From: Candidatus Enterococcus courvalinii | GTDB lineage: Bacteria > Bacillota > Bacilli > Lactobacillales > Enterococcaceae | Direction of reading: 5' to 3' | Assembly (NCBI RefSeq): GCF_017315945.1 | Contig: NZ_JAFLWI010000001.1 | Coordinates: 1 to 64,000, forward strand | DNA: 64,000 nucleotides | Shown: in pieces, positions 1 through 64,000 of the stretch | How positions within the stretch are numbered: position 1 is the first letter of the stretch | Layout: each line of letters opens with the position of its first letter | Translations under genes and position numbers: made by a program | The notes under the pieces: generated by a model | What the model was told of the DNA's origin: nothing | Databases searched by the model: none | Seen by the model: the letters and a program-made list of their open reading frames with translations, nothing else

Positions 1-255
1 TTCGAGTCCTTGGGTCTTTTTTATTTACTATTTCTTGAATGATTTAAGTAAAATGGCTGTTAGCCTACTGAGCCTTTTTGACTATTGTCGCTAAGCTTAT
101 TCCCTTATTTTATTCACGCACACTTAGCTTATAAAATGTCATTCTTTTTTTAGAGAGTCTATCCCCTAAAACATATGATAAAATTAAATAAATGAATATT
201 ATTTAAAAATAAAAAAATGAGGATTGTCATCATCTTTAGCAGAGGAGTTATTAAA

Positions 256-1197
256 TTGAAAAGGGTTTCACTGATATTCATAGGCACACTTATGATAGGA
301 GTTTTTGTAGGATGTTCTACAACACAAAAAGCAAGTAATAACAATGAACCTCAAGTTGTGGAGGAGACAAAAAAGGAAAGTTCAACAACTAATAAAGAGC
401 AAATTACAGAAATGACACAACCAAATAAACCAACAACAGATATGGAATTCATCGATATATCTGGAACTTTTTATACTACGTCAGGTGATACCGCAAACGT
501 AAAATTATTAAGCAGAAATAGGTGGGCAGTATCTTATTCAACTTTAGAAGGTGATGTTAATGCTACTTTTGAAACGAACTGGGAAAATTCCGGTCAGGAA
601 AAACAATCAAAAACACCAATGAAAAAATCTGATGAATATTCTGGATTTCATGTGCTCGTAAGGTATGTAAATGCAGCAGATATTGAAATCATTATGGAAG
701 ATGATGACCCTACTCATAAAATGGTCTTTACTAGACAAAAACCAAATGAAAATGAAAACTATGAAGTGGTTCTACAGGGAGACCTCTCTCCCTTTGCTGG
801 TCAATTTTCAAGTGACTATTTCAACAAGAAAATTGTAGACTCTGGATTTACTTTAGGTGGCTATGCCCCAGATGATTATTACAATAATAGAACTACTGTA
901 TTCCCTACACTATCTAAAAATGGCTATTGGAATGGAATTACTTCCCACGGAAATTATGAAATAAAAGCATCTGATATGCCGCAAAAAACAAATGGCTATT
1001 TTGAAGTACGGGTACACGGAACTAATCCAGTAACTAATTATGGAGAGCTAACCTTCTTCTTAGTTCCACCAAATGTAAATGGTCCTGATGGAACCTTGAG
1101 TAATGATAGACGAGTTTTCCAAGTACTTTTTGATGGCAAGTTACGTTTACTTGAGTATCAAAAAGAAGATTGGTGGAAAGAATATCAATCACAATAA
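256..1197 (+). CDS. Orphan lipoprotein, DUF6287-like
   Basis: Predicted membrane-anchored lipoprotein of 313 residues with no known function. I chose the TTG at 256 because AGAGGAG (241-247) lies 8 nt upstream and the protein then opens with a clean lipoprotein signal: MKRV, a hydrophobic stretch, then a lipobox ending FVGC, with Cys at residue 20. A Ser/Thr/Glu/Lys-rich linker (about residues 21-65) follows. Two beta-rich segments come next; the second, around GDLSPFAGQF, resembles the DUF6287 domain of Lactobacillales surface lipoproteins (from memory). An ATG at 217 is in frame but would spoil the signal peptide and has no ribosome site. It stands alone, convergent with suf, sharing the terminator at 1285. 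Lipoprotein nature is firm; function is unknown. Confidence 0.75.
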   Translation: MKRVSLIFIGTLMIGVFVGCSTTQKASNNNEPQVVEETKKESSTTNKEQITEMTQPNKPTTDMEFIDISGTFYTTSGDTANVKLLSRNRWAVSYSTLEGDVNATFETNWENSGQEKQSKTPMKKSDEYSGFHVLVRYVNAADIEIIMEDDDPTHKMVFTRQKPNENENYEVVLQGDLSPFAGQFSSDYFNKKIVDSGFTLGGYAPDDYYNNRTTVFPTLSKNGYWNGITSHGNYEIKASDMPQKTNGYFEVRVHGTNPVTNYGELTFFLVPPNVNGPDGTLSNDRRVFQVLFDGKLRLLEYQKEDWWKEYQSQ

Positions 1198-1284
1198 AAA
1201 TTTTAATTAGGGCTCCTAATTTCTCTCCTAGAGTGATTCTATTTTAAGATTTTTCAGGAGATAATTGATAAAATCGAATGTAAA

Positions 1285-1331
1285 CAAAAAGCCAAGAATG
1301 CTATAGTAGCAGCATTCTTGGCTTTTTTTGT
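1285..1331. terminator. Bidirectional intrinsic terminator between lipoprotein gene and sufB
   Basis: The stem AAGCCAAGAATGCT pairs with AGCATTCTTGGCTT around a 7-nt loop, with A-runs on the left and T-runs on the right. It can stop the plus-strand lipoprotein transcript and the minus-strand suf operon. Confidence 0.9.
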
Positions 1332-1339
1332 TTGGCCAT

Positions 1340-2731
1340 TTATCCCACAGACCCTTCCATCTCATAACTGATCAAACGATTGAGTTCAACCGCATATTCC
1401 ATTGGAAGTTCTTTAGTGAATGGCTCAACAAAGCCCATCACAATCATTTCCGTTGCTTCTGATTCAGTCAAGCCACGGCTCATCAGATAGTAAAGCTGCT
1501 CTTCAGAAATTTTTGAGACTTTCGCTTCGTGTTCCAAAGAAACTTGGCTGTTGTGGATTTCATTAAATGGAATCGTATCTGATTTTGATAGTTCATCCAT
1601 GATAATCGTGTCACATTCAATATGGGAAATAGAACCTGCACTATCTTTAGCAAAGGTTACTTGTCCACGATAATTGACTTCGCCACCGTCTTTTGAAATT
1701 GATTTTGAGACGATAGAGCTTGAAGTGTTTGGTGCATTGTGAATCATTTTAGCACCGGTATCTTGGATTTGGTTTGCACCAGCAAAAGCGATTGATAGCA
1801 TTGTGCCTCGAGCACCTTTTCCGTCTAAGTAAACACTTGGATATTTCATTGTTGTTTTCGCACCAAGGTTTCCATCAATCCATTCAACTGTTGCGCCTTC
1901 GTAAGCTTTTGCCCGTTTTGTTACTAAGTTATAGACATTGTCAGACCAGTTTTGGATAGTTGTATAGCGACAATAAGCATCTTTTCTGGTATAAATTTCA
2001 ACAATCGCCGCATGTAAACTATTACTTGAATAAGTTGGTGCCGTACAGCCTTCCACATAGTGAACACTAGCGCCTTCATCAACAATAATTAATGTTCGTT
2101 CAAATTGTCCGGTATTTTCTGCATTGATTCGGAAGTAAGTTTGTAAAGGAACATCTACTCGAACACCTTTTGGTACATAAATGAATGTACCACCTGACCA
2201 AACAGCAGAGTTCAGTGCAGCCAATTTGTTGTCAGTTGGTGGAACTAATTTAGCAAAATACTCCTTGAATAATTCTGGATATTCTTTCAACGCCGAGTCT
2301 GTGTCAGTAAAAATAATCCCTAATTTTTCGAATTCCTCTTTCATGTTGTGGTAAACCACTTCTGATTCGTATTGAGCTGAGGCTCCCGCTAGATAAGCAC
2401 GTTCGGCTTCAGGAATACCGATTTTTTCAAAGGTTTCTTTGATTTTTTCGGGCACATCTTCCCAATCACGAGCGGGTTTATCACTTGGTTTTTGATAATA
2501 TTTGATGGCTTCAAAGTCAATATCAGACAAGTCAGGTCCCCAAGTTTGCATTGGCATTTTGTTAAACGTTTCTAATGACTTCAAACGAAAATCGAGCATC
2601 CATTCTGGTTCTTCTTTAATTCGTGACATTTCACGAATAACTTCTTCGGTTAAACCTTCTCCGGTACTGAAAACAGGTTGCACATCATCGTGAAACCCAA
2701 ATTTATATTCTTCTAATTCTGGTACGCCCAT
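1340..2731 (-). CDS. sufB: SufB, Fe-S cluster scaffold subunit
   Basis: Scaffold subunit of the cytoplasmic SufBCD complex that assembles Fe-S clusters from SufS/SufU-derived sulfur. It has 463 residues, normal for the family. I chose the ATG at 2731 (protein begins [13 protein letters not shown]) because GAGGAG sits 7 nt upstream; a longer reading from 2779 would overlap sufU without a ribosome site. The C-terminal half has the family's beta-helix repeats, including the segment [10 protein letters not shown] and the C-terminal [10 protein letters not shown] motif that it shares with SufD. It is the last gene of sufC-D-S-U-B, 4 nt after sufU, and is followed by an intrinsic terminator. SUF is typically the only Fe-S assembly route in Enterococcus. 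Confidence 0.97.
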
Positions 2732-2735
2732 ATTC

Positions 2736-5711
<2,976 letters not shown>

Positions 5712-5723
5712 TCCTGCTCCTCC

Positions 5724-6497
5724 TTACGCTTCTTCTTCTTTGTAGTCGATTCCTAATTCTTTACTAATTCCAGCATAGCCCTCTGCTTCCAAACGTTTTG
5801 CTAAATCAGCATTTCCAGTCATTACAACGCGACCTTCCATCATGATATGAACCACGTCAGGAGTAATATAGTTCAACAAACGTTGATAGTGAGTGATGAT
5901 TAATGCTCCAAAGTTTTCACCGCGCATTTCATTTACACCTTTTGCTACTACTTTCAACGCATCAATGTCTAAACCTGAATCGATTTCATCTAAAATAGCG
6001 AATGTTGGTTCAAGCATCAGCAATTGTAAAATTTCATTACGTTTCTTTTCACCACCAGAAAAGCCTTCGTTCAGATAACGCTCAGCCATTTCTTCAGGCA
6101 TGTTTAATAAATCCATTTTTGCATCTAATTTTTTCAAGAAAGTCATAACAGACATCTTGTCATCTTCATCACGTTTTGCATTGATAGCTGCACGCATAAA
6201 TTCTGCATTAGTGATTCCTGGAATCTCACTTGGATATTGCATTGCTAAAAATAACCCTAGTCGTGCACGTTCATCCACTTCTAAGTCTAAAATATTTTTC
6301 CCATCGAATAAAACTTCGCCTTCGGTTACTTCATAGTTAGGGTTCCCCATGATAGCAGCAGATAAAGTTGATTTACCTGTTCCATTTGGTCCCATGATTG
6401 CGTGGATTTCGCCCGTTTTCATTACTAAATTAACGCCTTTAAGGATTTCTTTATCCTCGATAGATACATGTAAATTTTTTACTTCTAAGACAGACAT
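5724..6497 (-). CDS. sufC: SufC, ATPase of the Fe-S assembly complex
   Basis: Soluble ABC-type ATPase that drives conformational change in the SufBCD scaffold. It has 257 residues. Walker A is GPNGTGKSTL (about residues 36-45), the signature is the SufC form FSGGEKKRNEI, and Walker B is FAILDEIDSGLD. It is the first gene of the operon; the ribosome site TTGGAGGG lies just upstream of the ATG. Transcription probably starts from the promoter at 6534-6562. Confidence 0.97.
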   Translation of the reverse strand: MSVLEVKNLHVSIEDKEILKGVNLVMKTGEIHAIMGPNGTGKSTLSAAIMGNPNYEVTEGEVLFDGKNILDLEVDERARLGLFLAMQYPSEIPGITNAEFMRAAINAKRDEDDKMSVMTFLKKLDAKMDLLNMPEEMAERYLNEGFSGGEKKRNEILQLLMLEPTFAILDEIDSGLDIDALKVVAKGVNEMRGENFGALIITHYQRLLNYITPDVVHIMMEGRVVMTGNADLAKRLEAEGYAGISKELGIDYKEEEA

Positions 6498-6533
6498 GCC
6501 AAATTCCCTCCAAATTCTCTTTCGTTCTCACCC

Positions 6534-6562
6534 ATTTTAGACTAATTGAGAATGAAGCGCAA
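6534..6562 (-). promoter_or_regulatory. suf operon promoter
   Basis: On the minus strand TTGCGC (6557-6562), a 17-nt spacer and TAAAAT (6534-6539) form a sigma-A-type promoter about 37 nt upstream of the sufC start. It is the best-placed promoter in the gap. Confidence 0.6.
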
Positions 6563-6580
6563 TGTTCTAACCAGCCGAAA

Positions 6581-6605
6581 TTAGAATAACTTTCACTTAT
6601 TCTAA
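6581..6605. promoter_or_regulatory. 25-bp perfect dyad upstream of suf promoter
   Basis: TTAGAATAA, 7 nt, then TTATTCTAA: a perfect 9-bp inverted repeat about 19 nt upstream of the suf -35 box. The 7-nt gap does not fit the 1-nt-gap PerR or Fur box. It could be an operator for suf, or an AT-rich hairpin followed by A/T runs. Confidence 0.5.
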
Positions 6606-6643
6606 AAAAAGTTTTATTTTTACATTGTAATTTGTATAAAAAG

Positions 6644-6682
6644 AAAGAGTCAGCGAACAAGTTCTTGTTTGCTGACTCTTTT
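6644..6682 (-). terminator. Intrinsic terminator downstream of metQ
   Basis: AAAGAGTCAGC pairs with GCTGACTCTTT with A- and T-rich flanks. It lies after the repeat tract that follows metQ and before the suf promoter, so it insulates suf from metNIQ read-through. Confidence 0.85.
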
Positions 6683-6719
6683 ATGAAATATCTATAGTTG
6701 TGTGTAGTGAAGTTTGTCG

Positions 6720-6937
6720 TGGACTTTATTCTGGTTTTCTTCAAAATAATCCCAAGTTTTCCAAAAATATGAGTAGCTATGTGGGTAAAGCTTATCGCTT
6801 GGCGCCTCAACCTTTATCCACGGTGCTCCCAAAACAACTCCTCCACATAGCTTACATTCACTCCAAAATATGAAAAGCTATTTTGCGTGCCTGCTCGCTA
6901 TCTTTTCGGAGCTAAACGTTTTGCGCCACAACCTTTT
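6720..6937 (-). repeat. 3'-UTR palindromic repeat, one full and one degenerate copy
   Basis: 6808-6937 is a full copy of the ~120-bp element, read on the minus strand from GGTTGTGGCGC to CACCGTGG. It starts about 12 nt after the metQ stop. 6720-6807 retains only the first part of a second, decayed copy (the bases around GGCGCC...GCTTATC). The tract lies between metQ and its terminator. The gap 6498-6948 holds, in order, the suf promoter, the dyad, the terminator and this repeat, and no gene. Confidence 0.8.
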
Positions 6938-6948
6938 TTCACAATTTT

Positions 6949-7794
6949 TTATTTTGCATCTGCTGAAACTGGCTTCACAGAACCGCCCCATTTTTCAGTA
7001 ATCCATTTTTGAACATCATCACGGTGTAACACTTCGATCAAAGCTTTAATTTTCTTGCTATCTTTATCTTTTGAACGTGTCGCAATAATATTTACATAAG
7101 GTGAGTTGTCTTTTTCTAATAGCACGGCATCTTCTAATGGATTCAAACCTGCACCATAAGCAAAGTTCGCATTGATTGCAACTAAGTCACCTTCACCATT
7201 TTGGTAAGTTGACGCAAGTAAAGAAGGATCGATTGTATGGTTGAATTTTAAGTTTTTAGGGTTTTCTGCAATGTCATCAAATGTCGCTGTTTCAAGGTCC
7301 ACACCGTCTTTGACCTTCACTAAATCAGCATCTTGTAAGATTGTGATGATCCGTCCCCAGTCAGATTCTGAGTTTGAAGTAATGATTGTCGCACCATCTT
7401 TTAATTCAGAGATATCCTTGATGGATTGAGAGTACAAGCCCATTGGTTCAATGTGGATCGCACCTGCATTCGCAAAGTCATATCCTTTTTCTTTGATTTC
7501 TTTGTTTAAATAAGGAATATGTTGGAAATAGTTTGCATCAATGTCGCCTTCTTCAAGCGCTTGGTTTGGTAACACATAGTCATCAAACTTAACGATTTCA
7601 AGGTTGATGCCTTCTTCTTTCAATAATGGTTGTACGTGCTCAAGAATTTCTGCATGTGGTGTTGGCGATGCACCAACTTTTAATGTTGTTTCATCCGAGC
7701 TATCTTTTGCACTGTCATCTCCGCTATTCCCGCAAGCTGCCAAACCTACTGTTAATAAAAGTGCTGCTGCTAATCCAAAAATTTTCTTTTTCAT
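6949..7794 (-). CDS. metQ: MetQ, methionine-binding lipoprotein
   Basis: Substrate-binding lipoprotein of the D/L-methionine ABC importer, anchored outside the membrane. It has 281 residues. The signal peptide MKKKIFGLAAALLLTVGLAAC has its lipobox LAAC with Cys at 21. The NlpA/MetQ fold is recognisable in KVGASPTPHAEIL, the DYVLPNQALEEGDIDANYFQH segment and FAYGAGLNP. It is last in metN-I-Q, 25 nt after metI. Methionine specificity also follows from the T-box upstream of metN. Confidence 0.96.
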   Translation of the reverse strand: MKKKIFGLAAALLLTVGLAACGNSGDDSAKDSSDETTLKVGASPTPHAEILEHVQPLLKEEGINLEIVKFDDYVLPNQALEEGDIDANYFQHIPYLNKEIKEKGYDFANAGAIHIEPMGLYSQSIKDISELKDGATIITSNSESDWGRIITILQDADLVKVKDGVDLETATFDDIAENPKNLKFNHTIDPSLLASTYQNGEGDLVAINANFAYGAGLNPLEDAVLLEKDNSPYVNIIATRSKDKDSKKIKALIEVLHRDDVQKWITEKWGGSVKPVSADAK

Positions 7795-7819
7795 CCTAAT
7801 ATCCCCCTATTATTTATTC

Positions 7820-8506
7820 TTATCTTCTATCTGTTTTCTTCGTTAAGAAATCTCCAATTCCTTGAACAACGAATACAATAGCTAAAATAATCAATGTTGC
7901 AACAAATGTCACTGTCAAATTACCACGTTGGTAGCCCTCTTGCCAAGCCAAACCACCTAGTCCGCCAGCACCAATCGCCCCTGCCATTGCGGTGAAACCA
8001 ATCATTGAGATCGTCGTTACCGTTAATCCTGAAATCAAAGCAGGCACACTTTCAGGAATCAACACTTTCCAAATGACTTCCCAATAACTTGCGCCCATTG
8101 CATCTGCGGCTTCAAGAACACCTGGACTTACTTCACGAAAAGCAATTTCAACTAATCGTGCATAAAATGGCGCTGCAGATAAGACCAATGCTGGAATTGC
8201 TGCTTGTGCGCCAAGCATCGTGCCAACGATTGCTTTTGTAAATGGAATAATCAATACCATCAAGATCATGAATGGTGTAGAACGGAAAATATTACTGATA
8301 ATTGAAACAATGCCATATACGATACGCGCATAAGGTTTCTTTTTTCTACCAATCGAATAAAGGACTAAACCTAAAACCAATCCAATAACTGTAACTAAAA
8401 CCATCGAAATCAATGTCATGTATAAAGTATCAACAATTGCTTGCTTCATTGTATCTGCATTGATTTGGCTAAAATCTAAATATGTTTCTGAAAAGCTTTT
8501 ATCCAT
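7820..8506 (-). CDS. metI: MetI, methionine ABC permease
   Basis: Integral membrane permease of the methionine importer. It has 228 residues and about five membrane segments. The coupling (EAA) loop that docks on MetN is visible near AADAMGASYWEVIWKVLIPES. It overlaps the end of metN by 8 nt, which suggests coupled translation. Confidence 0.96.
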   Translation of the reverse strand: MDKSFSETYLDFSQINADTMKQAIVDTLYMTLISMVLVTVIGLVLGLVLYSIGRKKKPYARIVYGIVSIISNIFRSTPFMILMVLIIPFTKAIVGTMLGAQAAIPALVLSAAPFYARLVEIAFREVSPGVLEAADAMGASYWEVIWKVLIPESVPALISGLTVTTISMIGFTAMAGAIGAGGLGGLAWQEGYQRGNLTVTFVATLIILAIVFVVQGIGDFLTKKTDRR

Positions 8507-9533
8507 GGTGAATCACCTCTACTTCTACGCCTTGTTCGGTAAAGAATACTTCTGCTTGATCTAATTCTTTTTCTACACCTGTCATCAAAATCGTTAAGGA
8601 ACCAAACGAACCTTCCTTTGCTTGTTTGATTTTGCCATAAACAACATTGATATCCACGTTGTAACGACGAACTGCCTGAGATATTACTGGTTCATTCGCA
8701 TTATTTTCGTCAAACGTTAGCGTAACTAGGCGGCCATTTGGATTTTCCTTGATCAATTCAGCTAATAACTCAGTAGAGTCAGCTTCTGGTTCAATATCTT
8801 GTTGAACAAAACGTTTGGTTACTTCTTGTTTTGGATGACGGAAGACACTGAGAACCTCGCCTTCTTCAACTACTTTCCCAAGTTCCATTACAGCAACCTT
8901 GTTACAAATCTTACGAATAACATTCATTTCATGTGTAATCAAAACAATTGTTAAGTTTAGTTTTTTGTTGATTGCCAATAATAGGTCTAACACTTCTTCC
9001 GTTGTTTGTGGATCGAGTGCACTAGTAGCTTCATCACATAATAAAATTTCTGGATCATTCGCCAATGCACGCGCGATCCCAACTCTTTGCTTTTGACCAC
9101 CAGATAATTGTGCAGGATACGCATCTCCTCTACCTTCCAACCCAACAAGTCCCAATAATTCTTCCGCTCGTTGTCGACGTTGCGCTTTTGGTATGCCTGC
9201 AAGTTCGAGCGGCAACTGGATATTTTCTAATACTGTACGTGACCATAACAGATTGAAATGTTGGAAAATCATTCCGATTTTTTTACGAAAAGTACGTAAC
9301 TCTTTATTTTTTAATTTTGTGATATCTTGATTATTTACAATTACCTCGCCACTGCTAGGTAGCTCAAGTCCATTCAATAAGCGGACTAATGTACTTTTTC
9401 CGGCGCCCGAGTACCCAACGATCCCATAAATATCTCCCTTTTCGATACTTAAAGACACATCGTTGACAGCATGAATTGCTCCGTTTTTCCCACCAAAAGT
9501 CTTTTCGACATTGGTCAATTGGATTAGTGCCAT
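8499..9533 (-). CDS. metN: MetN, methionine importer ATPase
   Basis: ATP-binding subunit of the methionine importer. It has 344 residues. Walker A is GYSGAGKSTL (about 38-47), the signature LSGGQKQRVGIARAL, and Walker B ILLCDEATSALDP. The C-terminal ~100 residues form the NIL/ACT-like regulatory domain (around RLVTLTFDE and MTGVEKELDQAEVF) that binds methionine and gives transinhibition in this family. First gene of the operon, about 40 nt after the T-box terminator stem. Confidence 0.97.
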   Translation of the reverse strand: MALIQLTNVEKTFGGKNGAIHAVNDVSLSIEKGDIYGIVGYSGAGKSTLVRLLNGLELPSSGEVIVNNQDITKLKNKELRTFRKKIGMIFQHFNLLWSRTVLENIQLPLELAGIPKAQRRQRAEELLGLVGLEGRGDAYPAQLSGGQKQRVGIARALANDPEILLCDEATSALDPQTTEEVLDLLLAINKKLNLTIVLITHEMNVIRKICNKVAVMELGKVVEEGEVLSVFRHPKQEVTKRFVQQDIEPEADSTELLAELIKENPNGRLVTLTFDENNANEPVISQAVRRYNVDINVVYGKIKQAKEGSFGSLTILMTGVEKELDQAEVFFTEQGVEVEVIHHG

Positions 9534-9574
9534 ATTTTTCCCATCTTTCTTCTCAAAATTTTCTTAGATAAACA

Positions 9575-9865
9575 AAAAAGCTTCCGCCCATTTGCTCCGT
9601 TAAGCAAAAGGACGAAAGCATAAACTTCCGTGTTACCACCTTGATTCGTTAATGCTTTGCAGCAATAACCTCTTTACAGTACTTGAATAATCAATCGCAT
9701 ACTGCCGTGCTATAACGGGCACTCCCGTAGTAAGTTCGCTTGTGCTCACTCACTCTGCTCTAAGACCATCTTCCATCTCATGTTCGTTACCCATTTTCAG
9801 CGAACAGGGCTCTCTTCAAACGTCTGTGAAATGTACTCTTCTTTTCAAAGCTTTCATGTAATTGC
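9575..9865 (-). promoter_or_regulatory. Methionine T-box leader of metNIQ
   Basis: About 290-nt tRNA-sensing leader on the minus strand. The conserved T-box AAGGTGGTAACACGG lies at 9628-9642. Its UGGU bulge would pair with ACCA, fitting the A73 discriminator of tRNA-Met. A likely specifier ATG sits at 9779-9781, on the 3' side of a stem GTTCG...CGAAC. The leader ends in a long terminator stem (GCTTTCGTCC with GGGCGGAAGC, plus flanking TTTTGC/GCAAAT) followed by six T. Uncharged tRNA-Met should favour the antiterminator and turn on methionine uptake. The T-box is certain; the specifier position is inferred. Confidence 0.93.
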
Positions 9866-9870
9866 CTTTG

Positions 9871-9899
9871 ATTATAGCAAGTAGAAATTCCAGTGTCAA
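9871..9899 (-). promoter_or_regulatory. Consensus promoter of the metNIQ T-box transcript
   Basis: On the minus strand a perfect TTGACA (9894-9899), a 17-nt spacer and a perfect TATAAT (9871-9876). Constitutive initiation with control left to the T-box is the expected arrangement. Confidence 0.92.
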
Positions 9900-9935
9900 C
9901 AATTTTTAAAACGAACTAACTGAAATGAACTGTGA

Positions 9936-10274
9936 TTACAAACGATCAAAGTCTTGAGAATCAACATCTTTAAAACTTAAGATCCAAGCATTCATCTCAT
10001 CTTCATCATTTAAAATATTGATGTCAGCATCGATTTTTTCATTTACAGAAGAAATCGTTCCTGTAATTGGGCTGGCAATTTCACTAACCGCTTTTTCCGC
10101 TTCAACTTCAAGCAACGGTTCCCCTTTTTGATACGTCTTGCCAACTTTTGGTAAGTTGATAAAAGTCACTTGTCCCAATTCTTCTTGTGCCTCATTCGTT
10201 AATCCGATGCAGTATTCTTTTCCGTTAAATAAAACCCAAAGATTTTCAGTTTTCTTCAAATGTTTGCCTGCCAT
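9936..10274 (-). CDS. gcvH: GcvH-like lipoyl-carrier protein
   Basis: Small lipoyl-domain protein of 112 residues related to glycine cleavage H protein. The lipoylation motif EAEKAVSEIASPITG is intact, with the lipoyl lysine near residue 60. No gcvT or gcvP is present in the window. In Firmicutes without a glycine cleavage system, H-like proteins serve as lipoyl carriers or relays, which is the likely role here. It starts 1 nt after the stop of the ArsC/Spx-like gene, with AAGGAG inside that gene's end. The pairing parallels yusI-yusH of Bacillus (from memory). Family assignment is good; physiological role is inferred. Confidence 0.85.
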   Translation of the reverse strand: MAGKHLKKTENLWVLFNGKEYCIGLTNEAQEELGQVTFINLPKVGKTYQKGEPLLEVEAEKAVSEIASPITGTISSVNEKIDADINILNDEDEMNAWILSFKDVDSQDFDRL

Positions 10275-10275
10275 G

Positions 10276-10632
10276 TTAAACTAACGCTCCTTCATAAGTT
10301 TTTTCATTATAACCAACTGTTACTACTTGATCTTCTTTTACTAAGAGTGGACGTTTGATCAACATTCCATCAGTTGCAAGTAGCTTGCTTGCTTCTTCGA
10401 TCGAAAAACCATCGATTTGTGATTTCAAACCTAATTCGCGATATTTCATCCCGCTCGTATTGAATAAACGACGCATCGGTAAATCAGTATTTGTGAGCCA
10501 AGTCTCAATCGTTTGAGCTGTGGGTGTTTCCTGAACCATATCTACTGCTTGATAAGCGATTTGATGTGTATCTAACCACGCTTTTGCTTTTTTACAAGTC
10601 GAACATTTTGGATACCAATAAAATGTGTACAA
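10276..10632 (-). CDS. ArsC/Spx-family thioredoxin-fold protein
   Basis: 118-residue protein of the ArsC/Spx/YusI family. I chose the TTG at 10632 because AGGAGG (10641-10646) lies 8 nt upstream and the protein then starts with the family's first strand, MYTFYWYPKCSTCKKA, including a CxxC (CSTC) near residues 10-13. The usual family motif IKRPLL is at about residue 92. Members may be thiol oxidoreductases, arsenate-reductase-like enzymes or RNA-polymerase-binding regulators; the sequence alone does not decide. It lies 4 nt after rodA, its ribosome site is inside rodA, and it is 1 nt before gcvH-like. An upstream in-frame ATG (10668) lacks a ribosome site. Confidence 0.85.
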   Translation of the reverse strand: MYTFYWYPKCSTCKKAKAWLDTHQIAYQAVDMVQETPTAQTIETWLTNTDLPMRRLFNTSGMKYRELGLKSQIDGFSIEEASKLLATDGMLIKRPLLVKEDQVVTVGYNEKTYEGALV

Positions 10633-10636
10633 CCTT

Positions 10637-11824
10637 TTACCTCCTAGATGTTTTGTCAGGTGTCTCATTTTGGAAACGCATAGATAGAATCAAACCAATC
10701 CCAATCATATTTCCTAAAATAGACGAACCACCTTGACTAATAAATGGTAGGGGAATCCCCGTTAATGGTAATAAACCAATATTTGCGCCAATGTTTTCAA
10801 AAACATGGAACAACAACATCATGATTAAGCCACTAGCGATATACGCATAAAATTCATTATTTGTATCAAAACAAACGCGAATCATTCGATAAATCAAAAT
10901 AAAATATAAAAAGATTACGAACGCGCCGCCAATAAAGCCAAAGTTCTCACCAATCACCGTGAAAATCATATCTGATTCACGAACAGGCACATATACATCA
11001 CTGGTATTGAATCCTTTACCTAGTAAGCCACCAGAACCAATAGCTAGTAACCCTTGAGCTGGTTGGTAACTCATCCCCGACGTATCATGGAAAGGATCTA
11101 GCCAAGAATCGATCCGCGCAAATTGGTAAGATTTAAAACCAACCTTGTATAATAAATCTCTTCCGCCTTCTGTTGTAACTAAGTAGATCAGTCCTGCCCC
11201 AACAACTAAAGCGATCACTACGACAGGTATAACAATTTTCCAAGAAATCCCCGACATCAAGAAAATCCCACCGAAGATAGCCAAGAAAACTAACATCGTT
11301 CCAAAATCATCTTGAGCCATGACTAAAGCTAAAACAGGTAATGTTACAAGCAGCATTTTAGCAATCAGCCATAAATCGTTTTGAGTCGTTCGTTCTTTCA
11401 ACTGGCTATTATGCTTGGTCACAATCAACGCCATCATCAAAATATACGCAATTTTCATCAATTCCGCTGGTTGAAAAGTGAAAGAACCAAAACTAAACCA
11501 GTTTTTTGATCCAGTTACCAATGCGAGCTGTTTATCATAAAATTTGAGTAACAACCCCATAACAACTAACCCCAGACCATATAAATAGGGTGTTAACTTC
11601 CAAATCCACTTGGAATTCAGGTGCATAATAACAATAATTGCTACAGCTCCAACCATGTACCACACGGTCTGCATCACTACTCCCCGAAGAACAGATGGAT
11701 TATTCGGATCATGACTAAGTGCTACGTATAAAGAAAGTAATCCAATTAAACATAAAAGGAACACTGGTAAAATGACACCATAGTCAATCCGATTATCGTT
11801 TGACGCTCTTTTTTTCTTTTCCAT
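10637..11824 (-). CDS. rodA: RodA/FtsW-family peptidoglycan polymerase
   Basis: SEDS-family membrane glycosyltransferase that polymerises lipid II. It has 395 residues and about ten transmembrane segments. Family signatures near the C-terminus are visible: AIGSGGLLGKGFNTS, FTVIGENFGFIGG, and PLPFISQGGSSIL. The length and the ENIGANIGLLPLTGIPLPF segment favour RodA over FtsW. It heads an apparent operon with the ArsC/Spx-like and gcvH-like genes. Its promoter is probably at 11861-11889. Confidence 0.9.
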   Translation of the reverse strand: MEKKKRASNDNRIDYGVILPVFLLCLIGLLSLYVALSHDPNNPSVLRGVVMQTVWYMVGAVAIIVIMHLNSKWIWKLTPYLYGLGLVVMGLLLKFYDKQLALVTGSKNWFSFGSFTFQPAELMKIAYILMMALIVTKHNSQLKERTTQNDLWLIAKMLLVTLPVLALVMAQDDFGTMLVFLAIFGGIFLMSGISWKIVIPVVVIALVVGAGLIYLVTTEGGRDLLYKVGFKSYQFARIDSWLDPFHDTSGMSYQPAQGLLAIGSGGLLGKGFNTSDVYVPVRESDMIFTVIGENFGFIGGAFVIFLYFILIYRMIRVCFDTNNEFYAYIASGLIMMLLFHVFENIGANIGLLPLTGIPLPFISQGGSSILGNMIGIGLILSMRFQNETPDKTSRR

Positions 11825-11860
11825 GTTTCATCCCTTTTCCTAAAAACCATACTGCTATTT

Positions 11861-11889
11861 ATTATAGCGGTCTGATTCTATAATTGAAA
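11861..11889 (-). promoter_or_regulatory. Likely rodA promoter
   Basis: Minus strand TTTCAA (11884-11889), 17-nt spacer, TATAAT (11861-11866), about 37 nt before the rodA ATG. Confidence 0.6.
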
Positions 11890-11967
11890 GTCTCAGCAAA
11901 TGAGATTTGGGAAAAAATTAACTTTCCATTTTTCCCCTGAAAAAATTACTAACCGAAAAAACTTTGT

Positions 11968-12789
11968 CTAACTATTTTCATACTGTTCATTATAGATCAA
12001 AATCGCTTTTGCAATGTCCAATAAGCGCTCCGAAACTAAATTTGTTCGCTGAACTAGATAAAACTTACGTTGATAATCTAATAACGTTGAAGGCACATTT
12101 TCTGGTACCGCACGTTTTGAAAGAATCGAGCGACCAATACCTTCTTTTAATAATGCAGCAATCACTTCATTACTCTTTACTAACATTCTTCTCCCATGAA
12201 TATTTTTTTCTTCAAAATACCGTTGTGTATAATGGAACACTCCCGAAGTTGATTCTCTGACTAACCAGAGGTCACTCTCTGGATTCCCCGCCACAACTAA
12301 TTCATCTGACATGAGTGAATTTCTTTGGACACCAGAAGTTTCGAGTGGTTTTTCGATAAAGCCAAAATCCGCTTCATGCTTTGCTACTTGATTCAAGGCA
12401 TCATGTGAATTAGCAAATGCGATCACAAAGTTCACCTTGGGAAATTTTGGAATCAAATATTTCATCACTTTTGGCAATAAATAAACAGAAAAAGTATGTG
12501 AAGCAACAATTCGACAAATCTCTTCTTCATTTTGTTCGTCTAATAATTGTTGTCTTGTTTCATCCCACTCTTCTAATAAAACCAATGTACGCTCATAGAG
12601 AATATCTGCTTGTTTCGTTGGCATCATTTCTTTGCGCCCATTTCGTTGAAATAATGTCACTCCGAGATCTCTCTCTAATTGTTTGACCTGACTTGAAACA
12701 GCTGGTTGTGACAAAAATAAAAGTTCTGCTGTTCGAGAAAAGTTTCGAGTTTCGTACGCAACCCGAAATGTAGCTAATAATTTAAACAT
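11968..12789 (-). CDS. LysR-family regulator
   Basis: Transcription regulator of 273 residues with an N-terminal winged helix (MFKLLATFRVAYETRNFSRTAE, then LSQPAVSSQVKQLERDLG) and a C-terminal effector domain. I chose the ATG at 12789 because TAGGAGTG lies just upstream; the in-frame codon at 12813 has no ribosome site. It is divergent from two membrane transporters (13095 and 14244). LysR proteins usually control their divergent neighbour, so it likely regulates these transporters; the YeiE-YeiH pairing of enterics is an analogous case. The effector is unknown. Confidence 0.88.
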   Translation of the reverse strand: MFKLLATFRVAYETRNFSRTAELLFLSQPAVSSQVKQLERDLGVTLFQRNGRKEMMPTKQADILYERTLVLLEEWDETRQQLLDEQNEEEICRIVASHTFSVYLLPKVMKYLIPKFPKVNFVIAFANSHDALNQVAKHEADFGFIEKPLETSGVQRNSLMSDELVVAGNPESDLWLVRESTSGVFHYTQRYFEEKNIHGRRMLVKSNEVIAALLKEGIGRSILSKRAVPENVPSTLLDYQRKFYLVQRTNLVSERLLDIAKAILIYNEQYENS

Positions 12790-13094
12790 ACGCTCACTCC
12801 TATAATTTTTCATTATAATAACTATAAAAACTATTTGATTTAAATATACAAGAAAATCACTATAATAGGAAATGTAAAAACTTCAACATTTTTTACAGTA
12901 AACGTTCTTCTCAAAAAGGAAACACTTGATAACAACTTTCTATTCAACACGTAAAGGAACATAAGGCATCTCTTTCTAACCCAGTTTTATAAAAGAGTAC
13001 CATCCAACTCTTTACTTTATGTAGAATTCTTTTTTGAGAAGCCTTAGTTGATTTTTGATCAATAAACGATAAATACAATAAAAGGAGAGTATAA
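12790..13094. promoter_or_regulatory. Divergent intergenic region, LysR / TDT transporter
   Basis: 305 bp with no gene. It holds a minus-strand TATAAT (12812-12817) close to the LysR start, a plus-strand TATAAT (12861-12866) with no good -35, and a small stem AAAGAGT...ACTCTTT near 12991-13013. No convincing T-N11-A LysR box could be singled out by eye. Confidence 0.4.
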
Positions 13095-14060
13095 ATGAAG
13101 AATTTTTTAAAAATCATTCCTGTCCCTATTTGTGGATTGATTCTTGGTTTAGCTTCTTTAGGTAACTTATTCAAAGAGTATCATTTGGTCCCTATAGGCA
13201 ACTTACTAGGTATCATTAGCATGGCCTTGATGTTACTAATTTTAGGAAAGCTATTTCTATTATTTGATCACACAAAGCAAAGTTTACATGATCCAATCAT
13301 CGGTTCTGTTTCACCAACATTCACGATGGCACTTCTAGTTTTGTGTACATACTTTGTTTCTTTTCAAAGTATTGCACCCATCGTCAAATTGATTTGGTTG
13401 GCTGCTGTGATTTTTCAAGTTGTACTGGTCTTATATTTCACCTATCGCCATGTAGTGAAAGCTGATCTTTCCATTGAAGTGATTTACCCAAGCTGGTTCA
13501 TTATTTATGTCGGTTTTGGCGTAATCACTGTTACAGCTGGAAACTTTTTCCCTCTTGTTGGAAAAATATTCTTCTGGTTATCGCTTGCCTGCTATGTATT
13601 CTTATTACCAATCATCCTTCGAAGAGTCTTTTTCGTAAAGAATATGGCACAACCGACATTACCATTGATCACTATTGTTGCAGCACCAGGCTCTCTATGC
13701 TTGACTGGCTATTTGAAAAATTTTGAGCATCCAAATCTTTACTTGGTGCTTACATTATTCTTAGTATCACAGATTTTGTATTTCATTGTGCTTTCTATGT
13801 TGCCACGCTTATTGAAACTCCATTTCTATCCAAGCTACGCAGCTTTCACTTTCCCATTAGTAATTTCAGCAACAGCTTTGTTTTCTACCGTACATTATTT
13901 TGAACTACACGGCTTTTCCGTTGGTCTTTTAAATGTTTTAAAAGTGGTAGAATGTGCAATTGCAACAAGTATGGTCTTATATGTACTTGGCCATTATTTG
14001 CTTTTCTTACTAAAAGAACATAGAAAACAGAAACAATTCACTGTAAACGAATGGGTCTAA
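13095..14060 (+). CDS. TDT-family (TehA/SLAC1-like) membrane transporter
   Basis: Integral membrane protein of 321 residues with about ten hydrophobic helices, resembling the tellurite-resistance/dicarboxylate (TDT, voltage-dependent anion channel) superfamily. Visible family hallmarks are the N-terminal IPVPICGLILGLASLGN and the central PLITIVAAPGSLCLTGYL. The family includes TehA, malate and sulfite transporters. It is divergent from a LysR gene and followed by a YeiH-like transporter. AAGGAGAG lies upstream of the ATG. I infer an anion (possibly sulfite) exporter; the substrate is not shown by the sequence. Confidence 0.8.
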   Translation: MKNFLKIIPVPICGLILGLASLGNLFKEYHLVPIGNLLGIISMALMLLILGKLFLLFDHTKQSLHDPIIGSVSPTFTMALLVLCTYFVSFQSIAPIVKLIWLAAVIFQVVLVLYFTYRHVVKADLSIEVIYPSWFIIYVGFGVITVTAGNFFPLVGKIFFWLSLACYVFLLPIILRRVFFVKNMAQPTLPLITIVAAPGSLCLTGYLKNFEHPNLYLVLTLFLVSQILYFIVLSMLPRLLKLHFYPSYAAFTFPLVISATALFSTVHYFELHGFSVGLLNVLKVVECAIATSMVLYVLGHYLLFLLKEHRKQKQFTVNEWV

Positions 14061-14243
14061 TGTTTTTCATTTCTAGCTTTTTAACTTTTAACTTTTGTCT
14101 TTTTCAACTTTTGTTTTTCAATTGTTGATTAAGGCAGAAGTATTTTTGCGTTTTTGTCAGGAAATCCAATTAATGCTACGATAATCAAGGTGTTTTTTAT
14201 CCGAGGATTATTTTATTTTATTTATGAAAGGAAACACAGACTC

Positions 14244-15287
14244 ATGAAATCTCAGCTCTTTTATTTAAAAATGATGAAAAAATTAGGAGGACGCAAGATT
14301 CTTCCAGGATTGTTACTGGCGGTCTCAGTAGCCGCTGTTAGCAAGATTCTTGCTATATTCTTACCTCAACTTGGTGCAGCAACTTTAGCCATATTATTAG
14401 GTATTTTACTAGGTAATACTTTTTTCAAGCAACCTAGTCTTGCAATAGGAACAAGATTTGCTGAAAGCAAATTGCTAGAATGTTCTGTTTTCCTACTTGG
14501 TGCAACTGTTACTGCTCAAACAATTGCGCACATCGGAACGAAAGGTGTGTTGTTTGTCTTATTGCAAATGAGCGTTACAATCATTGGTGCTTACCTGATT
14601 GGAAGAAAGCTTCAGTTTAGTGAGACTTCCTCACTTATGATGGCTGGCGGGAACGCCGTCTGTGGATCATCTGCAATTGCTTCTATCGCACCAGTGATCT
14701 ACGCGGATGAAGAAGAAAAAGGACAGATCATCACGCTGGTTAATCTTTTAGGAACTGTTATGATGTTAACACTTCCGTTTCTGGGTTTACATTTATTTGG
14801 TGACAACCTGATTGAAAAAAGTGCTCTTTTAGGTGGCACACTTCAATCTGTTGGACAAGTTGTTGCAGGTGCGAGTTTATTAGATGCTTCAGTAGTTCAA
14901 TTTGCTATGCTATTTAAAATTTTACGTATCATGATGCTAGTCGTTGTTGTGTTTTTATTTGAAAAATTTATGCAGAAAAAGAATCCTGAAATCATAGCAG
15001 ATCAAAAAAGAACAGGTACAAAACGAAAATTACCTTTGCCATGGTACGTCTTGGGCTTCGTCCTCTTTTGTATCGTCAATAGCTTATTCAAACTTCCGGC
15101 AATTATTGGTCAATCCGCACACTTTATCAGTAATTGGTTCGAAATCACTGCTTTAGCAGCAATTGGATTACGTTTGGATTTTGCAAAATTCATGAAAGAA
15201 GGTACAAGATTTCTTTCTTACGGATTAGCTGTTGGTATCCTTCAAACCATCATGGCCTTGTTCTTTATCTGGCTGATCCAACTTTAA
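14244..15287 (+). CDS. YeiH/UPF0324-family putative sulfate/sulfite exporter
   Basis: Membrane protein of 347 residues with about ten helices. The family signature [15 protein letters not shown] (about residues 133-147) is present, as are LGILLGN and [12 protein letters not shown] chose the ATG at 14244, which has GAAAGGA about 11 nt upstream, over an in-frame codon at 14154 that would add a hydrophobic leader without a ribosome site. Several YeiH-like proteins are linked to LysR regulators and sulfur compounds. With the TDT gene and the LysR gene it forms a plausible sulfite/anion export module. Confidence 0.8.
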
Positions 15288-15312
15288 GATAAACAACACC
15301 GTAAACAACTTA

Positions 15313-15365
15313 AAAAACTTGAAATCATCCAGTAATTTGTCAATGGATGGTCTCAAGCTTTTCTT
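15313..15365. terminator. Bidirectional terminator between YeiH gene and ogt
   Basis: The stem ACTTGAAATCATCCA pairs imperfectly with TGGATGGTCTCAAG around a short loop. A-run before, TTTTCTTTG after. It serves the two convergent genes. Confidence 0.75.
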
Positions 15366-15381
15366 TGTTTATAGGGTATTT

Positions 15382-15858
15382 CTACTGATTTTTGTGTTTT
15401 ACTTTTACACCTTCAAGTTCCAGTAAATTTTTTTTGATTTGCAATGCTTCCTCTTTTTTCCCCATATACCCCGTTAACTGACCATTTTGTCCAATCACTC
15501 GGTGACAAGGGACAATAATTGGTAGCGGATTCACACGATTCGCTTGTCCAATTGCTCGGACAGCTTTAGGATTACCAATTGCTTGAGCGATTTCTTTGTA
15601 ACTGCGGCTTTCCCCATAAGGAATATCAATTAATGCTTGCCAAACATCTTGCTGGAAGGCTGTACCTGTTTTAATCGATAATGGAACTGTAAACTCTTCT
15701 CGCTTCTCTGCAAAATACTCTGTGAATTGTTCTTTTGCTAAATGCAAGATTTCCTGATTAGCATTTTCACTCTCTTCAATCGGAGTAAAACTAACTTTTG
15801 TTACTCCTTTTTCATCCGCGTCAAACCAAAGATTTCCAACAATTGTGTTCATCTTCAT
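15382..15858 (-). CDS. ogt: Methylated-DNA-protein cysteine methyltransferase
   Basis: Suicidal DNA repair protein that removes alkyl groups from O6-alkylguanine. It has 158 residues. The active-site motif IVPCHRVIGQNG (Cys acceptor) and the DNA-binding helix motif YGESRSYKEIAQAIGNPKAVRAIGQA around residues 85-110 are intact. Two in-frame starts (15858 and 15852) are possible; neither has a strong ribosome site. No ada-type regulatory domain is present. Confidence 0.93.
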   Translation of the reverse strand: MKMNTIVGNLWFDADEKGVTKVSFTPIEESENANQEILHLAKEQFTEYFAEKREEFTVPLSIKTGTAFQQDVWQALIDIPYGESRSYKEIAQAIGNPKAVRAIGQANRVNPLPIIVPCHRVIGQNGQLTGYMGKKEEALQIKKNLLELEGVKVKHKNQ

Positions 15859-16147
15859 TATTTTCTTTGTGCCTACTCAACAGATTTATGGTAGGCTTTC
15901 CTCCTTCGAATTCTATGTAAAATTCATGTTTTAAACTATTTCAAAAGTTTGTTTCATCATCTACTATCTCAAGAAAAATTGCAACTCGTATTAGTTTTCT
16001 TCCTAATTTTTAGCAATTTCTTTAAAGAAAAATTTTTTAAATTTTAAATGAAATGCTACACTAGACCTATCAATAATAAAAAGCTCTACTACTCAAATTA
16101 TCAACTAACCAAGTACTAGTTGTTGAGCAACAGAAAGGAACAAACGA

Positions 16148-17092
16148 ATGAAAGTCTCTATCGTCGTCCCCTGCTTTAATGAAGAAGCAGCAATTCCACT
16201 TTTTTTCCAAGAAGTTGAAAAATATCGTGGCACTTATACTTTTGAATACTTGTTTATTGATGACGGGTCCAAAGATCAGACCTTATCTGTCATCAAAGAA
16301 TTAGCCGCTGCACATGATTCCGTGCGCTTCGTCTCATTTTCCAGAAATTTTGGAAAAGAAGCAGCATTATACGCCGGCTTGCAAGCTACAACGGGTGATT
16401 TAGTCACCGTCATGGATGTTGATTTACAAGATCCACCTGAATTGTTACCTGAAATGATTGAACGAATCTTGACCTCTGATGTTGACTGCATCGGAACAAG
16501 ACGATCTACTCGGGAAGGCGAACCCGTGATCCGGAGCTTTTTTGCCAAAAAATTCTATCAATTGATCAACCGAATCAGCGACACGGAAATGGTGGATGGC
16601 GCCCGTGATTTTCGTTTGATGACGCGTCAAATGGTCAATGCTGTTTTAGAATTAACGGAATACAATCGCTTTTCTAAAGGTTTATTTAGCTGGGTTGGTT
16701 TTAAAACAGAATATCTTTCTTATGAAAATCGTGAACGTGTAGCTGGAGAAACTTCATGGTCTTTTTGGAAATTGTTAAGTTATTCGATTGATGGCATCAT
16801 CAATTTTTCTGATGCCCCTCTAACATTAGCTGCATTAATTGGTGCACTTTCTTGTATTGGTTCCGGAATTGCGATCTTATTCATCATTGTTCGTGCTCTT
16901 TTATTCGGGGACCCCACATCCGGCTGGCCTTCGATGGTTTCTATCACCTTATTTATTGGTGGAATCCAGTTGTTGTGTCTTGGAATTATTGGAAAATATA
17001 TTGGAAAAATTTTCCATGAAACCAAACGCCGCCCTATTTACATCGTTCGAGAAACTGAAAAGATGAAGCCTCATCAAATTGATTCTCACTAA
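16148..17092 (+). CDS. Membrane GT2 glycosyltransferase (GtrB/CsbB type)
   Basis: 314-residue polyprenyl-phosphate glycosyltransferase of family GT2. The catalytic N-terminal domain shows VSIVVPCFNEE, FIDDGSKDQT, the DxD motif VMDVDLQDPPEL, and a VDGARDFRLM segment. Two C-terminal transmembrane helices (about residues 225-250 and 265-290) anchor it. Such enzymes move a sugar from a nucleotide donor to undecaprenyl phosphate, for later decoration of wall polymers or lipids. No flippase or acceptor transferase is adjacent. GAAAGGA precedes the ATG. The 289-bp gap upstream holds no other gene. Confidence 0.88.
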   Translation: MKVSIVVPCFNEEAAIPLFFQEVEKYRGTYTFEYLFIDDGSKDQTLSVIKELAAAHDSVRFVSFSRNFGKEAALYAGLQATTGDLVTVMDVDLQDPPELLPEMIERILTSDVDCIGTRRSTREGEPVIRSFFAKKFYQLINRISDTEMVDGARDFRLMTRQMVNAVLELTEYNRFSKGLFSWVGFKTEYLSYENRERVAGETSWSFWKLLSYSIDGIINFSDAPLTLAALIGALSCIGSGIAILFIIVRALLFGDPTSGWPSMVSITLFIGGIQLLCLGIIGKYIGKIFHETKRRPIYIVRETEKMKPHQIDSH

Positions 17093-17123
17093 AAGATACG
17101 TCAATCAATGCACATTTTTTTAA

Positions 17124-17158
17124 CGAGACTAAGACTAAAATAAGTCCTAGTCTCTTTT
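17124..17158 (+). terminator. Intrinsic terminator of the GT2 gene
   Basis: GAGACTAAGACT pairs with AGTCCTAGTCTC (one mismatch) and is followed by TTTT. Confidence 0.85.
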
Positions 17159-17183
17159 GTATTTTATAAAAAGACATAGAAAA

Positions 17184-17209
17184 AACCATCTCACTGATAC
17201 GAGATGGTT
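17184..17209 (-). terminator. Intrinsic terminator of the DUF2187-like gene
   Basis: Minus strand AACCATCTC and GAGATGGTT around an 8-nt loop, followed by T-rich sequence; placed just after the stop at 17215. Confidence 0.8.
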
Positions 17210-17214
17210 CAGAA

Positions 17215-17451
17215 CTAAATTTTTTGTAATTGTTTGTAGTTAATGATAACTACGCCTTTGCTTTGGGTCATCAGGTTGGCATTTTCAGCAGTTTCATCAA
17301 TCTCAACCACTGCAGAATTCTTAAGCTGCTTTGAAATCGTGCCAGTTTGTGGCTTTCCATGTACTGTAAAAGTGACGTGAGTGTCAATTGTAAATTTTTC
17401 ACCCAATTCTGACGGGACGACATGTGTATCAAATTTTCCAAAAGTTGCCAT
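17215..17451 (-). CDS. Small DUF2187-like protein
   Basis: 78-residue soluble protein. I chose the ATG at 17451 (MATFGKFDTHVV) with the ribosome site AAAGGCAGG just upstream. The body, GEKFTIDTHVTFTVHGKPQTG followed by a NSAVVEID strand, looks like a small beta barrel (KOW/DUF2187-like), a fold often seen in nucleic-acid-associated proteins of Firmicutes. It has its own terminator and stands alone. Function unknown; the DUF name is from memory. Confidence 0.65.
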   Translation of the reverse strand: MATFGKFDTHVVPSELGEKFTIDTHVTFTVHGKPQTGTISKQLKNSAVVEIDETAENANLMTQSKGVVIINYKQLQKI

Positions 17452-17532
17452 TTCATAAAACCTGCCTTTCATTACAATTATAGCACATTTTATGAAAAAA
17501 ATCATGAAATTGAGAAAATCTATGAATATCTC

Positions 17533-17561
17533 TTTACATTAATTAAATTTGGGTTTATAAT
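17533..17561 (+). promoter_or_regulatory. tRNA-Thr promoter
   Basis: TTTACA (17533-17538), 17-nt spacer, TATAAT (17556-17561), 13 nt before the tRNA. Confidence 0.85.
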
Positions 17562-17574
17562 TTCTTTGGCTTTC

Positions 17575-17647
17575 GCCAGCTTAGCTCAGTAGGTAGAGCA
17601 ACGCACTCGTAACGCGTAGGTCACAGGTTCGATCCCTGCAGCTGGCA
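17575..17647 (+). tRNA. tRNA-Thr (anticodon CGT)
   Basis: A 73-nt cloverleaf: acceptor GCCAGCT/AGCTGGC, D arm GCTC/GAGC, anticodon loop CTCGTAA (anticodon CGT at 17608-17610), T loop TTCGATC. The 3' CCA is not encoded (TAA follows the discriminator A). Two non-Watson-Crick pairs are visible, at the base of the anticodon loop (A31-C39) and the bottom of the T stem (A49-C65). It reads ACG codons. A strong promoter precedes it, and palindromic repeats begin about 3 nt after it. Confidence 0.95.
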
Positions 17648-17649
17648 TA

Positions 17650-17960
17650 AAAAGGTCGTGGCACAAAACGTTCAGCTCCGACAAAATAACGAGCAGATAC
17701 TCAAAATAGCTTTCCATATTTTGAAGTGGCTGTAAGCTATTTCGAGGAGTTGTTTTGGGAACACCGTGAATAGAGGTCGTGAAAGAAGTGTCCAGCTCCA
17801 ACAAATAAGAATACATTTTCGGAAATTGCTTCCCAAATTTTCGTGAAATTTAGGGTTATTAGAAGGAGTTACTTCTTGAGCACCGTGGATAAGGTTGTGG
17901 CGCAAAGCCGTTAACTTCAAGTAATAAAAAAATTTTCTAGAAATAAAAAGTAGCCGGCAT
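17650..17960 (+). repeat. 3'-UTR palindromic repeats after tRNA-Thr
   Basis: Plus-strand copies of the ~120-bp element: 17650-17765 is nearly complete (GGTCGTGGCAC ... ATATTTTGAAGTGG ... GGGAACACCGTG). 17766-17893 is strongly diverged but keeps the frame (AGGTCGTG ... CACCGTGG). 17894-17935 is only the first part of a third copy. They fill the 444-bp gap 17648-18091 up to the hairpin at 17993; no gene is seen there. Confidence 0.8.
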
Positions 17961-17992
17961 AAAGCGCTTGGCTCCTAATCAAACAACTGTAT

Positions 17993-18027
17993 GAGTCTTG
18001 GACATTCTCTTGTCCTAGGCTCCTTTT
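17993..18027 (+). terminator. Intrinsic terminator after the tRNA/repeat tract
   Basis: GAGTCTTGGACA pairs with TGTCCTAGGCTC (one mismatch, one G-T) around a short loop and is followed by CTTTTTG. Confidence 0.75.
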
Positions 18028-18091
18028 TGTAGCAAAAATCACTTATTTATTTCATATTCAATAATCCTTCATAGTAAAAGGAAGTTTACCC

Positions 18092-18379
18092 ATGATGAAA
18101 AATTATCAGTTTGAATCAAAAATTTATTCTTCTGAAGTTGGTAAAGGTGGTGCCTATGCCATTTTCCCTTACGATGTCCGAGAAGAATTTAATCAAGGAC
18201 GCGTAAAAGTCCATGCTACTTTTGATGGTGAAGAGTATCAGGGAAGTATTGTAAACATGGGCGTGAAAAATGAAGACGGCAGTATTTGCTATATTCTTGG
18301 CATCAAAAAAGAAATTCGCAAGAAAATCAAAAAAGAGATTGGCCAGTTGGTTACAGTAACAATCTCCCCACTTTTATAA
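18092..18379 (+). CDS. DUF1905-family small protein
   Basis: 95-residue soluble protein with the DUF1905 pattern: FESKIYSSEVGKGGAYAIFP, then a VHATFDGEEYQGSIVNMG core, and a Lys-rich end GIKKEIRKKIKKEIG. The fold is a small beta barrel. Function unknown. Two in-frame ATGs (18092 and 18095) follow the ribosome site AAAGGAAG. It stands alone with a strong terminator after it. Domain name from memory. Confidence 0.8.
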   Translation: MMKNYQFESKIYSSEVGKGGAYAIFPYDVREEFNQGRVKVHATFDGEEYQGSIVNMGVKNEDGSICYILGIKKEIRKKIKKEIGQLVTVTISPLL

Positions 18380-18407
18380 AATAAATTCCTCATTTAAAAC
18401 CTGTAAT

Positions 18408-18448
18408 TAAAAACACCTAGCTTCTGATATCAGAAGCTAGGTGTTTTA
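18408..18448. terminator. Bidirectional terminator between DUF1905 gene and upp
   Basis: AAAAACACCTAGCTTCTGAT and its perfect complement form a near-continuous stem (central dyad GATATC) ending in TTTTA. Confidence 0.92.
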
Positions 18449-18475
18449 TTGATTAAACAACTATAAGCTGTTTAA

Positions 18476-19105
18476 TTATTTTGTTCCAAACAATCGGTCA
18501 CCCGCATCCCCTAAGCCAGGAACGATGTAACCTTGTTCATTTAATTTTTCATCAAGAGCGGCTGTGTAGATATCAATATCTGGGTGTGCTTCTTGTAAAG
18601 CTTTCACGCCCTCTGGTGCAGCAACAAGACAAACAAATTTAATGTTTGATGCGCCACGTGCTTTCAAAGCGTCAATAGCCATGATTGCTGAACCACCAGT
18701 TGCTAACATTGGATCAACTACAAATAATTGACGTACGTCGATATCTTCAGGTAATTTAACGAAATATTCGTGTGGTTCTAATGTTTCTTCATCACGATAT
18801 AAACCAATATGGCCAACTTTAGCAGCAGGAATCAATTCTAAGATTCCATCAACCATTCCAATCCCTGCACGCAAGATTGGTACAATTGCTACTTTTTTAC
18901 CTGACAATGTTTTTTGTGTTGATTCTGTAATTGGTGTTTCAATGACGATATCTTCTAGCGGCATATCACGTGATACTTCATACGCCATTAACATAGCGAT
19001 TTCATCGACAACTTCACGAAAAACCTTTGTTCCGCAGTTTTTGTCTCGAATAATAGTCAGTTTGTGTTGAATTAATGGATGGTCGATCACTTGAAATTTG
19101 CCCAT
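18476..19105 (-). CDS. upp: Uracil phosphoribosyltransferase
   Basis: Salvages uracil to UMP with PRPP. It has 209 residues, the family length. The PRPP-binding loop is [18 protein letters not shown] (about residues 125-142), and the C-terminal uracil-binding segment [17 protein letters not shown] is present. It is 365 bp after glyA, with a terminator between, so it is likely its own unit. AAAGGAGAG precedes the ATG. Confidence 0.97.
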
Positions 19106-19469
19106 TTTTAGCTCTCCTTTGTTCTGTCGTTTCTTTTTTATTTTAAAACAAAATTCTCAGTTTAGCTAGTCCGAGTTGCCTTTTTCCTGAAGAAAATCAT
19201 GGCGTAGTTCAATTTGTTTAAAACGAATCAGTTACATTTTTGAGGAAATCACTCCACTCTTATCAAAATCTTCGTTCTTCTTCATTTACTTGTTTTGCTC
19301 TATGCTAATCCACTGCTCAACTTTCACTTGGTCAGGAAACACATGAGAAACAGTGTTCAACAAAAAAAGAGGTAGGACAAAATTTTGTCCTACCTCTTTT
19401 TCCGAATGAACAGTATTCCAAGACAGCTTCTCACTATAATTTACAACAAGCTAAGAATATAAAAACTAT
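19106..19469 (-). other. 364-bp gap between upp and glyA
   Basis: No gene. 19362-19403 holds the glyA terminator. The remaining ~250 nt upstream of upp should contain its promoter, but no clear -35/-10 pair or leader attenuator was found by eye. Confidence 0.5.
19362..19403 (-). terminator. Intrinsic terminator of glyA
   Basis: AAAGAGGTAGGACAAAA and TTTTGTCCTACCTCTTT form a perfect palindrome with flanking A and T runs. Confidence 0.92.
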
Positions 19470-20714
19470 TTATTTAGAATACAGCGGATATTTTTGAGTC
19501 AACTCACGAACACCTTGTTTCACTTCGTCTAATTGCGCATCGTCACCTTTAGATTGCAAAGCTTTCACAACAAGTTCAGCTACTTGAGCTGCATCTTCTT
19601 CTTTAAAGCCACGTGTAGTGATTGCGGGTGTCCCAATTCGGATACCACTTGTTTTGAAGGGACTCAACGTTTCAAATGGAATGGAGTTTTTATTTACTGT
19701 GATATTCACACTATCTAAAATCGCTTCTGCTTCTTTCCCATTAAGACCCATCTCGCGAACATCAATCAACATCAAATGGTTGTCAGTGGCACCAGAAATA
19801 ACACGTGTACCTGTTGCTTGGTTGAACACTTTAACCATCGCTTTCGCATTAGCAACAACTTGCTCGCTATATTCTTTGAACTCTGGTGTTAAAGCTTCTT
19901 TAAAGGCAGCCGCTTTTCCGGCAATCACATGCTCCAAGGGACCGCCTTGGATTCCTGGGAAGACAGCACTATTGATTTTTTTCGCTAATTCTTCACTGTT
20001 TGTTAAAATCATTCCACCACGTGGACCACGAAGTGTTTTATGTGTCGTTGTTGTTGTAATATCCGCATACGGTACTGGGCTCGGATGAACACCAGCAGCT
20101 ACTAAACCAGCAATATGCGCCATATCAACCATTAATTTTGCACCAACTTCATCAGCAATTTCTCTGAATTTCGCAAAATCAATTTCTCTTCCATAAGCAC
20201 TAGCACCTGCAACAATTAATTTTGGATGGTGTTTTCGTGCTAAGATTCGTACAACATTGTAGTCAATGACTTCTGTTGTTGGATCAACGCCGTAAGCCAC
20301 AAAATGATACGTTTTCCCACTGAAATTCACTGGTGATCCATGCGTTAAATGTCCACCTGCAGAAAGATCCATACCTAAAATCGTATCACCAGGTTCTACC
20401 AAGGCAAGGTATGCCGCAGTATTTGCTTGTGAACCAGAATGTGGTTGAACATTTGCAAATTTGGCACCAAATAATTCTTTGGCACGGTCAATTGCTAAGT
20501 TTTCCACGATATCGACAAATTCACAGCCACCATAGTAACGATGTCCAGGATATCCCTCAGCGTATTTGTTTGTTAAAATACTTCCTTGTGCTGCCATCAC
20601 CGCTTCAGAAACAACATTCTCAGAAGCAATCAGCTCCAAATTATTTTCTTGTCGCTCTTCCTCACGTGCAATTGCATTCCATAGATCAGGGTCAAACGTT
20701 TTGTAGTCTACCAC
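19470..20714 (-). CDS. glyA: Serine hydroxymethyltransferase
   Basis: PLP enzyme that interconverts serine and glycine while charging tetrahydrofolate. It has 414 residues. I chose the GTG at 20714 (protein [12 protein letters not shown]) because AAAGGAG lies 9 nt upstream; the TTG at 20720 is too close to it. PLP-lysine motif: [15 protein letters not shown] (about residues 220-234). Other family motifs: [14 protein letters not shown] and [13 protein letters not shown]. It follows ywlC in the conserved tdk-prfA-prmC-ywlC-glyA string and ends at a terminator. Confidence 0.97.
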
Positions 20715-20784
20715 AAACAACAGCTCCTTTTAACTAGTATACTGCATTGTATCATACTAAAAATTCATCGTAAAAAGTATTAGA

Positions 20785-21807
20785 CTATTTTTCAAAATAA
20801 TTTTGAGCCGCCGCTTTTTTCAAACGATTCATGTAAGCGACACCTAGCCCTTCGTTAGGGAAAACTTGAACAAAAATCAAGTCCAATCCAAGCATTGGTT
20901 CATCTAAACCACGTAGACCTGCAAATAAACCTTTTGCCGCAGCTTCAACAGAATCATCATGAAACATGTACACAGCTGCTGTATTAAATCGTGATTCTTC
21001 TGCAACTTTTGGGCCAGCAATCACACCCACTCTGAGACCTTTAGTTTTTGCCCATTTGATAGCATCTGCCCAATCTTCCGTATGAACCATCAAAACTTTT
21101 GTGTCAGGTGAATAATGTTTATATTTCATTCCTGGTGATTTTGGTGTCTCAGATTCTTTCACCAGATGTTGATCCACAGAAACCTCTCCTACAACTTCTT
21201 CTAGCTGTTCCTTTGTCACCGCTCCTGGACGTAAAATCATTGGTGCTGTATTAGGGTTACTTAAATCAATCACGGTTGATTCTACACCAATTCGAGTTGC
21301 TCCATCCTCAATGATCCCAGTGATTTTCCCATGTAAATCGTGGTACACATGGTCGGCTGTCGTCGGACTTGGCTTACCTGACGTGTTTGCACTAGGACCA
21401 ACTAGAGGTACACCCGCTTGGCGAATAACCTCAAGTGTTTTTTTGTTATCTGGCATCCGAAAAGCAGCTGTGGATAAGCCACCAGTTACGATACTTGGTA
21501 ACTTGTCCTTTTTGATTTCAAAAATCATCGTCAAGGGTCCGGGCCAGAAATTTTCAACAATTTTAGCCGTTGCAGGATGAAAGTTATCCACATATTCTTT
21601 TACTTGGTCAAATGAAGCAACATGGATGATCAACGGATTATCTTGTGGTCGTCCTTTTACCGCAAATACCTTCGCAACTGAATCGGCTAAAAGTGCATTA
21701 GCACCTAATCCGTAGACCGTTTCTGTTGGAAAAGCTACCAGTGATCCTTCGCGTAATGCTTGGGCCGCTTCTTTCAGTTCTGATTCATTATATCGTTTTG
21801 TTTCCAC
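20785..21807 (-). CDS. ywlC: Threonylcarbamoyl-AMP synthase (Sua5/YwlC)
   Basis: Makes threonylcarbamoyl-AMP for the t6A modification at tRNA position 37. It has 340 residues with a YrdC domain (about 10-195; KGRPQDNPLIIHV, GPSANTSGKPSPTT) and a C-terminal Sua5 domain (about 215-335; SPGMKYKHYSP is the linker motif). The start is GTG at 21807. It lies between prmC and glyA; the 196 bp upstream hold a cluster of DnaA-box-like sites. Confidence 0.94.
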   Translation of the reverse strand: METKRYNESELKEAAQALREGSLVAFPTETVYGLGANALLADSVAKVFAVKGRPQDNPLIIHVASFDQVKEYVDNFHPATAKIVENFWPGPLTMIFEIKKDKLPSIVTGGLSTAAFRMPDNKKTLEVIRQAGVPLVGPSANTSGKPSPTTADHVYHDLHGKITGIIEDGATRIGVESTVIDLSNPNTAPMILRPGAVTKEQLEEVVGEVSVDQHLVKESETPKSPGMKYKHYSPDTKVLMVHTEDWADAIKWAKTKGLRVGVIAGPKVAEESRFNTAAVYMFHDDSVEAAAKGLFAGLRGLDEPMLGLDLIFVQVFPNEGLGVAYMNRLKKAAAQNYFEK

Positions 21808-21810
21808 AGT

Positions 21811-21997
21811 CTATCCACATCCTTTTTTTTGAAAATCCTTGATTTTTAACGATTTATCCTCAGGTTATCCCCATATTGTTGATAAGTTATTTGTCAATAG
21901 TGGATAAGTATGTTGATAAGTTTTAAAATCGCTTTTTTAACTGTTATATCAGTGTTCTTTTATTATAAAAAAACATTAAAAAATTTTTTCATCCACA
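21811..21997. promoter_or_regulatory. Cluster of DnaA-box-like 9-mers
   Basis: Seven close matches to TTATCCACA in 187 bp: CTATCCACA (21811), TTATCCTCA (21854), TTATCCCCA (21865), and on the minus strand TTATCAACA (21877-21885), TTATCCACT (21899-21907), TTATCAACA (21911-21919), then plus TCATCCACA (21989). Each differs from consensus by one base. An A/T-rich run (21960-21990) lies beside them. The sites are seen; DnaA binding is inferred. Confidence 0.6.
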
Positions 21998-22003
21998 GAC
22001 CTG

Positions 22004-22840
22004 TTAATAAACTTGGATCATTCGTTCATTTCCAGATAAATCTTTTTTTACTCTGACTGTTTTATGTGGAAATGCCTCTTGAAAGATTTTTTGAACCGCC
22101 TTTCCTTGACGAAAACCGATCTCAAGAAAAATCTTTCCTTCTTTAGTCAAAGCAGCGGGTGCTTCTTTTGCTATTTTTCGATAAATTGCTAAACCATCAT
22201 CCTCTGCAAACAACGCCATTTTCGGTTCAAACGTCCGAACACTTTCATCCATCAATTGCCATTCTTTGCGACTGATATACGGTGGGTTAGAAACAATCAC
22301 ATCGAAGCGTTGACCTAAGACTGGTTCCAACGTATCCCCTAGATAAAAATCGATTTCTATTTGTTCTTTTTCAGCATTTTCTTTTGCGACATCAAGTGCA
22401 GACACAGATAAATCTACTGCCGAAACTTGCCAATCTGGTCTTTCAGCTTTTAAGCTAATGGCAATTGCACCTGTACCCGTTCCAATGTCAATAACCGCTT
22501 GTTCAGAATTCGTTACTTCCCCTAAGCACCAGTCCACCAATTCTTCTGTTTCTGGTCGCGGAATAAGAGTTGCCTCCGTTACTTTTAGTCGATGACCATA
22601 AAAATCTGCATAGCCCAATAAATATTGGGGGGGGTGATTTTCTAGTAGTAATTTCATATCCGTTTGGATTAAGTGCTGATCCGCTTCTGAAATCGCCTCA
22701 TTCATATGCAGTAACCAATCTAATTTTTGCCATTTTTTTCTTTCCAGAAATAAGAATTGGATACTATAACCTTCTTTGCCTTGTGCCTCTAAAAAAGAAG
22801 AAGCCCCTAACAAGGCTTCTCGATATGTCTTCTTATCCAT
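22004..22840 (-). CDS. prmC: PrmC, release factor glutamine methyltransferase
   Basis: Methylates the GGQ glutamine of RF1/RF2. It has 278 residues. I chose the ATG at 22840, which overlaps the prfA stop by 8 nt (ATGGATAA). SAM motif I is [15 protein letters not shown], and the catalytic motif VSNPPYIS is intact (about residue 180). The N-terminal helical domain binds the release factor. A run of eight C residues lies inside the coding strand (complement of 22627-22634). Confidence 0.96.
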
Positions 22841-23906
22841 TTTGCATAGCTTCCAGTTTAGAAGTTTGATCATACATAATCAAGGCGTCTACGATTTCAT
22901 CTAATTTTCCAGCTAAAATTTGATCTAATTTTTGAATCGTTAACCCGATTCGGTGATCAGTTACTCGGTTTTGCGGGAAGTTATACGTACGGATACGCTC
23001 TGAACGATCACCTGTCCCAACCGCTGATTTTCTAGTTGCATCGTACTCGCTTTGTGCTTCTTGTTGGATTTTGTCATACACACGCGCACGTAGAATCTTC
23101 ATTGCTTTTTCTCGGTTCTTCAACTGTGAACGTTCATCTTGCATTGCTACCACGATTCCTGTTGGTAAGTGAGTCAAACGAACAGCAGATGCCGTTTTAT
23201 TGACGTGCTGTCCACCGGCACCAGATGCGTGATAAATATCTGTACGAATGTCTTTGTCTTCAATATCGATTTCAACTTCTTCTGCTTCTGGCATAACAAC
23301 AACTGTAGCTGTTGATGTATGGATGCGCCCTTGTGATTCAGTTGATGGTACACGTTGTACACGATGTGCGCCACTTTCATATTTTAATTTTGAATACACA
23401 TTTTCACCAGTAATCATCATGATCACTTCTTTGTATCCGCCAATACCAGTGATATTTGCTTCCATCACTTCAGTTTTCCAACCTTGTGCTTCTGCATATT
23501 TTTGGTACATATTGAATAAATCTCCTGCGAACAAGGCTGCTTCGTCTCCGCCAGCAGCGCCACGGATTTCCATAATAATATTCTTATCATCATTGGGATC
23601 TTTCGGTAAAAGTAAGATTTTGATGCGATCTTCTAAAACTTCTTTTTCTTTTTTTAGATCCGCTAACTCTTCTTTTGCCATTTCAGCCATTTCATCATCG
23701 AGCTTTTCACCTAAAAGTTCTTCCGTATCAGAAATTCCTTGGACAACTTCTTTATAACGACGATAAACTTCAACTGTTTCACGCGTATTTGCTTCTTCTT
23801 TTGATAATTCCATAAAGCGTTTTGTATCCGTAATCACTTCTGGGTCACTCAGTAACTCACCCAGTTCTTCATAACGGTCTTCAATTGATTGTAATTGATC
23901 GTACAT
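22833..23906 (-). CDS. prfA: Peptide chain release factor 1
   Basis: RF1, which recognises UAA and UAG stops. It has 357 residues. The catalytic motif [10 protein letters not shown] (about 228-237) and the anticodon-like P-A/V-T region (here VPSTESQGR) are present; the C-terminus is normal. It is preceded by tdk (2-nt gap) and overlaps prmC, its modifying enzyme. Confidence 0.98.
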
Positions 23907-23908
23907 GC

Positions 23909-24499
23909 TTATTCTCCTTCTTTGATAACTGGTGGATGAAAATAATGATGTCTACATACTGGATAGTATGCTTCATTTCCACCAATTTGGACTTGATCTC
24001 CTTCATAGACAGGCTGATCGTCGATATAATGTAAATTCATGATTGCTTTTTTGTGACAGAACCAACAGATTGTTTTCATTTCTTCAATCTTGTCTGCATA
24101 AAGCAATAAGTATTTTGATCCTTCAAATAACTCATTTCGAAAATCATTTTTCAAACCAAATGCCATAACTGGAATATTTAGTTCGTCAACAATTCTTGTG
24201 AACGCAATGACATGTTTTTTCTTCAAAAATTGCGCTTCATCAATCAAGACACAATAAGGTCTTTTTTCATCAATCATTTGGCTAATCAATTCAAATACAT
24301 CTGTTTCTTCAAAAACCGGTATGGCTTCTCGTTTCAATCCAATTCGACTTGAAACTACACCAATCCCATCACGTGTATCAACACCACTGGTCATTAATAC
24401 AATATTTTTCCCTTGTTCTTCGTAGTTATGTGCTACTTTTAGAATCTCAATTGTTTTACCGCTATTCATTGCGCCATATTTAAAAAAAAGTTGTGCCAT
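23909..24499 (-). CDS. tdk: Thymidine kinase
   Basis: Phosphorylates thymidine to dTMP. It has 196 residues, type II. P-loop GAMNSGKT (about 9-16), the DEAQF motif, and two zinc-binding Cys pairs (CWFCHKK and VCRHHYFH). First gene of the tdk-prfA-prmC-ywlC-glyA run. The ATG follows AAGGTGAACGAATAA. Confidence 0.97.
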
Positions 24500-24747
24500 T
24501 TATTCGTTCACCTTCCAGTTTGTTCCTAAGGTATTATACTTGATTTTCATCATTTTTTACAGTGACAATTTTTAACCAGGCTGAAATAAGTTTGAAAAGT
24601 CATTTTTAGTTGTCTCAAATCCCCCTCAGCAAAGAGGAGACTCGTCTTGTTTTTTTCTTTGAACCAACATAATAAACTTTGTTTCAACTGACATGAAAAT
24701 TTATGGTACAATCAGTTTCTCATCAATGAGAGCAAAGGAGATTTTCT

Positions 24748-25347
24748 ATGTCTGAAAATGTTTTTAACCAGATGGCGAATCATTACGACACACCTGACAG
24801 ATTAGCGCTCGCAGAAATTATTCGTGCAGAAATTCGTCAAAATTTACCCAAAGAAACAAACCAAAAAGTTTTTATTGACTATGGTGGCGGTACTGGACTT
24901 GTTAGTTTACCCTTGGCAAACTTATTCAAGGAGACTTGGATCATGGACGCTTCTGAAGCAATGTTAACTGTTACTGATCAAAAAATAACTCATGGTCACT
25001 TACGTGATGTGTATACTCAGTTAGCCGACCTAACGAATGATTTACCTAACCAAAAAGCAGATTTTCTATTGGTATCTTTAGTACTTTTACATATTCCCGA
25101 TACTAAATTGATTCTTAAAAAGCTGGCAGATCTATTAAATCCTGGTGGTCAGTTATTCATTATCGACTTTAATAAAAACGAGGCAGTCAATCATCCAAAA
25201 GTCCATAATGGATTTGAGCATGAAGAGTTGAAACAATCATTGGCAGAAGCTGGACTAACACCACTCAAACTAGAAACTTTCCATGAAGGAGAAAATCTTT
25301 TTATGAAGCAACCAGCTTCTTTATTTTTAGCCATTAGCCAGAAATAA
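24748..25347 (+). CDS. Class I SAM-dependent methyltransferase
   Basis: 199-residue Rossmann-fold methyltransferase of the small UbiE/Methyltransf_11 type. SAM-binding motif I is FIDYGGGTGLVSL (about residues 43-55), with the acidic residue of motif II in WIMDASEAM. Its substrate cannot be read from the sequence. GCAAAGGAG precedes the ATG. It stands alone, with a strong terminator shared with lepB. Confidence 0.85.
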   Translation: MSENVFNQMANHYDTPDRLALAEIIRAEIRQNLPKETNQKVFIDYGGGTGLVSLPLANLFKETWIMDASEAMLTVTDQKITHGHLRDVYTQLADLTNDLPNQKADFLLVSLVLLHIPDTKLILKKLADLLNPGGQLFIIDFNKNEAVNHPKVHNGFEHEELKQSLAEAGLTPLKLETFHEGENLFMKQPASLFLAISQK

Positions 25348-25392
25348 AAAAACCAAGAAACAATCTTCAAAGATTGTTTCTTGGTTTTTTCG
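25346..25392. terminator. Bidirectional terminator, methyltransferase / lepB
   Basis: AAAAAACCAAGAAACAATCTT pairs perfectly with AAGATTGTTTCTTGGTTTTTT, one of the strongest stems in the window. It can also end the lepB transcript after its repeats. Confidence 0.95.
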
Positions 25393-25401
25393 TTAGTTGC
25401 A

Positions 25402-25433
25402 TTTTGTATTTAGTGCGTTTTGTATTTAGTGCG
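25402..25433. repeat. Two perfect 16-bp tandem copies
   Basis: TTTTGTATTTAGTGCG at 25402-25417 and again at 25418-25433. Confidence 0.9.
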
Positions 25434-25507
25434 TTTCTTTTCTACAATCAGTCGTCTAAGTATTTCTCCATGAAATGAACAGCTACTTTTGAAAAAAATT
25501 TCTTATT

Positions 25508-25712
25508 GCCTGAAGCTAACCGCTTGGAGTCATAACCTTATACACAGTGTTCAAGAAGTAACTCCAATAAATAAGCCTAAATTTCACAACCTTATCCACG
25601 GTGTTCCTAAAGCAACTTCTCGAAATAACTTTCAACTATTCAAAAATATGAAATGCTATTTTTGTCAGTTGCTCTTTATTTTTTCGAAGCTGATCGCTTT
25701 ACGCCGCAACCT
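25508..25712 (-). repeat. 3'-UTR palindromic repeats after lepB
   Basis: Minus-strand copies: 25590-25712 is a nearly full copy starting GGTTGCGGCGTAAAGCG directly after the lepB stop, and 25508-25589 is a partial second copy. The 364-bp gap 25348-25711 holds the terminator, the 16-bp tandem and these repeats. Confidence 0.8.
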
Positions 25713-26284
25713 TAACTAATCAACGAAATTTCTGTTAACGGCCAATAACGGAAAACTACTTTTCCCTGAACCAATTTCTCATCAACTAACCCAAAAATTC
25801 GGCTATCTTTTGAAATCAAACGATTATCGCCTAACACCAAATAATTTCCTTCTGGCACTGTGTACTCAAAATCACTAGTAAAAGTTGTCGAATTTTCCGC
25901 TTGAATTTGGAATGATTCATTATAGGAATACTCGTTTTGCAATTTGTCATTCGCAAACTTTTCTTTGTACTCATCCAAATAAGATTCATCATATTCTTTC
26001 CCATTGATTGTCAGTTGATCGTTGACCATCTTCACCGTGTCACCAGGCATCCCAATGATTCGTTTCACGATCATTCGCTCTTCTTCTTCTGGTTCTTTCG
26101 TGGTAATAATATCAAAACGCTCATATTTTGAAATTTTAGATGAAATCAATCGCTGCCCATCACTTAATGTTGGATCCATCGAATGACCATTGACAGTGAC
26201 TGGTGTAAAGACAAAGACTCTAGCTAGCAAAATAGCTGCTAAAACGAGAATCAATACGCCCCAGTTTTTCAAAAAATTTTTCAC
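25712..26284 (-). CDS. lepB: Signal peptidase I
   Basis: Membrane-bound serine protease that removes secretory signal peptides. It has 190 residues, with one N-terminal transmembrane segment (about 8-28). The catalytic Ser lies in GHSMDPTL (Ser about 37) and the catalytic Lys in MIVKRIIGMPGD. The box D/E motif VLGDNRLISKDSR is present (usually GDNR..S.DSR). The stop codon directly abuts a 3' repeat. Single gene. Confidence 0.95.
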   Translation of the reverse strand: MKNFLKNWGVLILVLAAILLARVFVFTPVTVNGHSMDPTLSDGQRLISSKISKYERFDIITTKEPEEEERMIVKRIIGMPGDTVKMVNDQLTINGKEYDESYLDEYKEKFANDKLQNEYSYNESFQIQAENSTTFTSDFEYTVPEGNYLVLGDNRLISKDSRIFGLVDEKLVQGKVVFRYWPLTEISLIS

Positions 26285-26459
26285 ACTATCCCTCCTTTTG
26301 TCTTCTGTATTCGTTTTTTATTCTCTTTATTCGTTTAAAAATAAAAGTTGATAACATAAGATTATGCTTACCTTTTATTCTACATTTTTTACAGAATAAA
26401 GAAAAGAAAAAGTGTCATTTTTAGTAACCTCTGTCTTTCAAATTTTGGCATAAAAAAGA

Positions 26460-26528
26460 AAAACTTGCCTCTTTTCCAAAAGAAACGATCTGTTTTCTTT
26501 TAGAAATGTTTACAAGCAAGTCTCACTT
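26460..26528 (-). terminator. Intrinsic terminator of the 27769-26532 gene pair
   Basis: Minus strand GACTTGC ... GCAAGT outer stem with an inner TTTCTAAAAGAAAA / TTTTCTTTTGGAAA helix, followed by TTTTTC. Confidence 0.6.
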
Positions 26529-26531
26529 TTT

Positions 26532-27308
26532 TTATGAGTGTTTTCGACGCTGGCTTCGACTGTACACAATTGGTTCTTCAGTAACAGTTTGAGCTTGTTC
26601 TTTTTTCGCAATCAATTTTAGACGATAAGGCTCATGATACCGTAAGCCATCTTTCACAAAATCACCGCCAATAATAAAAAGTCCTACTGGATTGATTGTT
26701 TCTTGGCTAGCTTTTGTATAGATTTTACCAACCTCAACTAGTTCCGAATAGTTTTTCCCAATCTTCAACACATATTCATGTTCACTGACTTTTTTGACAT
26801 AATAATATGGATATAACGTATTGCGATCAACTAAAAAACCATCCATTCGACCAAGATCATTGACTTTGATTTGTCCATTTTCAATCAAGTAACTCATATT
26901 TTCAGCCAATTGCAGCTGATAATCCTCATTGTAGTCAACAGTCACTTCTTCTGTGTCAACTGATTGAAGTGTATTTCCTGTTTGAATGCCGCTTTCTGTT
27001 TGGATATTGAAGGCTTCATCTGGCAAATACTTAACAAATACTTGCGTGACATCTGCTTTCGAATTTTTATCAAAAAAGTAATAAAAAACGTTTAAAACGA
27101 TAAAATAAACTAAAACTAAAAAAACAATTCCATAAAGGAAAAATTGTAAATAGTTCTGATTTTGCCATAAACCAAAAATGATTCGCAATAAATACATCGT
27201 TGGAATCACACTTAAAATCGTGTATCCGCGATTCAAATATTTTGGACTAATATCCAAATAACCTAAAAATTTATGCACACCATTGATCAAATCTAATAGA
27301 AAGGTCAT
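26532..27308 (-). CDS. Membrane protein, DUF6681-like
   Basis: 258-residue protein with two hydrophobic helices (about residues 28-48 and 55-78) followed by a soluble domain of about 180 residues. The domain has repeated beta strands (DGFLVDRNTLYPYYYVKKV, YVLKIGKNYSELVEVG). The tail is basic (SRSQRRKHS). It resembles the DUF6681 family of lactic acid bacteria (from memory). Its start overlaps the stop of the upstream Ser/Thr-rich gene by 4 nt, so the two are probably made together. Function unknown. Confidence 0.6.
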   Translation of the reverse strand: MTFLLDLINGVHKFLGYLDISPKYLNRGYTILSVIPTMYLLRIIFGLWQNQNYLQFFLYGIVFLVLVYFIVLNVFYYFFDKNSKADVTQVFVKYLPDEAFNIQTESGIQTGNTLQSVDTEEVTVDYNEDYQLQLAENMSYLIENGQIKVNDLGRMDGFLVDRNTLYPYYYVKKVSEHEYVLKIGKNYSELVEVGKIYTKASQETINPVGLFIIGGDFVKDGLRYHEPYRLKLIAKKEQAQTVTEEPIVYSRSQRRKHS

Positions 27309-27769
27309 TGATTATCACCTACTTGCTGATTACTCATTTGTGTTCCTGCTTTTTGTGTTGTAGCAGCATCTTGCGAGTTCACTGTCTCTGCTTCTGGTGT
27401 TGCATCATTTTCAGTCGCCTCACTAGTCGTAGTGGAATCATCTTCAGTTCCAGATGAACTTGTGGTTGGTGCTTGATTATTCGTATCGTTATTCACTGAT
27501 CCAGAATCCACTACACCAAAACTATCTTTTGAACTACTTGTAGGTGTTTCATAAGTTGTTGAATCTGTTGTTTCAACTCCTGCTTCTGTTGATTGAGTGT
27601 TTGGTAAAGAAGAACTGGTCGGTGTTGTTTCTTCTGTCGTTGGCGGCGTGGAGTTTGAGCTAGGAGCCCGATAACTTGAGCTATTGACTACGCCGGTTGC
27701 AGTTGCCACGATTGTTGAAATGGTCAACACTGCGATTGGTTTTAAAATCGGTGCTACTTTTCGCATCAT
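27305..27769 (-). CDS. Ser/Thr-rich secreted or anchored protein
   Basis: 154-residue protein with a short basic N-terminus (MMRKVAPILK), one hydrophobic stretch (about 12-28), then a low-complexity tail rich in Ser, Thr, Glu and Pro with no Cys. The hydrophobic stretch could be a signal peptide or an uncleaved anchor; no LPXTG motif is present. The tail looks like an extracytoplasmic linker. It is translationally coupled (4-nt overlap) to the DUF6681-like membrane protein. AAGGAAGAG precedes the ATG. Function unknown. Confidence 0.6.
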   Translation of the reverse strand: MMRKVAPILKPIAVLTISTIVATATGVVNSSSYRAPSSNSTPPTTEETTPTSSSLPNTQSTEAGVETTDSTTYETPTSSSKDSFGVVDSGSVNNDTNNQAPTTSSSGTEDDSTTTSEATENDATPEAETVNSQDAATTQKAGTQMSNQQVGDNQ

Positions 27770-27861
27770 ATCTCTTCCTTTTCTACTATCATCTGATCTT
27801 TCTATGATACTTGATATTTATCATAATTCTTTTATTTTTTTCTTACGTTTTTATGAAGTTT

Positions 27862-28587
27862 TTATTGATTCGCTAAATATTCCTTTGCTTCACGATTCAC
27901 TTTTTTCAAATCAATCCCTTGTTGTTTAGCAGAAAATACACAGCCGCAATAACATTGGCGATAGATATCGTATTCCTTACACATCTGAATCGAACGTTCA
28001 TAGCCCTTATTTTTCTTAAAGTCACTTGGCAAATAATGAGTTCCATATATTTTTTGGACATCCATTCCAATTTGATTGATTAATGCCGCATTTTTTTTGG
28101 GCGAGATCGTTAGGGCACTCCCAAAATAATCATAGCCTAAGTCTTGTGCTTTTTGTGCCACTAGATCCAAGCGCATATTAAAGCAAGCTGTGCAACGTGC
28201 GCCACCTTCTTTTTCATTTTCTAACTGATTTTCCAAAACCATTTTGTTAAAGACGCTAGGACGATACTCATCAACGATTAATTTTACTTGATGACTCGTA
28301 TTTCTATTAAATTCATCAACAAATCGTTGTTGCTCTGCTAGTCGACGTAAATACTCACTTTTAGGATGAATATTCGAGTTCGAGAAGAATAAAGTAACTT
28401 CTGCATGTTCTGACATAAATTCTAATGTGTGCGTGCTGCAAGGAGCACAACAAGTGTGGATTAAAATGGTTGGCTTTTTCTGTGCCTGTTCCCATTGTTT
28501 GATCATTTTTTTTAGAACAGAATCATAATTTATTTTTTGATTCTTCATTTTTTCAACTATTTCTGTGGCATCAACTACTTCCGTCAC
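27862..28587 (-). CDS. queH: QueH, epoxyqueuosine reductase
   Basis: Iron-sulfur/iron enzyme for the last step of queuosine synthesis in tRNA. It has 241 residues. The DUF208/QueH cysteine motifs are all visible: HTCCAPCSTHTL, GARCTACFNMRLD and RQCYCGCVFS. The start is GTG at 28587 with AGAGGTG 7 nt upstream. Alone, divergent from ktrB. No other queuosine genes are in the window. Confidence 0.93.
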   Translation of the reverse strand: MTEVVDATEIVEKMKNQKINYDSVLKKMIKQWEQAQKKPTILIHTCCAPCSTHTLEFMSEHAEVTLFFSNSNIHPKSEYLRRLAEQQRFVDEFNRNTSHQVKLIVDEYRPSVFNKMVLENQLENEKEGGARCTACFNMRLDLVAQKAQDLGYDYFGSALTISPKKNAALINQIGMDVQKIYGTHYLPSDFKKNKGYERSIQMCKEYDIYRQCYCGCVFSAKQQGIDLKKVNREAKEYLANQ

Positions 28588-28678
28588 GCCAGTTCACCTC
28601 TTTTTAAAATGTTGCTTCATTATATGCTATTTTTTCATAAACAAAAAGACGAATCTCACACTTATTTTAGCGATTTTT

Positions 28679-28708
28679 TTGAGCTTTTGCATTTGCACCT
28701 GTTATACT
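28679..28708 (+). promoter_or_regulatory. Likely ktrB promoter
   Basis: TTGAGC (28679-28684), 18-nt spacer, TATACT (28703-28708), ahead of AGAAGGAGG. Confidence 0.6.
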
Positions 28709-28743
28709 GTTAGCAACCACTCAAAGAAGGAGGCTTGCTTTTT

Positions 28744-30144
28744 TTGAAAATTGAGCTTTTTTTGCGTAAAACGCAACGGCACACACAACGATTTATTACG
28801 AATCACTTTACTTCGATTCAAATCATTGTGTCTTATTATATTTTGATGACTATCCTTTCATTAGGATTGTTTTACTTACCTGTTTTCCGAGAAAAAGGTA
28901 GCCACGTGCCATTTGTCGATATGCTATTTATGGCAATCAGCACAGTTAGTGTGACTGGTCTTTCTACATTTGATATCAATTCGGTATTCAATGATTCTGG
29001 CATTATTTTGTTGGAGGTTCTGTTTCAAATCGGCGGGCTAGGAATCATGATGATTTCAACAGCTTTTATTATTTTATCCAAAAGGCGCATTACGTTGCGT
29101 CAACGACAACTGATTATGACAGATATGAACCAGCCACGACTCTCGGGAATTGTGCGCTTGATTCGGACAACTTTTTCTATTCTAATTTGGTTTCAAGTGA
29201 TTTTTGGTACATTATTTTCAATTTATTTCTATTATCAAGGATACTTTGAGCGCTGGCGCGATGCTATCTTTTATGGTTTTTATCAAGCGATATCAGCCGT
29301 GACCAATTCTGGCTTTGACGTGACTGGTGACTCTATCAAGCCTTTTGCTCATGACTATCCATTTTTGATTGCTATCATGTTTTTGATTTTCATTGGCGGG
29401 ATTGGTTTTCCAGTTTTAATGGAAGTTCGTGAATGGTTTTTGTATCGAAAACGAAAAGAGCGTTTGCCTTTTCGCTTCTCTTTATTTACCAAATTAGCCG
29501 TTTTGGCTTTTATCATTTTATTTGTTAGTGGTACATTGTTGATTTATTTATTGGAAAAAGATCACCTCTTCCATTCTTCCAGTCAAGGTGTCCAATGGAT
29601 TAATTCCATGTTTTATTCAATGACTACACGGAATGCGGGACTTCAAATTCATGATTTAGGTAATTTTCAAATCACCACATTAATTGTTTTTTCGTTACTG
29701 ATGTTTATCGGATGTAGTCCAAGCTCTGTCGGTGGCGGTATTCGAACAACAACCGTTGCAATCATTGGTCTTTATCTCTACTCTTTCTTGAAAAGCGAAG
29801 ATAACATCAATATTTTTGGGCGAAGAATCGATGATGATGATGTTCGTAAATCCGTTGTGGTATTTATGTTGTCCCTTGGCATGTGCTTCTTCTGTATCCT
29901 GTTTCTATCAGCAACAGAAGAGCAATCTCTAATAGCGATTATCGTAGAGGTCACCTCTGCTTTTGGGACAACTGGTCTTTCATTAGGTATCACTCCTGAT
30001 CTTTCTGTCATTGGGAAGATCACGATTGCCGGGCTGATGTTTATCGGACGAATTGGGATGCTTTACACATTGATGTTGTTCGTGCCAAAAGAAACACGAG
30101 ATTTAGGCTATGAATATCCGTCAGAAAAAATTATTATTGGGTAA
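28744..30144 (+). CDS. ktrB: KtrB/TrkH-type potassium transport subunit
   Basis: Membrane pore subunit of a Na+/H+-coupled K+ uptake system. It has 466 residues. I chose the TTG at 28744 because GGAGG (28729-28733) lies 10 nt upstream; the TTG at 28735 is too near. The four P-loop repeats are visible through their filter segments: STVSVTGLST, AVTNSGFDVT, TTRNAGLQIH, and SAFGTTGLSLG. KtrB needs a cytosolic RCK partner (KtrA), which is not in this window. Confidence 0.93.
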   Translation: MKIELFLRKTQRHTQRFITNHFTSIQIIVSYYILMTILSLGLFYLPVFREKGSHVPFVDMLFMAISTVSVTGLSTFDINSVFNDSGIILLEVLFQIGGLGIMMISTAFIILSKRRITLRQRQLIMTDMNQPRLSGIVRLIRTTFSILIWFQVIFGTLFSIYFYYQGYFERWRDAIFYGFYQAISAVTNSGFDVTGDSIKPFAHDYPFLIAIMFLIFIGGIGFPVLMEVREWFLYRKRKERLPFRFSLFTKLAVLAFIILFVSGTLLIYLLEKDHLFHSSSQGVQWINSMFYSMTTRNAGLQIHDLGNFQITTLIVFSLLMFIGCSPSSVGGGIRTTTVAIIGLYLYSFLKSEDNINIFGRRIDDDDVRKSVVVFMLSLGMCFFCILFLSATEEQSLIAIIVEVTSAFGTTGLSLGITPDLSVIGKITIAGLMFIGRIGMLYTLMLFVPKETRDLGYEYPSEKIIIG

Positions 30145-30155
30145 TACATCTTATT

Positions 30156-30200
30156 GAAAAAGTCCCTCCTGATCTTATCAATCATGAGGAACTTTTTCTT
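30156..30200 (+). terminator. Intrinsic terminator of ktrB
   Basis: AAAAAGTCCCTCCTGAT pairs with ATCATGAGGAACTTTTT (two mismatches) and is followed by CTTTTTT. Confidence 0.85.
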
Positions 30201-30255
30201 TTTTCGATTAAATTTCTCTGTAAAATCCCCCATTTCTTAAGAAAAAGAAAAGCAA

Positions 30256-30285
30256 TTTAACCTTTTTTTCAACATGTGGTATGAT
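30256..30285 (+). promoter_or_regulatory. Likely murT-gatD promoter
   Basis: TTTAAC (30256-30261), 18-nt spacer, TATGAT (30280-30285), 45 nt upstream of the murT start. Confidence 0.5.
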
Positions 30286-30330
30286 AAGTTGAATTTACTC
30301 GTCAACACGACGTTTTTTGGAGGTTACATA

Positions 30331-31683
30331 ATGGGAATACGCAGTCAATTTGCGATTGCAGTTGGAAAATCATCACAATGGGCATTGAAAACATTTTTTA
30401 AAGGTGGTTCAAGCTTACCCGGTAAGCTTGCTCTTAAAATAGATCCGCATATTTTAGATAGTTTAGCCAAAGACTATGAAGTAGTTGTCGTAACTGGAAC
30501 GAATGGTAAAACATTGACTACTGCTTTAACTGTTAATATTTTACGTCAACAATTTGATGAAGTTTTGACAAATCCAACTGGTGCAAATATGGTTCAAGGA
30601 ATCGTTTCAACGTTTTTACAAGCCAAACCAAAAAAAGGACAGAAAAAATTTGCTGTTCTCGAAATTGACGAAGCCAGTTTGAGTAAAGTTACTGAATATA
30701 TGAAACCTGAATTATTTTTATTCACAAATATTTTCCGAGATCAAATGGATCGATACGGAGAAATTTATACAACATACAAAATGATTGTTGACGGTGCTGC
30801 AAAAGCGCCAAATGCAACGATTATTTCAAATGGTGACTCACCAATTTTCAATTCGGTACAAACAGTCAATCCAAACAAATATTATGGTTTTGATCACGAA
30901 GAAGATCACGAACAAATGGCCCACTACAACACAGATGGAGTCTTATGTCCAAAATGTCATCATATCTTGCATTACAAAATGATCACTTATGCTAACTTAG
31001 GGAAATATTATTGTCCAAATTGCGATTTTAAACGTCCTGAGCTTGATTATCGTTTAACTGAAATGATTCGTATGGACAATGTTTCTGCTGATTTTGTCAT
31101 TGATGAACATGAGTATGGTATCGAAGTTGGTGGAATGTATAACGTTTATAATGCCTTAGCTGCTACAGCTGTGGCTGAATATTATGGCGTAGCACCAGAA
31201 AAAATCAAACAAGGTCTAGGCTATGATGAAAAAGTTTTTGGACGTCAAGAAACGATAACAATCAATGACAAGAAATGTACATTGATCCTTGTTAAAAATC
31301 CAGTTGGAATCAATCAAGTAATTGATATGATCGGTCTTGCACCCTATCCATTTTCATTAGTTTCATTATTAAATGCGAATTATGCTGATGGAATTGATGT
31401 CAGTTGGATTTGGGATGGCAACTATGAGAACTTCGCAACAATGGCTATTCCAGCAGTTATCTCTGGTGGAGATCGTCACACAGACATGACTTTGCGTTTA
31501 AAAGTTGCGGGAATACCAGAAGAAAAATTAACGGAAACAAAAGAAATTCCAGAAGTAATTGAAAAAATCAAAACACTTCCAACCGAGCATGTTTATATTC
31601 TAGCTACTTATACCGCTGTTTTGCAGTTGCGTAAAGAATTAGCGAGTCAAGGATATATTAAAGGAGGCATGAATAATGGCTAA
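30331..31683 (+). CDS. murT: MurT, lipid II isoglutaminyl synthase ligase subunit
   Basis: Mur-ligase-like subunit of the MurT/GatD complex that amidates the alpha-carboxyl of D-Glu in lipid II. It has 450 residues. I chose the ATG at 30331 with TTTGGAGG upstream. P-loop VTGTNGKT (about 53-60) is intact, and a four-cysteine zinc ribbon (CPKCHHI ... YYCPNCDF, about 204-232) is present as in MurT. The C-terminal DUF1727 domain follows. It overlaps gatD by 8 nt. Confidence 0.96.
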
Positions 31684-32386
31684 TTATGAATTAACTATTG
31701 CGCACCTGTATGGTAACTTAATGAATACTTACGGGGATAACGGAAATTTATTGATGCTCAAATATGTTGCAGAAAAAATGGGTGTGACCTTCAATTCTGA
31801 AATTGTCAGCATCCATGAAACTTTTGATGAAAAAAAATATGATTTAGTCTTTTTCGGTGGCGGACAAGACTTTGAACAGCTAATCATTTCAAAAGATATT
31901 CAGGACAAAAAGGAATCTTTGACAAACTATATTGAAAATGATGGTGTTATGCTTGCGATTTGTGGTGGCTACCAATTACTTGGTCATTATTACATGGGCG
32001 CTAATGGGGAAAAAATCCAAGGAATTAGTGCTTTAGATCACTATACGCTTAGTCAAGACAATAATCGCTTTATCGGAGATATCGTTATTCACAACGAAGA
32101 ATTCAACGAAACTTATTATGGTTTTGAAAATCACAACGGGCGAACTTTCTTAGGCGAAGGCGAGCGTCCTCTTGGAAAAGTTGTTCAAGGGGAAGGAAAC
32201 AATGGCGAAGATCAGTCTGAAGGAGTTATTTACCGGAATGTTTATGGTTCTTACTTCCATGGTCCTATCTTGGCACGTAACGAACACTTGGCAGAACGTT
32301 TGATTCGTTTAGCTTTAGAAAAGCGTTATGGCAAAGAGTTGGATTTACCAACTGTAACGACACAAAATGTCGTACCTAGTATTTAA
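31676..32386 (+). CDS. gatD: GatD, lipid II isoglutaminyl synthase glutaminase
   Basis: Class I glutamine amidotransferase subunit that supplies ammonia to MurT. It has 236 residues. The nucleophile is in [13 protein letters not shown] (Cys about 97) and the catalytic His in [10 protein letters not shown] (about 195). The N-terminus [17 protein letters not shown] matches CobB/CobQ-like GatD proteins. Coupled to murT; a strong terminator follows. Confidence 0.96.
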
Positions 32387-32400
32387 TATAAGAAACGCAA

Positions 32401-32450
32401 ACAAAAAGAATGAACCAAAACGAAATTCGCTTTGGCTCATTCTTTTTTGC
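32401..32450. terminator. Bidirectional terminator, gatD / manA
   Basis: AAAAAGAATGAACCAAAACGAA pairs with TTCGCTTTGGCTCATTCTTTTT and ends in T-runs; convergent genes on both sides. Confidence 0.9.
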
Positions 32451-32464
32451 ATTTTTTCAATCAA

Positions 32465-33421
32465 TTATTTCTTTTCACCTGGAACAGAAGCAATGATTGC
32501 TAACTCGCCTTGAACCGTCCATTCTTTGACGCCGTCAGGAATAATACAGCTAGTTCCTTTTTCCAATGAATAAGTTTTGCCGTCAACTACTAACTCGCCA
32601 GCGCCATCAATTACTGTCATCAACGTATAAGGTGCATGTTTTTTGAATGACATGATTCCTTTAACATCCCATTCATAAACGTTAAAGAATTCTGTTTCTA
32701 GGTACGTAACTACGGAAGAATTTCCTTCGCGGATTTCTTTTACGTGTAATTCTGGTGTTTTTGCTGGAACAGTTGTCACATCAATTGATTGTTGGATGTG
32801 TAATTCACGGGTATTTCCTTGGTCATCTTTGCGATCGTAATCATACACACGGTAAGTCGTATCTGAACTTTGTTGTGTTTCTAAAATCATGATTCCTTTA
32901 CCAATTGCGTGGATCGTTCCACTTGGTACATAGAAGAAATCACCTTTTTTCACAGGAACACGTTTCAATAAATCATCCCAACGACCTTCTTCAATCATTT
33001 TTGCAAGTTCTTCACGTGTTTTTGCGTGATGACCATAAATGATTTCTGCACCTGGCTCTGCATCAATGATATACCAACATTCTGTTTTACCTAGTTCACC
33101 TTCATGTTCCATTCCATATGTATCATCTGGATGGACTTGAACAGATAATTCGTCTTCTGCATCTAAAATTTTAATTAACAAAGGGAAAACTGGTTCTGTG
33201 GGATGCCCAAACAACTCTTTATGATTTGCCCAAAGATCATCTAATTTTTGACCTTTAAATTCACCGTTCTCAACAATACTTACACCATGAGGATGCGCAC
33301 TAATTGCCCAATCCTCTCCAATTTTGTCACTAGGAATGTCAAATCCAAATACAGAACGTAGGCGACTTCCTCCCCAAATTTTTTCTTGGAAAACTGGTTT
33401 TAAAAACATAGGTTCTTGCAT
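32465..33421 (-). CDS. manA: Mannose-6-phosphate isomerase, class I
   Basis: Zinc enzyme interconverting mannose-6-P and fructose-6-P. It has 318 residues, the short Firmicute type. Metal-binding residues appear in LSVQVHPDD (Gln, His), KTECWYII (Glu) and VPSGTIHAIG (His). No transporter gene is adjacent. It follows the beta-lactamase-fold gene by 38 nt on the same strand, possibly co-transcribed. Confidence 0.95.
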   Translation of the reverse strand: MQEPMFLKPVFQEKIWGGSRLRSVFGFDIPSDKIGEDWAISAHPHGVSIVENGEFKGQKLDDLWANHKELFGHPTEPVFPLLIKILDAEDELSVQVHPDDTYGMEHEGELGKTECWYIIDAEPGAEIIYGHHAKTREELAKMIEEGRWDDLLKRVPVKKGDFFYVPSGTIHAIGKGIMILETQQSSDTTYRVYDYDRKDDQGNTRELHIQQSIDVTTVPAKTPELHVKEIREGNSSVVTYLETEFFNVYEWDVKGIMSFKKHAPYTLMTVIDGAGELVVDGKTYSLEKGTSCIIPDGVKEWTVQGELAIIASVPGEKK

Positions 33422-33459
33422 AATTCAAACTCCTCTCAACTTTCATAGCTATTATAGCA

Positions 33460-34485
33460 CTATTTCTGTAAGAACGCTTTCTCTTTCAGATAAGTTTCAA
33501 CAATTTCATCACGACATTCAAGATATGTTTCGCGCGCATCATTTGGATGAATTCGGTTTGATAAAAAGATAAAGCTTTCTTGACTAATAATATCAATTAA
33601 TAGGAATGTTCCTGTATATCCTGTGTGGAAGAGTATTGGATGTTGATCCTTTCGATCCAATTTTAAATCCCAACCTAGTGATCGTTGCCCATTTTTTTCA
33701 GGCGTATGATCTTGCAGTAAGGACTCAATCGTTTGTGTCGTCAAAAATTGTCCCCCATTGACTTTTCCCCTAGCCAAATACATTTGAACAAAAGAAATAC
33801 TATCTTCTACATCCAGAAATAAGCCAGCATTCCCCGCATGCTCAGCTAAAACTCTTGCTTTTGGATCATGAGTGATTCCTCTCAAGACTTCTCCAGATGG
33901 TAGTTGTTCAGTAGGAACGATTTTTTTAGATGGAAAAGGTAAAAATAAACTATTCATCATTCCTAAAGGTTCAAGAACTTGTTCTTGAAATAATTCAACC
34001 GCTGGCTCTTGATAGATTTCTTCCAACATCAAACCAAGTAAAATCGTCCCTGCATCAGTATATTTGACCGTTTTACCTAACTCCGCTCCGGGCTGCAATG
34101 TTAAATATGCACCAATCAATTCTTCTTGGGTCAATGAATCTCGGTCAGGAATCCAAGTTTGAATATCTGAAGTGTGCGTCAATAGATGACGAATGGTGAT
34201 CGTCTGGTTTTCAAACGCTGGTAAATAGTGATGCAATGGTTGATCTAGTTCAATTTTTCCGTCTTCCCACAATCGTAAAACAAGTGTTGTAGTAGCAATG
34301 ACTTTTGTTAACGATGCTACATCGAAAAGTAAGTCTTCTGACATCGGTTGTGATTCAGGGACAATTTGAGCTTGCCCTGCTGCAAATGATTCGACTTCTC
34401 CTTGCTTGATAAAAGCAGCCACGACACCGGGATAAAAACCTTCCGCGAGTTTGGCCAAAACCATTTGTTTGGTTTCTGGATACAT
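33460..34485 (-). CDS. Beta-lactamase-family serine hydrolase
   Basis: 341-residue cytoplasmic-looking protein of the beta-lactamase/transpeptidase (class C, Pfam Beta-lactamase) fold, without a signal peptide. The nucleophile motif SxxK is FDVASLTKVIAT (Ser about 54), and YTDAG holds the YxN-like Tyr. A third motif near HTGYTG fits the HTG variant of this family. Such proteins are often esterases or D-amino-acid peptidases, not drug-resistance enzymes; the substrate is unknown. It runs with manA on the minus strand. Confidence 0.85.
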   Translation of the reverse strand: MYPETKQMVLAKLAEGFYPGVVAAFIKQGEVESFAAGQAQIVPESQPMSEDLLFDVASLTKVIATTTLVLRLWEDGKIELDQPLHHYLPAFENQTITIRHLLTHTSDIQTWIPDRDSLTQEELIGAYLTLQPGAELGKTVKYTDAGTILLGLMLEEIYQEPAVELFQEQVLEPLGMMNSLFLPFPSKKIVPTEQLPSGEVLRGITHDPKARVLAEHAGNAGLFLDVEDSISFVQMYLARGKVNGGQFLTTQTIESLLQDHTPEKNGQRSLGWDLKLDRKDQHPILFHTGYTGTFLLIDIISQESFIFLSNRIHPNDARETYLECRDEIVETYLKEKAFLQK

Positions 34486-34618
34486 ATTCTTTCCTCATTT
34501 CTACTTAAAAACTCTCTTAAACGATTTGCTTATGCGTACAGCACAAGCATATATTTTTCTGGAGAGTGAAGCAAGTTGTTTCAGCTAATTTGTTTTGATT
34601 AATTTGTTTCACAAAAAA

Positions 34619-34645
34619 TAAGAGCAGCTATTCAGCTACTCTTAT
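34619..34645 (-). terminator. Intrinsic terminator of the VOC gene
   Basis: AAGAGCAGCT and AGCTACTCTT (one mismatch) around TATTC, followed on the minus strand by TTATTTTTTG. Located about 75 nt after the VOC stop. Confidence 0.75.
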
Positions 34646-34717
34646 CTTTTATCAAAATGATCGAAGCCAACACTATCGTTAAGAAATCATGTTTTTGGCT
34701 AACTCCAATCAATTTAG

Positions 34718-35554
34718 CTATTTTTTAGGATTGCTGACAAACCACCATTCGATACCAATCGCATCATACACAGTGATAACTGATTTTTTCTTATCTAAGA
34801 AGAAATCAAGGTTTTCGGCTTGTAAATGTTCAATCAATATTTCCATGTTTTCTGGTGTCACAACAAATTTCAAGAAGTCTAGTCCTAACACTTCATCTGT
34901 TGGTAAGTCGATTGTTCCACCTGTCGCTTGGTTCAAGCCAACATGAAAATCGCCTTCGTTCAATACGTGTAGACCATTTTCTTCGTTATGTACTTTTAGT
35001 CCGAGTACATGACTCAAAAATTGACGTTCTTTCGCTAGGTCGCTAACATTCAAATGAATTTTTTCAAAATAGGCGCCTGATGTTAACTTCGTGAATTTTT
35101 CTTCAGATTTTCGCAGTAAAGCTTCTTGATCCATTTCGTCAGGTTCTGCTTTTTCAGCATCTTTTTCTTCGTAATAAATTTCAAGTTCGTTACCTTCTGG
35201 ATCAACTAGTAAAATCCCCATACGTGCTTGATCTTCCATTGCATCTTTAATTGGATAATTTGTTTTACGAATACGGCATAAAATATCTGCCATTTCTTCT
35301 ACACTTGGAATGATCAAAGAAAAGCGACTCAACTTTTTGATTTCACCCATATGATCATTGGCACGTGGGCTTTCTTCTAACAAAAGCATTTCGCTATCAC
35401 TTTCTTGTGTACCAAAAATAGCCAACTCATTTTCTTCACGTTTTAAATCAAAACCAACCGTATCTTTATAAAAAGCAATCATTTTATCACGATCTTTGAC
35501 TCGGATAGCCACACTTTTTAAATAGGTAGTAGCCCCCAATTTAAAATCCTTCAT
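34718..35554 (-). CDS. Two-domain VOC protein, CatE-like dioxygenase fold
   Basis: 278-residue protein made of two glyoxalase/VOC domains (about 8-125 and 155-275). Each opens with the beta-alpha-beta-beta-beta pattern: LKSVAIRVKDRDKMIAFYKDTVGF, and KIHLNVSDLAKERQFLSHVLGL. The candidate metal ligand in domain 2 is the His of KIHLNV, while domain 1 has Val-Ala-Ile at that position. It resembles catechol-2,3-dioxygenase-like CatE of Bacillus, but real activity and substrate are unknown. Promoter at 35585-35613. Confidence 0.83.
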   Translation of the reverse strand: MKDFKLGATTYLKSVAIRVKDRDKMIAFYKDTVGFDLKREENELAIFGTQESDSEMLLLEESPRANDHMGEIKKLSRFSLIIPSVEEMADILCRIRKTNYPIKDAMEDQARMGILLVDPEGNELEIYYEEKDAEKAEPDEMDQEALLRKSEEKFTKLTSGAYFEKIHLNVSDLAKERQFLSHVLGLKVHNEENGLHVLNEGDFHVGLNQATGGTIDLPTDEVLGLDFLKFVVTPENMEILIEHLQAENLDFFLDKKKSVITVYDAIGIEWWFVSNPKK

Positions 35555-35584
35555 TTATTCTACTCCCCTTCTGCGTCAAATTAT

Positions 35585-35613
35585 ATTTTAACGATGGATG
35601 CCACTTCTTTCAA
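35585..35613 (-). promoter_or_regulatory. VOC gene promoter
   Basis: Minus strand TTGAAA (35608-35613), 17-nt spacer, TAAAAT (35585-35590). Confidence 0.65.
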
Positions 35614-35775
35614 GCAATAACTAAGATTTTGTGAAATTTATTTAATCAAGGAGTAATGCCCATCTTCTTTTTCTTCAAGAAAGTCAAGAAATTGATGGCA
35701 TCTACTAAATAGTATTCCATGAATACAGTTTTTTAATTGTTTTTCGTTACCAATCAGCCAGTTATTTCAAATATG

Positions 35776-35816
35776 AAAAGGGGATGTGACAATACTTATG
35801 CCACATCCCCTTTTTC
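35776..35816 (-). terminator. Intrinsic terminator of the ABC exporter operon
   Basis: AAAAGGGGATGTGACA pairs with TGCCACATCCCCTTTT (one mismatch) and is flanked by A/T runs. It lies after the two repeat copies that follow the ABC stop codon. Confidence 0.9.
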
Positions 35817-35821
35817 AGAAG

Positions 35822-36060
35822 TAACGGTGTTCCCAAAGCAACTCCTCCATATAACTTGCACTCACTTCAAACATGGAAAGCTATTTTGAGTGCTCGCTCG
35901 TTATCTGTTCGGAGCTAAACGCTTTGTGCCACAACCTTATTTACGGTGTTCCCAAAGCAACTCCTCCACATAACTTGCACTCACTTCAAACATGGAAAGC
36001 TATTTTGAGTGCTCGCTCGTTATCTGTTCGGAGCTAAACGCTTTGTGCCACAACCTCATA
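35822..36060 (-). repeat. 3'-UTR palindromic repeats after ABC exporter genes, two copies
   Basis: Two minus-strand copies (35939-36060 and 35822-35938), near-identical to each other. The first starts GAGGTTGTGGCAC immediately after the stop at 36061. With the hairpin at 35776 and the VOC promoter, they account for most of the 506-bp gap 35555-36060. 35620-35775 shows nothing I can name. Confidence 0.88.
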
Positions 36061-37950
36061 TTAAGCAACTTCTTCAGAAAATTGGCTATTATAAAGGTCT
36101 GCATAGAAACCATCTTTCACCATTAATTCTTCATGATTGCCTGTTTCTACAATTGATCCATGATTCATCACAATAATATTATCCGCATCGCGAATCGTTG
36201 ACAAGCGATGCGCAACCACAAAACTTGTCCGATTTTCTAATAGACGGTTCATTGCTCGTTGAATCAAAATTTCTGTTCGAGTATCGACACTTGAAGTTGC
36301 TTCATCCAGGATCAAGACGTCGGGATTAGCTAGGAATGCACGAGCAATCGTAATCAATTGACGTTGACCTTGGGAGATGTTACTTGCATCTTCATTCAAA
36401 ACTGTGTCATATCCTTCTGGCAATTTGCGAACAAAATCATCGACGTGAGCAGCTTTTGCAGCGGCAATTACTTGTTCTTTTGTCGCTTGTTCATTGCCAT
36501 AATGGATGTTGTCATAAATTGTTCCTGTAAATAACCACGTATCTTGTAAGACCATCGAGAATTTAGCCCGTAATTCATCACGTGACAAGTCTCGAGTATC
36601 GACACCTTCATAGCGAATGCTTCCACCAGACACATCATAAAAGCGTTCCAACAGATTGATTAGTGTCGTTTTACCAGCACCAGTTGGCCCAACGATTGCG
36701 ACCATTTCTCCCGGTTTGACATCTAAATTAAAATCAGTCATCAATAAATTATCCTCAGTATAACCAAACTGCACATTTTCAAAACGAACTTTGTATGGAG
36801 AGTCTACTTCTACAGGAAGTCCTGAAGTTTCATCTGTCATTTCGGCTTCGTCTAGGACTTCAAAAACACGTTCTGCAGAAGCCACGGTTGATTGGATCGT
36901 ATTCATTAAGCTAGCGATTTGGGTAATTGGTTGTGAGAATTGGCTCGTATATTGCAAGAATGCTTGAACGTCCCCTAAAGAGATATTCCCATTTGCTACT
37001 TTGATCCCACCAAGGACAGCGACAAACACATAGCCTAAATTCTTAACGAAGTTCATCAATGGCATGATGATTGCCGAAATAAATTGTGCTTTCCAACCAG
37101 ACGCATAAAGTTTTTCATTTTCAATTTCAAAAACTTCTTGATCTTTTCCAGTATGATTAAAAGTTTTAACAATCGTGTGCCCAGCATAAGTTTCTTCTAC
37201 TTGGTTATTCAACAAGCCTAGGCTCTTTTGTTGATCTGAAAAGTATACTTGTGACTTAGGTGCGACGATCATCACAACGATCAAGCTTAGCGGAATCATA
37301 AGTAAAGCAACTAATGTCAACTGCCAACTAATCGATAGCATCATCACGATAACTCCAACTAGTGTCACTATACTTGTTACAAATTGTGTCAGATTTTGTT
37401 GAAGAGTACTTGCAATGTTGTCCATATCATTGATTGCCCGAGACATAATGTCACCATTCGTATGTGTATCATAATAAGAAATGGGTACTCGATTCATTTT
37501 AGCTTCTAAATCCTTACGTAAATCATAGACTGTTCGTTGTGAGACACGTGTCATAATAAACTGTTGTAAGAAACTAAAAACAGCAGCAATAACATACATG
37601 ATAATAACGGTCGCAATAATTTGACCGATTTTGTCAAAATTAATTGGAAACTCAGTTACTTTTTGACCTTGTTGCATCTGTTCTGCACCAATCATGACGC
37701 CTTTAAAAATTTCGGTTGTTGCACGACCTAAAACTTTTGGCGTTTGGATTTGGAAAATGATTGCTGCGATTGCCAAAACAAATACTAAAACAATCGCAAC
37801 TAGTCGTTTTGACATATAACTGAAGAGCCGATGAACTGTCCCCCAGAAATTTTTTGCTTTTTCTCCTTTTGCACCAATGTTGCGCCCAGGTCCATGACCG
37901 CCTCCGCCACGCATTGATCCATGAGAGGATTGTGTATTCTCTTTACTCAT
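36061..37950 (-). CDS. ABC exporter half-transporter, canonical ATP-site subunit
   Basis: 629-residue half-transporter: Gly/His-rich N-terminus (MRGGGGHGPGRN), six transmembrane segments (about 45-350), then an ATPase domain. Walker A GPTGAGKTTL (about 425). Walker B LILDEATSSVD has the catalytic Glu. The signature is altered, ISQGQRQ instead of LSGGQ (about 526). It overlaps its partner gene by 4 nt. This pattern is typical of heterodimeric multidrug exporters (BmrCD, LmrCD and the Enterococcus Efr families). Substrate unknown; likely controlled by the adjacent TetR repressor. Confidence 0.93.
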   Translation of the reverse strand: MSKENTQSSHGSMRGGGGHGPGRNIGAKGEKAKNFWGTVHRLFSYMSKRLVAIVLVFVLAIAAIIFQIQTPKVLGRATTEIFKGVMIGAEQMQQGQKVTEFPINFDKIGQIIATVIIMYVIAAVFSFLQQFIMTRVSQRTVYDLRKDLEAKMNRVPISYYDTHTNGDIMSRAINDMDNIASTLQQNLTQFVTSIVTLVGVIVMMLSISWQLTLVALLMIPLSLIVVMIVAPKSQVYFSDQQKSLGLLNNQVEETYAGHTIVKTFNHTGKDQEVFEIENEKLYASGWKAQFISAIIMPLMNFVKNLGYVFVAVLGGIKVANGNISLGDVQAFLQYTSQFSQPITQIASLMNTIQSTVASAERVFEVLDEAEMTDETSGLPVEVDSPYKVRFENVQFGYTEDNLLMTDFNLDVKPGEMVAIVGPTGAGKTTLINLLERFYDVSGGSIRYEGVDTRDLSRDELRAKFSMVLQDTWLFTGTIYDNIHYGNEQATKEQVIAAAKAAHVDDFVRKLPEGYDTVLNEDASNISQGQRQLITIARAFLANPDVLILDEATSSVDTRTEILIQRAMNRLLENRTSFVVAHRLSTIRDADNIIVMNHGSIVETGNHEELMVKDGFYADLYNSQFSEEVA

Positions 37951-39674
37951 GCTAAGTCCTCCTCTCTTAATTGTGAACGAACGATTTCTGCATACGTTTC
38001 ATTTGTTTCTAACAGTTCCTTGTGTGTTCCCTTGCCAACTAATTTGCCTTCATCTAAAACTAAAATCGTATCTGCATCCATGACCGTACTTACGCGTTGC
38101 GCCACTAAGACAGTGATACTGTCGGTCATGTTTTGTTTCAATGCTTGACGAAGTTTCGCATCTGTTTTGAAATCAAGCGCAGAAAATGAATCGTCAAAAA
38201 CATAGACATCCGCTGGTTTGACTAATGCACGAGCAATCGCCAACCGTTGTCTTTGTCCACCAGAAAAATTCCCTCCGCCTTGTTCAACATGACTATCAAG
38301 TCCGTCTTCCAACTCAGAAACAAAGTCTTTTGCTTGAGCAATCTCTAATGCTTTCCAGATCATCTCATCCGTCGCATTCGGTGATCCGTATCGCATGTTT
38401 TCTCGAATTGTACCAGAAAATAAAATCGCCTTTTGTGGAACAAAACCAATCAGCTCACGCAAATTTTCTTGAGTCATTTCACGAATATCCGTTTGATTTA
38501 AACGAATCTCACCTGATTCAATCTCATAAAGTCGAGGAATTAAATTCACTAACGTTGTTTTACCAGATCCCGTTCCACCGATAATTGCAACGATTTCTCC
38601 CGATTTCGCACGAAAATCGATATCTTCTAGCGCCAATTTTTCCGCACCACGATAACGATAATCCACATGGTCAAAATCCAGTGTTGCAGACTTTCTAGCA
38701 AGGGTTACTTCTTTTGGACTTTTTGGATCCGTAATATCGATATCTTCATCTAATACTTCGTTGATCCGATCAGCAGAAGCTTGTGCACGAGGAACCATGA
38801 TAAAAATCATTGATAGCATCATGAAACTAATTAGGATTTGCATCGCATAAGTCATAAAAGCAATTAAATTCCCAACTTCTAAATTCATTTCAGCTATGTA
38901 GTGTCCACCAAACCAAGTGATTGCTACGTTTGTTCCACTCATGATCAATGTCATCAATGGCATCATCAATGCGACAATCGAATTCACTCGAATCGCTGTA
39001 TTTGTGTAATCTTTATTTGCTAAATCAAAACGGTTTTCTTCAAACTTTGTTTTGTCAAACGCCCGAATCACGCGGACACCAGTTAGCCCTTCACGGAAAA
39101 CTAAGTTCAAACGGTCTGTTTTCTTTTGCATACTCTTGAACAATGGCACTGCAAAATACATAATACCGCCAACTAAAACTAGCATGATTGGGATAACTAC
39201 CAAGAAGATTTTTGTTAACTCTTGATCCTTTTGGTAAGCAAGAAAACTTGCACCAATCAATGTAATAGGTGCATTGATCATCATTCGTAAAAACATCTGA
39301 ACAACCATTTGGATTTGAGTCACGTCATTCGTTGTTCTTGTGATCAATGATGCTGTTCCAAATTTGTCAAAGCCATCGTTTGTTAAGCTTTCTGCTTTTT
39401 GATAAACATCTGAGCGTAACTTTTTACCTAATTTTTGTGACTCACGTGTCGCAAAAAAAGTATTCCCAATAGCAGCTAAAATACTAATCAATGAAAATCC
39501 GATCATGACAATTCCGGTTTGCCAAATATAATCAATATCTCCTTTGGCTACCCCTTTATCAATAATATTGGATGTCAATGTTGGTAAGTACAAGTCTGCT
39601 AAAACTTGAACAACCATAAAACCAACTGCAGCAATTGCAGAAGTAATGGAAATTCGTTTAATAATTTTCAGCAT
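37947..39674 (-). CDS. ABC exporter half-transporter, degenerate ATP-site subunit
   Basis: 575-residue partner: six transmembrane segments, Walker A GGTGSGKTTL (about 366), normal signature FSGGQRQRLAIAR (about 470), but Walker B VYVFDDSFSALD carries Asp where the catalytic Glu should be. With the altered signature of the other subunit this makes one degenerate and one active ATP site, the hallmark of heterodimeric exporters. It starts 15 nt after the TetR gene and overlaps the 629-residue subunit by 4 nt. Confidence 0.93.
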   Translation of the reverse strand: MLKIIKRISITSAIAAVGFMVVQVLADLYLPTLTSNIIDKGVAKGDIDYIWQTGIVMIGFSLISILAAIGNTFFATRESQKLGKKLRSDVYQKAESLTNDGFDKFGTASLITRTTNDVTQIQMVVQMFLRMMINAPITLIGASFLAYQKDQELTKIFLVVIPIMLVLVGGIMYFAVPLFKSMQKKTDRLNLVFREGLTGVRVIRAFDKTKFEENRFDLANKDYTNTAIRVNSIVALMMPLMTLIMSGTNVAITWFGGHYIAEMNLEVGNLIAFMTYAMQILISFMMLSMIFIMVPRAQASADRINEVLDEDIDITDPKSPKEVTLARKSATLDFDHVDYRYRGAEKLALEDIDFRAKSGEIVAIIGGTGSGKTTLVNLIPRLYEIESGEIRLNQTDIREMTQENLRELIGFVPQKAILFSGTIRENMRYGSPNATDEMIWKALEIAQAKDFVSELEDGLDSHVEQGGGNFSGGQRQRLAIARALVKPADVYVFDDSFSALDFKTDAKLRQALKQNMTDSITVLVAQRVSTVMDADTILVLDEGKLVGKGTHKELLETNETYAEIVRSQLREEDLA

Positions 39675-39689
39675 CTATTCCCCTTCTTT

Positions 39690-40343
39690 CTACTTATATG
39701 CTCCCTCTTTCAACCAAGAAAGCTTTAACTTAAATTCTTCAATTGCTTGTTCAACTGAGTAGTCCTGAATCACTGAAAGCGACTTATATGAATGTGCAAT
39801 CGTTGAAAACACAATATTCATCAGTAGTGAAATCAATAGTTCTAATTCATGTGAATCTTTTACTTTTAACTTCGTTTGATCAATTACTTCAATCAATGCT
39901 TGTGTATCTTGCTTATGCCTTTTATGTGGCATTTTCTTTGCTTTTTCTTCTTCAGAAAGATGAGGAGTCACTTTACGTGAAGCACGATAATCCATGTGCA
40001 TGAATAAATGTCGGTAAAATGCAGAATTTTCCCCCGCTAAAATTTCCCGAATCATCTTTTCAAAATAAAGCTCAAATCCTTCAAAAAGATCTCCGTGAAC
40101 TTCTTTCATCAAGTTCCTCATGTCTCGTGAACTATCACGTCGTAGTGTTTCAAAATAATAGAAGTAAAGATCTTCTTTATTTTCAAAGTATTGGTAAAAA
40201 CTACCTCGTGGTATCTCAGCTAACTTCACGATATTAGCAATTGACGCATCCTTCAACGGTACTCGTGAAAATTCCGCACTCGCAGCAGCAAGTAATCGTT
40301 GTTGCTTTTCTTTTGGTAAATGAAAAAATGTTTGTGTTGGCAT
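39690..40343 (-). CDS. TetR-family repressor of the ABC exporter operon
   Basis: 217-residue regulator with an N-terminal HTH (KQQRLLAAASAEFSRVPLKD, then IVKLAEIPRGSFYQYFENKEDLYFYYF). I chose the ATG at 40343 with AGGAGGAG upstream; the earlier in-frame codon at 40379 lies inside the operator. First gene of a three-gene operon with the two ABC subunits, so it most likely represses itself and the exporter. Two tandem 15-bp dyads between its promoter and start are the probable operators. The ligand is unknown. Confidence 0.92.
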   Translation of the reverse strand: MPTQTFFHLPKEKQQRLLAAASAEFSRVPLKDASIANIVKLAEIPRGSFYQYFENKEDLYFYYFETLRRDSSRDMRNLMKEVHGDLFEGFELYFEKMIREILAGENSAFYRHLFMHMDYRASRKVTPHLSEEEKAKKMPHKRHKQDTQALIEVIDQTKLKVKDSHELELLISLLMNIVFSTIAHSYKSLSVIQDYSVEQAIEEFKLKLSWLKEGAYK

Positions 40344-40372
40344 AGTCCTCCTCCTTTCGTTTTTTCTCTCGA

Positions 40373-40402
40373 ATGACACGTTGTCATATGACGCTATGTC
40401 AT
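40373..40402. promoter_or_regulatory. Twin TetR operators
   Basis: Two abutting 15-bp dyads: ATGACA-CGT-TGTCAT (40373-40387) and ATGACG-CTA-TGTCAT (40388-40402). They start at the -10 box and cover the predicted transcription start of the TetR-ABC operon. Confidence 0.8.
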
Positions 40403-40428
40403 TATAACACCAATAGACTGTTTTGCAA
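40401..40428 (-). promoter_or_regulatory. Promoter of the tetR-ABC operon
   Basis: Minus strand TTGCAA (40423-40428), 16-nt spacer, TATAAT (40401-40406), overlapping the twin operators. Confidence 0.75.
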
Positions 40429-40590
40429 GTTTTTTACATTACTTTTTTCATTTAGTTTCTCCGTATAATGAGATAAGTATTTTTAGCGTGTTTCTGTTCA
40501 GACTTTTCTTATTCTTGACAATATTTCGAATATGAAATGGAGGGCTAGCATGCCGATAATCGTATAGCTCTAAACAAATCTCTTGCTTTT

Positions 40591-40614
40591 TATAGTTTAG
40601 GACTATACTATAAT
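40591..40614 (+). promoter_or_regulatory. MarR operator and -10 region
   Basis: A perfect dyad TATAGT-TTAGG-ACTATA (40591-40607) abuts a TATAAT (40609-40614). TTGCTT at 40583 is the nearest -35, with a rather long 20-nt spacer. It fits autoregulation by the MarR protein whose gene starts 29 nt downstream. Confidence 0.65.
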
Positions 40615-40642
40615 CGTATCATTATAAAATGAGGTGATTTAT

Positions 40643-41119
40643 TTGAATTCAAATATACAATTTAACGAACTAATAGAAGAATTTATTAAAGTCAATAATT
40701 TAATGACACAAATTCAAAAACGACCAATAAATATCACTGAGGATCTAAAGCTTAGCACTAGTATGATCCATCTGATTGAGATGATTGGGAACTACCCCGA
40801 TTCGACGATTACAGATTTAGCTGAGCGTTTGGGTGTTACTAAGGGAGCTATCTCTCAACAAATTCCAACGCTAAGAAAAATGAATCTGATCACTGTGACT
40901 CAAACAAAAGTGAATAAAAAGAACAAACTGATCTCCCTCACAGATCAAGGTAAACAAGTCTACAACTCGCATAACTCTTTGCATAAAGAATTATATGATT
41001 CGATTCAAGAGGCAATGGCTACCTTCTCTGCAGAACAATTAATAACAATCATGGAAATCCTAAAAAAAGTTTCCTTTAATATCAAGGAATACCAAGCAAA
41101 ATTATCTGGGAAGGATTGA
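40643..41119 (+). CDS. MarR-family regulator
   Basis: 158-residue winged-helix regulator. I chose the TTG at 40643, 6 nt after GAGGTG; a GTG at 40634 overlaps the ribosome site. HTH: STITDLAERLGVTKGAISQQIPTLRKMNLI, followed by the wing KVNKKNKLISLTDQG. It heads a run with an unknown protein, an MFS permease and a patatin, all plus strand, and has a dyad at its promoter. It likely senses a small molecule handled by the downstream genes. Confidence 0.88.
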   Translation: MNSNIQFNELIEEFIKVNNLMTQIQKRPINITEDLKLSTSMIHLIEMIGNYPDSTITDLAERLGVTKGAISQQIPTLRKMNLITVTQTKVNKKNKLISLTDQGKQVYNSHNSLHKELYDSIQEAMATFSAEQLITIMEILKKVSFNIKEYQAKLSGKD

Positions 41120-41124
41120 TCAAA

Positions 41125-41883
41125 ATGAAAAAAATGATTATTGAAATCAATGGACAAGTTTTACCTAAGGAAAAAATTGATGAGTGGGAATTGGTTCGTT
41201 TGAAAAAAGAATATAAGTTTTTAACGAAGAATGGATTTAAATTTAATGACCAATTTCTAGTGGATGTTCAAAATAAGGACGTTGATAAAGCAAGAATAGA
41301 GTTAGCAAAGTTAAAAGCTTCTTATGATCCTGAAACCTTTAGAACTTTATTGAAAAGAAAATATACTTTAGGCAATTTGGCCTCGAAAGTAGCCGTTCCT
41401 CTTTCTAGAAGAAGAAAATATAGTATGACTGAATTTGTGATTCCAAATTCCGACAAGTCACCGGAAGAAGTGATGACGGCAATCGAAACTATCATGTTAG
41501 AAAATACTTCCGAGCATTTATATCTAAACTTAGCTACGAATCCCGATCATTTTGTCTTGATCAGTACTGCTGAAAATATCCAAGAAGTAGTGGAAATTAC
41601 GGGTGGTTCGCCCTTCCCTAACCGTTTCTTTGCCCACTATGGTGATGAAACAGGTCTGACTTCAAAACTGGGAGACGGGTTCACAATCCAGGCTGCCGGT
41701 GCTGCTAAGTTAGAAGACGGTACTATTATTGGCGGTGTACGTCATCAGATCAAACGTGAAGGAAATGGATTACGTTTTAGAGCATTAGTCGAGTTTCCCT
41801 CCATATTGCCAAATTATATGATCCAAAAGCATCAGTATCATTTAGCCTGTGAATTTAGACAATGGCTTTCCTACGTTATCTAA
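41125..41883 (+). CDS. Unrecognised 252-residue protein in the MarR-MFS-patatin cluster
   Basis: I do not recognise this family. I chose the ATG at 41125, about 10 nt after GGGAAGG; an upstream TTG (41116) overlaps the marR stop. It is soluble, without membrane segments or signal peptide. The N-terminal third is Lys-rich and helical. The C-terminal half has conserved-looking blocks: GGSPFPNRFFAHYGDE, then AAGAAKLEDGTIIGGVRHQ, then HQYHLACEFRQWL. His and acidic residues suggest an enzyme or ligand-binding fold, but this is only an impression. It is tightly spaced after marR and 44 nt before the MFS gene. Confidence 0.7.
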   Translation: MKKMIIEINGQVLPKEKIDEWELVRLKKEYKFLTKNGFKFNDQFLVDVQNKDVDKARIELAKLKASYDPETFRTLLKRKYTLGNLASKVAVPLSRRRKYSMTEFVIPNSDKSPEEVMTAIETIMLENTSEHLYLNLATNPDHFVLISTAENIQEVVEITGGSPFPNRFFAHYGDETGLTSKLGDGFTIQAAGAAKLEDGTIIGGVRHQIKREGNGLRFRALVEFPSILPNYMIQKHQYHLACEFRQWLSYVI

Positions 41884-41927
41884 TTTGACCACGTCAAATA
41901 TATTTACAAGTTTATTCTTAAAATTAG

Positions 41928-43094
41928 ATGGAAGTGTTTATTATTAAAAAGGAACAAACAACTTTATTAATTATCGTCGTATTTTTTTGGTTTGCACAAT
42001 ATGTATATATTCCATTTCAAACACCCTTTCTTGCGTCTATGAATGTTGCCACAAGTTTTATCGGTATTATCGTAGGAGCTTACGGTATCTCACAAATGGT
42101 CTTGCGTATTCCAGTAGGTGTGATTGCCGATTTAAGACCCAATCATAAACGATTGATTGAAATCGGAACTCTTTTAGCGGGTGTAGCTTCACTATTTCGA
42201 TTTTTCCTACCCAATGCAATTGGATTTCTGATTGGAAATGTGTTGTCCGGTTTTGCCAGTGCCACTTGGATTTCTTTCATGGTGTACTTCATGAGTCTAC
42301 ATGATGGTTTCAATCAAGGTTCAGCCACTGCCAAAATCATTATGGCCAATAACATGGGGATTTTATTAGGGTTTCTTACTAGTAGTTTATTCTATAATCA
42401 CCTTGGTATGCGTTACATTTGTCTGTTAAGTATTATTGCCGGCTTGATTGGCTTCGCTATTTCTACAAGATTAGAAAACAGTCAGCCTGTTTCTGAACAA
42501 CATACAGTTGGAGAATTATTAAGAGTTGGTTTAAATGGCAAGTTGCTTTTGTTTGCTTGTCTAGCTTTGATTCAACAAGGAATCCAAATGGCTGCAACAA
42601 TGTCTTTCACTAATCAAGTAATTGCAAGTATGGGTGCCAGCGGTCTTGAAGTTGGTCTCTCATCTATTATTTATATGTTGTCCGCCGTTACTTTTTCCAA
42701 ACTGGCTTCCATGTCTAATTTCAATCAAAAAAAGACTGCAGCGACAGTGATTCTATCTTTCGCTTTATTAGCAGCCTACTGTTTTTTCATTCCTTTAGCG
42801 CCAAGTATTTTATTGATTTTCTTATTACAGGTTATTCCAGGAGTCGGAACAGGCATCTTATTTTCTTTACTAACATCAGAAGCTATGGCTAGCATACCTG
42901 ACTCAAAAAAATCGAGCGCAATGGGAATTTTCCAAGCGATTTATGCAATTGGCATGACTTTGTTACCCATTTTAGTAGGCATTTTAAGTAACAGCTACAA
43001 TATGAAGATTTCATTTTGGGTGATGTCCTTACTTGCCATTACGGGAGTAATCGTATCAATAGTTTATTATTTAATGTCGACTAACAAAAAATAG
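41928..43094 (+). CDS. MFS transporter
   Basis: 388-residue major facilitator with about twelve transmembrane helices. The family loop motif between helices 2 and 3 is VGVIADLRPNHKR (about residues 63-75). The ATG at 41928 lacks a good ribosome site; the GGAAGTG that overlaps it would suit a start a few codons later, so the exact start is uncertain. It is third in the MarR cluster and 16 nt before the patatin gene. Efflux or uptake of the MarR ligand is likely; the substrate is unknown. Confidence 0.85.
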   Translation: MEVFIIKKEQTTLLIIVVFFWFAQYVYIPFQTPFLASMNVATSFIGIIVGAYGISQMVLRIPVGVIADLRPNHKRLIEIGTLLAGVASLFRFFLPNAIGFLIGNVLSGFASATWISFMVYFMSLHDGFNQGSATAKIIMANNMGILLGFLTSSLFYNHLGMRYICLLSIIAGLIGFAISTRLENSQPVSEQHTVGELLRVGLNGKLLLFACLALIQQGIQMAATMSFTNQVIASMGASGLEVGLSSIIYMLSAVTFSKLASMSNFNQKKTAATVILSFALLAAYCFFIPLAPSILLIFLLQVIPGVGTGILFSLLTSEAMASIPDSKKSSAMGIFQAIYAIGMTLLPILVGILSNSYNMKISFWVMSLLAITGVIVSIVYYLMSTNKK

Positions 43095-43110
43095 AAGGAG
43101 GTGGTGTATC

Positions 43111-44019
43111 TTGAGGAAAAGTTCTAATTTCAACAAATTACCAAATGGTCGAGCGTCAACCTCCATTACCAAAGGGTGCTTAGTAATTGAAGGTGGCGCT
43201 TTTCGAGGAATCTATGCTCAGGGAGTAGCCGACTTCTTAATGGAGCAAGAACTAAACTTTGAATGTACGGTTGGTTGTTCTGCTGGCGCTTTAACTGGCA
43301 TGAACTATGTATCTGGGCAAATAGGTCGATCAATCAATATTAATCTAACCTATCGACATGACAGTCGCTACGTTGGCTTTAAAGCAATGGTGCACAACAA
43401 AGGTTTAATTGGATTTGATTTTGTACTAAATAGAGTCAATCAATTTTACCCATTTGATAAGCAACGCTTTTTATCAAAAGATCGTCGATTTATCGCAACA
43501 ACTACTGACATCAAAACAGGAAGACCCTGCTATTTTGATAAAGATACGAGTCTTGACTATGCCTTAACTATCAAGGCTTCGGCTAGTATGCCGTTTATTT
43601 CAAAACCAGTTATTATTGGGGACTCACTCTATTTAGATGGTGGGATTGTCGATTCGATTCCTTACAGATGGGCAATAGACCAAGGATACAAGAAAATAAT
43701 CGTTATTCGAACTCGTGAAACATCATATAGAAAGAACGTTAAGAAAAATAATAAGCTATTAAGTCACTCAAACCTTCTAAAACAATATCCTGCACTTAAA
43801 CAAGCAATGAAAAACAGACCTGCTATGTACAATAAACAATGTGATGACCTCACCCAACTTGTGGAAGATAGGAAAGTATTTTGTATAAGCCCTTCCGTAC
43901 CAGTGAATGTTGGGCGTTTAGAAGGAAATATAGCCAAGCTAGAAAACCTGTATTGGTTGGGCTATCAAGACGCTCAGCATTTCTTTCCAGATTTAAATGA
44001 CTACTTATATAAAAGCTAA
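43111..44019 (+). CDS. Patatin-like phospholipase
   Basis: 302-residue patatin-fold lipid hydrolase. Oxyanion motif EGGAFRGIYAQG (about 27-38), nucleophile elbow GCSAGAL (Ser about 57), and catalytic Asp in LDGGIVDSIP (about 174) are all intact. The start is TTG at 43111 after AGAAGGAGGTG. The C-terminus continues into the DUF6363-type extension usual for bacterial YlaK/RssA-like patatins. Last gene of the MarR cluster. Soluble; acts on phospholipids or acyl esters. Confidence 0.9.
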   Translation: MRKSSNFNKLPNGRASTSITKGCLVIEGGAFRGIYAQGVADFLMEQELNFECTVGCSAGALTGMNYVSGQIGRSININLTYRHDSRYVGFKAMVHNKGLIGFDFVLNRVNQFYPFDKQRFLSKDRRFIATTTDIKTGRPCYFDKDTSLDYALTIKASASMPFISKPVIIGDSLYLDGGIVDSIPYRWAIDQGYKKIIVIRTRETSYRKNVKKNNKLLSHSNLLKQYPALKQAMKNRPAMYNKQCDDLTQLVEDRKVFCISPSVPVNVGRLEGNIAKLENLYWLGYQDAQHFFPDLNDYLYKS

Positions 44020-44071
44020 AGATACAATAAAAATAATTCTGTCCTATACGTTTCGTTGCTTCAACTTATAC

Positions 44072-44375
44072 AAAAAAAAGAAACAGCACATTCGTTAAAC
44101 GAATGCACTGTTTCTTTTAAAAATAAGTGAGTAAGGGTTTCCCACCTTTTCTGTCTTAGTTAGTTCATTGTTCTCATAGAAAAAGAAAACCCGTTTGCCA
44201 GCCAGACGAACTTAGAATATGAGAAGTCACTTCGGCTATCTTTCTTGTAAAAACAATGAACTAACAGCAACTCTAATGAAAGAGTGATGATTTGCTACAA
44301 GTATGTAAGAAAAAAATCAACTCTCCCACTTGTGGGGTTATTTGAGATATGCATCCCAAATCAACATGGTGGAAT
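44072..44375 (-). ncRNA. Candidate structured small RNA, about 300 nt
   Basis: An independent minus-strand transcription unit without an ORF. The promoter is TTGGAA (44406-44411), 18-nt spacer, TATAAT (44382-44387). It ends in a strong intrinsic terminator (44074-44120). Inside, a perfect 14-bp long-range helix GTTAGTTCATTGTT/AACAATGAACTAAC (about 44158-44270) encloses a second helix TTCTCATA/TATGAGAA and a small GTCTG/CAAAC hairpin. Upstream are TTTGGGAT/ATCTCAAA, CCCAC/GTGGG and ACTCT/AGAGT hairpins. It resembles a housekeeping-type RNA (6S or Lacto-usp class is possible) but I cannot match it to a family. It accounts for most of the 596-bp gap 44020-44615. Confidence 0.7.
44074..44120. terminator. 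Terminator shared by patatin gene and candidate RNA
   Basis: AAAGAAACAGCACATTCGTT pairs with AACGAATGCACTGTTTCTTT (one mismatch) with long A and T flanks, working on both strands. Confidence 0.93.
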
Positions 44376-44381
44376 AACTAA

Positions 44382-44411
44382 ATTATAGCCAAGCAAATCA
44401 GACATTTCCAA
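44382..44411 (-). promoter_or_regulatory. Promoter of the candidate small RNA
   Basis: Minus strand TTGGAA (44406-44411), 18-nt spacer, perfect TATAAT (44382-44387). Confidence 0.7.
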
Positions 44412-44529
44412 TATACTTTTACCGATGTCGAGGTAAAACAGTATAAACAAGTTATTCTTTACTCTAGATTCAAGTATGATTTAGTTTGAAAGAAAAAACA
44501 CTAAAATAAATATTCTTTGTTTTTAAACC

Positions 44530-44558
44530 TTGATAGCCTTTTCTTTTTCGAGTAAACT
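44530..44558 (+). promoter_or_regulatory. Likely azoreductase promoter
   Basis: TTGATA (44530-44535), 17-nt spacer, TAAACT (44553-44558). Confidence 0.6.
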
Positions 44559-44609
44559 AGCCTTGTTAGTCTTGAACATAACAAGTATGTTTACAAAAAA
44601 GGAGATTGA

Positions 44610-45236
<627 letters not shown>

Positions 45237-45262
45237 ACCACGCATTTCCCTTTTCATCAAAA

Positions 45263-45313
45263 GAAAAAACAGCGGACAGTGATCTAGCCTTAGATCCTTG
45301 TCTGCTGTTTTTA
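45263..45313. terminator. Bidirectional terminator, azoreductase / AI-2E permease
   Basis: AAAAAACAGCGGACAGTGATCTA pairs with TAGATCCTTGTCTGCTGTTTTT with few mismatches; A/T runs on both sides. Confidence 0.9.
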
Positions 45314-45346
45314 GTTGTGTGTCTTTTTGATTTTTTAGATAACTGT

Positions 45347-46516
45347 CTACTCTTTCTTCGGTGCTTCAATTGGATCATCTTCATACAATGAAGAAATCGT
45401 TGTGTACCATTCAAAAATATGTGTAATGATTACTTTGGCCGCCGCATAAACGGGTATTCCTAGGATTACTCCTACAATTCCAAACAGTTTTCCAGAAGTT
45501 AACAAGACTAATAAAATCGTTACGGGATGAATTGCTAATTGATTACCTAAAACTAACGGTGAAATCAATCGTCCTTCAATCGTTTGCTCAGCAATAAAAA
45601 CGATAATTACTTTTACCAACATCAACGGTCCTGCTACAATCCCAAGAAAGATCGCAGGAATCATAGCTAAAAATGAGCCCAAATATGGAATTAGATTTAA
45701 AAATCCTGCAACAATACCTAACGTCACTGAATACTCCAATCCAATAATCGAAAAACCAATAATAAACATGATTGCAACAGCAAAAGCTACTGTCAATTGT
45801 CCTCTAATATAAGAAGATACTTGATCATTCATTTCACCTAATACTTTCAAAGTTGGTTTTCTCATGCGTGTTGGTAAAAATTTAACAAAATAAGGTGCTA
45901 ATTGTCGTCCATCTTTTAATAAATAAAACAAAATAAATGGCATCGTCATAATTGCAACAATAACTGTTGCTACCGCACCTACGATACTTCCAACACTTTG
46001 AACGGTCGTTTTTGAAAGGTTCTTAATCAAATCGCCAGCAGAATTAATAATTTTATCCCCTGCAGTCTCAAGTTGTTCACGAAATTGATTGAACAAAGGA
46101 TCACGTAAGATTTCTGTTAATTTATCATCTATCGTGTCGACATATTGTGGAAAATTACTAGCAAAGCTAACAGATTGCTCTTGGATTTTTGGTACAATCA
46201 CTACGATTCCCCAAACAATCAATGCCACTACAACGACAAACAAGCCAATAATACTGTAAATTCTAGGAACTTTTTTCTTTTCCAAATAGTCCACTACAGG
46301 ATTCATCAAATAATATAAAATTCCTGCTAAAATAATTGGTAAACCGACGATGGCTAAAAACTGCCACACAGGTTCAAACAAGTATGACACTTTCGTAAAA
46401 AGAAAAACGATTACTAATAAAAGTAGAACAACTAATAATGCCGTTACTACTTGGTTATTTAAAAACCATTTCCAGAACCAGGAAATCGGTTTTCCTTTTT
46501 TATTTTTTTCCTCCAT
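45347..46516 (-). CDS. AI-2E/PerM-family membrane permease
   Basis: 389-residue membrane protein with about eight helices. Family features: central loop followed by LKVLGEMNDQVSSYIRGQLTVA (about 220-242) and GLINLIPYLGSF-like segment (here FLNLIPYLGSFLAMIPA). The family includes TqsA-like exporters and Na+/H+ antiporters; the AI-2 name does not prove the substrate. It follows the IIA-Gut-like gene by 9 nt and is probably co-transcribed with it. Confidence 0.9.
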   Translation of the reverse strand: MEEKNKKGKPISWFWKWFLNNQVVTALLVVLLLLVIVFLFTKVSYLFEPVWQFLAIVGLPIILAGILYYLMNPVVDYLEKKKVPRIYSIIGLFVVVVALIVWGIVVIVPKIQEQSVSFASNFPQYVDTIDDKLTEILRDPLFNQFREQLETAGDKIINSAGDLIKNLSKTTVQSVGSIVGAVATVIVAIMTMPFILFYLLKDGRQLAPYFVKFLPTRMRKPTLKVLGEMNDQVSSYIRGQLTVAFAVAIMFIIGFSIIGLEYSVTLGIVAGFLNLIPYLGSFLAMIPAIFLGIVAGPLMLVKVIIVFIAEQTIEGRLISPLVLGNQLAIHPVTILLVLLTSGKLFGIVGVILGIPVYAAAKVIITHIFEWYTTISSLYEDDPIEAPKKE

Positions 46517-46525
46517 ATGCCCCTC

Positions 46526-46879
46526 CTACTGATAATAAATTTGTGTTCCCAAATGAATTTCTGGAAGTTGATAGGGATTCAAATACACACCATTAACAAT
46601 CGTATTATCTGGTTGATGCTCATCAAACACTAGCGTTACGTGACCAACTGTTTCTAAATTTTGATTAGCGGTCGTTCCGACATGTTCAATCGTATATTCT
46701 TGTTCATCAAATCGAATTGTTTTTCCAGATTCTAACTTAAAGGGTTCTTTATTTAAAAATTCTTGGATAATCGAGTAGTTTCGTAAAGTAGTTGTTGCTG
46801 TGTTGTTAAATAAAATCAGCATTGGTTCTTCTTCATTAATTGCTTCTGGTCCAATTTCTACTACATTGGCTTGAATCAT
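46526..46879 (-). CDS. PTS sorbitol IIA (GutA)-like protein lacking the active histidine
   Basis: 117-residue protein of the glucitol/sorbitol IIA family. I chose the ATG at 46879 with AAAGGAGAG upstream. Family features are NLETVGHVTLVFDE near residue 75 and the N-terminal strand pattern VVEIGPEAI. By my alignment to E. coli GutA from memory, the phospho-accepting His43 is replaced here by Gln (NYSIIQEFL against EYCFIHCHG). No sorbitol IIB/IIC or dehydrogenase gene is adjacent. It likely lacks phosphotransfer and may be regulatory. Confidence 0.75.
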   Translation of the reverse strand: MIQANVVEIGPEAINEEEPMLILFNNTATTTLRNYSIIQEFLNKEPFKLESGKTIRFDEQEYTIEHVGTTANQNLETVGHVTLVFDEHQPDNTIVNGVYLNPYQLPEIHLGTQIYYQ

Positions 46880-47044
46880 CTTGATCTCTCCTTTGATTAC
46901 TATCATAATGAACAGTGTTTTTCTTCCTATAGCGTATTGCTACGCTCAAAAATATTATAGCATATTCTCTTTCATTATCCGCCAAGAACAGTTGTATGCT
47001 AAAATAAAAAAGAAAACAATTTCATTTTTTTAGGAGGGAATCAA

Positions 47045-48067
47045 ATGATTGAAAAAATCATTTTGGGTACTTATACACGCCGAGTAAGTGAAGGAATTTA
47101 TACAATCGATCTTGATACTGAAAAAAAAGAATTATTTGGACTATCTTTAGTGGCTAAAGAAGCAAGTCCTACCTATTTAGCAAAGAGTAATGCAAAGAAT
47201 CTATACACTGTCACAACAGTTGATGGATTAGGTGGCGCAGGCGCATACGATTCAAATTATCACTTTTTGAATGCGGTAACAGAAGAAGGAGCACCTCTTT
47301 GTTATGTAGCTGTAGATGAAACACGCCAACTAGTGTATGGCGCAAATTATCATAAAGGTGAAGTAAATGTTTATCGTATTTTAGATAATGGTGGTATTGA
47401 AGCTGTCGAATCGCTTTATCATCAAGAAGAAACTGGACCACACAAAAATCAAGACCATGCACATGTCCATTACACTGATCTAGCACCTGACCAACGCCTG
47501 GTTGTTTGTGACCTTGGAACTGATCGAGTGTACACTTATGATGTTGCAGAAAGTGGCAAGTTAACCTTAGCTGCGACTTTCGTTGCTGAGCCTGGAACAG
47601 GCCCTCGTCATTTAGTTTTCCACCCGACTCAACCAGTTGCCTATTTATTTGGTGAATTAGACAGTACTGTAAGCGTCCTTGCTTATCAAGAAGATGGTTC
47701 TTTTACAGAACTACAAAAAATTTCAACTTTGCCAAAAGATTTTTCAGATGAAAATGGTGGGGCTGCTATCCGAATTTCAAATGATGGCCGTTTCTTATAT
47801 GCTTCTAATCGCGGGCATAACTCAATCACAGTCTATGAGATTTCTGATAATGGTGAACAGCTTTCTACTATTCAAAATGTTTCAACAGAAGGCGATTTCC
47901 CGCGTGACTTCGCCTTGGATCCAACAAATGAGTTTTTAGTTTGTGCCAATCAAAATAGTGACAACTTAACTTTATTTACACGTGATGGTCAAACTGGTCA
48001 GTTGACATTACTACAAAAAGATATTTATGCACCTGAATGTGTGTGCGTTTATTTCGACCAAAACTAA
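47045..48067 (+). CDS. Lactonase family protein (YkgB/Pgl beta-propeller type)
   Basis: 340-residue seven-bladed beta-propeller of the 6-phosphogluconolactonase (YbhE/Pgl) family. Landmarks: ILGTYTRRVSEGIYT at the N-terminus, the HAHVHYTDL segment with clustered His, the GPRHLVFHP blade (about residue 188) and DFPRDFALDPTNEFL. Expected to hydrolyse 6-phosphogluconolactone or a related lactone in the cytosol. TTTTTAGGAGGG precedes the ATG. Followed at 27 nt by a small unknown gene. Confidence 0.88.
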   Translation: MIEKIILGTYTRRVSEGIYTIDLDTEKKELFGLSLVAKEASPTYLAKSNAKNLYTVTTVDGLGGAGAYDSNYHFLNAVTEEGAPLCYVAVDETRQLVYGANYHKGEVNVYRILDNGGIEAVESLYHQEETGPHKNQDHAHVHYTDLAPDQRLVVCDLGTDRVYTYDVAESGKLTLAATFVAEPGTGPRHLVFHPTQPVAYLFGELDSTVSVLAYQEDGSFTELQKISTLPKDFSDENGGAAIRISNDGRFLYASNRGHNSITVYEISDNGEQLSTIQNVSTEGDFPRDFALDPTNEFLVCANQNSDNLTLFTRDGQTGQLTLLQKDIYAPECVCVYFDQN

Positions 48068-48093
48068 CCTATTCTTCAAAGGAGGAAATTTTT

Positions 48094-48444
48094 ATGATTC
48101 AAAAATCACCCGAAGAGTATCTATTAGACAGCCTTTCTGAACTTTATAATAAGTGTCTTCCCTTGTACGAATTGATTACTAGCCCACGTTATGAAAAAAA
48201 TCGTGTAATTGTTGTTACCAACGAGCTGTACAGTCTTGCTCAAACAGCAAGATTATATACTCAGCTACATCCAGAATTACAAATCAAAGAAGTCAGCAAA
48301 TTCTTTGATGCTTTTCATCAGTTTTATGCTGAGCTCAAGCAAGTCTTCTTCAATGAAGATTCTAATACTGCTTTACTTTATAGCAAATTGACTATTATGA
48401 AACAAAACTTTGAACATCTGACTGCTATTTTTCACAGCTTATAG
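48094..48444 (+). CDS. Unknown 116-residue protein
   Basis: Soluble, mostly helical, without recognisable domain. I chose the ATG at 48094, which has AAAGGAGG 8 nt upstream; an earlier in-frame start would lie inside the lactonase gene. It lies 27 nt after the lactonase and 23 nt before another small gene, so it is probably in the same transcript. I cannot assign a function. Confidence 0.7.
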   Translation: MIQKSPEEYLLDSLSELYNKCLPLYELITSPRYEKNRVIVVTNELYSLAQTARLYTQLHPELQIKEVSKFFDAFHQFYAELKQVFFNEDSNTALLYSKLTIMKQNFEHLTAIFHSL

Positions 48445-48466
48445 ATGGATTCAAAGAGAACTATAG

Positions 48467-48649
48467 ATGAAGAAAGAAGCGAGGAACATGAACCAACAGG
48501 ATGTGTTAGATCGTTTGCGTGAAGACTTGAATATTCCTTTTTTTCAGGGGAAAATTGAAGATAAAGAGTATACTGAGGCAGACTATCAACAATTAAAAAA
48601 AGATCTAGAAGATTATTTTGATAACTATGTCAGAAATGTTGAAAACTGA
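48467..48649 (+). CDS. Unknown 60-residue acidic protein
   Basis: Short soluble protein rich in Asp, Glu and Lys (DVLDRLREDLNIPFFQGKIED), likely helical. Starts at 48467 (AAGAG 8 nt upstream) or 48488 (GAGG very near) are both possible. It ends directly against the repeat array at 48650. Its position at the end of a co-directional run, with a plausible ribosome site, supports it as a real gene, but it is not recognised. Confidence 0.55.
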   Translation: MKKEARNMNQQDVLDRLREDLNIPFFQGKIEDKEYTEADYQQLKKDLEDYFDNYVRNVEN

Positions 48650-49050
48650 AAAAGGTTGTGGCACAAAGCGGTCAGCTCTGAACAGATAACGAACACGCAC
48701 TCAAAATAGCTTTCCATATTTTGAAGTGGATGCAAGTTATATGGAGGAGTTGCTTTGGGAACACCGTGAAAAAGGTTGTGGCACAAAGCGATCAGCTCTG
48801 AACAGATAACGAACACGCACTCAAAATAGCTTTCCATATTTTGAAGTGGATGCAAGTTATATGGAGGAGTTGCTTTGGGAACACCGTGAAAAAGGTTGTG
48901 GCACAAAGCGATTAGCTCTGAACAGATAACGAACACGCACTCAAAATAGCTTTCCATATTTTGAAGTGGATGCAAGTTATATGGAGGAGTTGCTTTGGGA
49001 ACACCGTGAAAAAGGTTGTGGCACAAAGCGATCAGCTCTGAACAGATAAC
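48650..49050 (+). repeat. Tandem 120-bp palindromic repeats, three full copies plus a partial
   Basis: Three copies of exactly 120 bp (48650-48769, 48770-48889, 48890-49009) and 41 bp of a fourth (49010-49050). Copies differ by only one or two bases (GCGGTCAG, GCGATCAG, GCGATTAG). Each starts AAAAAGGTTGTGGCAC and ends GGGAACACCGTG. The array starts right after the stop codon at 48649. In the 712-bp gap 48650-49361 it is followed by two terminators and a T-rich 3' region of the minus-strand gene. Confidence 0.97.
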
Positions 49051-49101
49051 AAACGGATAAAACATATGACAAACACTCTTCCCCTATTTAATACTATCTC
49101 C

Positions 49102-49141
49102 TTAAGAAGATGCGACAAAATTCTTGTCACATCTTCTTTTT
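49102..49141 (+). terminator. Intrinsic terminator after the 120-bp array
   Basis: AAGAAGATGCGACAA pairs with TTGTCACATCTTCTT (one mismatch) and is followed by seven T. Confidence 0.93.
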
Positions 49142-49198
49142 TTCGAATAATTGGCATTTTAGCATGGCTCCTTCGGAATTGAACAAATCTTTGTGCAT

Positions 49199-49230
49199 AA
49201 AAAAACCACCGAGTTGGTTAGGCTCGGTGG
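49199..49230 (-). terminator. Intrinsic terminator of the 49796-49362 gene
   Basis: Minus strand CCACCGAG and CTCGGTGG around a 9-nt loop, followed by seven T. It lies about 130 nt beyond the stop codon, leaving a long 3' region with a second small stem (TTACTC/GAGTAA). Confidence 0.85.
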
Positions 49231-49361
49231 AAAAGGCTACTTACTCAATGAGAGTAAATAAAGGTTGTTGTTGGTTATGCTTTTATCATATAGCAGTGAG
49301 TAACGCTTATCATAAAAAAAACGTTATATTTAGATTAAATAACTCTAGTTTTATGTTTATT

Positions 49362-49796
49362 TTATTTTTTCATCAAAAGATTAGTCATTTTTTGGATTGC
49401 TAATGAAATATCATCTGTTGCTTGGTCTTGTTTTTTTTCTGAAGCTTCAAATAAATCCGTATCAATTCCTTTTTCAATATCAATACTTTGAATCATTTCT
49501 TCACAACCAGCCACATAAGAAAGATAGGCACGTTCAAATTTTTTGTGGATTCCCATCACTTTTGCTGGGGGACGTAAAGCACTTACTTTTTTCAACATTG
49601 CTCGGTATTGCTTTGTTCCAGCTTCAAACAATTGAACAACTTCTGTTAGTTGTTCTGAATTTAATTCTGCTACTTTCTTTTCATCAATTGCTTGACGAAT
49701 CATTTCGTATTTGGGATGCATTTGCTCACCAATTTCTTCTGTTTGTTTCACAATATTGTCGACTGATTGAACATAATAACCAATATTTGGTAACAT
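49362..49796 (-). CDS. Unknown 144-residue helical protein
   Basis: Soluble, strongly helical protein, probably with a coiled coil (about 5-75: YVQSVDNIVKQTEEIGEQM, then repeated Glu/Gln/Leu). Another block, PPAKVMGIHKKFERAYLSY, is in the middle. The C-terminus is Lys-rich (LLMKK). Not recognised as a known family; it might be a small surface- or envelope-associated helper, but there is no signal peptide. Single gene with its own terminator. Confidence 0.65.
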   Translation of the reverse strand: MLPNIGYYVQSVDNIVKQTEEIGEQMHPKYEMIRQAIDEKKVAELNSEQLTEVVQLFEAGTKQYRAMLKKVSALRPPAKVMGIHKKFERAYLSYVAGCEEMIQSIDIEKGIDTDLFEASEKKQDQATDDISLAIQKMTNLLMKK

Positions 49797-49896
49797 GTAA
49801 TTCCCTACTTTCTCCGTTTATCTACCCTTTATTGTACCTGTTTTTACTATTTTCTGACAAGTTTATTTCTCGACTTGTTCCCTTTCACTTCAACCA

Positions 49897-51753
49897 CTAT
49901 TTTTCAAAAAAACCATCCTGTAAACTATATTGCTTACCAGAAACAATATCATACTGAATCATTTGATAATCCTCATATAATTTTTGTTGTTGCTCATTTA
50001 ATTGTGCTTCTTTACGCCATTGTCCATTCTGATAATACAAGCCTCGTTCAAAAGCAGGTAAAACTTTCTCCACGTCTAATAATAATTGATAAAAACCAGT
50101 TGTTGCTTGATTTGTTTGTTCCAATAAGTTAGCGGCAAAATAAAATGGACTACTAATAGCATCATGAGTAGCTTGACTCGTTAATTTTCCTGCACTATCA
50201 AACATTAAAAATTGCGTTTCATGTAAAGTTTGTTCATCATTTGCTCCCTGAATTGTTTCCGAGTAAATACCAGGAAGGTGATCTCCCCAAAAAACAACTA
50301 AGGTTCTTCGCGAAACATCTTGTAGAGAATTGACAAATTCTTTCAGTGCCTCACTACTATAAGCAACATCTTGCAAATAATTAGTTAAATTATCCGTATC
50401 ACTTCCATCACTCGTCTGAGCATCGTAAGTAGTATCCGGATACTTTCCACCATAAGGCATATGTGTTTGCATTGTCACCAAATGAACAAATTGTGGTGAA
50501 TCTTGCTGTTTTAAAATAGATAAGACTTCTTGATACGCTGCTTTATCTGAAATGTAAGGATTGTTTTGGAGCTTTTCTGTGTATTTCATCTCTTTTTCAC
50601 TGATGAACGAATCAAATCCCAAAACATCATACACATCTTCACGCTTATACATTGATGTGTTATAAGGATGAATTGCTGTCGTTTGATAATTTTGCGCTGC
50701 TAAATTGGAAACCAATGATGGAAATTTTGTCATTTTAGGAACTAACATCGTGTACGGAGTTGTTAATTGTGCATTAAACAGTTCCATTGAAAAACCAGTT
50801 AACGCTTCAAATTCAATATTGGCAGTCCCGCCCCCGTAATTTTGGGATAACATTTTGCCACTATAGGTTTGATTCGCGATGTCATAATAATCTTGCAGTG
50901 GATTTCCTGAAACTTCGATTCCGTTTAAGTGACTAGGATCAGAAAAGCTTTCGCTCATTACATAAACGATGTTCGGTTGTTCTTCATCAACTGTTTGATT
51001 TTTCTTATCAGCTATCTTCTGATAATTTTTAGTTATTTCTGCTACTTTTTCTTTGGAGTAGCCCTTTGGTTCATCCATTGCTTCAACTTGTAGATTATAA
51101 AGAAAACCGCCAATAAAACCTGTGTTATAGTAATTCATTTTCTGGCTATAAGGAATCCATAAAGCGGTTTTATTGTATGCTTTTCGCAAGAGATTATTTG
51201 GGTTATTAAAACTACCGATATACAACAATAAAATAATAGACAGCACAAAAATAGTTCCCCGTACAAGCTGAAAACGACGTCCTTTTTTGAAACTCCGGTA
51301 TAACGCCCAAGCAAATAAAATGATTGCTAATCCAGCAATCCCCATTAAGACAAAAAATGTCGTTGAGCCTGCCATTTCTCTCAACAAACCGAGTTCAGTA
51401 ATCATTTTGATATCATCAGGATAAATAGGCTCTTGTCGATAACTCATCTTTAAATAGTCAGCTATCCCTAAAATCCCGATAATCGTTGTATACAAAATAG
51501 AACCAACCAAAACTGAACCGGCAACGCTACTGAGAAAGGCTAGAAAAACGAATAAAACCAGACAAGCTAAAATAAACTTTTCTGTATGCCAAGAAAACGC
51601 AAATTTCAATGCTAAATCATAAGACAGATCATTTTGGCACCATTGTAAAAATAAATTACTCAAGGCAACTAAAATAATCACACCAATCGTAGTCAAACTA
51701 ATTCGAATGATACTTTTTTGTTTGAGTGAAAGATTACTTATTCTTTTCTTCAA
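49897..51753 (-). CDS. LTA synthase-family sulfatase-fold membrane protein
   Basis: 618-residue enzyme with five N-terminal membrane segments (about 15-190) and an extracellular sulfatase domain. Metal-site motifs: IVYVMSESFSDP (Glu), the catalytic Thr in GGGTANIEFEALTGFS (about 305), and VVFWGDHLPG (Asp-His). Proteins of this family polymerise glycerol phosphate from phosphatidylglycerol into lipoteichoic acid, or are phosphoglycerol transferases with other roles. It is divergent in sequence from classical LtaS, so I give no symbol. Single gene. Confidence 0.87.
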   Translation of the reverse strand: MKKRISNLSLKQKSIIRISLTTIGVIILVALSNLFLQWCQNDLSYDLALKFAFSWHTEKFILACLVLFVFLAFLSSVAGSVLVGSILYTTIIGILGIADYLKMSYRQEPIYPDDIKMITELGLLREMAGSTTFFVLMGIAGLAIILFAWALYRSFKKGRRFQLVRGTIFVLSIILLLYIGSFNNPNNLLRKAYNKTALWIPYSQKMNYYNTGFIGGFLYNLQVEAMDEPKGYSKEKVAEITKNYQKIADKKNQTVDEEQPNIVYVMSESFSDPSHLNGIEVSGNPLQDYYDIANQTYSGKMLSQNYGGGTANIEFEALTGFSMELFNAQLTTPYTMLVPKMTKFPSLVSNLAAQNYQTTAIHPYNTSMYKREDVYDVLGFDSFISEKEMKYTEKLQNNPYISDKAAYQEVLSILKQQDSPQFVHLVTMQTHMPYGGKYPDTTYDAQTSDGSDTDNLTNYLQDVAYSSEALKEFVNSLQDVSRRTLVVFWGDHLPGIYSETIQGANDEQTLHETQFLMFDSAGKLTSQATHDAISSPFYFAANLLEQTNQATTGFYQLLLDVEKVLPAFERGLYYQNGQWRKEAQLNEQQQKLYEDYQMIQYDIVSGKQYSLQDGFFEK

Positions 51754-51886
51754 TTAATTGCTCCTTCATCGTCTACTTTACGAGCTTAAACGATTTTTTT
51801 AAATTTGACTCACTCTCTTATTTTAGTAGCATCAAATTTGAAAGTAAAGCAGTCACTGGCTAATTAAGAAAATAAAAATAACTTGA

Positions 51887-53044
51887 TTATACTTGTGGAT
51901 GAGCTAATAAACGCACGCGTTTGACATCTGCGATTGTTTCCAACTGACGTTTAGCTTCTAATAAATTTTGGACATCTGTACTCTCAATATCTATAAGTGT
52001 ATAGACATACTCTTCTTTTTGATTACGCGTCATATTACCAATCGGCAAGACATTTTCCTCTAAAATCTTAAAAACTTCAGATAAGATACCTTGTCTTTTT
52101 TGATAGAAAATTGTAAAGCGGTACGGCGCACGAAAACTCATCCGCACAGTTGGAAAATTAACAGATGAACGAACTGTTCCAAATAGCAAATAGTTTCGTA
52201 ATGCCCGAATAGCTTCGCGACTGCTATCCGCTAGAGCTTCTTGTGTGGACCCACCCATATGCGGAAGCATCATGATTTTTTCATTTCCTAAAAATTCTTG
52301 TGCTGGAAAATCTGTTATGTATTTTGCCAATTTTCCATCCTCAATAACTTGTAAAAGTGCTGTATTATCCACAATTTCGCTTCGTCCAACATTAATCAAA
52401 ACAGCTTCTTCTTTCATTAAAGATAACTGTTCCTCCCCCAATAAACCGTTTGTTTCCGGTGTCGAAGGCAACATAATCACGACGAAATCAGATAAACGTA
52501 AAATATCGGGCAAGGGTAATTGTTCCACGTAGTCTAACTCATGGTCTCTTCTAGCATAGCCCAAGACTTCCATGCCTAATTCATAACAGATTCGAGCAAC
52601 TTCTCTTCCAATTGAACCCAATCCCAGTAAGCCAATCACTTTGCCTTGCAATTCTTGACCAACAAACGGTTTTCGATTTGCTTCTGCTTGTTCTAATAAA
52701 TCTTCTCCCTCTAATCCTTGAACCATCTCGCTTGCCTTGGTAATCGGGCGAACAGACAAAAACAAACAGCTTAGAACTAATTCTTTAACTGCATTCGCAT
52801 TCACACCAGGAGTATTCATCACAATCGTGCCATTTTCAGTGGCTTTTTGTACCTGGATCGTGTTGACACCCACACCGGCTCTTGAAATCGCTAGCAATTC
52901 TGGACTTATCCAGTCTTCTTCAACGACCGAGCTTCTTACAAGCAAGCCATGCGCGTTTTGTTTATTCGTACGTTCAAAAAATGGTCCTTCTAATTGTTTC
53001 AACTGTTCCTCTGCAATCTCATCAACGAACGAAATTCGGTACAT
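51887..53044 (-). CDS. serA: D-3-phosphoglycerate dehydrogenase
   Basis: 385-residue 2-hydroxyacid dehydrogenase of SerA type, first step of serine synthesis. NAD motif GKVIGLLGLGSIGREVARI (about 143-161); catalytic Arg/Glu/His in NVGRSEIVD and LPHMGGSTQEA. A C-terminal ACT-like domain (about 315-385; RQGILSEVFKILEENVLPIGNM) suggests serine feedback. No serC or serB is adjacent. The reverse arrangement of serC elsewhere in the genome is possible. Confidence 0.88.
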   Translation of the reverse strand: MYRISFVDEIAEEQLKQLEGPFFERTNKQNAHGLLVRSSVVEEDWISPELLAISRAGVGVNTIQVQKATENGTIVMNTPGVNANAVKELVLSCLFLSVRPITKASEMVQGLEGEDLLEQAEANRKPFVGQELQGKVIGLLGLGSIGREVARICYELGMEVLGYARRDHELDYVEQLPLPDILRLSDFVVIMLPSTPETNGLLGEEQLSLMKEEAVLINVGRSEIVDNTALLQVIEDGKLAKYITDFPAQEFLGNEKIMMLPHMGGSTQEALADSSREAIRALRNYLLFGTVRSSVNFPTVRMSFRAPYRFTIFYQKRQGILSEVFKILEENVLPIGNMTRNQKEEYVYTLIDIESTDVQNLLEAKRQLETIADVKRVRLLAHPQV

Positions 53045-53174
53045 AAAATCGCCTCCTTTTTATCAGTATCTCTGATTACCGAAATTTAGACAAGAATTAA
53101 CTTCTATTAGTCACCCGTTGTTATTCCATTCGTTTTCTAAGCAAAACAGTTTGTTTTCTTCATAAAAAATACAA

Positions 53175-54011
53175 TCAAATTTCTTTCAAAAGAATCTGAT
53201 TCAACAATGCTTCTGATACACCATTTTCATCATTAGTCAAGGTTTGGATATCTGCCTCTTTAATCACTTCTTCCGGTGCATTGCCCATTGCCACACCCAT
53301 TCCAGATAGTTTGATCATAGGAAGATCATTAAAGTTATCCCCAATTGCCATCGTGTTTTCTAAAGGAATTTGATAATAATCTGCCACAGTCGTTAACGCT
53401 TTTTCCTTCGATACTTGATAGTGAGTAACTTCAAGATAATTTTCCTTTGATAAATAAAATGAACTAGTTTCCAGATTTAATGATTCGCAAACTTCTTTTA
53501 GCTGCTCAACTTCTGGAGTTGATCCTATCAATAATAGCTTATGCACTGGCAGTCTTTGTTCTAAAAGCAATTGGTTAAGATTAGCTACAATTGGTTCCAG
53601 TTTCGTGATGGCAGCTTCTTGTTCTATCCAATCATCAACCGACTCTACGTACCAATCGCTTCCTGAATACAAACTGATTGAGATATTTTTGAATTCTTTC
53701 GTTAAAAGTTCAATAAGTTGAAGCGTTTCTTCTACATTTAATTCTTGACTAAAAATTTGTTGAAACGGATCGTCTTCTACCTCTCGAACAATCAGGGCAC
53801 CATTGTAACAAGCCATTGGGTATTCAGTGACTTCCAATTTTTTAGCAATGGCATGCATTCCCTTAGGAGATCTGGCAGATGCCAAGACAAAAGGAATCTT
53901 TTTAGCTTTGAGCTGTTTCAAACGAACAGCTAATTTGTCATCAATTTTGTGTTGACTAGTTAAAATCGTTCCGTCGATATCACTCATTACTAGTTTGATT
54001 TTTTGTGTCAT
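53175..54011 (-). CDS. Cof-type HAD phosphatase
   Basis: 278-residue HAD-superfamily phosphatase of the Cof/YidA class with a C2 cap. Motif I VMSDIDGTILT (Asp about 10 and 12), motif II LASARS, motif III Lys in SKEKAL, motif IV AIGDNFNDLPMIKLSG. Substrate probably sugar phosphates or flavin-type phosphates; not defined. Single gene between serA and nadE. Confidence 0.9.
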   Translation of the reverse strand: MTQKIKLVMSDIDGTILTSQHKIDDKLAVRLKQLKAKKIPFVLASARSPKGMHAIAKKLEVTEYPMACYNGALIVREVEDDPFQQIFSQELNVEETLQLIELLTKEFKNISISLYSGSDWYVESVDDWIEQEAAITKLEPIVANLNQLLLEQRLPVHKLLLIGSTPEVEQLKEVCESLNLETSSFYLSKENYLEVTHYQVSKEKALTTVADYYQIPLENTMAIGDNFNDLPMIKLSGMGVAMGNAPEEVIKEADIQTLTNDENGVSEALLNQILLKEI

Positions 54012-54200
54012 TTTCCTTCACCTACTAAATGATTATTTTTTCAATTTTATAATTGGTTTTCTTTGCTAATACTTGCTAATAATTGAAAACTTCTTCGAAA
54101 CATATTACTCACATCTTTTTGGTTTTTCCTTTATTATACTGGTTTCCGCTATTCTTTGTATTTCTTTATCGGGCCTTGCAAAGCATAACTTGCTCGGAAC

Positions 54201-54243
54201 AAAAAAAGAAGTCCGAGAATTTTTCAATTCTCAGACTTCTTCA
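54201..54243 (-). terminator. Intrinsic terminator of pncB-nadE
   Basis: AAAGAAGTCCGAGAATT pairs with AATTCTCAGACTTCTT (one mismatch), A-run on the plus left side giving T-run on the minus strand. Confidence 0.88.
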
Positions 54244-54249
54244 CAGCCT

Positions 54250-55074
54250 TTACTTCCAAAAGTCATCGAAAACTGTGATTGGCAGATGACGTTTATGTTT
54301 GGTTTTATTCCACCAAGCTTCAAGGGTTTCTTGCGCATGTTCAGGAATTTCTTTTCCTTCTAAATAATCATCGATTTGATCATAAGTGATACCTAAAGCA
54401 ACTTCATCCGCAATCAATGGTTTACCATCTTCCAAGTCAGCTGTTGGGATTTTAGTGTACAGTTCGGCTGGAGCACCTAGTTCTTTTAATAAGGCTTTTC
54501 CTTGTCGTTTATTCAAACGAAAAAGTGGTAAGATATCCGCCCCACCATCACCAAACTTTGTAAAGAATCCTGTAATATTTTCTGCGGCATGGTCTGTCCC
54601 TAAGACGGCACCAAATTTCGCACCAGCAACGCCATATTGGGTAATCATTCGTTGACGTGCTTTGATATTTCCTTTGTTAAAGTCACTGATTTCAATGCCT
54701 GCTTCAACTAATGAAGAAACTTGTGCATCTACAGCTGGTTTGATATCAACACTCAAACTCACATCAGGCTGGATAAAATCCAATGCAGCTTTTGCATCTT
54801 CTTCATCCGCTTGTTCGCCGTAAGGTAAGCGTACAGCAACAAATTGATAGCTGTCATCTTGTGTTTCTTCACGCATTTCAGACATTGCTAATTGTGCCAG
54901 ACGGCCAGCTAAAGTTGAATCTTGTCCGCCACTGATTCCTAAAACAAATGTTTTGATAAATGGGTATTTTTTTAAGTAGTCTTTCAAAAAATCTACACTT
55001 CGACGAATTTCTACTTGCGCATCAATGACAGGTTTCACGCCTAATTCTTTGATGATTTCTTGTTGTAAACTCAT
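54250..55074 (-). CDS. nadE: NAD synthetase, ammonia-dependent
   Basis: Converts nicotinate adenine dinucleotide to NAD+ using ATP and ammonia. It has 274 residues, the short ammonia-only type without an N-terminal nitrilase domain. PP-loop [15 protein letters not shown] (about 44-58), [22 protein letters not shown] (about 171-190) binds the substrate. It follows pncB by 25 nt in an NAD salvage operon. Confidence 0.97.
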
Positions 55075-55099
55075 GTTTGTTCCCCCTCAGCGATTTTAC

Positions 55100-56572
55100 T
55101 CATGCTTCATTGTGTAGGTCAGCAACACTTTTTTTCATTCGTTCCATAATAGACATCTTATGATTCCAGCATTCTGTTGATAGATCAACTGGATATTTTT
55201 GTGGGTTCAAATCACGTTTATACTCTTCCCATAGAGAATCCAGATTTTCACGTGCATACTCTTTGATTTCATTTAAACTTGGCAATGCATAGACCAACTT
55301 ACCTTCAATGAAAATATCTTGTAACATCGGACGCGCAGAAAAATCACGTACCGTTTTATTGATGAATGTGTGAACAGGATGGAACATGAAGATTTCTTCT
55401 TCCTTACGAGGATCTTCATTCCACAATGTGACATAGTCACCTTCAGATTTTCCATCAAAGTTCCGTGTGATACGCCAAACTTGCTTTTTCCCTGGCGTTG
55501 TTACTTTTTCTGCGTTGCTAGATAATTTGATGGTATCAATCATTTGTCCCTCTTCGTTTTCAATCGATACTAATTTGAACACCGCTCCTAATGCCGGTTG
55601 ATCATACGCCGTAATCAACTTAGTTCCTACACCCCAAACGTCGATTTTGGCTTTTTGCATTTTTAAATTTAGAATTGTTGCTTCATCTAAATCGTTAGAA
55701 GCATAGATTTTTGCATCAGTAAATCCTGCCGCGTCTAGTTGTTCACGCACACGTTTTGAAATATATGCCATATCACCACTGTCGATTCGAACACCTTGGA
55801 AATTGATTTTATCGCCCATTTCTCTCGCTACTCGAATCGCACTTGGCACACCAGACTTCAATGTATTGTACGTATCTACTAAAAAGACACAGTCTTTATG
55901 TGTTTTTGCGTAAGCTATGAAGGCATCATAATCGTTTCCATAGGATTGAACCAATGAATGAGCATGTGTTCCACTTGCAGGAATACCAAAAATTTTTCCA
56001 GCACGCACATTACTTGTCGCATCGGCACCACCAATGAAGGCCGCACGTGTTCCCCAAACTGCCGCATCAAGTTCTTGCGCACGTCTTGTCCCAAACTCCA
56101 ATAGTGGATCATCACCAATAACGGATTTGATTCGGGCTGCTTTCGTAGCAATCAATGTTTGGAAATTGACCATATTCAGTAGCGCTGTTTCGACCAATTG
56201 ACAATGTGCCAGTGGTCCTTCTACTTGGATAAGTGGTTCATTGTTGAAGACGATTTCGCCTTCAAGCATTGATCGAACAGTTGCTTTAAATTTAAATTCT
56301 TTTAAATAAATAAGGAAGTCTTCTGGGTAGTCACCCACTTCTCGTAAATAATCAATATCTGATTCGCTGAAAGTTAAGTTTTCTAAATACTGAACCAAAC
56401 GTTCCAGACCAGCAAAGACAGCATAACCATGGTTAAAAGGCATTTCTCGAAAGTAACATTCAAAAACGGCATGTAAATCTGCACGACCTAATTCCCAGTA
56501 TGTCTGCATCATATTGATTTGGTACAAATCAGTGTGTAGCGTCAAACTGTCATCTGGGTAAATTTTATTCAT
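55100..56572 (-). CDS. pncB: Nicotinate phosphoribosyltransferase
   Basis: Makes nicotinate mononucleotide from nicotinate, PRPP and ATP. It has 490 residues. Landmarks: LTLHTDLYQINMMQTYWELG at the N-terminus, the phosphorylated His region in GIPASGTHAHSLVQS (about 207-221) and RIDSGDMAY. AGAGGAG precedes the ATG. First gene of pncB-nadE. Confidence 0.96.
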   Translation of the reverse strand: MNKIYPDDSLTLHTDLYQINMMQTYWELGRADLHAVFECYFREMPFNHGYAVFAGLERLVQYLENLTFSESDIDYLREVGDYPEDFLIYLKEFKFKATVRSMLEGEIVFNNEPLIQVEGPLAHCQLVETALLNMVNFQTLIATKAARIKSVIGDDPLLEFGTRRAQELDAAVWGTRAAFIGGADATSNVRAGKIFGIPASGTHAHSLVQSYGNDYDAFIAYAKTHKDCVFLVDTYNTLKSGVPSAIRVAREMGDKINFQGVRIDSGDMAYISKRVREQLDAAGFTDAKIYASNDLDEATILNLKMQKAKIDVWGVGTKLITAYDQPALGAVFKLVSIENEEGQMIDTIKLSSNAEKVTTPGKKQVWRITRNFDGKSEGDYVTLWNEDPRKEEEIFMFHPVHTFINKTVRDFSARPMLQDIFIEGKLVYALPSLNEIKEYARENLDSLWEEYKRDLNPQKYPVDLSTECWNHKMSIMERMKKSVADLHNEA

Positions 56573-56713
56573 CTGTTTAATACTCCTCTTGGCAATTTTT
56601 CATTTCCTAACCATTATATCAAAAAAACGAAATAGGAAAAGAAAACTTGATTTTTTTCCGAAAATATCAACTTCACATTCTTCAATTATTTTCATTTTTC
56701 TTCTATGAATGGA

Positions 56714-56742
56714 TTGACAGGTGTACGAACGTATGTTCTAAT
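56714..56742 (+). promoter_or_regulatory. Promoter with a LexA-type box in the spacer
   Basis: TTGACA (56714-56719), 17-nt spacer, TCTAAT (56737-56742). The spacer contains CGAACGTATGTTCT (56726-56739), matching 13 of 14 positions of the Gram-positive LexA/DinR box CGAACRNRYGTTYC. Confidence 0.8.
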
Positions 56743-56821
56743 TAGTTTATTAAAGAGTGTAACTCGTTATAATTATTTCGTTTGTATAATCTGTTTGGAC
56801 AATACAATGAAGGAGGCTGTT

Positions 56822-57052
56822 ATGCGTACAATCACACAACACTTTGAAACAGTTATTATCACTGCTTATATCGCAAAGCAAAAGATTATCGTTGAGCGTT
56901 TGGACCATAGTTATGCAGAAGGATTTGTTCAACCAACCATCACACCTGATGGCTTCTATCTTGATGAGCATTTTATCCAGTGGGAACAGATTTCAACGAT
57001 TTGCTTAGCTGAACAATATTTTCATTTTTGGAAAGAAATTGTTCAAAAATAA
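56822..57052 (+). CDS. Unknown 76-residue protein, predicted SOS-regulated
   Basis: Small soluble protein. I chose the ATG at 56822 because AAGGAGG is 6 nt upstream. Sequence begins MRTITQHFETVIITAY, with strands and one amphipathic helix; no known domain, no membrane segment. It is the only gene behind the LexA-box promoter at 56714, with a ~70-nt leader, and ends at its own terminator, so it is a single SOS-type transcription unit. The role is unknown; cell-division or polymerase-related SOS functions are possible. Confidence 0.65.
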   Translation: MRTITQHFETVIITAYIAKQKIIVERLDHSYAEGFVQPTITPDGFYLDEHFIQWEQISTICLAEQYFHFWKEIVQK

Positions 57053-57085
57053 AAAACTTCTCAGTAAAAAGCTGAGAAGTTTTTT
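57053..57085. terminator. Bidirectional terminator, SOS small gene / DUF1827 gene
   Basis: AAAACTTCTCAG and CTGAGAAGTTTT around TAAAAAG, with T-run; genes converge here. Confidence 0.92.
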
Positions 57086-57086
57086 A

Positions 57087-57443
57087 TTAAGTATTGGCTA
57101 CGTTTTGTTCAATGATCACAATATCTTTATTCGGACGTTTGAATTGGAGACCAGCGCGTTCCAATTCTTGTTTGACTCCGACGTGAACAGATACCTCTTC
57201 ACGTGCTACTTTCAAGATTCGACGAATAGCATAGTCGATTTCTTGTTTTGTGATCTTCTTTTTCGTATTAATCATCACCAACTGAATCTTGTCATATGTA
57301 TCTACATATAAAATTTGTGTACGATCTAGTGAGTAGAATTTGTAATAGTTGATTGCTTGATTGTCAAAAAAGAAATTTACTATTTTTGGGTAAAATGTCT
57401 TGATATTTAGATTGCTATTGATTGGTGTTTCAACTAATTTCAT
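57087..57443 (-). CDS. DUF1827-family protein
   Basis: 118-residue soluble protein starting MKLVETPINSNLN, matching the DUF1827 family of Lactobacillales (from memory). Alternating strands and helices (YYKFYSLDRTQILYVDTYDK, RRILKVAREEV) suggest a small alpha/beta fold. Function unknown. It is 23 nt downstream of the HAD phosphatase gene on the same strand, so it is probably in one transcript with it. Confidence 0.78.
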   Translation of the reverse strand: MKLVETPINSNLNIKTFYPKIVNFFFDNQAINYYKFYSLDRTQILYVDTYDKIQLVMINTKKKITKQEIDYAIRRILKVAREEVSVHVGVKQELERAGLQFKRPNKDIVIIEQNVANT

Positions 57444-57466
57444 CTCATCCCTCTTTTTCTTTTTAT

Positions 57467-58315
57467 TTATAGAACATGTTCAAAAATAAATTGACCGACG
57501 CCACCTTCACTGCAACTTGGCGCAATCACATGACTATTTTCTTTTACATTGATTGCAGCATTTTCCACAGCAACAGGCACATCAACGACAGCTAACATAG
57601 CTAAATCGTTTTCTCCGTCCCCAATACCATAACTGGTCGCTAACGGATAATCCGATAAGTAATTGGTGATAGCACTTCCTTTTGTACTATTAGGATGCAC
57701 AATTTCTAAGGTCTTTATAAATGAATGGAATACCAGTAACTCTGTTTCTTGTAAAGAAGATCGAATCACCTCATGACGCTCGTCATCGGCTTCCATCAAT
57801 TCGATTTTGACCACGATTATTTCAGGTCTTTCAGAAAGATATTTTGCAATATCTTCCGTATGTACGCAATCGTTTTCAAAATATTGTTCCTTATAATCCA
57901 TGATTCGTTTACCTTGTTCTCCAAGTTTTTCTAGTGATTCTCGCAACGCACTTAGCTGTTTCGTGTATTCTTTTGTGGGGCGTATCACCACACCACGATC
58001 TGTATGGATAAAGTATAAAATTTCTTGTTCTTCTAAAATGTCAATCACTTCTTTTGTTTCTTGGTGCGTTAGTGTGCTGGTGTAACGCTCAGGCTCACCT
58101 ACTTTTTTAATGCCTGCACCATTTCCAAAAATAACATCACAATCAATTAACAATTCATCATTCATTTGCTTGACTAAGTCATATCCACGTCCTGTGACAA
58201 AAACGAAATGATCTCCTTTTGCTTGCAGTGCTTGAATGGCTTCGCGATTAATCGATGGGATTTCTTTACCTAACTCTTGAAACGTGCCATCAATATCTGA
58301 AAAAACAATGTTCAT
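57467..58315 (-). CDS. Cof-type HAD phosphatase
   Basis: 282-residue HAD phosphatase with C2 cap. Motif I FSDIDGTFQ (Asp about 7 and 9), motif II FVTGRGYD, motif III Lys in NSTKGSAITN, motif IV GIGDGENDLAMLA. Distinct in sequence from the paralogue at 53175. Substrate undefined. AAGGAGAA lies upstream of the ATG. Followed by the DUF1827 gene. Confidence 0.9.
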   Translation of the reverse strand: MNIVFSDIDGTFQELGKEIPSINREAIQALQAKGDHFVFVTGRGYDLVKQMNDELLIDCDVIFGNGAGIKKVGEPERYTSTLTHQETKEVIDILEEQEILYFIHTDRGVVIRPTKEYTKQLSALRESLEKLGEQGKRIMDYKEQYFENDCVHTEDIAKYLSERPEIIVVKIELMEADDERHEVIRSSLQETELLVFHSFIKTLEIVHPNSTKGSAITNYLSDYPLATSYGIGDGENDLAMLAVVDVPVAVENAAINVKENSHVIAPSCSEGGVGQFIFEHVL

Positions 58316-58384
58316 TGATTTCTCCTTTTCTTTTTCTTATAAAATAGTATAACATAATTTTTAATAGGATTTTGAAATTTTTCC

Positions 58385-58415
58385 TTGACCTTCTCGTTAC
58401 GTGAGGGAGTATTCT
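58385..58415 (+). promoter_or_regulatory. MerR-type promoter with 19-bp spacer
   Basis: TTGACC (58385-58390), 19-nt spacer, TATTCT (58410-58415). The overlong spacer and an imperfect dyad CTTCTC...GAGGGAG inside it are the hallmark of promoters untwisted by MerR-family activators. It drives the TipA-like gene itself. Confidence 0.75.
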
Positions 58416-58437
58416 AGCAATTGTCAGGAGGGAAAAA

Positions 58438-59199
58438 ATGGAATATACAATTAAAAAAATAGCAGAGTTATCTGGTGTTAGCCCCCGAACATTACGCTTC
58501 TATGATGAAATTGGATTGCTCAAACCAGCTAAGATTAACTCCTCTGGTTATCGCATCTATGGTGCAAAAGAAATTGATCGACTCCAACAGATTTTATTTT
58601 ATCGCTCACTTGAGTTCAAACTTGGACAAATTCAGGAATTACTAAACCAACCAGACTTTGATCAACAGCAAGCATTACGTAACCATCAACAACTGCTATT
58701 AAAGAAACGTGCACAAATCGACGCCCTTTTGGCAACTGTTCAAAAAACACTTACTAGTTACGAAGGAGGAATAACCATGTCAGACCAAGAAAAATTCGAA
58801 GGATTCAAACAACAAAAAATCAGCGAAAATGAAGAACAATTTGGGCATGAGATTCGAGAAAAATATGGCGAAAAAACAGTCGAGAAAGCCAATCATAAAT
58901 GGGCAAATATGACTGAGAAACAATTCCAAGCAATGCAGGCAATTGAGGAACAGCTTTTCGCAGATTTAACAACTTATCTTACACAGCCGGAACTGGATCA
59001 ACCACTAGCGAAAGCTATTTTTGACGCGCACAAAGAATGGTTAACATTTAGTTGGTCTACTTATACACCACAAGCTCACCAAGGCTTAGGACAAATGTAT
59101 GTGGCAGATGAGCGCTTTACCGCTTATTATGATGAGCACAGCGGGAATGGTGCAACCAAAGCATTGAATGAAATCATTCAATATTATACTAATAAATAA
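58438..59199 (+). CDS. MerR-family regulator with TipAS domain
   Basis: 253-residue regulator. N-terminal MerR HTH (YTIKKIAELSGVSPRTLRFYDEIGLL then RIYGAKEIDRLQQI), a coiled coil (about 80-110), and a C-terminal TipAS ligand-binding domain (about 120-250; GFKQQKISENEEQFG, HKEWLTFSW, DERFTAYYDEHSGNG). TipA-type proteins bind thiopeptide-like or other amphipathic drugs and activate their own and efflux genes. An internal ATG at 58776 with GAAGGAGG upstream could also make a free TipAS domain, as TipAS does in Streptomyces. Single gene. Confidence 0.9.
   Translation: MEYTIKKIAELSGVSPRTLRFYDEIGLLKPAKINSSGYRIYGAKEIDRLQQILFYRSLEFKLGQIQELLNQPDFDQQQALRNHQQLLLKKRAQIDALLATVQKTLTSYEGGITMSDQEKFEGFKQQKISENEEQFGHEIREKYGEKTVEKANHKWANMTEKQFQAMQAIEEQLFADLTTYLTQPELDQPLAKAIFDAHKEWLTFSWSTYTPQAHQGLGQMYVADERFTAYYDEHSGNGATKALNEIIQYYTNK
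58776..59199 (+). CDS. Possible internal translation start giving the free TipAS domain
   Basis: Within the MerR gene, GAAGGAGG (58760-58767) lies 8 nt before an in-frame ATG (58776, MSDQEKFEGF). This would produce the ~141-residue ligand-binding domain alone. Streptomyces tipA makes such a short form from the same gene. Alternative product, not a separate gene. Confidence 0.5.
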
Positions 59200-59278
59200 T
59201 GATTAATTTCTGACTCTTTATCTGTTCTGGGAAAAGGCGAATGGATTATTTCATTCCAATCTATTTTGATTTATCCGA

Positions 59279-59377
59279 AGAAAAAGACCGGGATAGCATG
59301 CTCAAGTGTCCACAAAAAGTTCCATTTGAAAATCGAACTTTTTATAGCATCACGTAAAGCTATTCCAGTCTTTTTTA
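59279..59377. other. Nested hairpin, possible complex terminator
   Basis: Outer stem AAAAGACCGGGATAGC with GCTATTCCAGTCTTTT enclosing a perfect AAAAAGTTC/GAACTTTTT hairpin. It lies between the convergent MerR and LacI genes and ends in T runs on both strands. It may terminate both, or be part of a small RNA. Confidence 0.65.
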
Positions 59378-59442
59378 TTATGGTCTAACCTGACCTCTTA
59401 AAATCACTAATCATTTTTGCTATTTGTTTGTTCCAATTACCT

Positions 59443-60366
59443 TTATCTTTGAATAAATTCATATGGAATCTTGATTTGTTCAGGTCTCTTTTTCAAAAAT
59501 AAGTAAAATGCCATTTCCCCACACTTTTTCAAGTGATGATCAATGGTGGAAAAGCTCAATAGCTCACTCACATACAGATTATCTCTGCCAACTAATTTAG
59601 GCGCTCGACCTTTAGGAAATGCTTTGAAAATGCCAGCTGCAACCATATCTGCATTCGTAAAAATGCCGTCTACTGGATGATCATTAAAGAAGGCACCTGC
59701 CTTGATTCCATCTTCCAACCCAATACAATCCCAGAAAACCATTTCTTCTTCAAAATTTGGATAGAGTTTCCGACATAATTGTAAAGTGATTTTAGAATTG
59801 AAACTGATTCGGCTACTCCTTCCTAAAGTAACACCCAATTTTTTGACACCAACTTTTTGTAAATATCCCAACGCTTCTATAATCGACTGCTCCCGATCAA
59901 TAAATACGCAACTTGACTTTTCATCTTTGATTTCTTCACAAAAAATAATAGGACCATATTTTTGATATGCTTTCAGTGTTTCTAATGAATTAGCACGTGA
60001 TGTTATGACTAGTCCATCAAATCTTTTTGCTGCAAATTCTTCGAGATACGCGTTTTCACGACTTATTTGATAATTTGTTGGTAATAAAGTGACTTTATAA
60101 TTGGAATCAAAGGCTGCCTCAGTGATTCCGCTAATCAGCTGATCAAAGTAGGGATGATTAGTATAAGGTAAAATGACCCCTAAATTTTTCGTTTCTCCAT
60201 AACTTAATGTTCGTGCATTTGCATTAGGAATATAATCTAGTTCCTTCATGACTGCTAAAATTTCTGCTCGTTTTCTTTCATCCACATAAGGGTGTTCATT
60301 AATAACTCGAGAAATAGTCGAAACGGAATAGCCTGTCAAACGTGCAATATCTCGAATAGTTGCCAC
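59443..60366 (-). CDS. LacI-family regulator
   Basis: 307-residue repressor: HTH and hinge (ATIRDIARLTGYSVSTISRVINEHPYV, up to NANARTLS), then a periplasmic-binding-like effector domain (about 62-305) with GLVITSRANSL, GVTLGRSSRIS, DGIFTNADMVAAGI. Slightly short for the family (usual ~330). No sugar transport or catabolic gene is adjacent, so its target is unclear. It follows the 89-residue unknown gene by 18 nt and is probably in one transcript with it. Confidence 0.9.
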   Translation of the reverse strand: MATIRDIARLTGYSVSTISRVINEHPYVDERKRAEILAVMKELDYIPNANARTLSYGETKNLGVILPYTNHPYFDQLISGITEAAFDSNYKVTLLPTNYQISRENAYLEEFAAKRFDGLVITSRANSLETLKAYQKYGPIIFCEEIKDEKSSCVFIDREQSIIEALGYLQKVGVKKLGVTLGRSSRISFNSKITLQLCRKLYPNFEEEMVFWDCIGLEDGIKAGAFFNDHPVDGIFTNADMVAAGIFKAFPKGRAPKLVGRDNLYVSELLSFSTIDHHLKKCGEMAFYLFLKKRPEQIKIPYEFIQR

Positions 60367-60384
60367 GATGTCGATCCACCTGCC

Positions 60385-60654
60385 TTAAACGAAAAGTTTT
60401 TCTTGTAAATAGTCTATCACAGCTGGTCCACATTCATAAAATTGATACAACTTTTCTTGATAATAAAAACTAATCCGTTGTCCACCCCAAAATGTGTCTT
60501 TGGTTAAATACGTCAACTGGTTGATATCGATTTCTTCTGTCACTGGTTTGTTCAGGCCTTGAAAACTTTTTAAAACTAATTTATTTTCATTACAATCTAC
60601 CAACGCGTAAAAACAAGTGCTTGATGTTCCCAAAACTTTCACATAAGTATGCAT
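60385..60654 (-). CDS. Unknown 89-residue protein
   Basis: Small soluble protein, MHTYVKVLGTSSTCFYAL at the start. I chose the ATG at 60654 with GAAGGAGGG upstream; a longer in-frame reading has no ribosome site. Rich in aromatic residues, with predicted beta strands (KLVLKSF, RISFYYQEKLYQFYE). Co-directional with and 18 nt before the LacI regulator, so likely co-transcribed. I do not recognise the family. Confidence 0.65.
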   Translation of the reverse strand: MHTYVKVLGTSSTCFYALVDCNENKLVLKSFQGLNKPVTEEIDINQLTYLTKDTFWGGQRISFYYQEKLYQFYECGPAVIDYLQEKLFV

Positions 60655-60731
60655 AGGTAAGCCCTCCTTCTTGATAGTTCGAGTATAATTTATGAAACGC
60701 GTCCCAGAGCAAGTAAAATGTTTTGACAACA

Positions 60732-60777
60732 CAAAAGCAGACAGCTGACGAGGCAATTCGTCAACTGTCTGCTTTTC
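60732..60777 (-). terminator. Second terminator hairpin beyond groEL
   Basis: AAAGCAGACAGCTGACGA pairs with TCGTCAACTGTCTGCTTT (one mismatch), followed by a T/A run. It lies between the groEL terminator and the start of the 89-residue gene. Confidence 0.8.
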
Positions 60778-60816
60778 TATTTAAACTATTGTTCTTTACC
60801 TGTAGCTATCTTATTC

Positions 60817-60856
60817 AAAAAAAAGAGAGCTGTAACAATACAGCTCTCTTTTTTAG
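60817..60856 (-). terminator. Intrinsic terminator of groESL
   Basis: AAAAGAGAGCTGT pairs perfectly with ACAGCTCTCTTTT around AACAAT with long flanking runs, 14 nt after the groEL stop. Confidence 0.93.
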
Positions 60857-60869
60857 ATAGATTAGATTA

Positions 60870-62507
<1,638 letters not shown>

Positions 62508-62534
62508 TCAATAATAAATTTTGTTTATCTAACT

Positions 62535-62819
62535 TTACTCAACGATCGCCATAATATCTTTGCCAGAAACGATCAAATATTCTTTACCTTCAAATTTCAC
62601 TTCTGTTCCGGCATACTTTTCAAACATTACTTGATCGCCTTCTTTAACAGCGGCAGGAACTTGTTCACCGTTTTCTAATAAACGGCCTTCACCAACCGCA
62701 ACGATTCTACCAGTTTGTGGTTTTTCTTTGGCAGAGGAAGCTAAGACGATTCCTCCAACAGTTTTTTCTTCTTCTTTTGCGACTTCGATGATGACACGGT
62801 CACCTAATGGTTTTAACAC
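62535..62819 (-). CDS. groES: GroES co-chaperonin
   Basis: Ten-kDa lid of the GroEL cage. I chose the GTG at 62819 ([11 protein letters not shown]) with GGAGGG 7 nt upstream, which gives the family's normal N-terminus and 94 residues. An in-frame start at 62861 lies inside the CIRCE element and has no ribosome site. The mobile loop [18 protein letters not shown] (about 16-33) is clear. First gene of groES-groEL. Confidence 0.98.
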
Positions 62820-62854
62820 GATAAATCCCTCCGATAACACGATTTTTAGTTCCA

Positions 62855-62881
62855 TTAGCACTCTTACCTCACGAGTGCTAA
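62855..62881. promoter_or_regulatory. CIRCE operator (HrcA)
   Basis: A perfect TTAGCACTC, 9 nt, GAGTGCTAA between the groESL promoter and groES. HrcA binds it to repress groESL. Confidence 0.99.
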
Positions 62882-62893
62882 CCTACATTTTTA

Positions 62894-62922
62894 ATAATAC
62901 TCATTCTGCTCCTTTTTTGCAA
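62894..62922 (-). promoter_or_regulatory. groESL promoter
   Basis: Minus strand TTGCAA (62917-62922), 17-nt spacer, TATTAT (62894-62899), 12 nt before CIRCE. Confidence 0.85.
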
Positions 62923-63055
62923 GCTTTTTAAATCAAAGAAATCTGATTTTTTATTTTCATTGGCGAACAACTTTCGTATGGTATAATTACCAATAAATCT
63001 TGACTACTAACACAGGTAAGCCATCTTTTATGAGAGTCTTGCAAGGAGGAATTTT

Positions 63056-63709
63056 ATGTCATTAAAAAAATATAGTCTACTAAGCATTTTTTGCTACGGT
63101 TTAGTCTTTGTTTCCCCTGTACTTTTGAGCATCACTGGTATTGTTACTACTTCGACTGGTTTGATTTCAGCGACAACTATCACGTATTTACTAGGGGCTG
63201 TGATTCTACTATTTCTGTATTTTAAGCAAAAGGAGCCTTTAACAATAGAAGCAGATGTACCCAAAGCAAGCGTTCCTGAAATCATTTTGCTTGGATTAGG
63301 TGGTATTTTGATAGCAATCTTTTTACAAGGTGCAGCTGTCGGAATAGAAACTTTTTTATTTGGCCAAAGCGCTCCATCTGAAAATACGCAAAATATCATC
63401 CAAATGATTTTAAAAGCACCTGCCTTTATTCTAGCAACGACGATTGGCGGCCCAATCATGGAGGAACTTGTTTTTCGTCGTAGCATTCTAGGTCTTGTTA
63501 GTCATTACTCTAATTTTTGGGTAGGCGCTGTAATCAGTTCTCTACTTTTTGCCGTTGCACATGCAGATGGACATCTGTTAGTTTACTTCTTTTTGGGTTT
63601 CTTCTTTAGTTTATTGTATAAATCAACTGGTCGAATTTGGACTTCGATGATTACACACGTTGGTATGAATACATTAGTTATCGTTGTACAGTTGTTGATC
63701 CAAAAATAA
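63056..63709 (+). CDS. CPBP-family intramembrane metalloprotease
   Basis: 217-residue membrane protease of the CAAX/Abi family with about six helices. Active-site motifs: EELVFRRSI (Glu-Glu-x3-Arg, about 141-149), LLFAVAHADGHLL (F-x3-H) and MITHVGMNTL (H-x3-N). Members protect against self bacteriocins or mature peptides; no peptide gene is nearby. AAGGAGGA precedes the ATG. Single gene. Confidence 0.9.
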   Translation: MSLKKYSLLSIFCYGLVFVSPVLLSITGIVTTSTGLISATTITYLLGAVILLFLYFKQKEPLTIEADVPKASVPEIILLGLGGILIAIFLQGAAVGIETFLFGQSAPSENTQNIIQMILKAPAFILATTIGGPIMEELVFRRSILGLVSHYSNFWVGAVISSLLFAVAHADGHLLVYFFLGFFFSLLYKSTGRIWTSMITHVGMNTLVIVVQLLIQK

Positions 63710-63725
63710 TTTTCGCCTTCAATTA

Positions 63726-63766
63726 AAAACTGCGACAAAATCATTCAAGATTTTGTCGCAGTTTTT

Positions 63767-63768
<2 letters not shown>
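63726..63768. terminator. Bidirectional terminator, CPBP gene / GH1 gene
   Basis: AAAAACTGCGACAAAATC pairs with GATTTTGTCGCAGTTTTT (perfect) around ATTCAA. Confidence 0.94.

Positions 63769-64000
<232 letters not shown>

Follow-up and report, generated by a model that had tools for sequence, protein, structure and literature searches.

Regulators of the Mga/AtxA type are described in a review as coupling surface and virulence genes to the sensing of sugars in several Gram-positive bacteria (PMC8560693), and three sources present the DNA sites of these proteins as hard to define (PMC7843513, PMC8560693, PMC10773906). At the E. faecalis promoter P10478 the footprint of MafR extends from -70 to -34, and the same paper stresses the low identity of MafR sites to each other (PMC10773906), a low sequence identity being likewise mentioned for the sites of the Mga/MafR family in the review (PMC8560693). 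The described small RNAs that depend on a regulator of this type are XrrA and XrrB, two AtxA-dependent sRNAs presented as the first report of such regulation in a study that found no consensus site (PMC7843513); in the review the term “small RNA” appears only where the XrrA/XrrB work is cited (PMC8560693). As to surface protein genes, inverted repeats have been placed upstream of the mapped promoter of prpA of E. faecium (PMC4682149).

The feature considered here lies in a stretch of 64,000 nucleotides (the window), the minus strand of which looks, judging from its sequence, like a separate transcription unit between positions 44375 and 44072 (Table 1). By the criteria that can be applied to a sequence the feature is a real RNA gene, new as a family and ordinary in kind, its interest residing in its promoter. 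A more far-reaching interpretation, namely that this is a stand-alone sRNA gene of the E. thailandicus group, activated by a Mga/MafR-type protein and acting through base pairing of its tail in trans, is in our estimate evenly poised between being right and wrong.

Table 1. Features of the RNA locus and of its surroundings (window coordinates)
Feature	Position	Strand	Basis or remark
RNA gene, ~300 nt	44072..44375	-	sequence, fold and conservation block in 3 species; ends predicted
-10 box TATAAT	44382..44387	-	exactly 30 nt 3′ of the palindrome
-35-like hexamer TTGGAA, weak	44406..44411	-	promoter scan; alone at chance level
Palindrome TTTACCTCGACATCGGTAAA, putative activator site	44418..44437	-	about -62 to -43 from the predicted start
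Intrinsic terminator, 20-pair stem, loop of 3, then T run	44076..44118	-	terminator scan
Long-range helix, 14 perfect pairs, enclosing the central domain	44159..44265	-	44265-44252 with 44172-44159
Closing helix	44140..44374	-	44374-44368 with 44146-44140; invariant in 3 species
Central-domain core, 48 nt, longest invariant run	44181..44228	-	identical in 3/3 species
Unpaired 3′ tail AACCCUUACUCACUUAUUUU, proposed pairing segment	44120..44139	-	unpaired in fold models; identical in 3/3 species
Azoreductase gene azoR, neighbour	44616..45236	+	PDB 2hpv match, E 7.4e-95
Promoter-like site of azoR, pointing away from the RNA promoter	44530..44558	+	scan; alone at chance level
tetR-type regulator gene (named by eye)	39690..40379	-	tblastn 99.6% and 96.1% in relatives
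Four genes: MarR-like (by eye), unnamed 255 aa, MFS, patatin	40634..44019	+	between tetR and the RNA

The transcription unit

The RNA is predicted to start at about 44375, an A located 7 nt past the TATAAT box, and to end with the T run after the terminator, a body of ~256 nt separating the predicted start from the terminator. A first description of this DNA, made without database searches (the sequence-only reading), had endowed the unit with its own minus-strand promoter and with a strong terminator ~300 nt away. The scan taken alone does not sustain the first of these claims, the promoter-like sites in the 2.8-kb region being 10 vs 10.5 ± 3.3 in shuffles, i.e., chance level, and the impression of a strong sigma-70 promoter was dropped; what renders the promoter convincing is that the palindrome is conserved and stands at a fixed spacing. 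The terminator, on the other hand, is as it had been described; 20 pairs is the longest stem that the scan counts, and terminator-like sites in the same 2.8-kb region are 3 vs 1.6 ± 1.2 in shuffles. In each of the two relatives that carry the RNA, Enterococcus sp. DIV0660C and E. thailandicus, 40 of the 43 terminator positions are identical, and the stem appears, from reading the sequences by eye, to be partly kept through G-U pairs.

At the level of sequence the unit displays the traits of a stand-alone sRNA: a promoter of its own, with a composite site that is kept in all three species and is common to operons, an intrinsic terminator of its own that is kept in the relatives, and no conserved reading frame other than one of nine codons that keeps its length and has no ribosome site. 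The earlier proposal of an independent structured RNA gene is supported at the sequence level by promoter site, terminator, fold and conservation block.

The palindromic promoter class

The palindrome TTTACCN8GGTAAA, allowing up to one mismatch, has a single match in the window vs 0.14 expected; taken alone, it is hardly enriched in the genus, where it is found in 24 places in 14 of 15 genomes vs 18 for the reversed control. Eight palindrome sites were read, and seven of them share with the RNA a spacing of 30 nt to an ATAAT box, the exception being the second site of the window's own genome (G000, L063). The composite element TTTACCN8GGTAAA-N30-NATAAT with at most one mismatch occurs at 24 sites in the 15 genus genomes vs 2 for the reversed control, a spacing test that is not fully independent, the 30-nt distance having been defined on some of the sites later counted; at the same stringency there is no excess in the other 90 family genomes (9 vs 20 reversed). 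With zero mismatches 17 composite sites are found, all of them in the genus and none in the other 90 family genomes.

Three of these 17 sites precede the RNA, one per RNA-bearing species, and 14 precede surface-protein-type genes in eight genomes (G001, G004, G005, G006, G008, G011, G012 and G014). The latter fall into two types. Type A comprises eight sites, each with an [LF]PxTG frame within 600 nt and, where listed, a second protein of ~200 aa; type B comprises six, with a large protein starting 181–328 nt past the -10 box, a distance that runs to a start codon chosen by script. At one of the sites, L066, the script listed no ORF. That the downstream genes encode surface proteins is deduced from the sorting motif in type A and from N-termini that look by eye like secretion signals in type B. 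Family scans, which covered few proteins only, yielded one LPXTG anchor match in Pfam and one small LPXTG protein scoring 45.1 bits with EF0750_LPXTG (NF053819), just under the cut-off of 47, while two type A and two type B proteins gave no Pfam match. A “GGTTTT”-like stretch that follows the palindrome at the surface operons is missing at the RNA promoter, and in the lineage of the window's genome no composite site other than that of the RNA was found at up to one mismatch.

The leaders of the type B genes (L072, L081, L084, L089, L091, L092), with their 181–328 nt, are long enough for leader regulation.

Fold and constraint

The minus strand of 44068-44375 folds with -99.9 kcal/mol (z -8.5, 0/100 shuffles as good) and the body without the terminator with -74.1 kcal/mol (z -4.7, 0/200), the opposite strand giving a z of -1.9 with 9/200 shuffles as good; the E. 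thailandicus body folds alike on its own (z -2.9, 1/200 shuffles). The perfect 14-bp long-range pair pointed out in the sequence-only reading is real, its arms GTTAGTTCATTGTT and AACAATGAACTAAC being exact complements, and in the relatives one or two positions of one arm differ. The closing helix joins the 5′ end of the RNA to the region preceding the tail, which belongs to a 31-nt invariant run (44120-44150). When the fold of the window sequence is applied to the three aligned rows, 96.8% of 249 cells pair compared with 46–52% for slid versions of the fold, a fold that was itself derived from one of these rows. Covariation had been proposed as a check; in the only three, close sequences none of the 86 pairs has both partners altered, and the predicted structure is supported, covariation being no proof of it.

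Conservation reaches beyond the terminator. In the comparison with E. thailandicus the body of the RNA has 93.6% identity (233/249, 7 gap columns), a value above those of the third codon positions of azoR (180/206, 87.4%) and tetR (163/218, 74.8%) and of the spacer upstream of the promoter (70/90, 77.8%, with 65 gap columns). Compared with DIV0660C the difference is small, the values being 96.8% for the body, 94.7% and 92.7% for the third positions of azoR and tetR, and 88.8% for the spacer. The promoter-operator stretch (92.3 and 95.4% in the relatives) is no better conserved than the whole body, and the palindrome TTTACCTCGACATCGGTAAA itself is identical in the three species.

Distribution

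Full-length DNA matches were sought in 58 relatives and 15 genus genomes and were found in the own genome of the window, in DIV0660C (G009; RNA 95% identical) and in E. thailandicus DSM 21767 (G003; 92% identical with and 91% without the terminator) only. A covariance model made from these three sequences and run on 105 family genomes recovered the three species at E < 1e-89, with a strict filter that could miss strongly diverged relatives; four weaker matches (E 0.12–0.55) were taken as chance. An exact 19-mer search of genome contigs returned five records, two of which are Enterococcus carrying the RNA; the other three (Ancylobacter, Lysobacterales, Planctomycetaceae) are unrelated bacteria and were taken as chance. 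Near-matches in two other genera of the family (L042, L043) were discarded, the surrounding sequence being unrelated by eye. No RNA match emerged from phages and plasmids (distant blastn) or from viral contigs (exact 19-mer), and a search of open-licence papers by title and abstract yielded none describing this RNA or the palindrome. The Rfam/Infernal comparison that had been suggested returned no family for the RNA: no match reached the gathering score, and a permissive search up to E 10 gave none that was credible.

The genomic slot

The RNA lies in the azoR-tetR gap; in the two relatives its immediate downstream neighbor, on the same strand, is tetR, the four plus-strand genes being absent. 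A search by tblastn with the TetR of the window gave a match at 13 of 15 azoR loci, the two others being the window's own, where tetR is ~4.3 kb from azoR, and L034, where the slot holds other sequence. Among 10 loci lacking the RNA (an inspection that left out L031), L023, L028, L030 and L033 hold nothing else in the azoR-tetR gap. An unfiltered search of 12 azoR loci produced 140 matches, the best of 15 bits (nominal E 0.0012) vs 284–309 bits for real members; these matches are regarded as noise because they are short or gapped, scattered or outside the azoR-tetR gap. A sequence like the azoR promoter-like site is present upstream of azoR in other species.

Some further observations concern the surroundings. 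At L024-L027, L029 and L032 the slot of the RNA holds a gene of ~100 aa, rhodanese-like by eye, and the patatin gene has a full-length match in no other of the 15 genus genomes, where two short matches only were found. Elsewhere in the window, a 146-aa frame (48625-49065) contains three near-identical repeats of 40 residues and is adjoined by an Rfam Ref84 match (49198-49276), and a T-box leader (RF00230) lies at 9605-9857, upstream of an ABC transporter operon that resembles, by eye, a methionine importer.

A candidate regulator

A gene of the Mga/MafR type lies directly beside all eight type A sites, a count that leaves out the six type B operons, and its products are 64–100% identical to the regulator of G014, which has a Mga helix-turn-helix domain (PF05043, Pfam) and belongs to the NCBIfam group AcpB/EbpR/MafR. 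Its nearest relatives in E. thailandicus (G003 C19:17661-19010) and in DIV0660C, each encoded by a single frame, have 43% identity to it, that of E. thailandicus having the same family matches. In the window's own genome the relative consists of two overlapping frames of 173 and 330 aa (L149 9449-9970 and 9967-10959; C28), 39% and 49% identical to the reference, the DIV0660C counterpart being one frame of 503 aa; in this genome the gene may be inactive or misassembled.

In a FastTree phylogeny the relatives in E. thailandicus and DIV0660C cluster with one G002 protein (support 0.98), and the resulting cluster stands next to the type A regulators with a support of only 0.70. In the DNA-binding region these relatives agree with the type A reference at 59–61 of 111 positions and the G002 protein at 57 of 107, compared with 43–51 of 109–111 for paralogues located beside the type A regulators; in the recognition stretch of 27 residues there is no difference (15 vs 14–17). 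A type A or near-type regulator is encoded in each of the 11 genomes that contain a zero-mismatch site, and in the site-less genomes G002, G007, G010 and G013 the best-scoring regulator matches are 38, 28, 24 and 23% identical; G002 has a near-type regulator, yet no composite site at zero or one mismatch. This co-occurrence of regulator and site in the sequences is suggestive only, the species being related and G002 a possible exception.

Beside the candidate regulator gene itself no palindrome with up to two mismatches was found within up to 1.5 kb, the contigs of the relatives ending ~150 nt past the gene. Farther along the same contig of the window's genome (L149 15521-19901), ~4.6 kb beyond the first regulator, there is a second Mga-HTH gene followed by genes for proteins with SpaA and legume-lectin-type domains, a stretch in which no composite palindrome site occurs at up to two mismatches.

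The palindrome, at about -62 to -43, falls within the range of the MafR footprint at P10478 (PMC10773906). A simple transfer of the MafR model is nevertheless disfavored because MafR sites share little sequence, unlike the strict palindrome.

Alternative explanations

Several other accounts of the feature deserve consideration. The sequence-only reading had argued that, with both neighbors on the plus strand, the RNA is not a leader; the orientation is as stated in the window, because extra genes intervene there between tetR and the RNA, but the argument does not hold in the relatives, where the RNA stands upstream of tetR on the same strand, the tetR start being ~422 nt past the -10 box and ~110 nt past the terminator. 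This arrangement would suit a leader or attenuator of a tetR-ABC transporter operon in which the terminator acts as the switch. Between terminator and tetR start, however, a reading by eye reveals in all three species a promoter-like sequence with TGACA/TGTCA repeats that would belong to tetR itself and that is also present in species devoid of the RNA. A further argument against a leader is that the RNA is kept both with and without tetR directly behind it, the latter being the case in the window's genome with its four intervening plus-strand genes; the RNA is probably not a leader, and its being a tetR attenuator is very improbable. Scarcely to be credited, too, is a messenger that encodes a small protein, or an RNA of dual function. 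In favor of it, a frame reading MLIWD(A/S/E)(Y/H)LK has a constant length of nine codons in the three species; its ATG is preceded by a short leader with no ribosome site, and its variable codons fall in a hairpin loop. The remaining small frames are not conserved across the three species and the longer ones break in E. thailandicus, including a 36-aa frame starting with TTG (44160-44270), the existence of which contradicts the letter of the earlier statement that the unit has no ORF and leaves intact its substance, that there is no convincing conserved frame. As to a housekeeping RNA, be it 6S or some other known class (Lacto-usp had also been named), what might evoke it is the long, rod-shaped helix that holds a large internal domain; the chances of this identity are negligible, since the genome has its 6S RNA elsewhere (G000 C1:170689-170883, above cut-off), Rfam offers no match and, of 105 family genomes, only 3 yielded the RNA.

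Two alternatives take the promoter into account. According to one of them the feature is a relic, the promoter of a surface operon with its long untranslated leader having been moved to, or left at, a place between azoR and tetR, where it would drive a functionless transcript; the surface operons are indeed driven by the same promoter class, and the six zero-mismatch type B leaders have a length similar to that of the RNA. The body of the RNA has, on the other hand, changed less with respect to E. thailandicus than the third positions of azoR and tetR and the adjacent spacer, it ends in a strong conserved terminator, and by blastn it does not match the first 600 nt after 17 such operon sites (best 12 nt, E 0.15), and we hold a relic to be improbable. 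According to the other, which we consider unlikely while granting it real weight, the RNA is genuine and independent and the palindrome is bound by a different factor, activator or repressor, the Mga-type genes being mere neighbors. Dimeric regulators from other families are those for which a strict 6-8-6 palindrome is more typical, and G002 possesses a near-type regulator without the site. Low sequence identity among characterized Mga/MafR sites, as reported in two papers (PMC10773906, PMC8560693), points in the same direction. What speaks against a different factor is the regulator gene that directly adjoins all eight type A sites, the joint presence of regulator and site in the 11 site-bearing genomes, and a position of the palindrome that fits the MafR footprint (PMC10773906).

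Proposed mechanism and candidate targets

If the RNA is the activated, trans-acting sRNA that we favor, a Mga/AtxA-type activator of the AcpB/EbpR/MafR family would bind the palindrome and recruit RNA polymerase, so that the RNA would be made when the regulator is active. The fold probably serves to protect the RNA and to present its tail, an invariant unpaired C/U-rich segment, AACCCUUACUCACUU, that would pair in trans with Shine-Dalgarno-like GAGUAAGGG and thereby block translation.

A weak target candidate is a gene of 144 aa, belonging to no recognized family, located ~750 nt upstream of the gene for the closest regulator relative in the group. Over its ribosome site the sequence UGAGUAAGGG would allow the tail an uninterrupted run of 10 Watson-Crick pairs in the window's genome; DIV0660C keeps all ten and E. 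thailandicus has ten including one G-U pair. Ten Watson-Crick pairs with the tail are reached by 2 of 352 sampled start regions, this gene included, and by energy 10 of the 352 equal or exceed its binding to the tail, the 144-aa gene itself being counted as the tenth; on 74 hand-listed start regions it ranked first by energy. The 352 regions, crude calls by script, came from the window, from L149 and from 20 evenly spaced stretches of 20 kb, and the 144-aa locus had been looked at before the sampling, which makes the ranking a lead only. In the three genomes the seed of the tail is not enriched and is rarer than its reversed control.

A non-coding stretch complementary to the tail was also noticed past a P-type-ATPase-like gene, between two hairpins and not at a start codon. 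The match extends over 18 of 18 nt in E. thailandicus (E 0.05; L154 ~1501-1518) and has one mismatch in 15 in the window's genome (L155 ~1501-1515); at -25.1 and -20.6 the two duplexes are more stable than those of 8340 windows sampled, while a later sample contains a start region with -21.9. Of the DIV0660C rows one, L156, was inspected, and its sequence is unrelated. As targets, both the start of the 144-aa gene and the stretch next to the P-type-ATPase-like gene are leads only, suggested by sequence complementarity. A more specific scheme, in which the lineage-restricted RNA would be the only good palindrome output left to the Mga/MafR-type regulator and its tail would feed back on the nearby 144-aa gene, we regard as decidedly unlikely.

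Implications

A palindrome fixed at 30 nt before the -10 box in 17 places of one genus, with a clean control, constitutes a testable operator, and the RNA suggests that the product of such an operator can also be non-coding, here in a lineage where no other site was found at up to one mismatch. Should the activator reading prove true, the RNA would be a regulatory RNA whose control is tied to the cell surface. Under the more specific feedback scheme it would represent a second case of a Mga/AtxA-type protein controlling an sRNA, and a sequence-specific operator would have been supplied for this class of regulators.

Comparison with known systems

With 6S RNA (RF00013) the predicted fold has in common the shape of a long helical rod; the RNA does not match this family, the 6S RNA of the genome being encoded at another locus. 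The EF0750/EF2685-type LPXTG surface operons, which we take to be “WxL” loci, have the same palindrome-N30-NATAAT promoter element but encode surface proteins, whereas the RNA unit encodes no recognizable protein. Like the mapped sRNAs of E. faecalis and E. faecium (PMC7724050), the RNA is small, non-coding and intergenic; it is probably not one of them because the covariance search of the other 102 family genomes gave no homologue that is credible. The MafR-activated promoters of E. faecalis resemble the RNA promoter in that the regulator is of the same NCBIfam group and the site lies at about -70 to -34, and differ from it in that the one examined serves a protein gene and that MafR sites have little sequence in common (PMC10773906). 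Finally, XrrA and XrrB are reported to be regulator-dependent, trans-acting sRNAs, two properties that the RNA may share; they are plasmid-borne, belong to Bacillus and are associated with no consensus site, whereas the RNA described here has a palindrome at a fixed spacing that is common to operons (PMC7843513).
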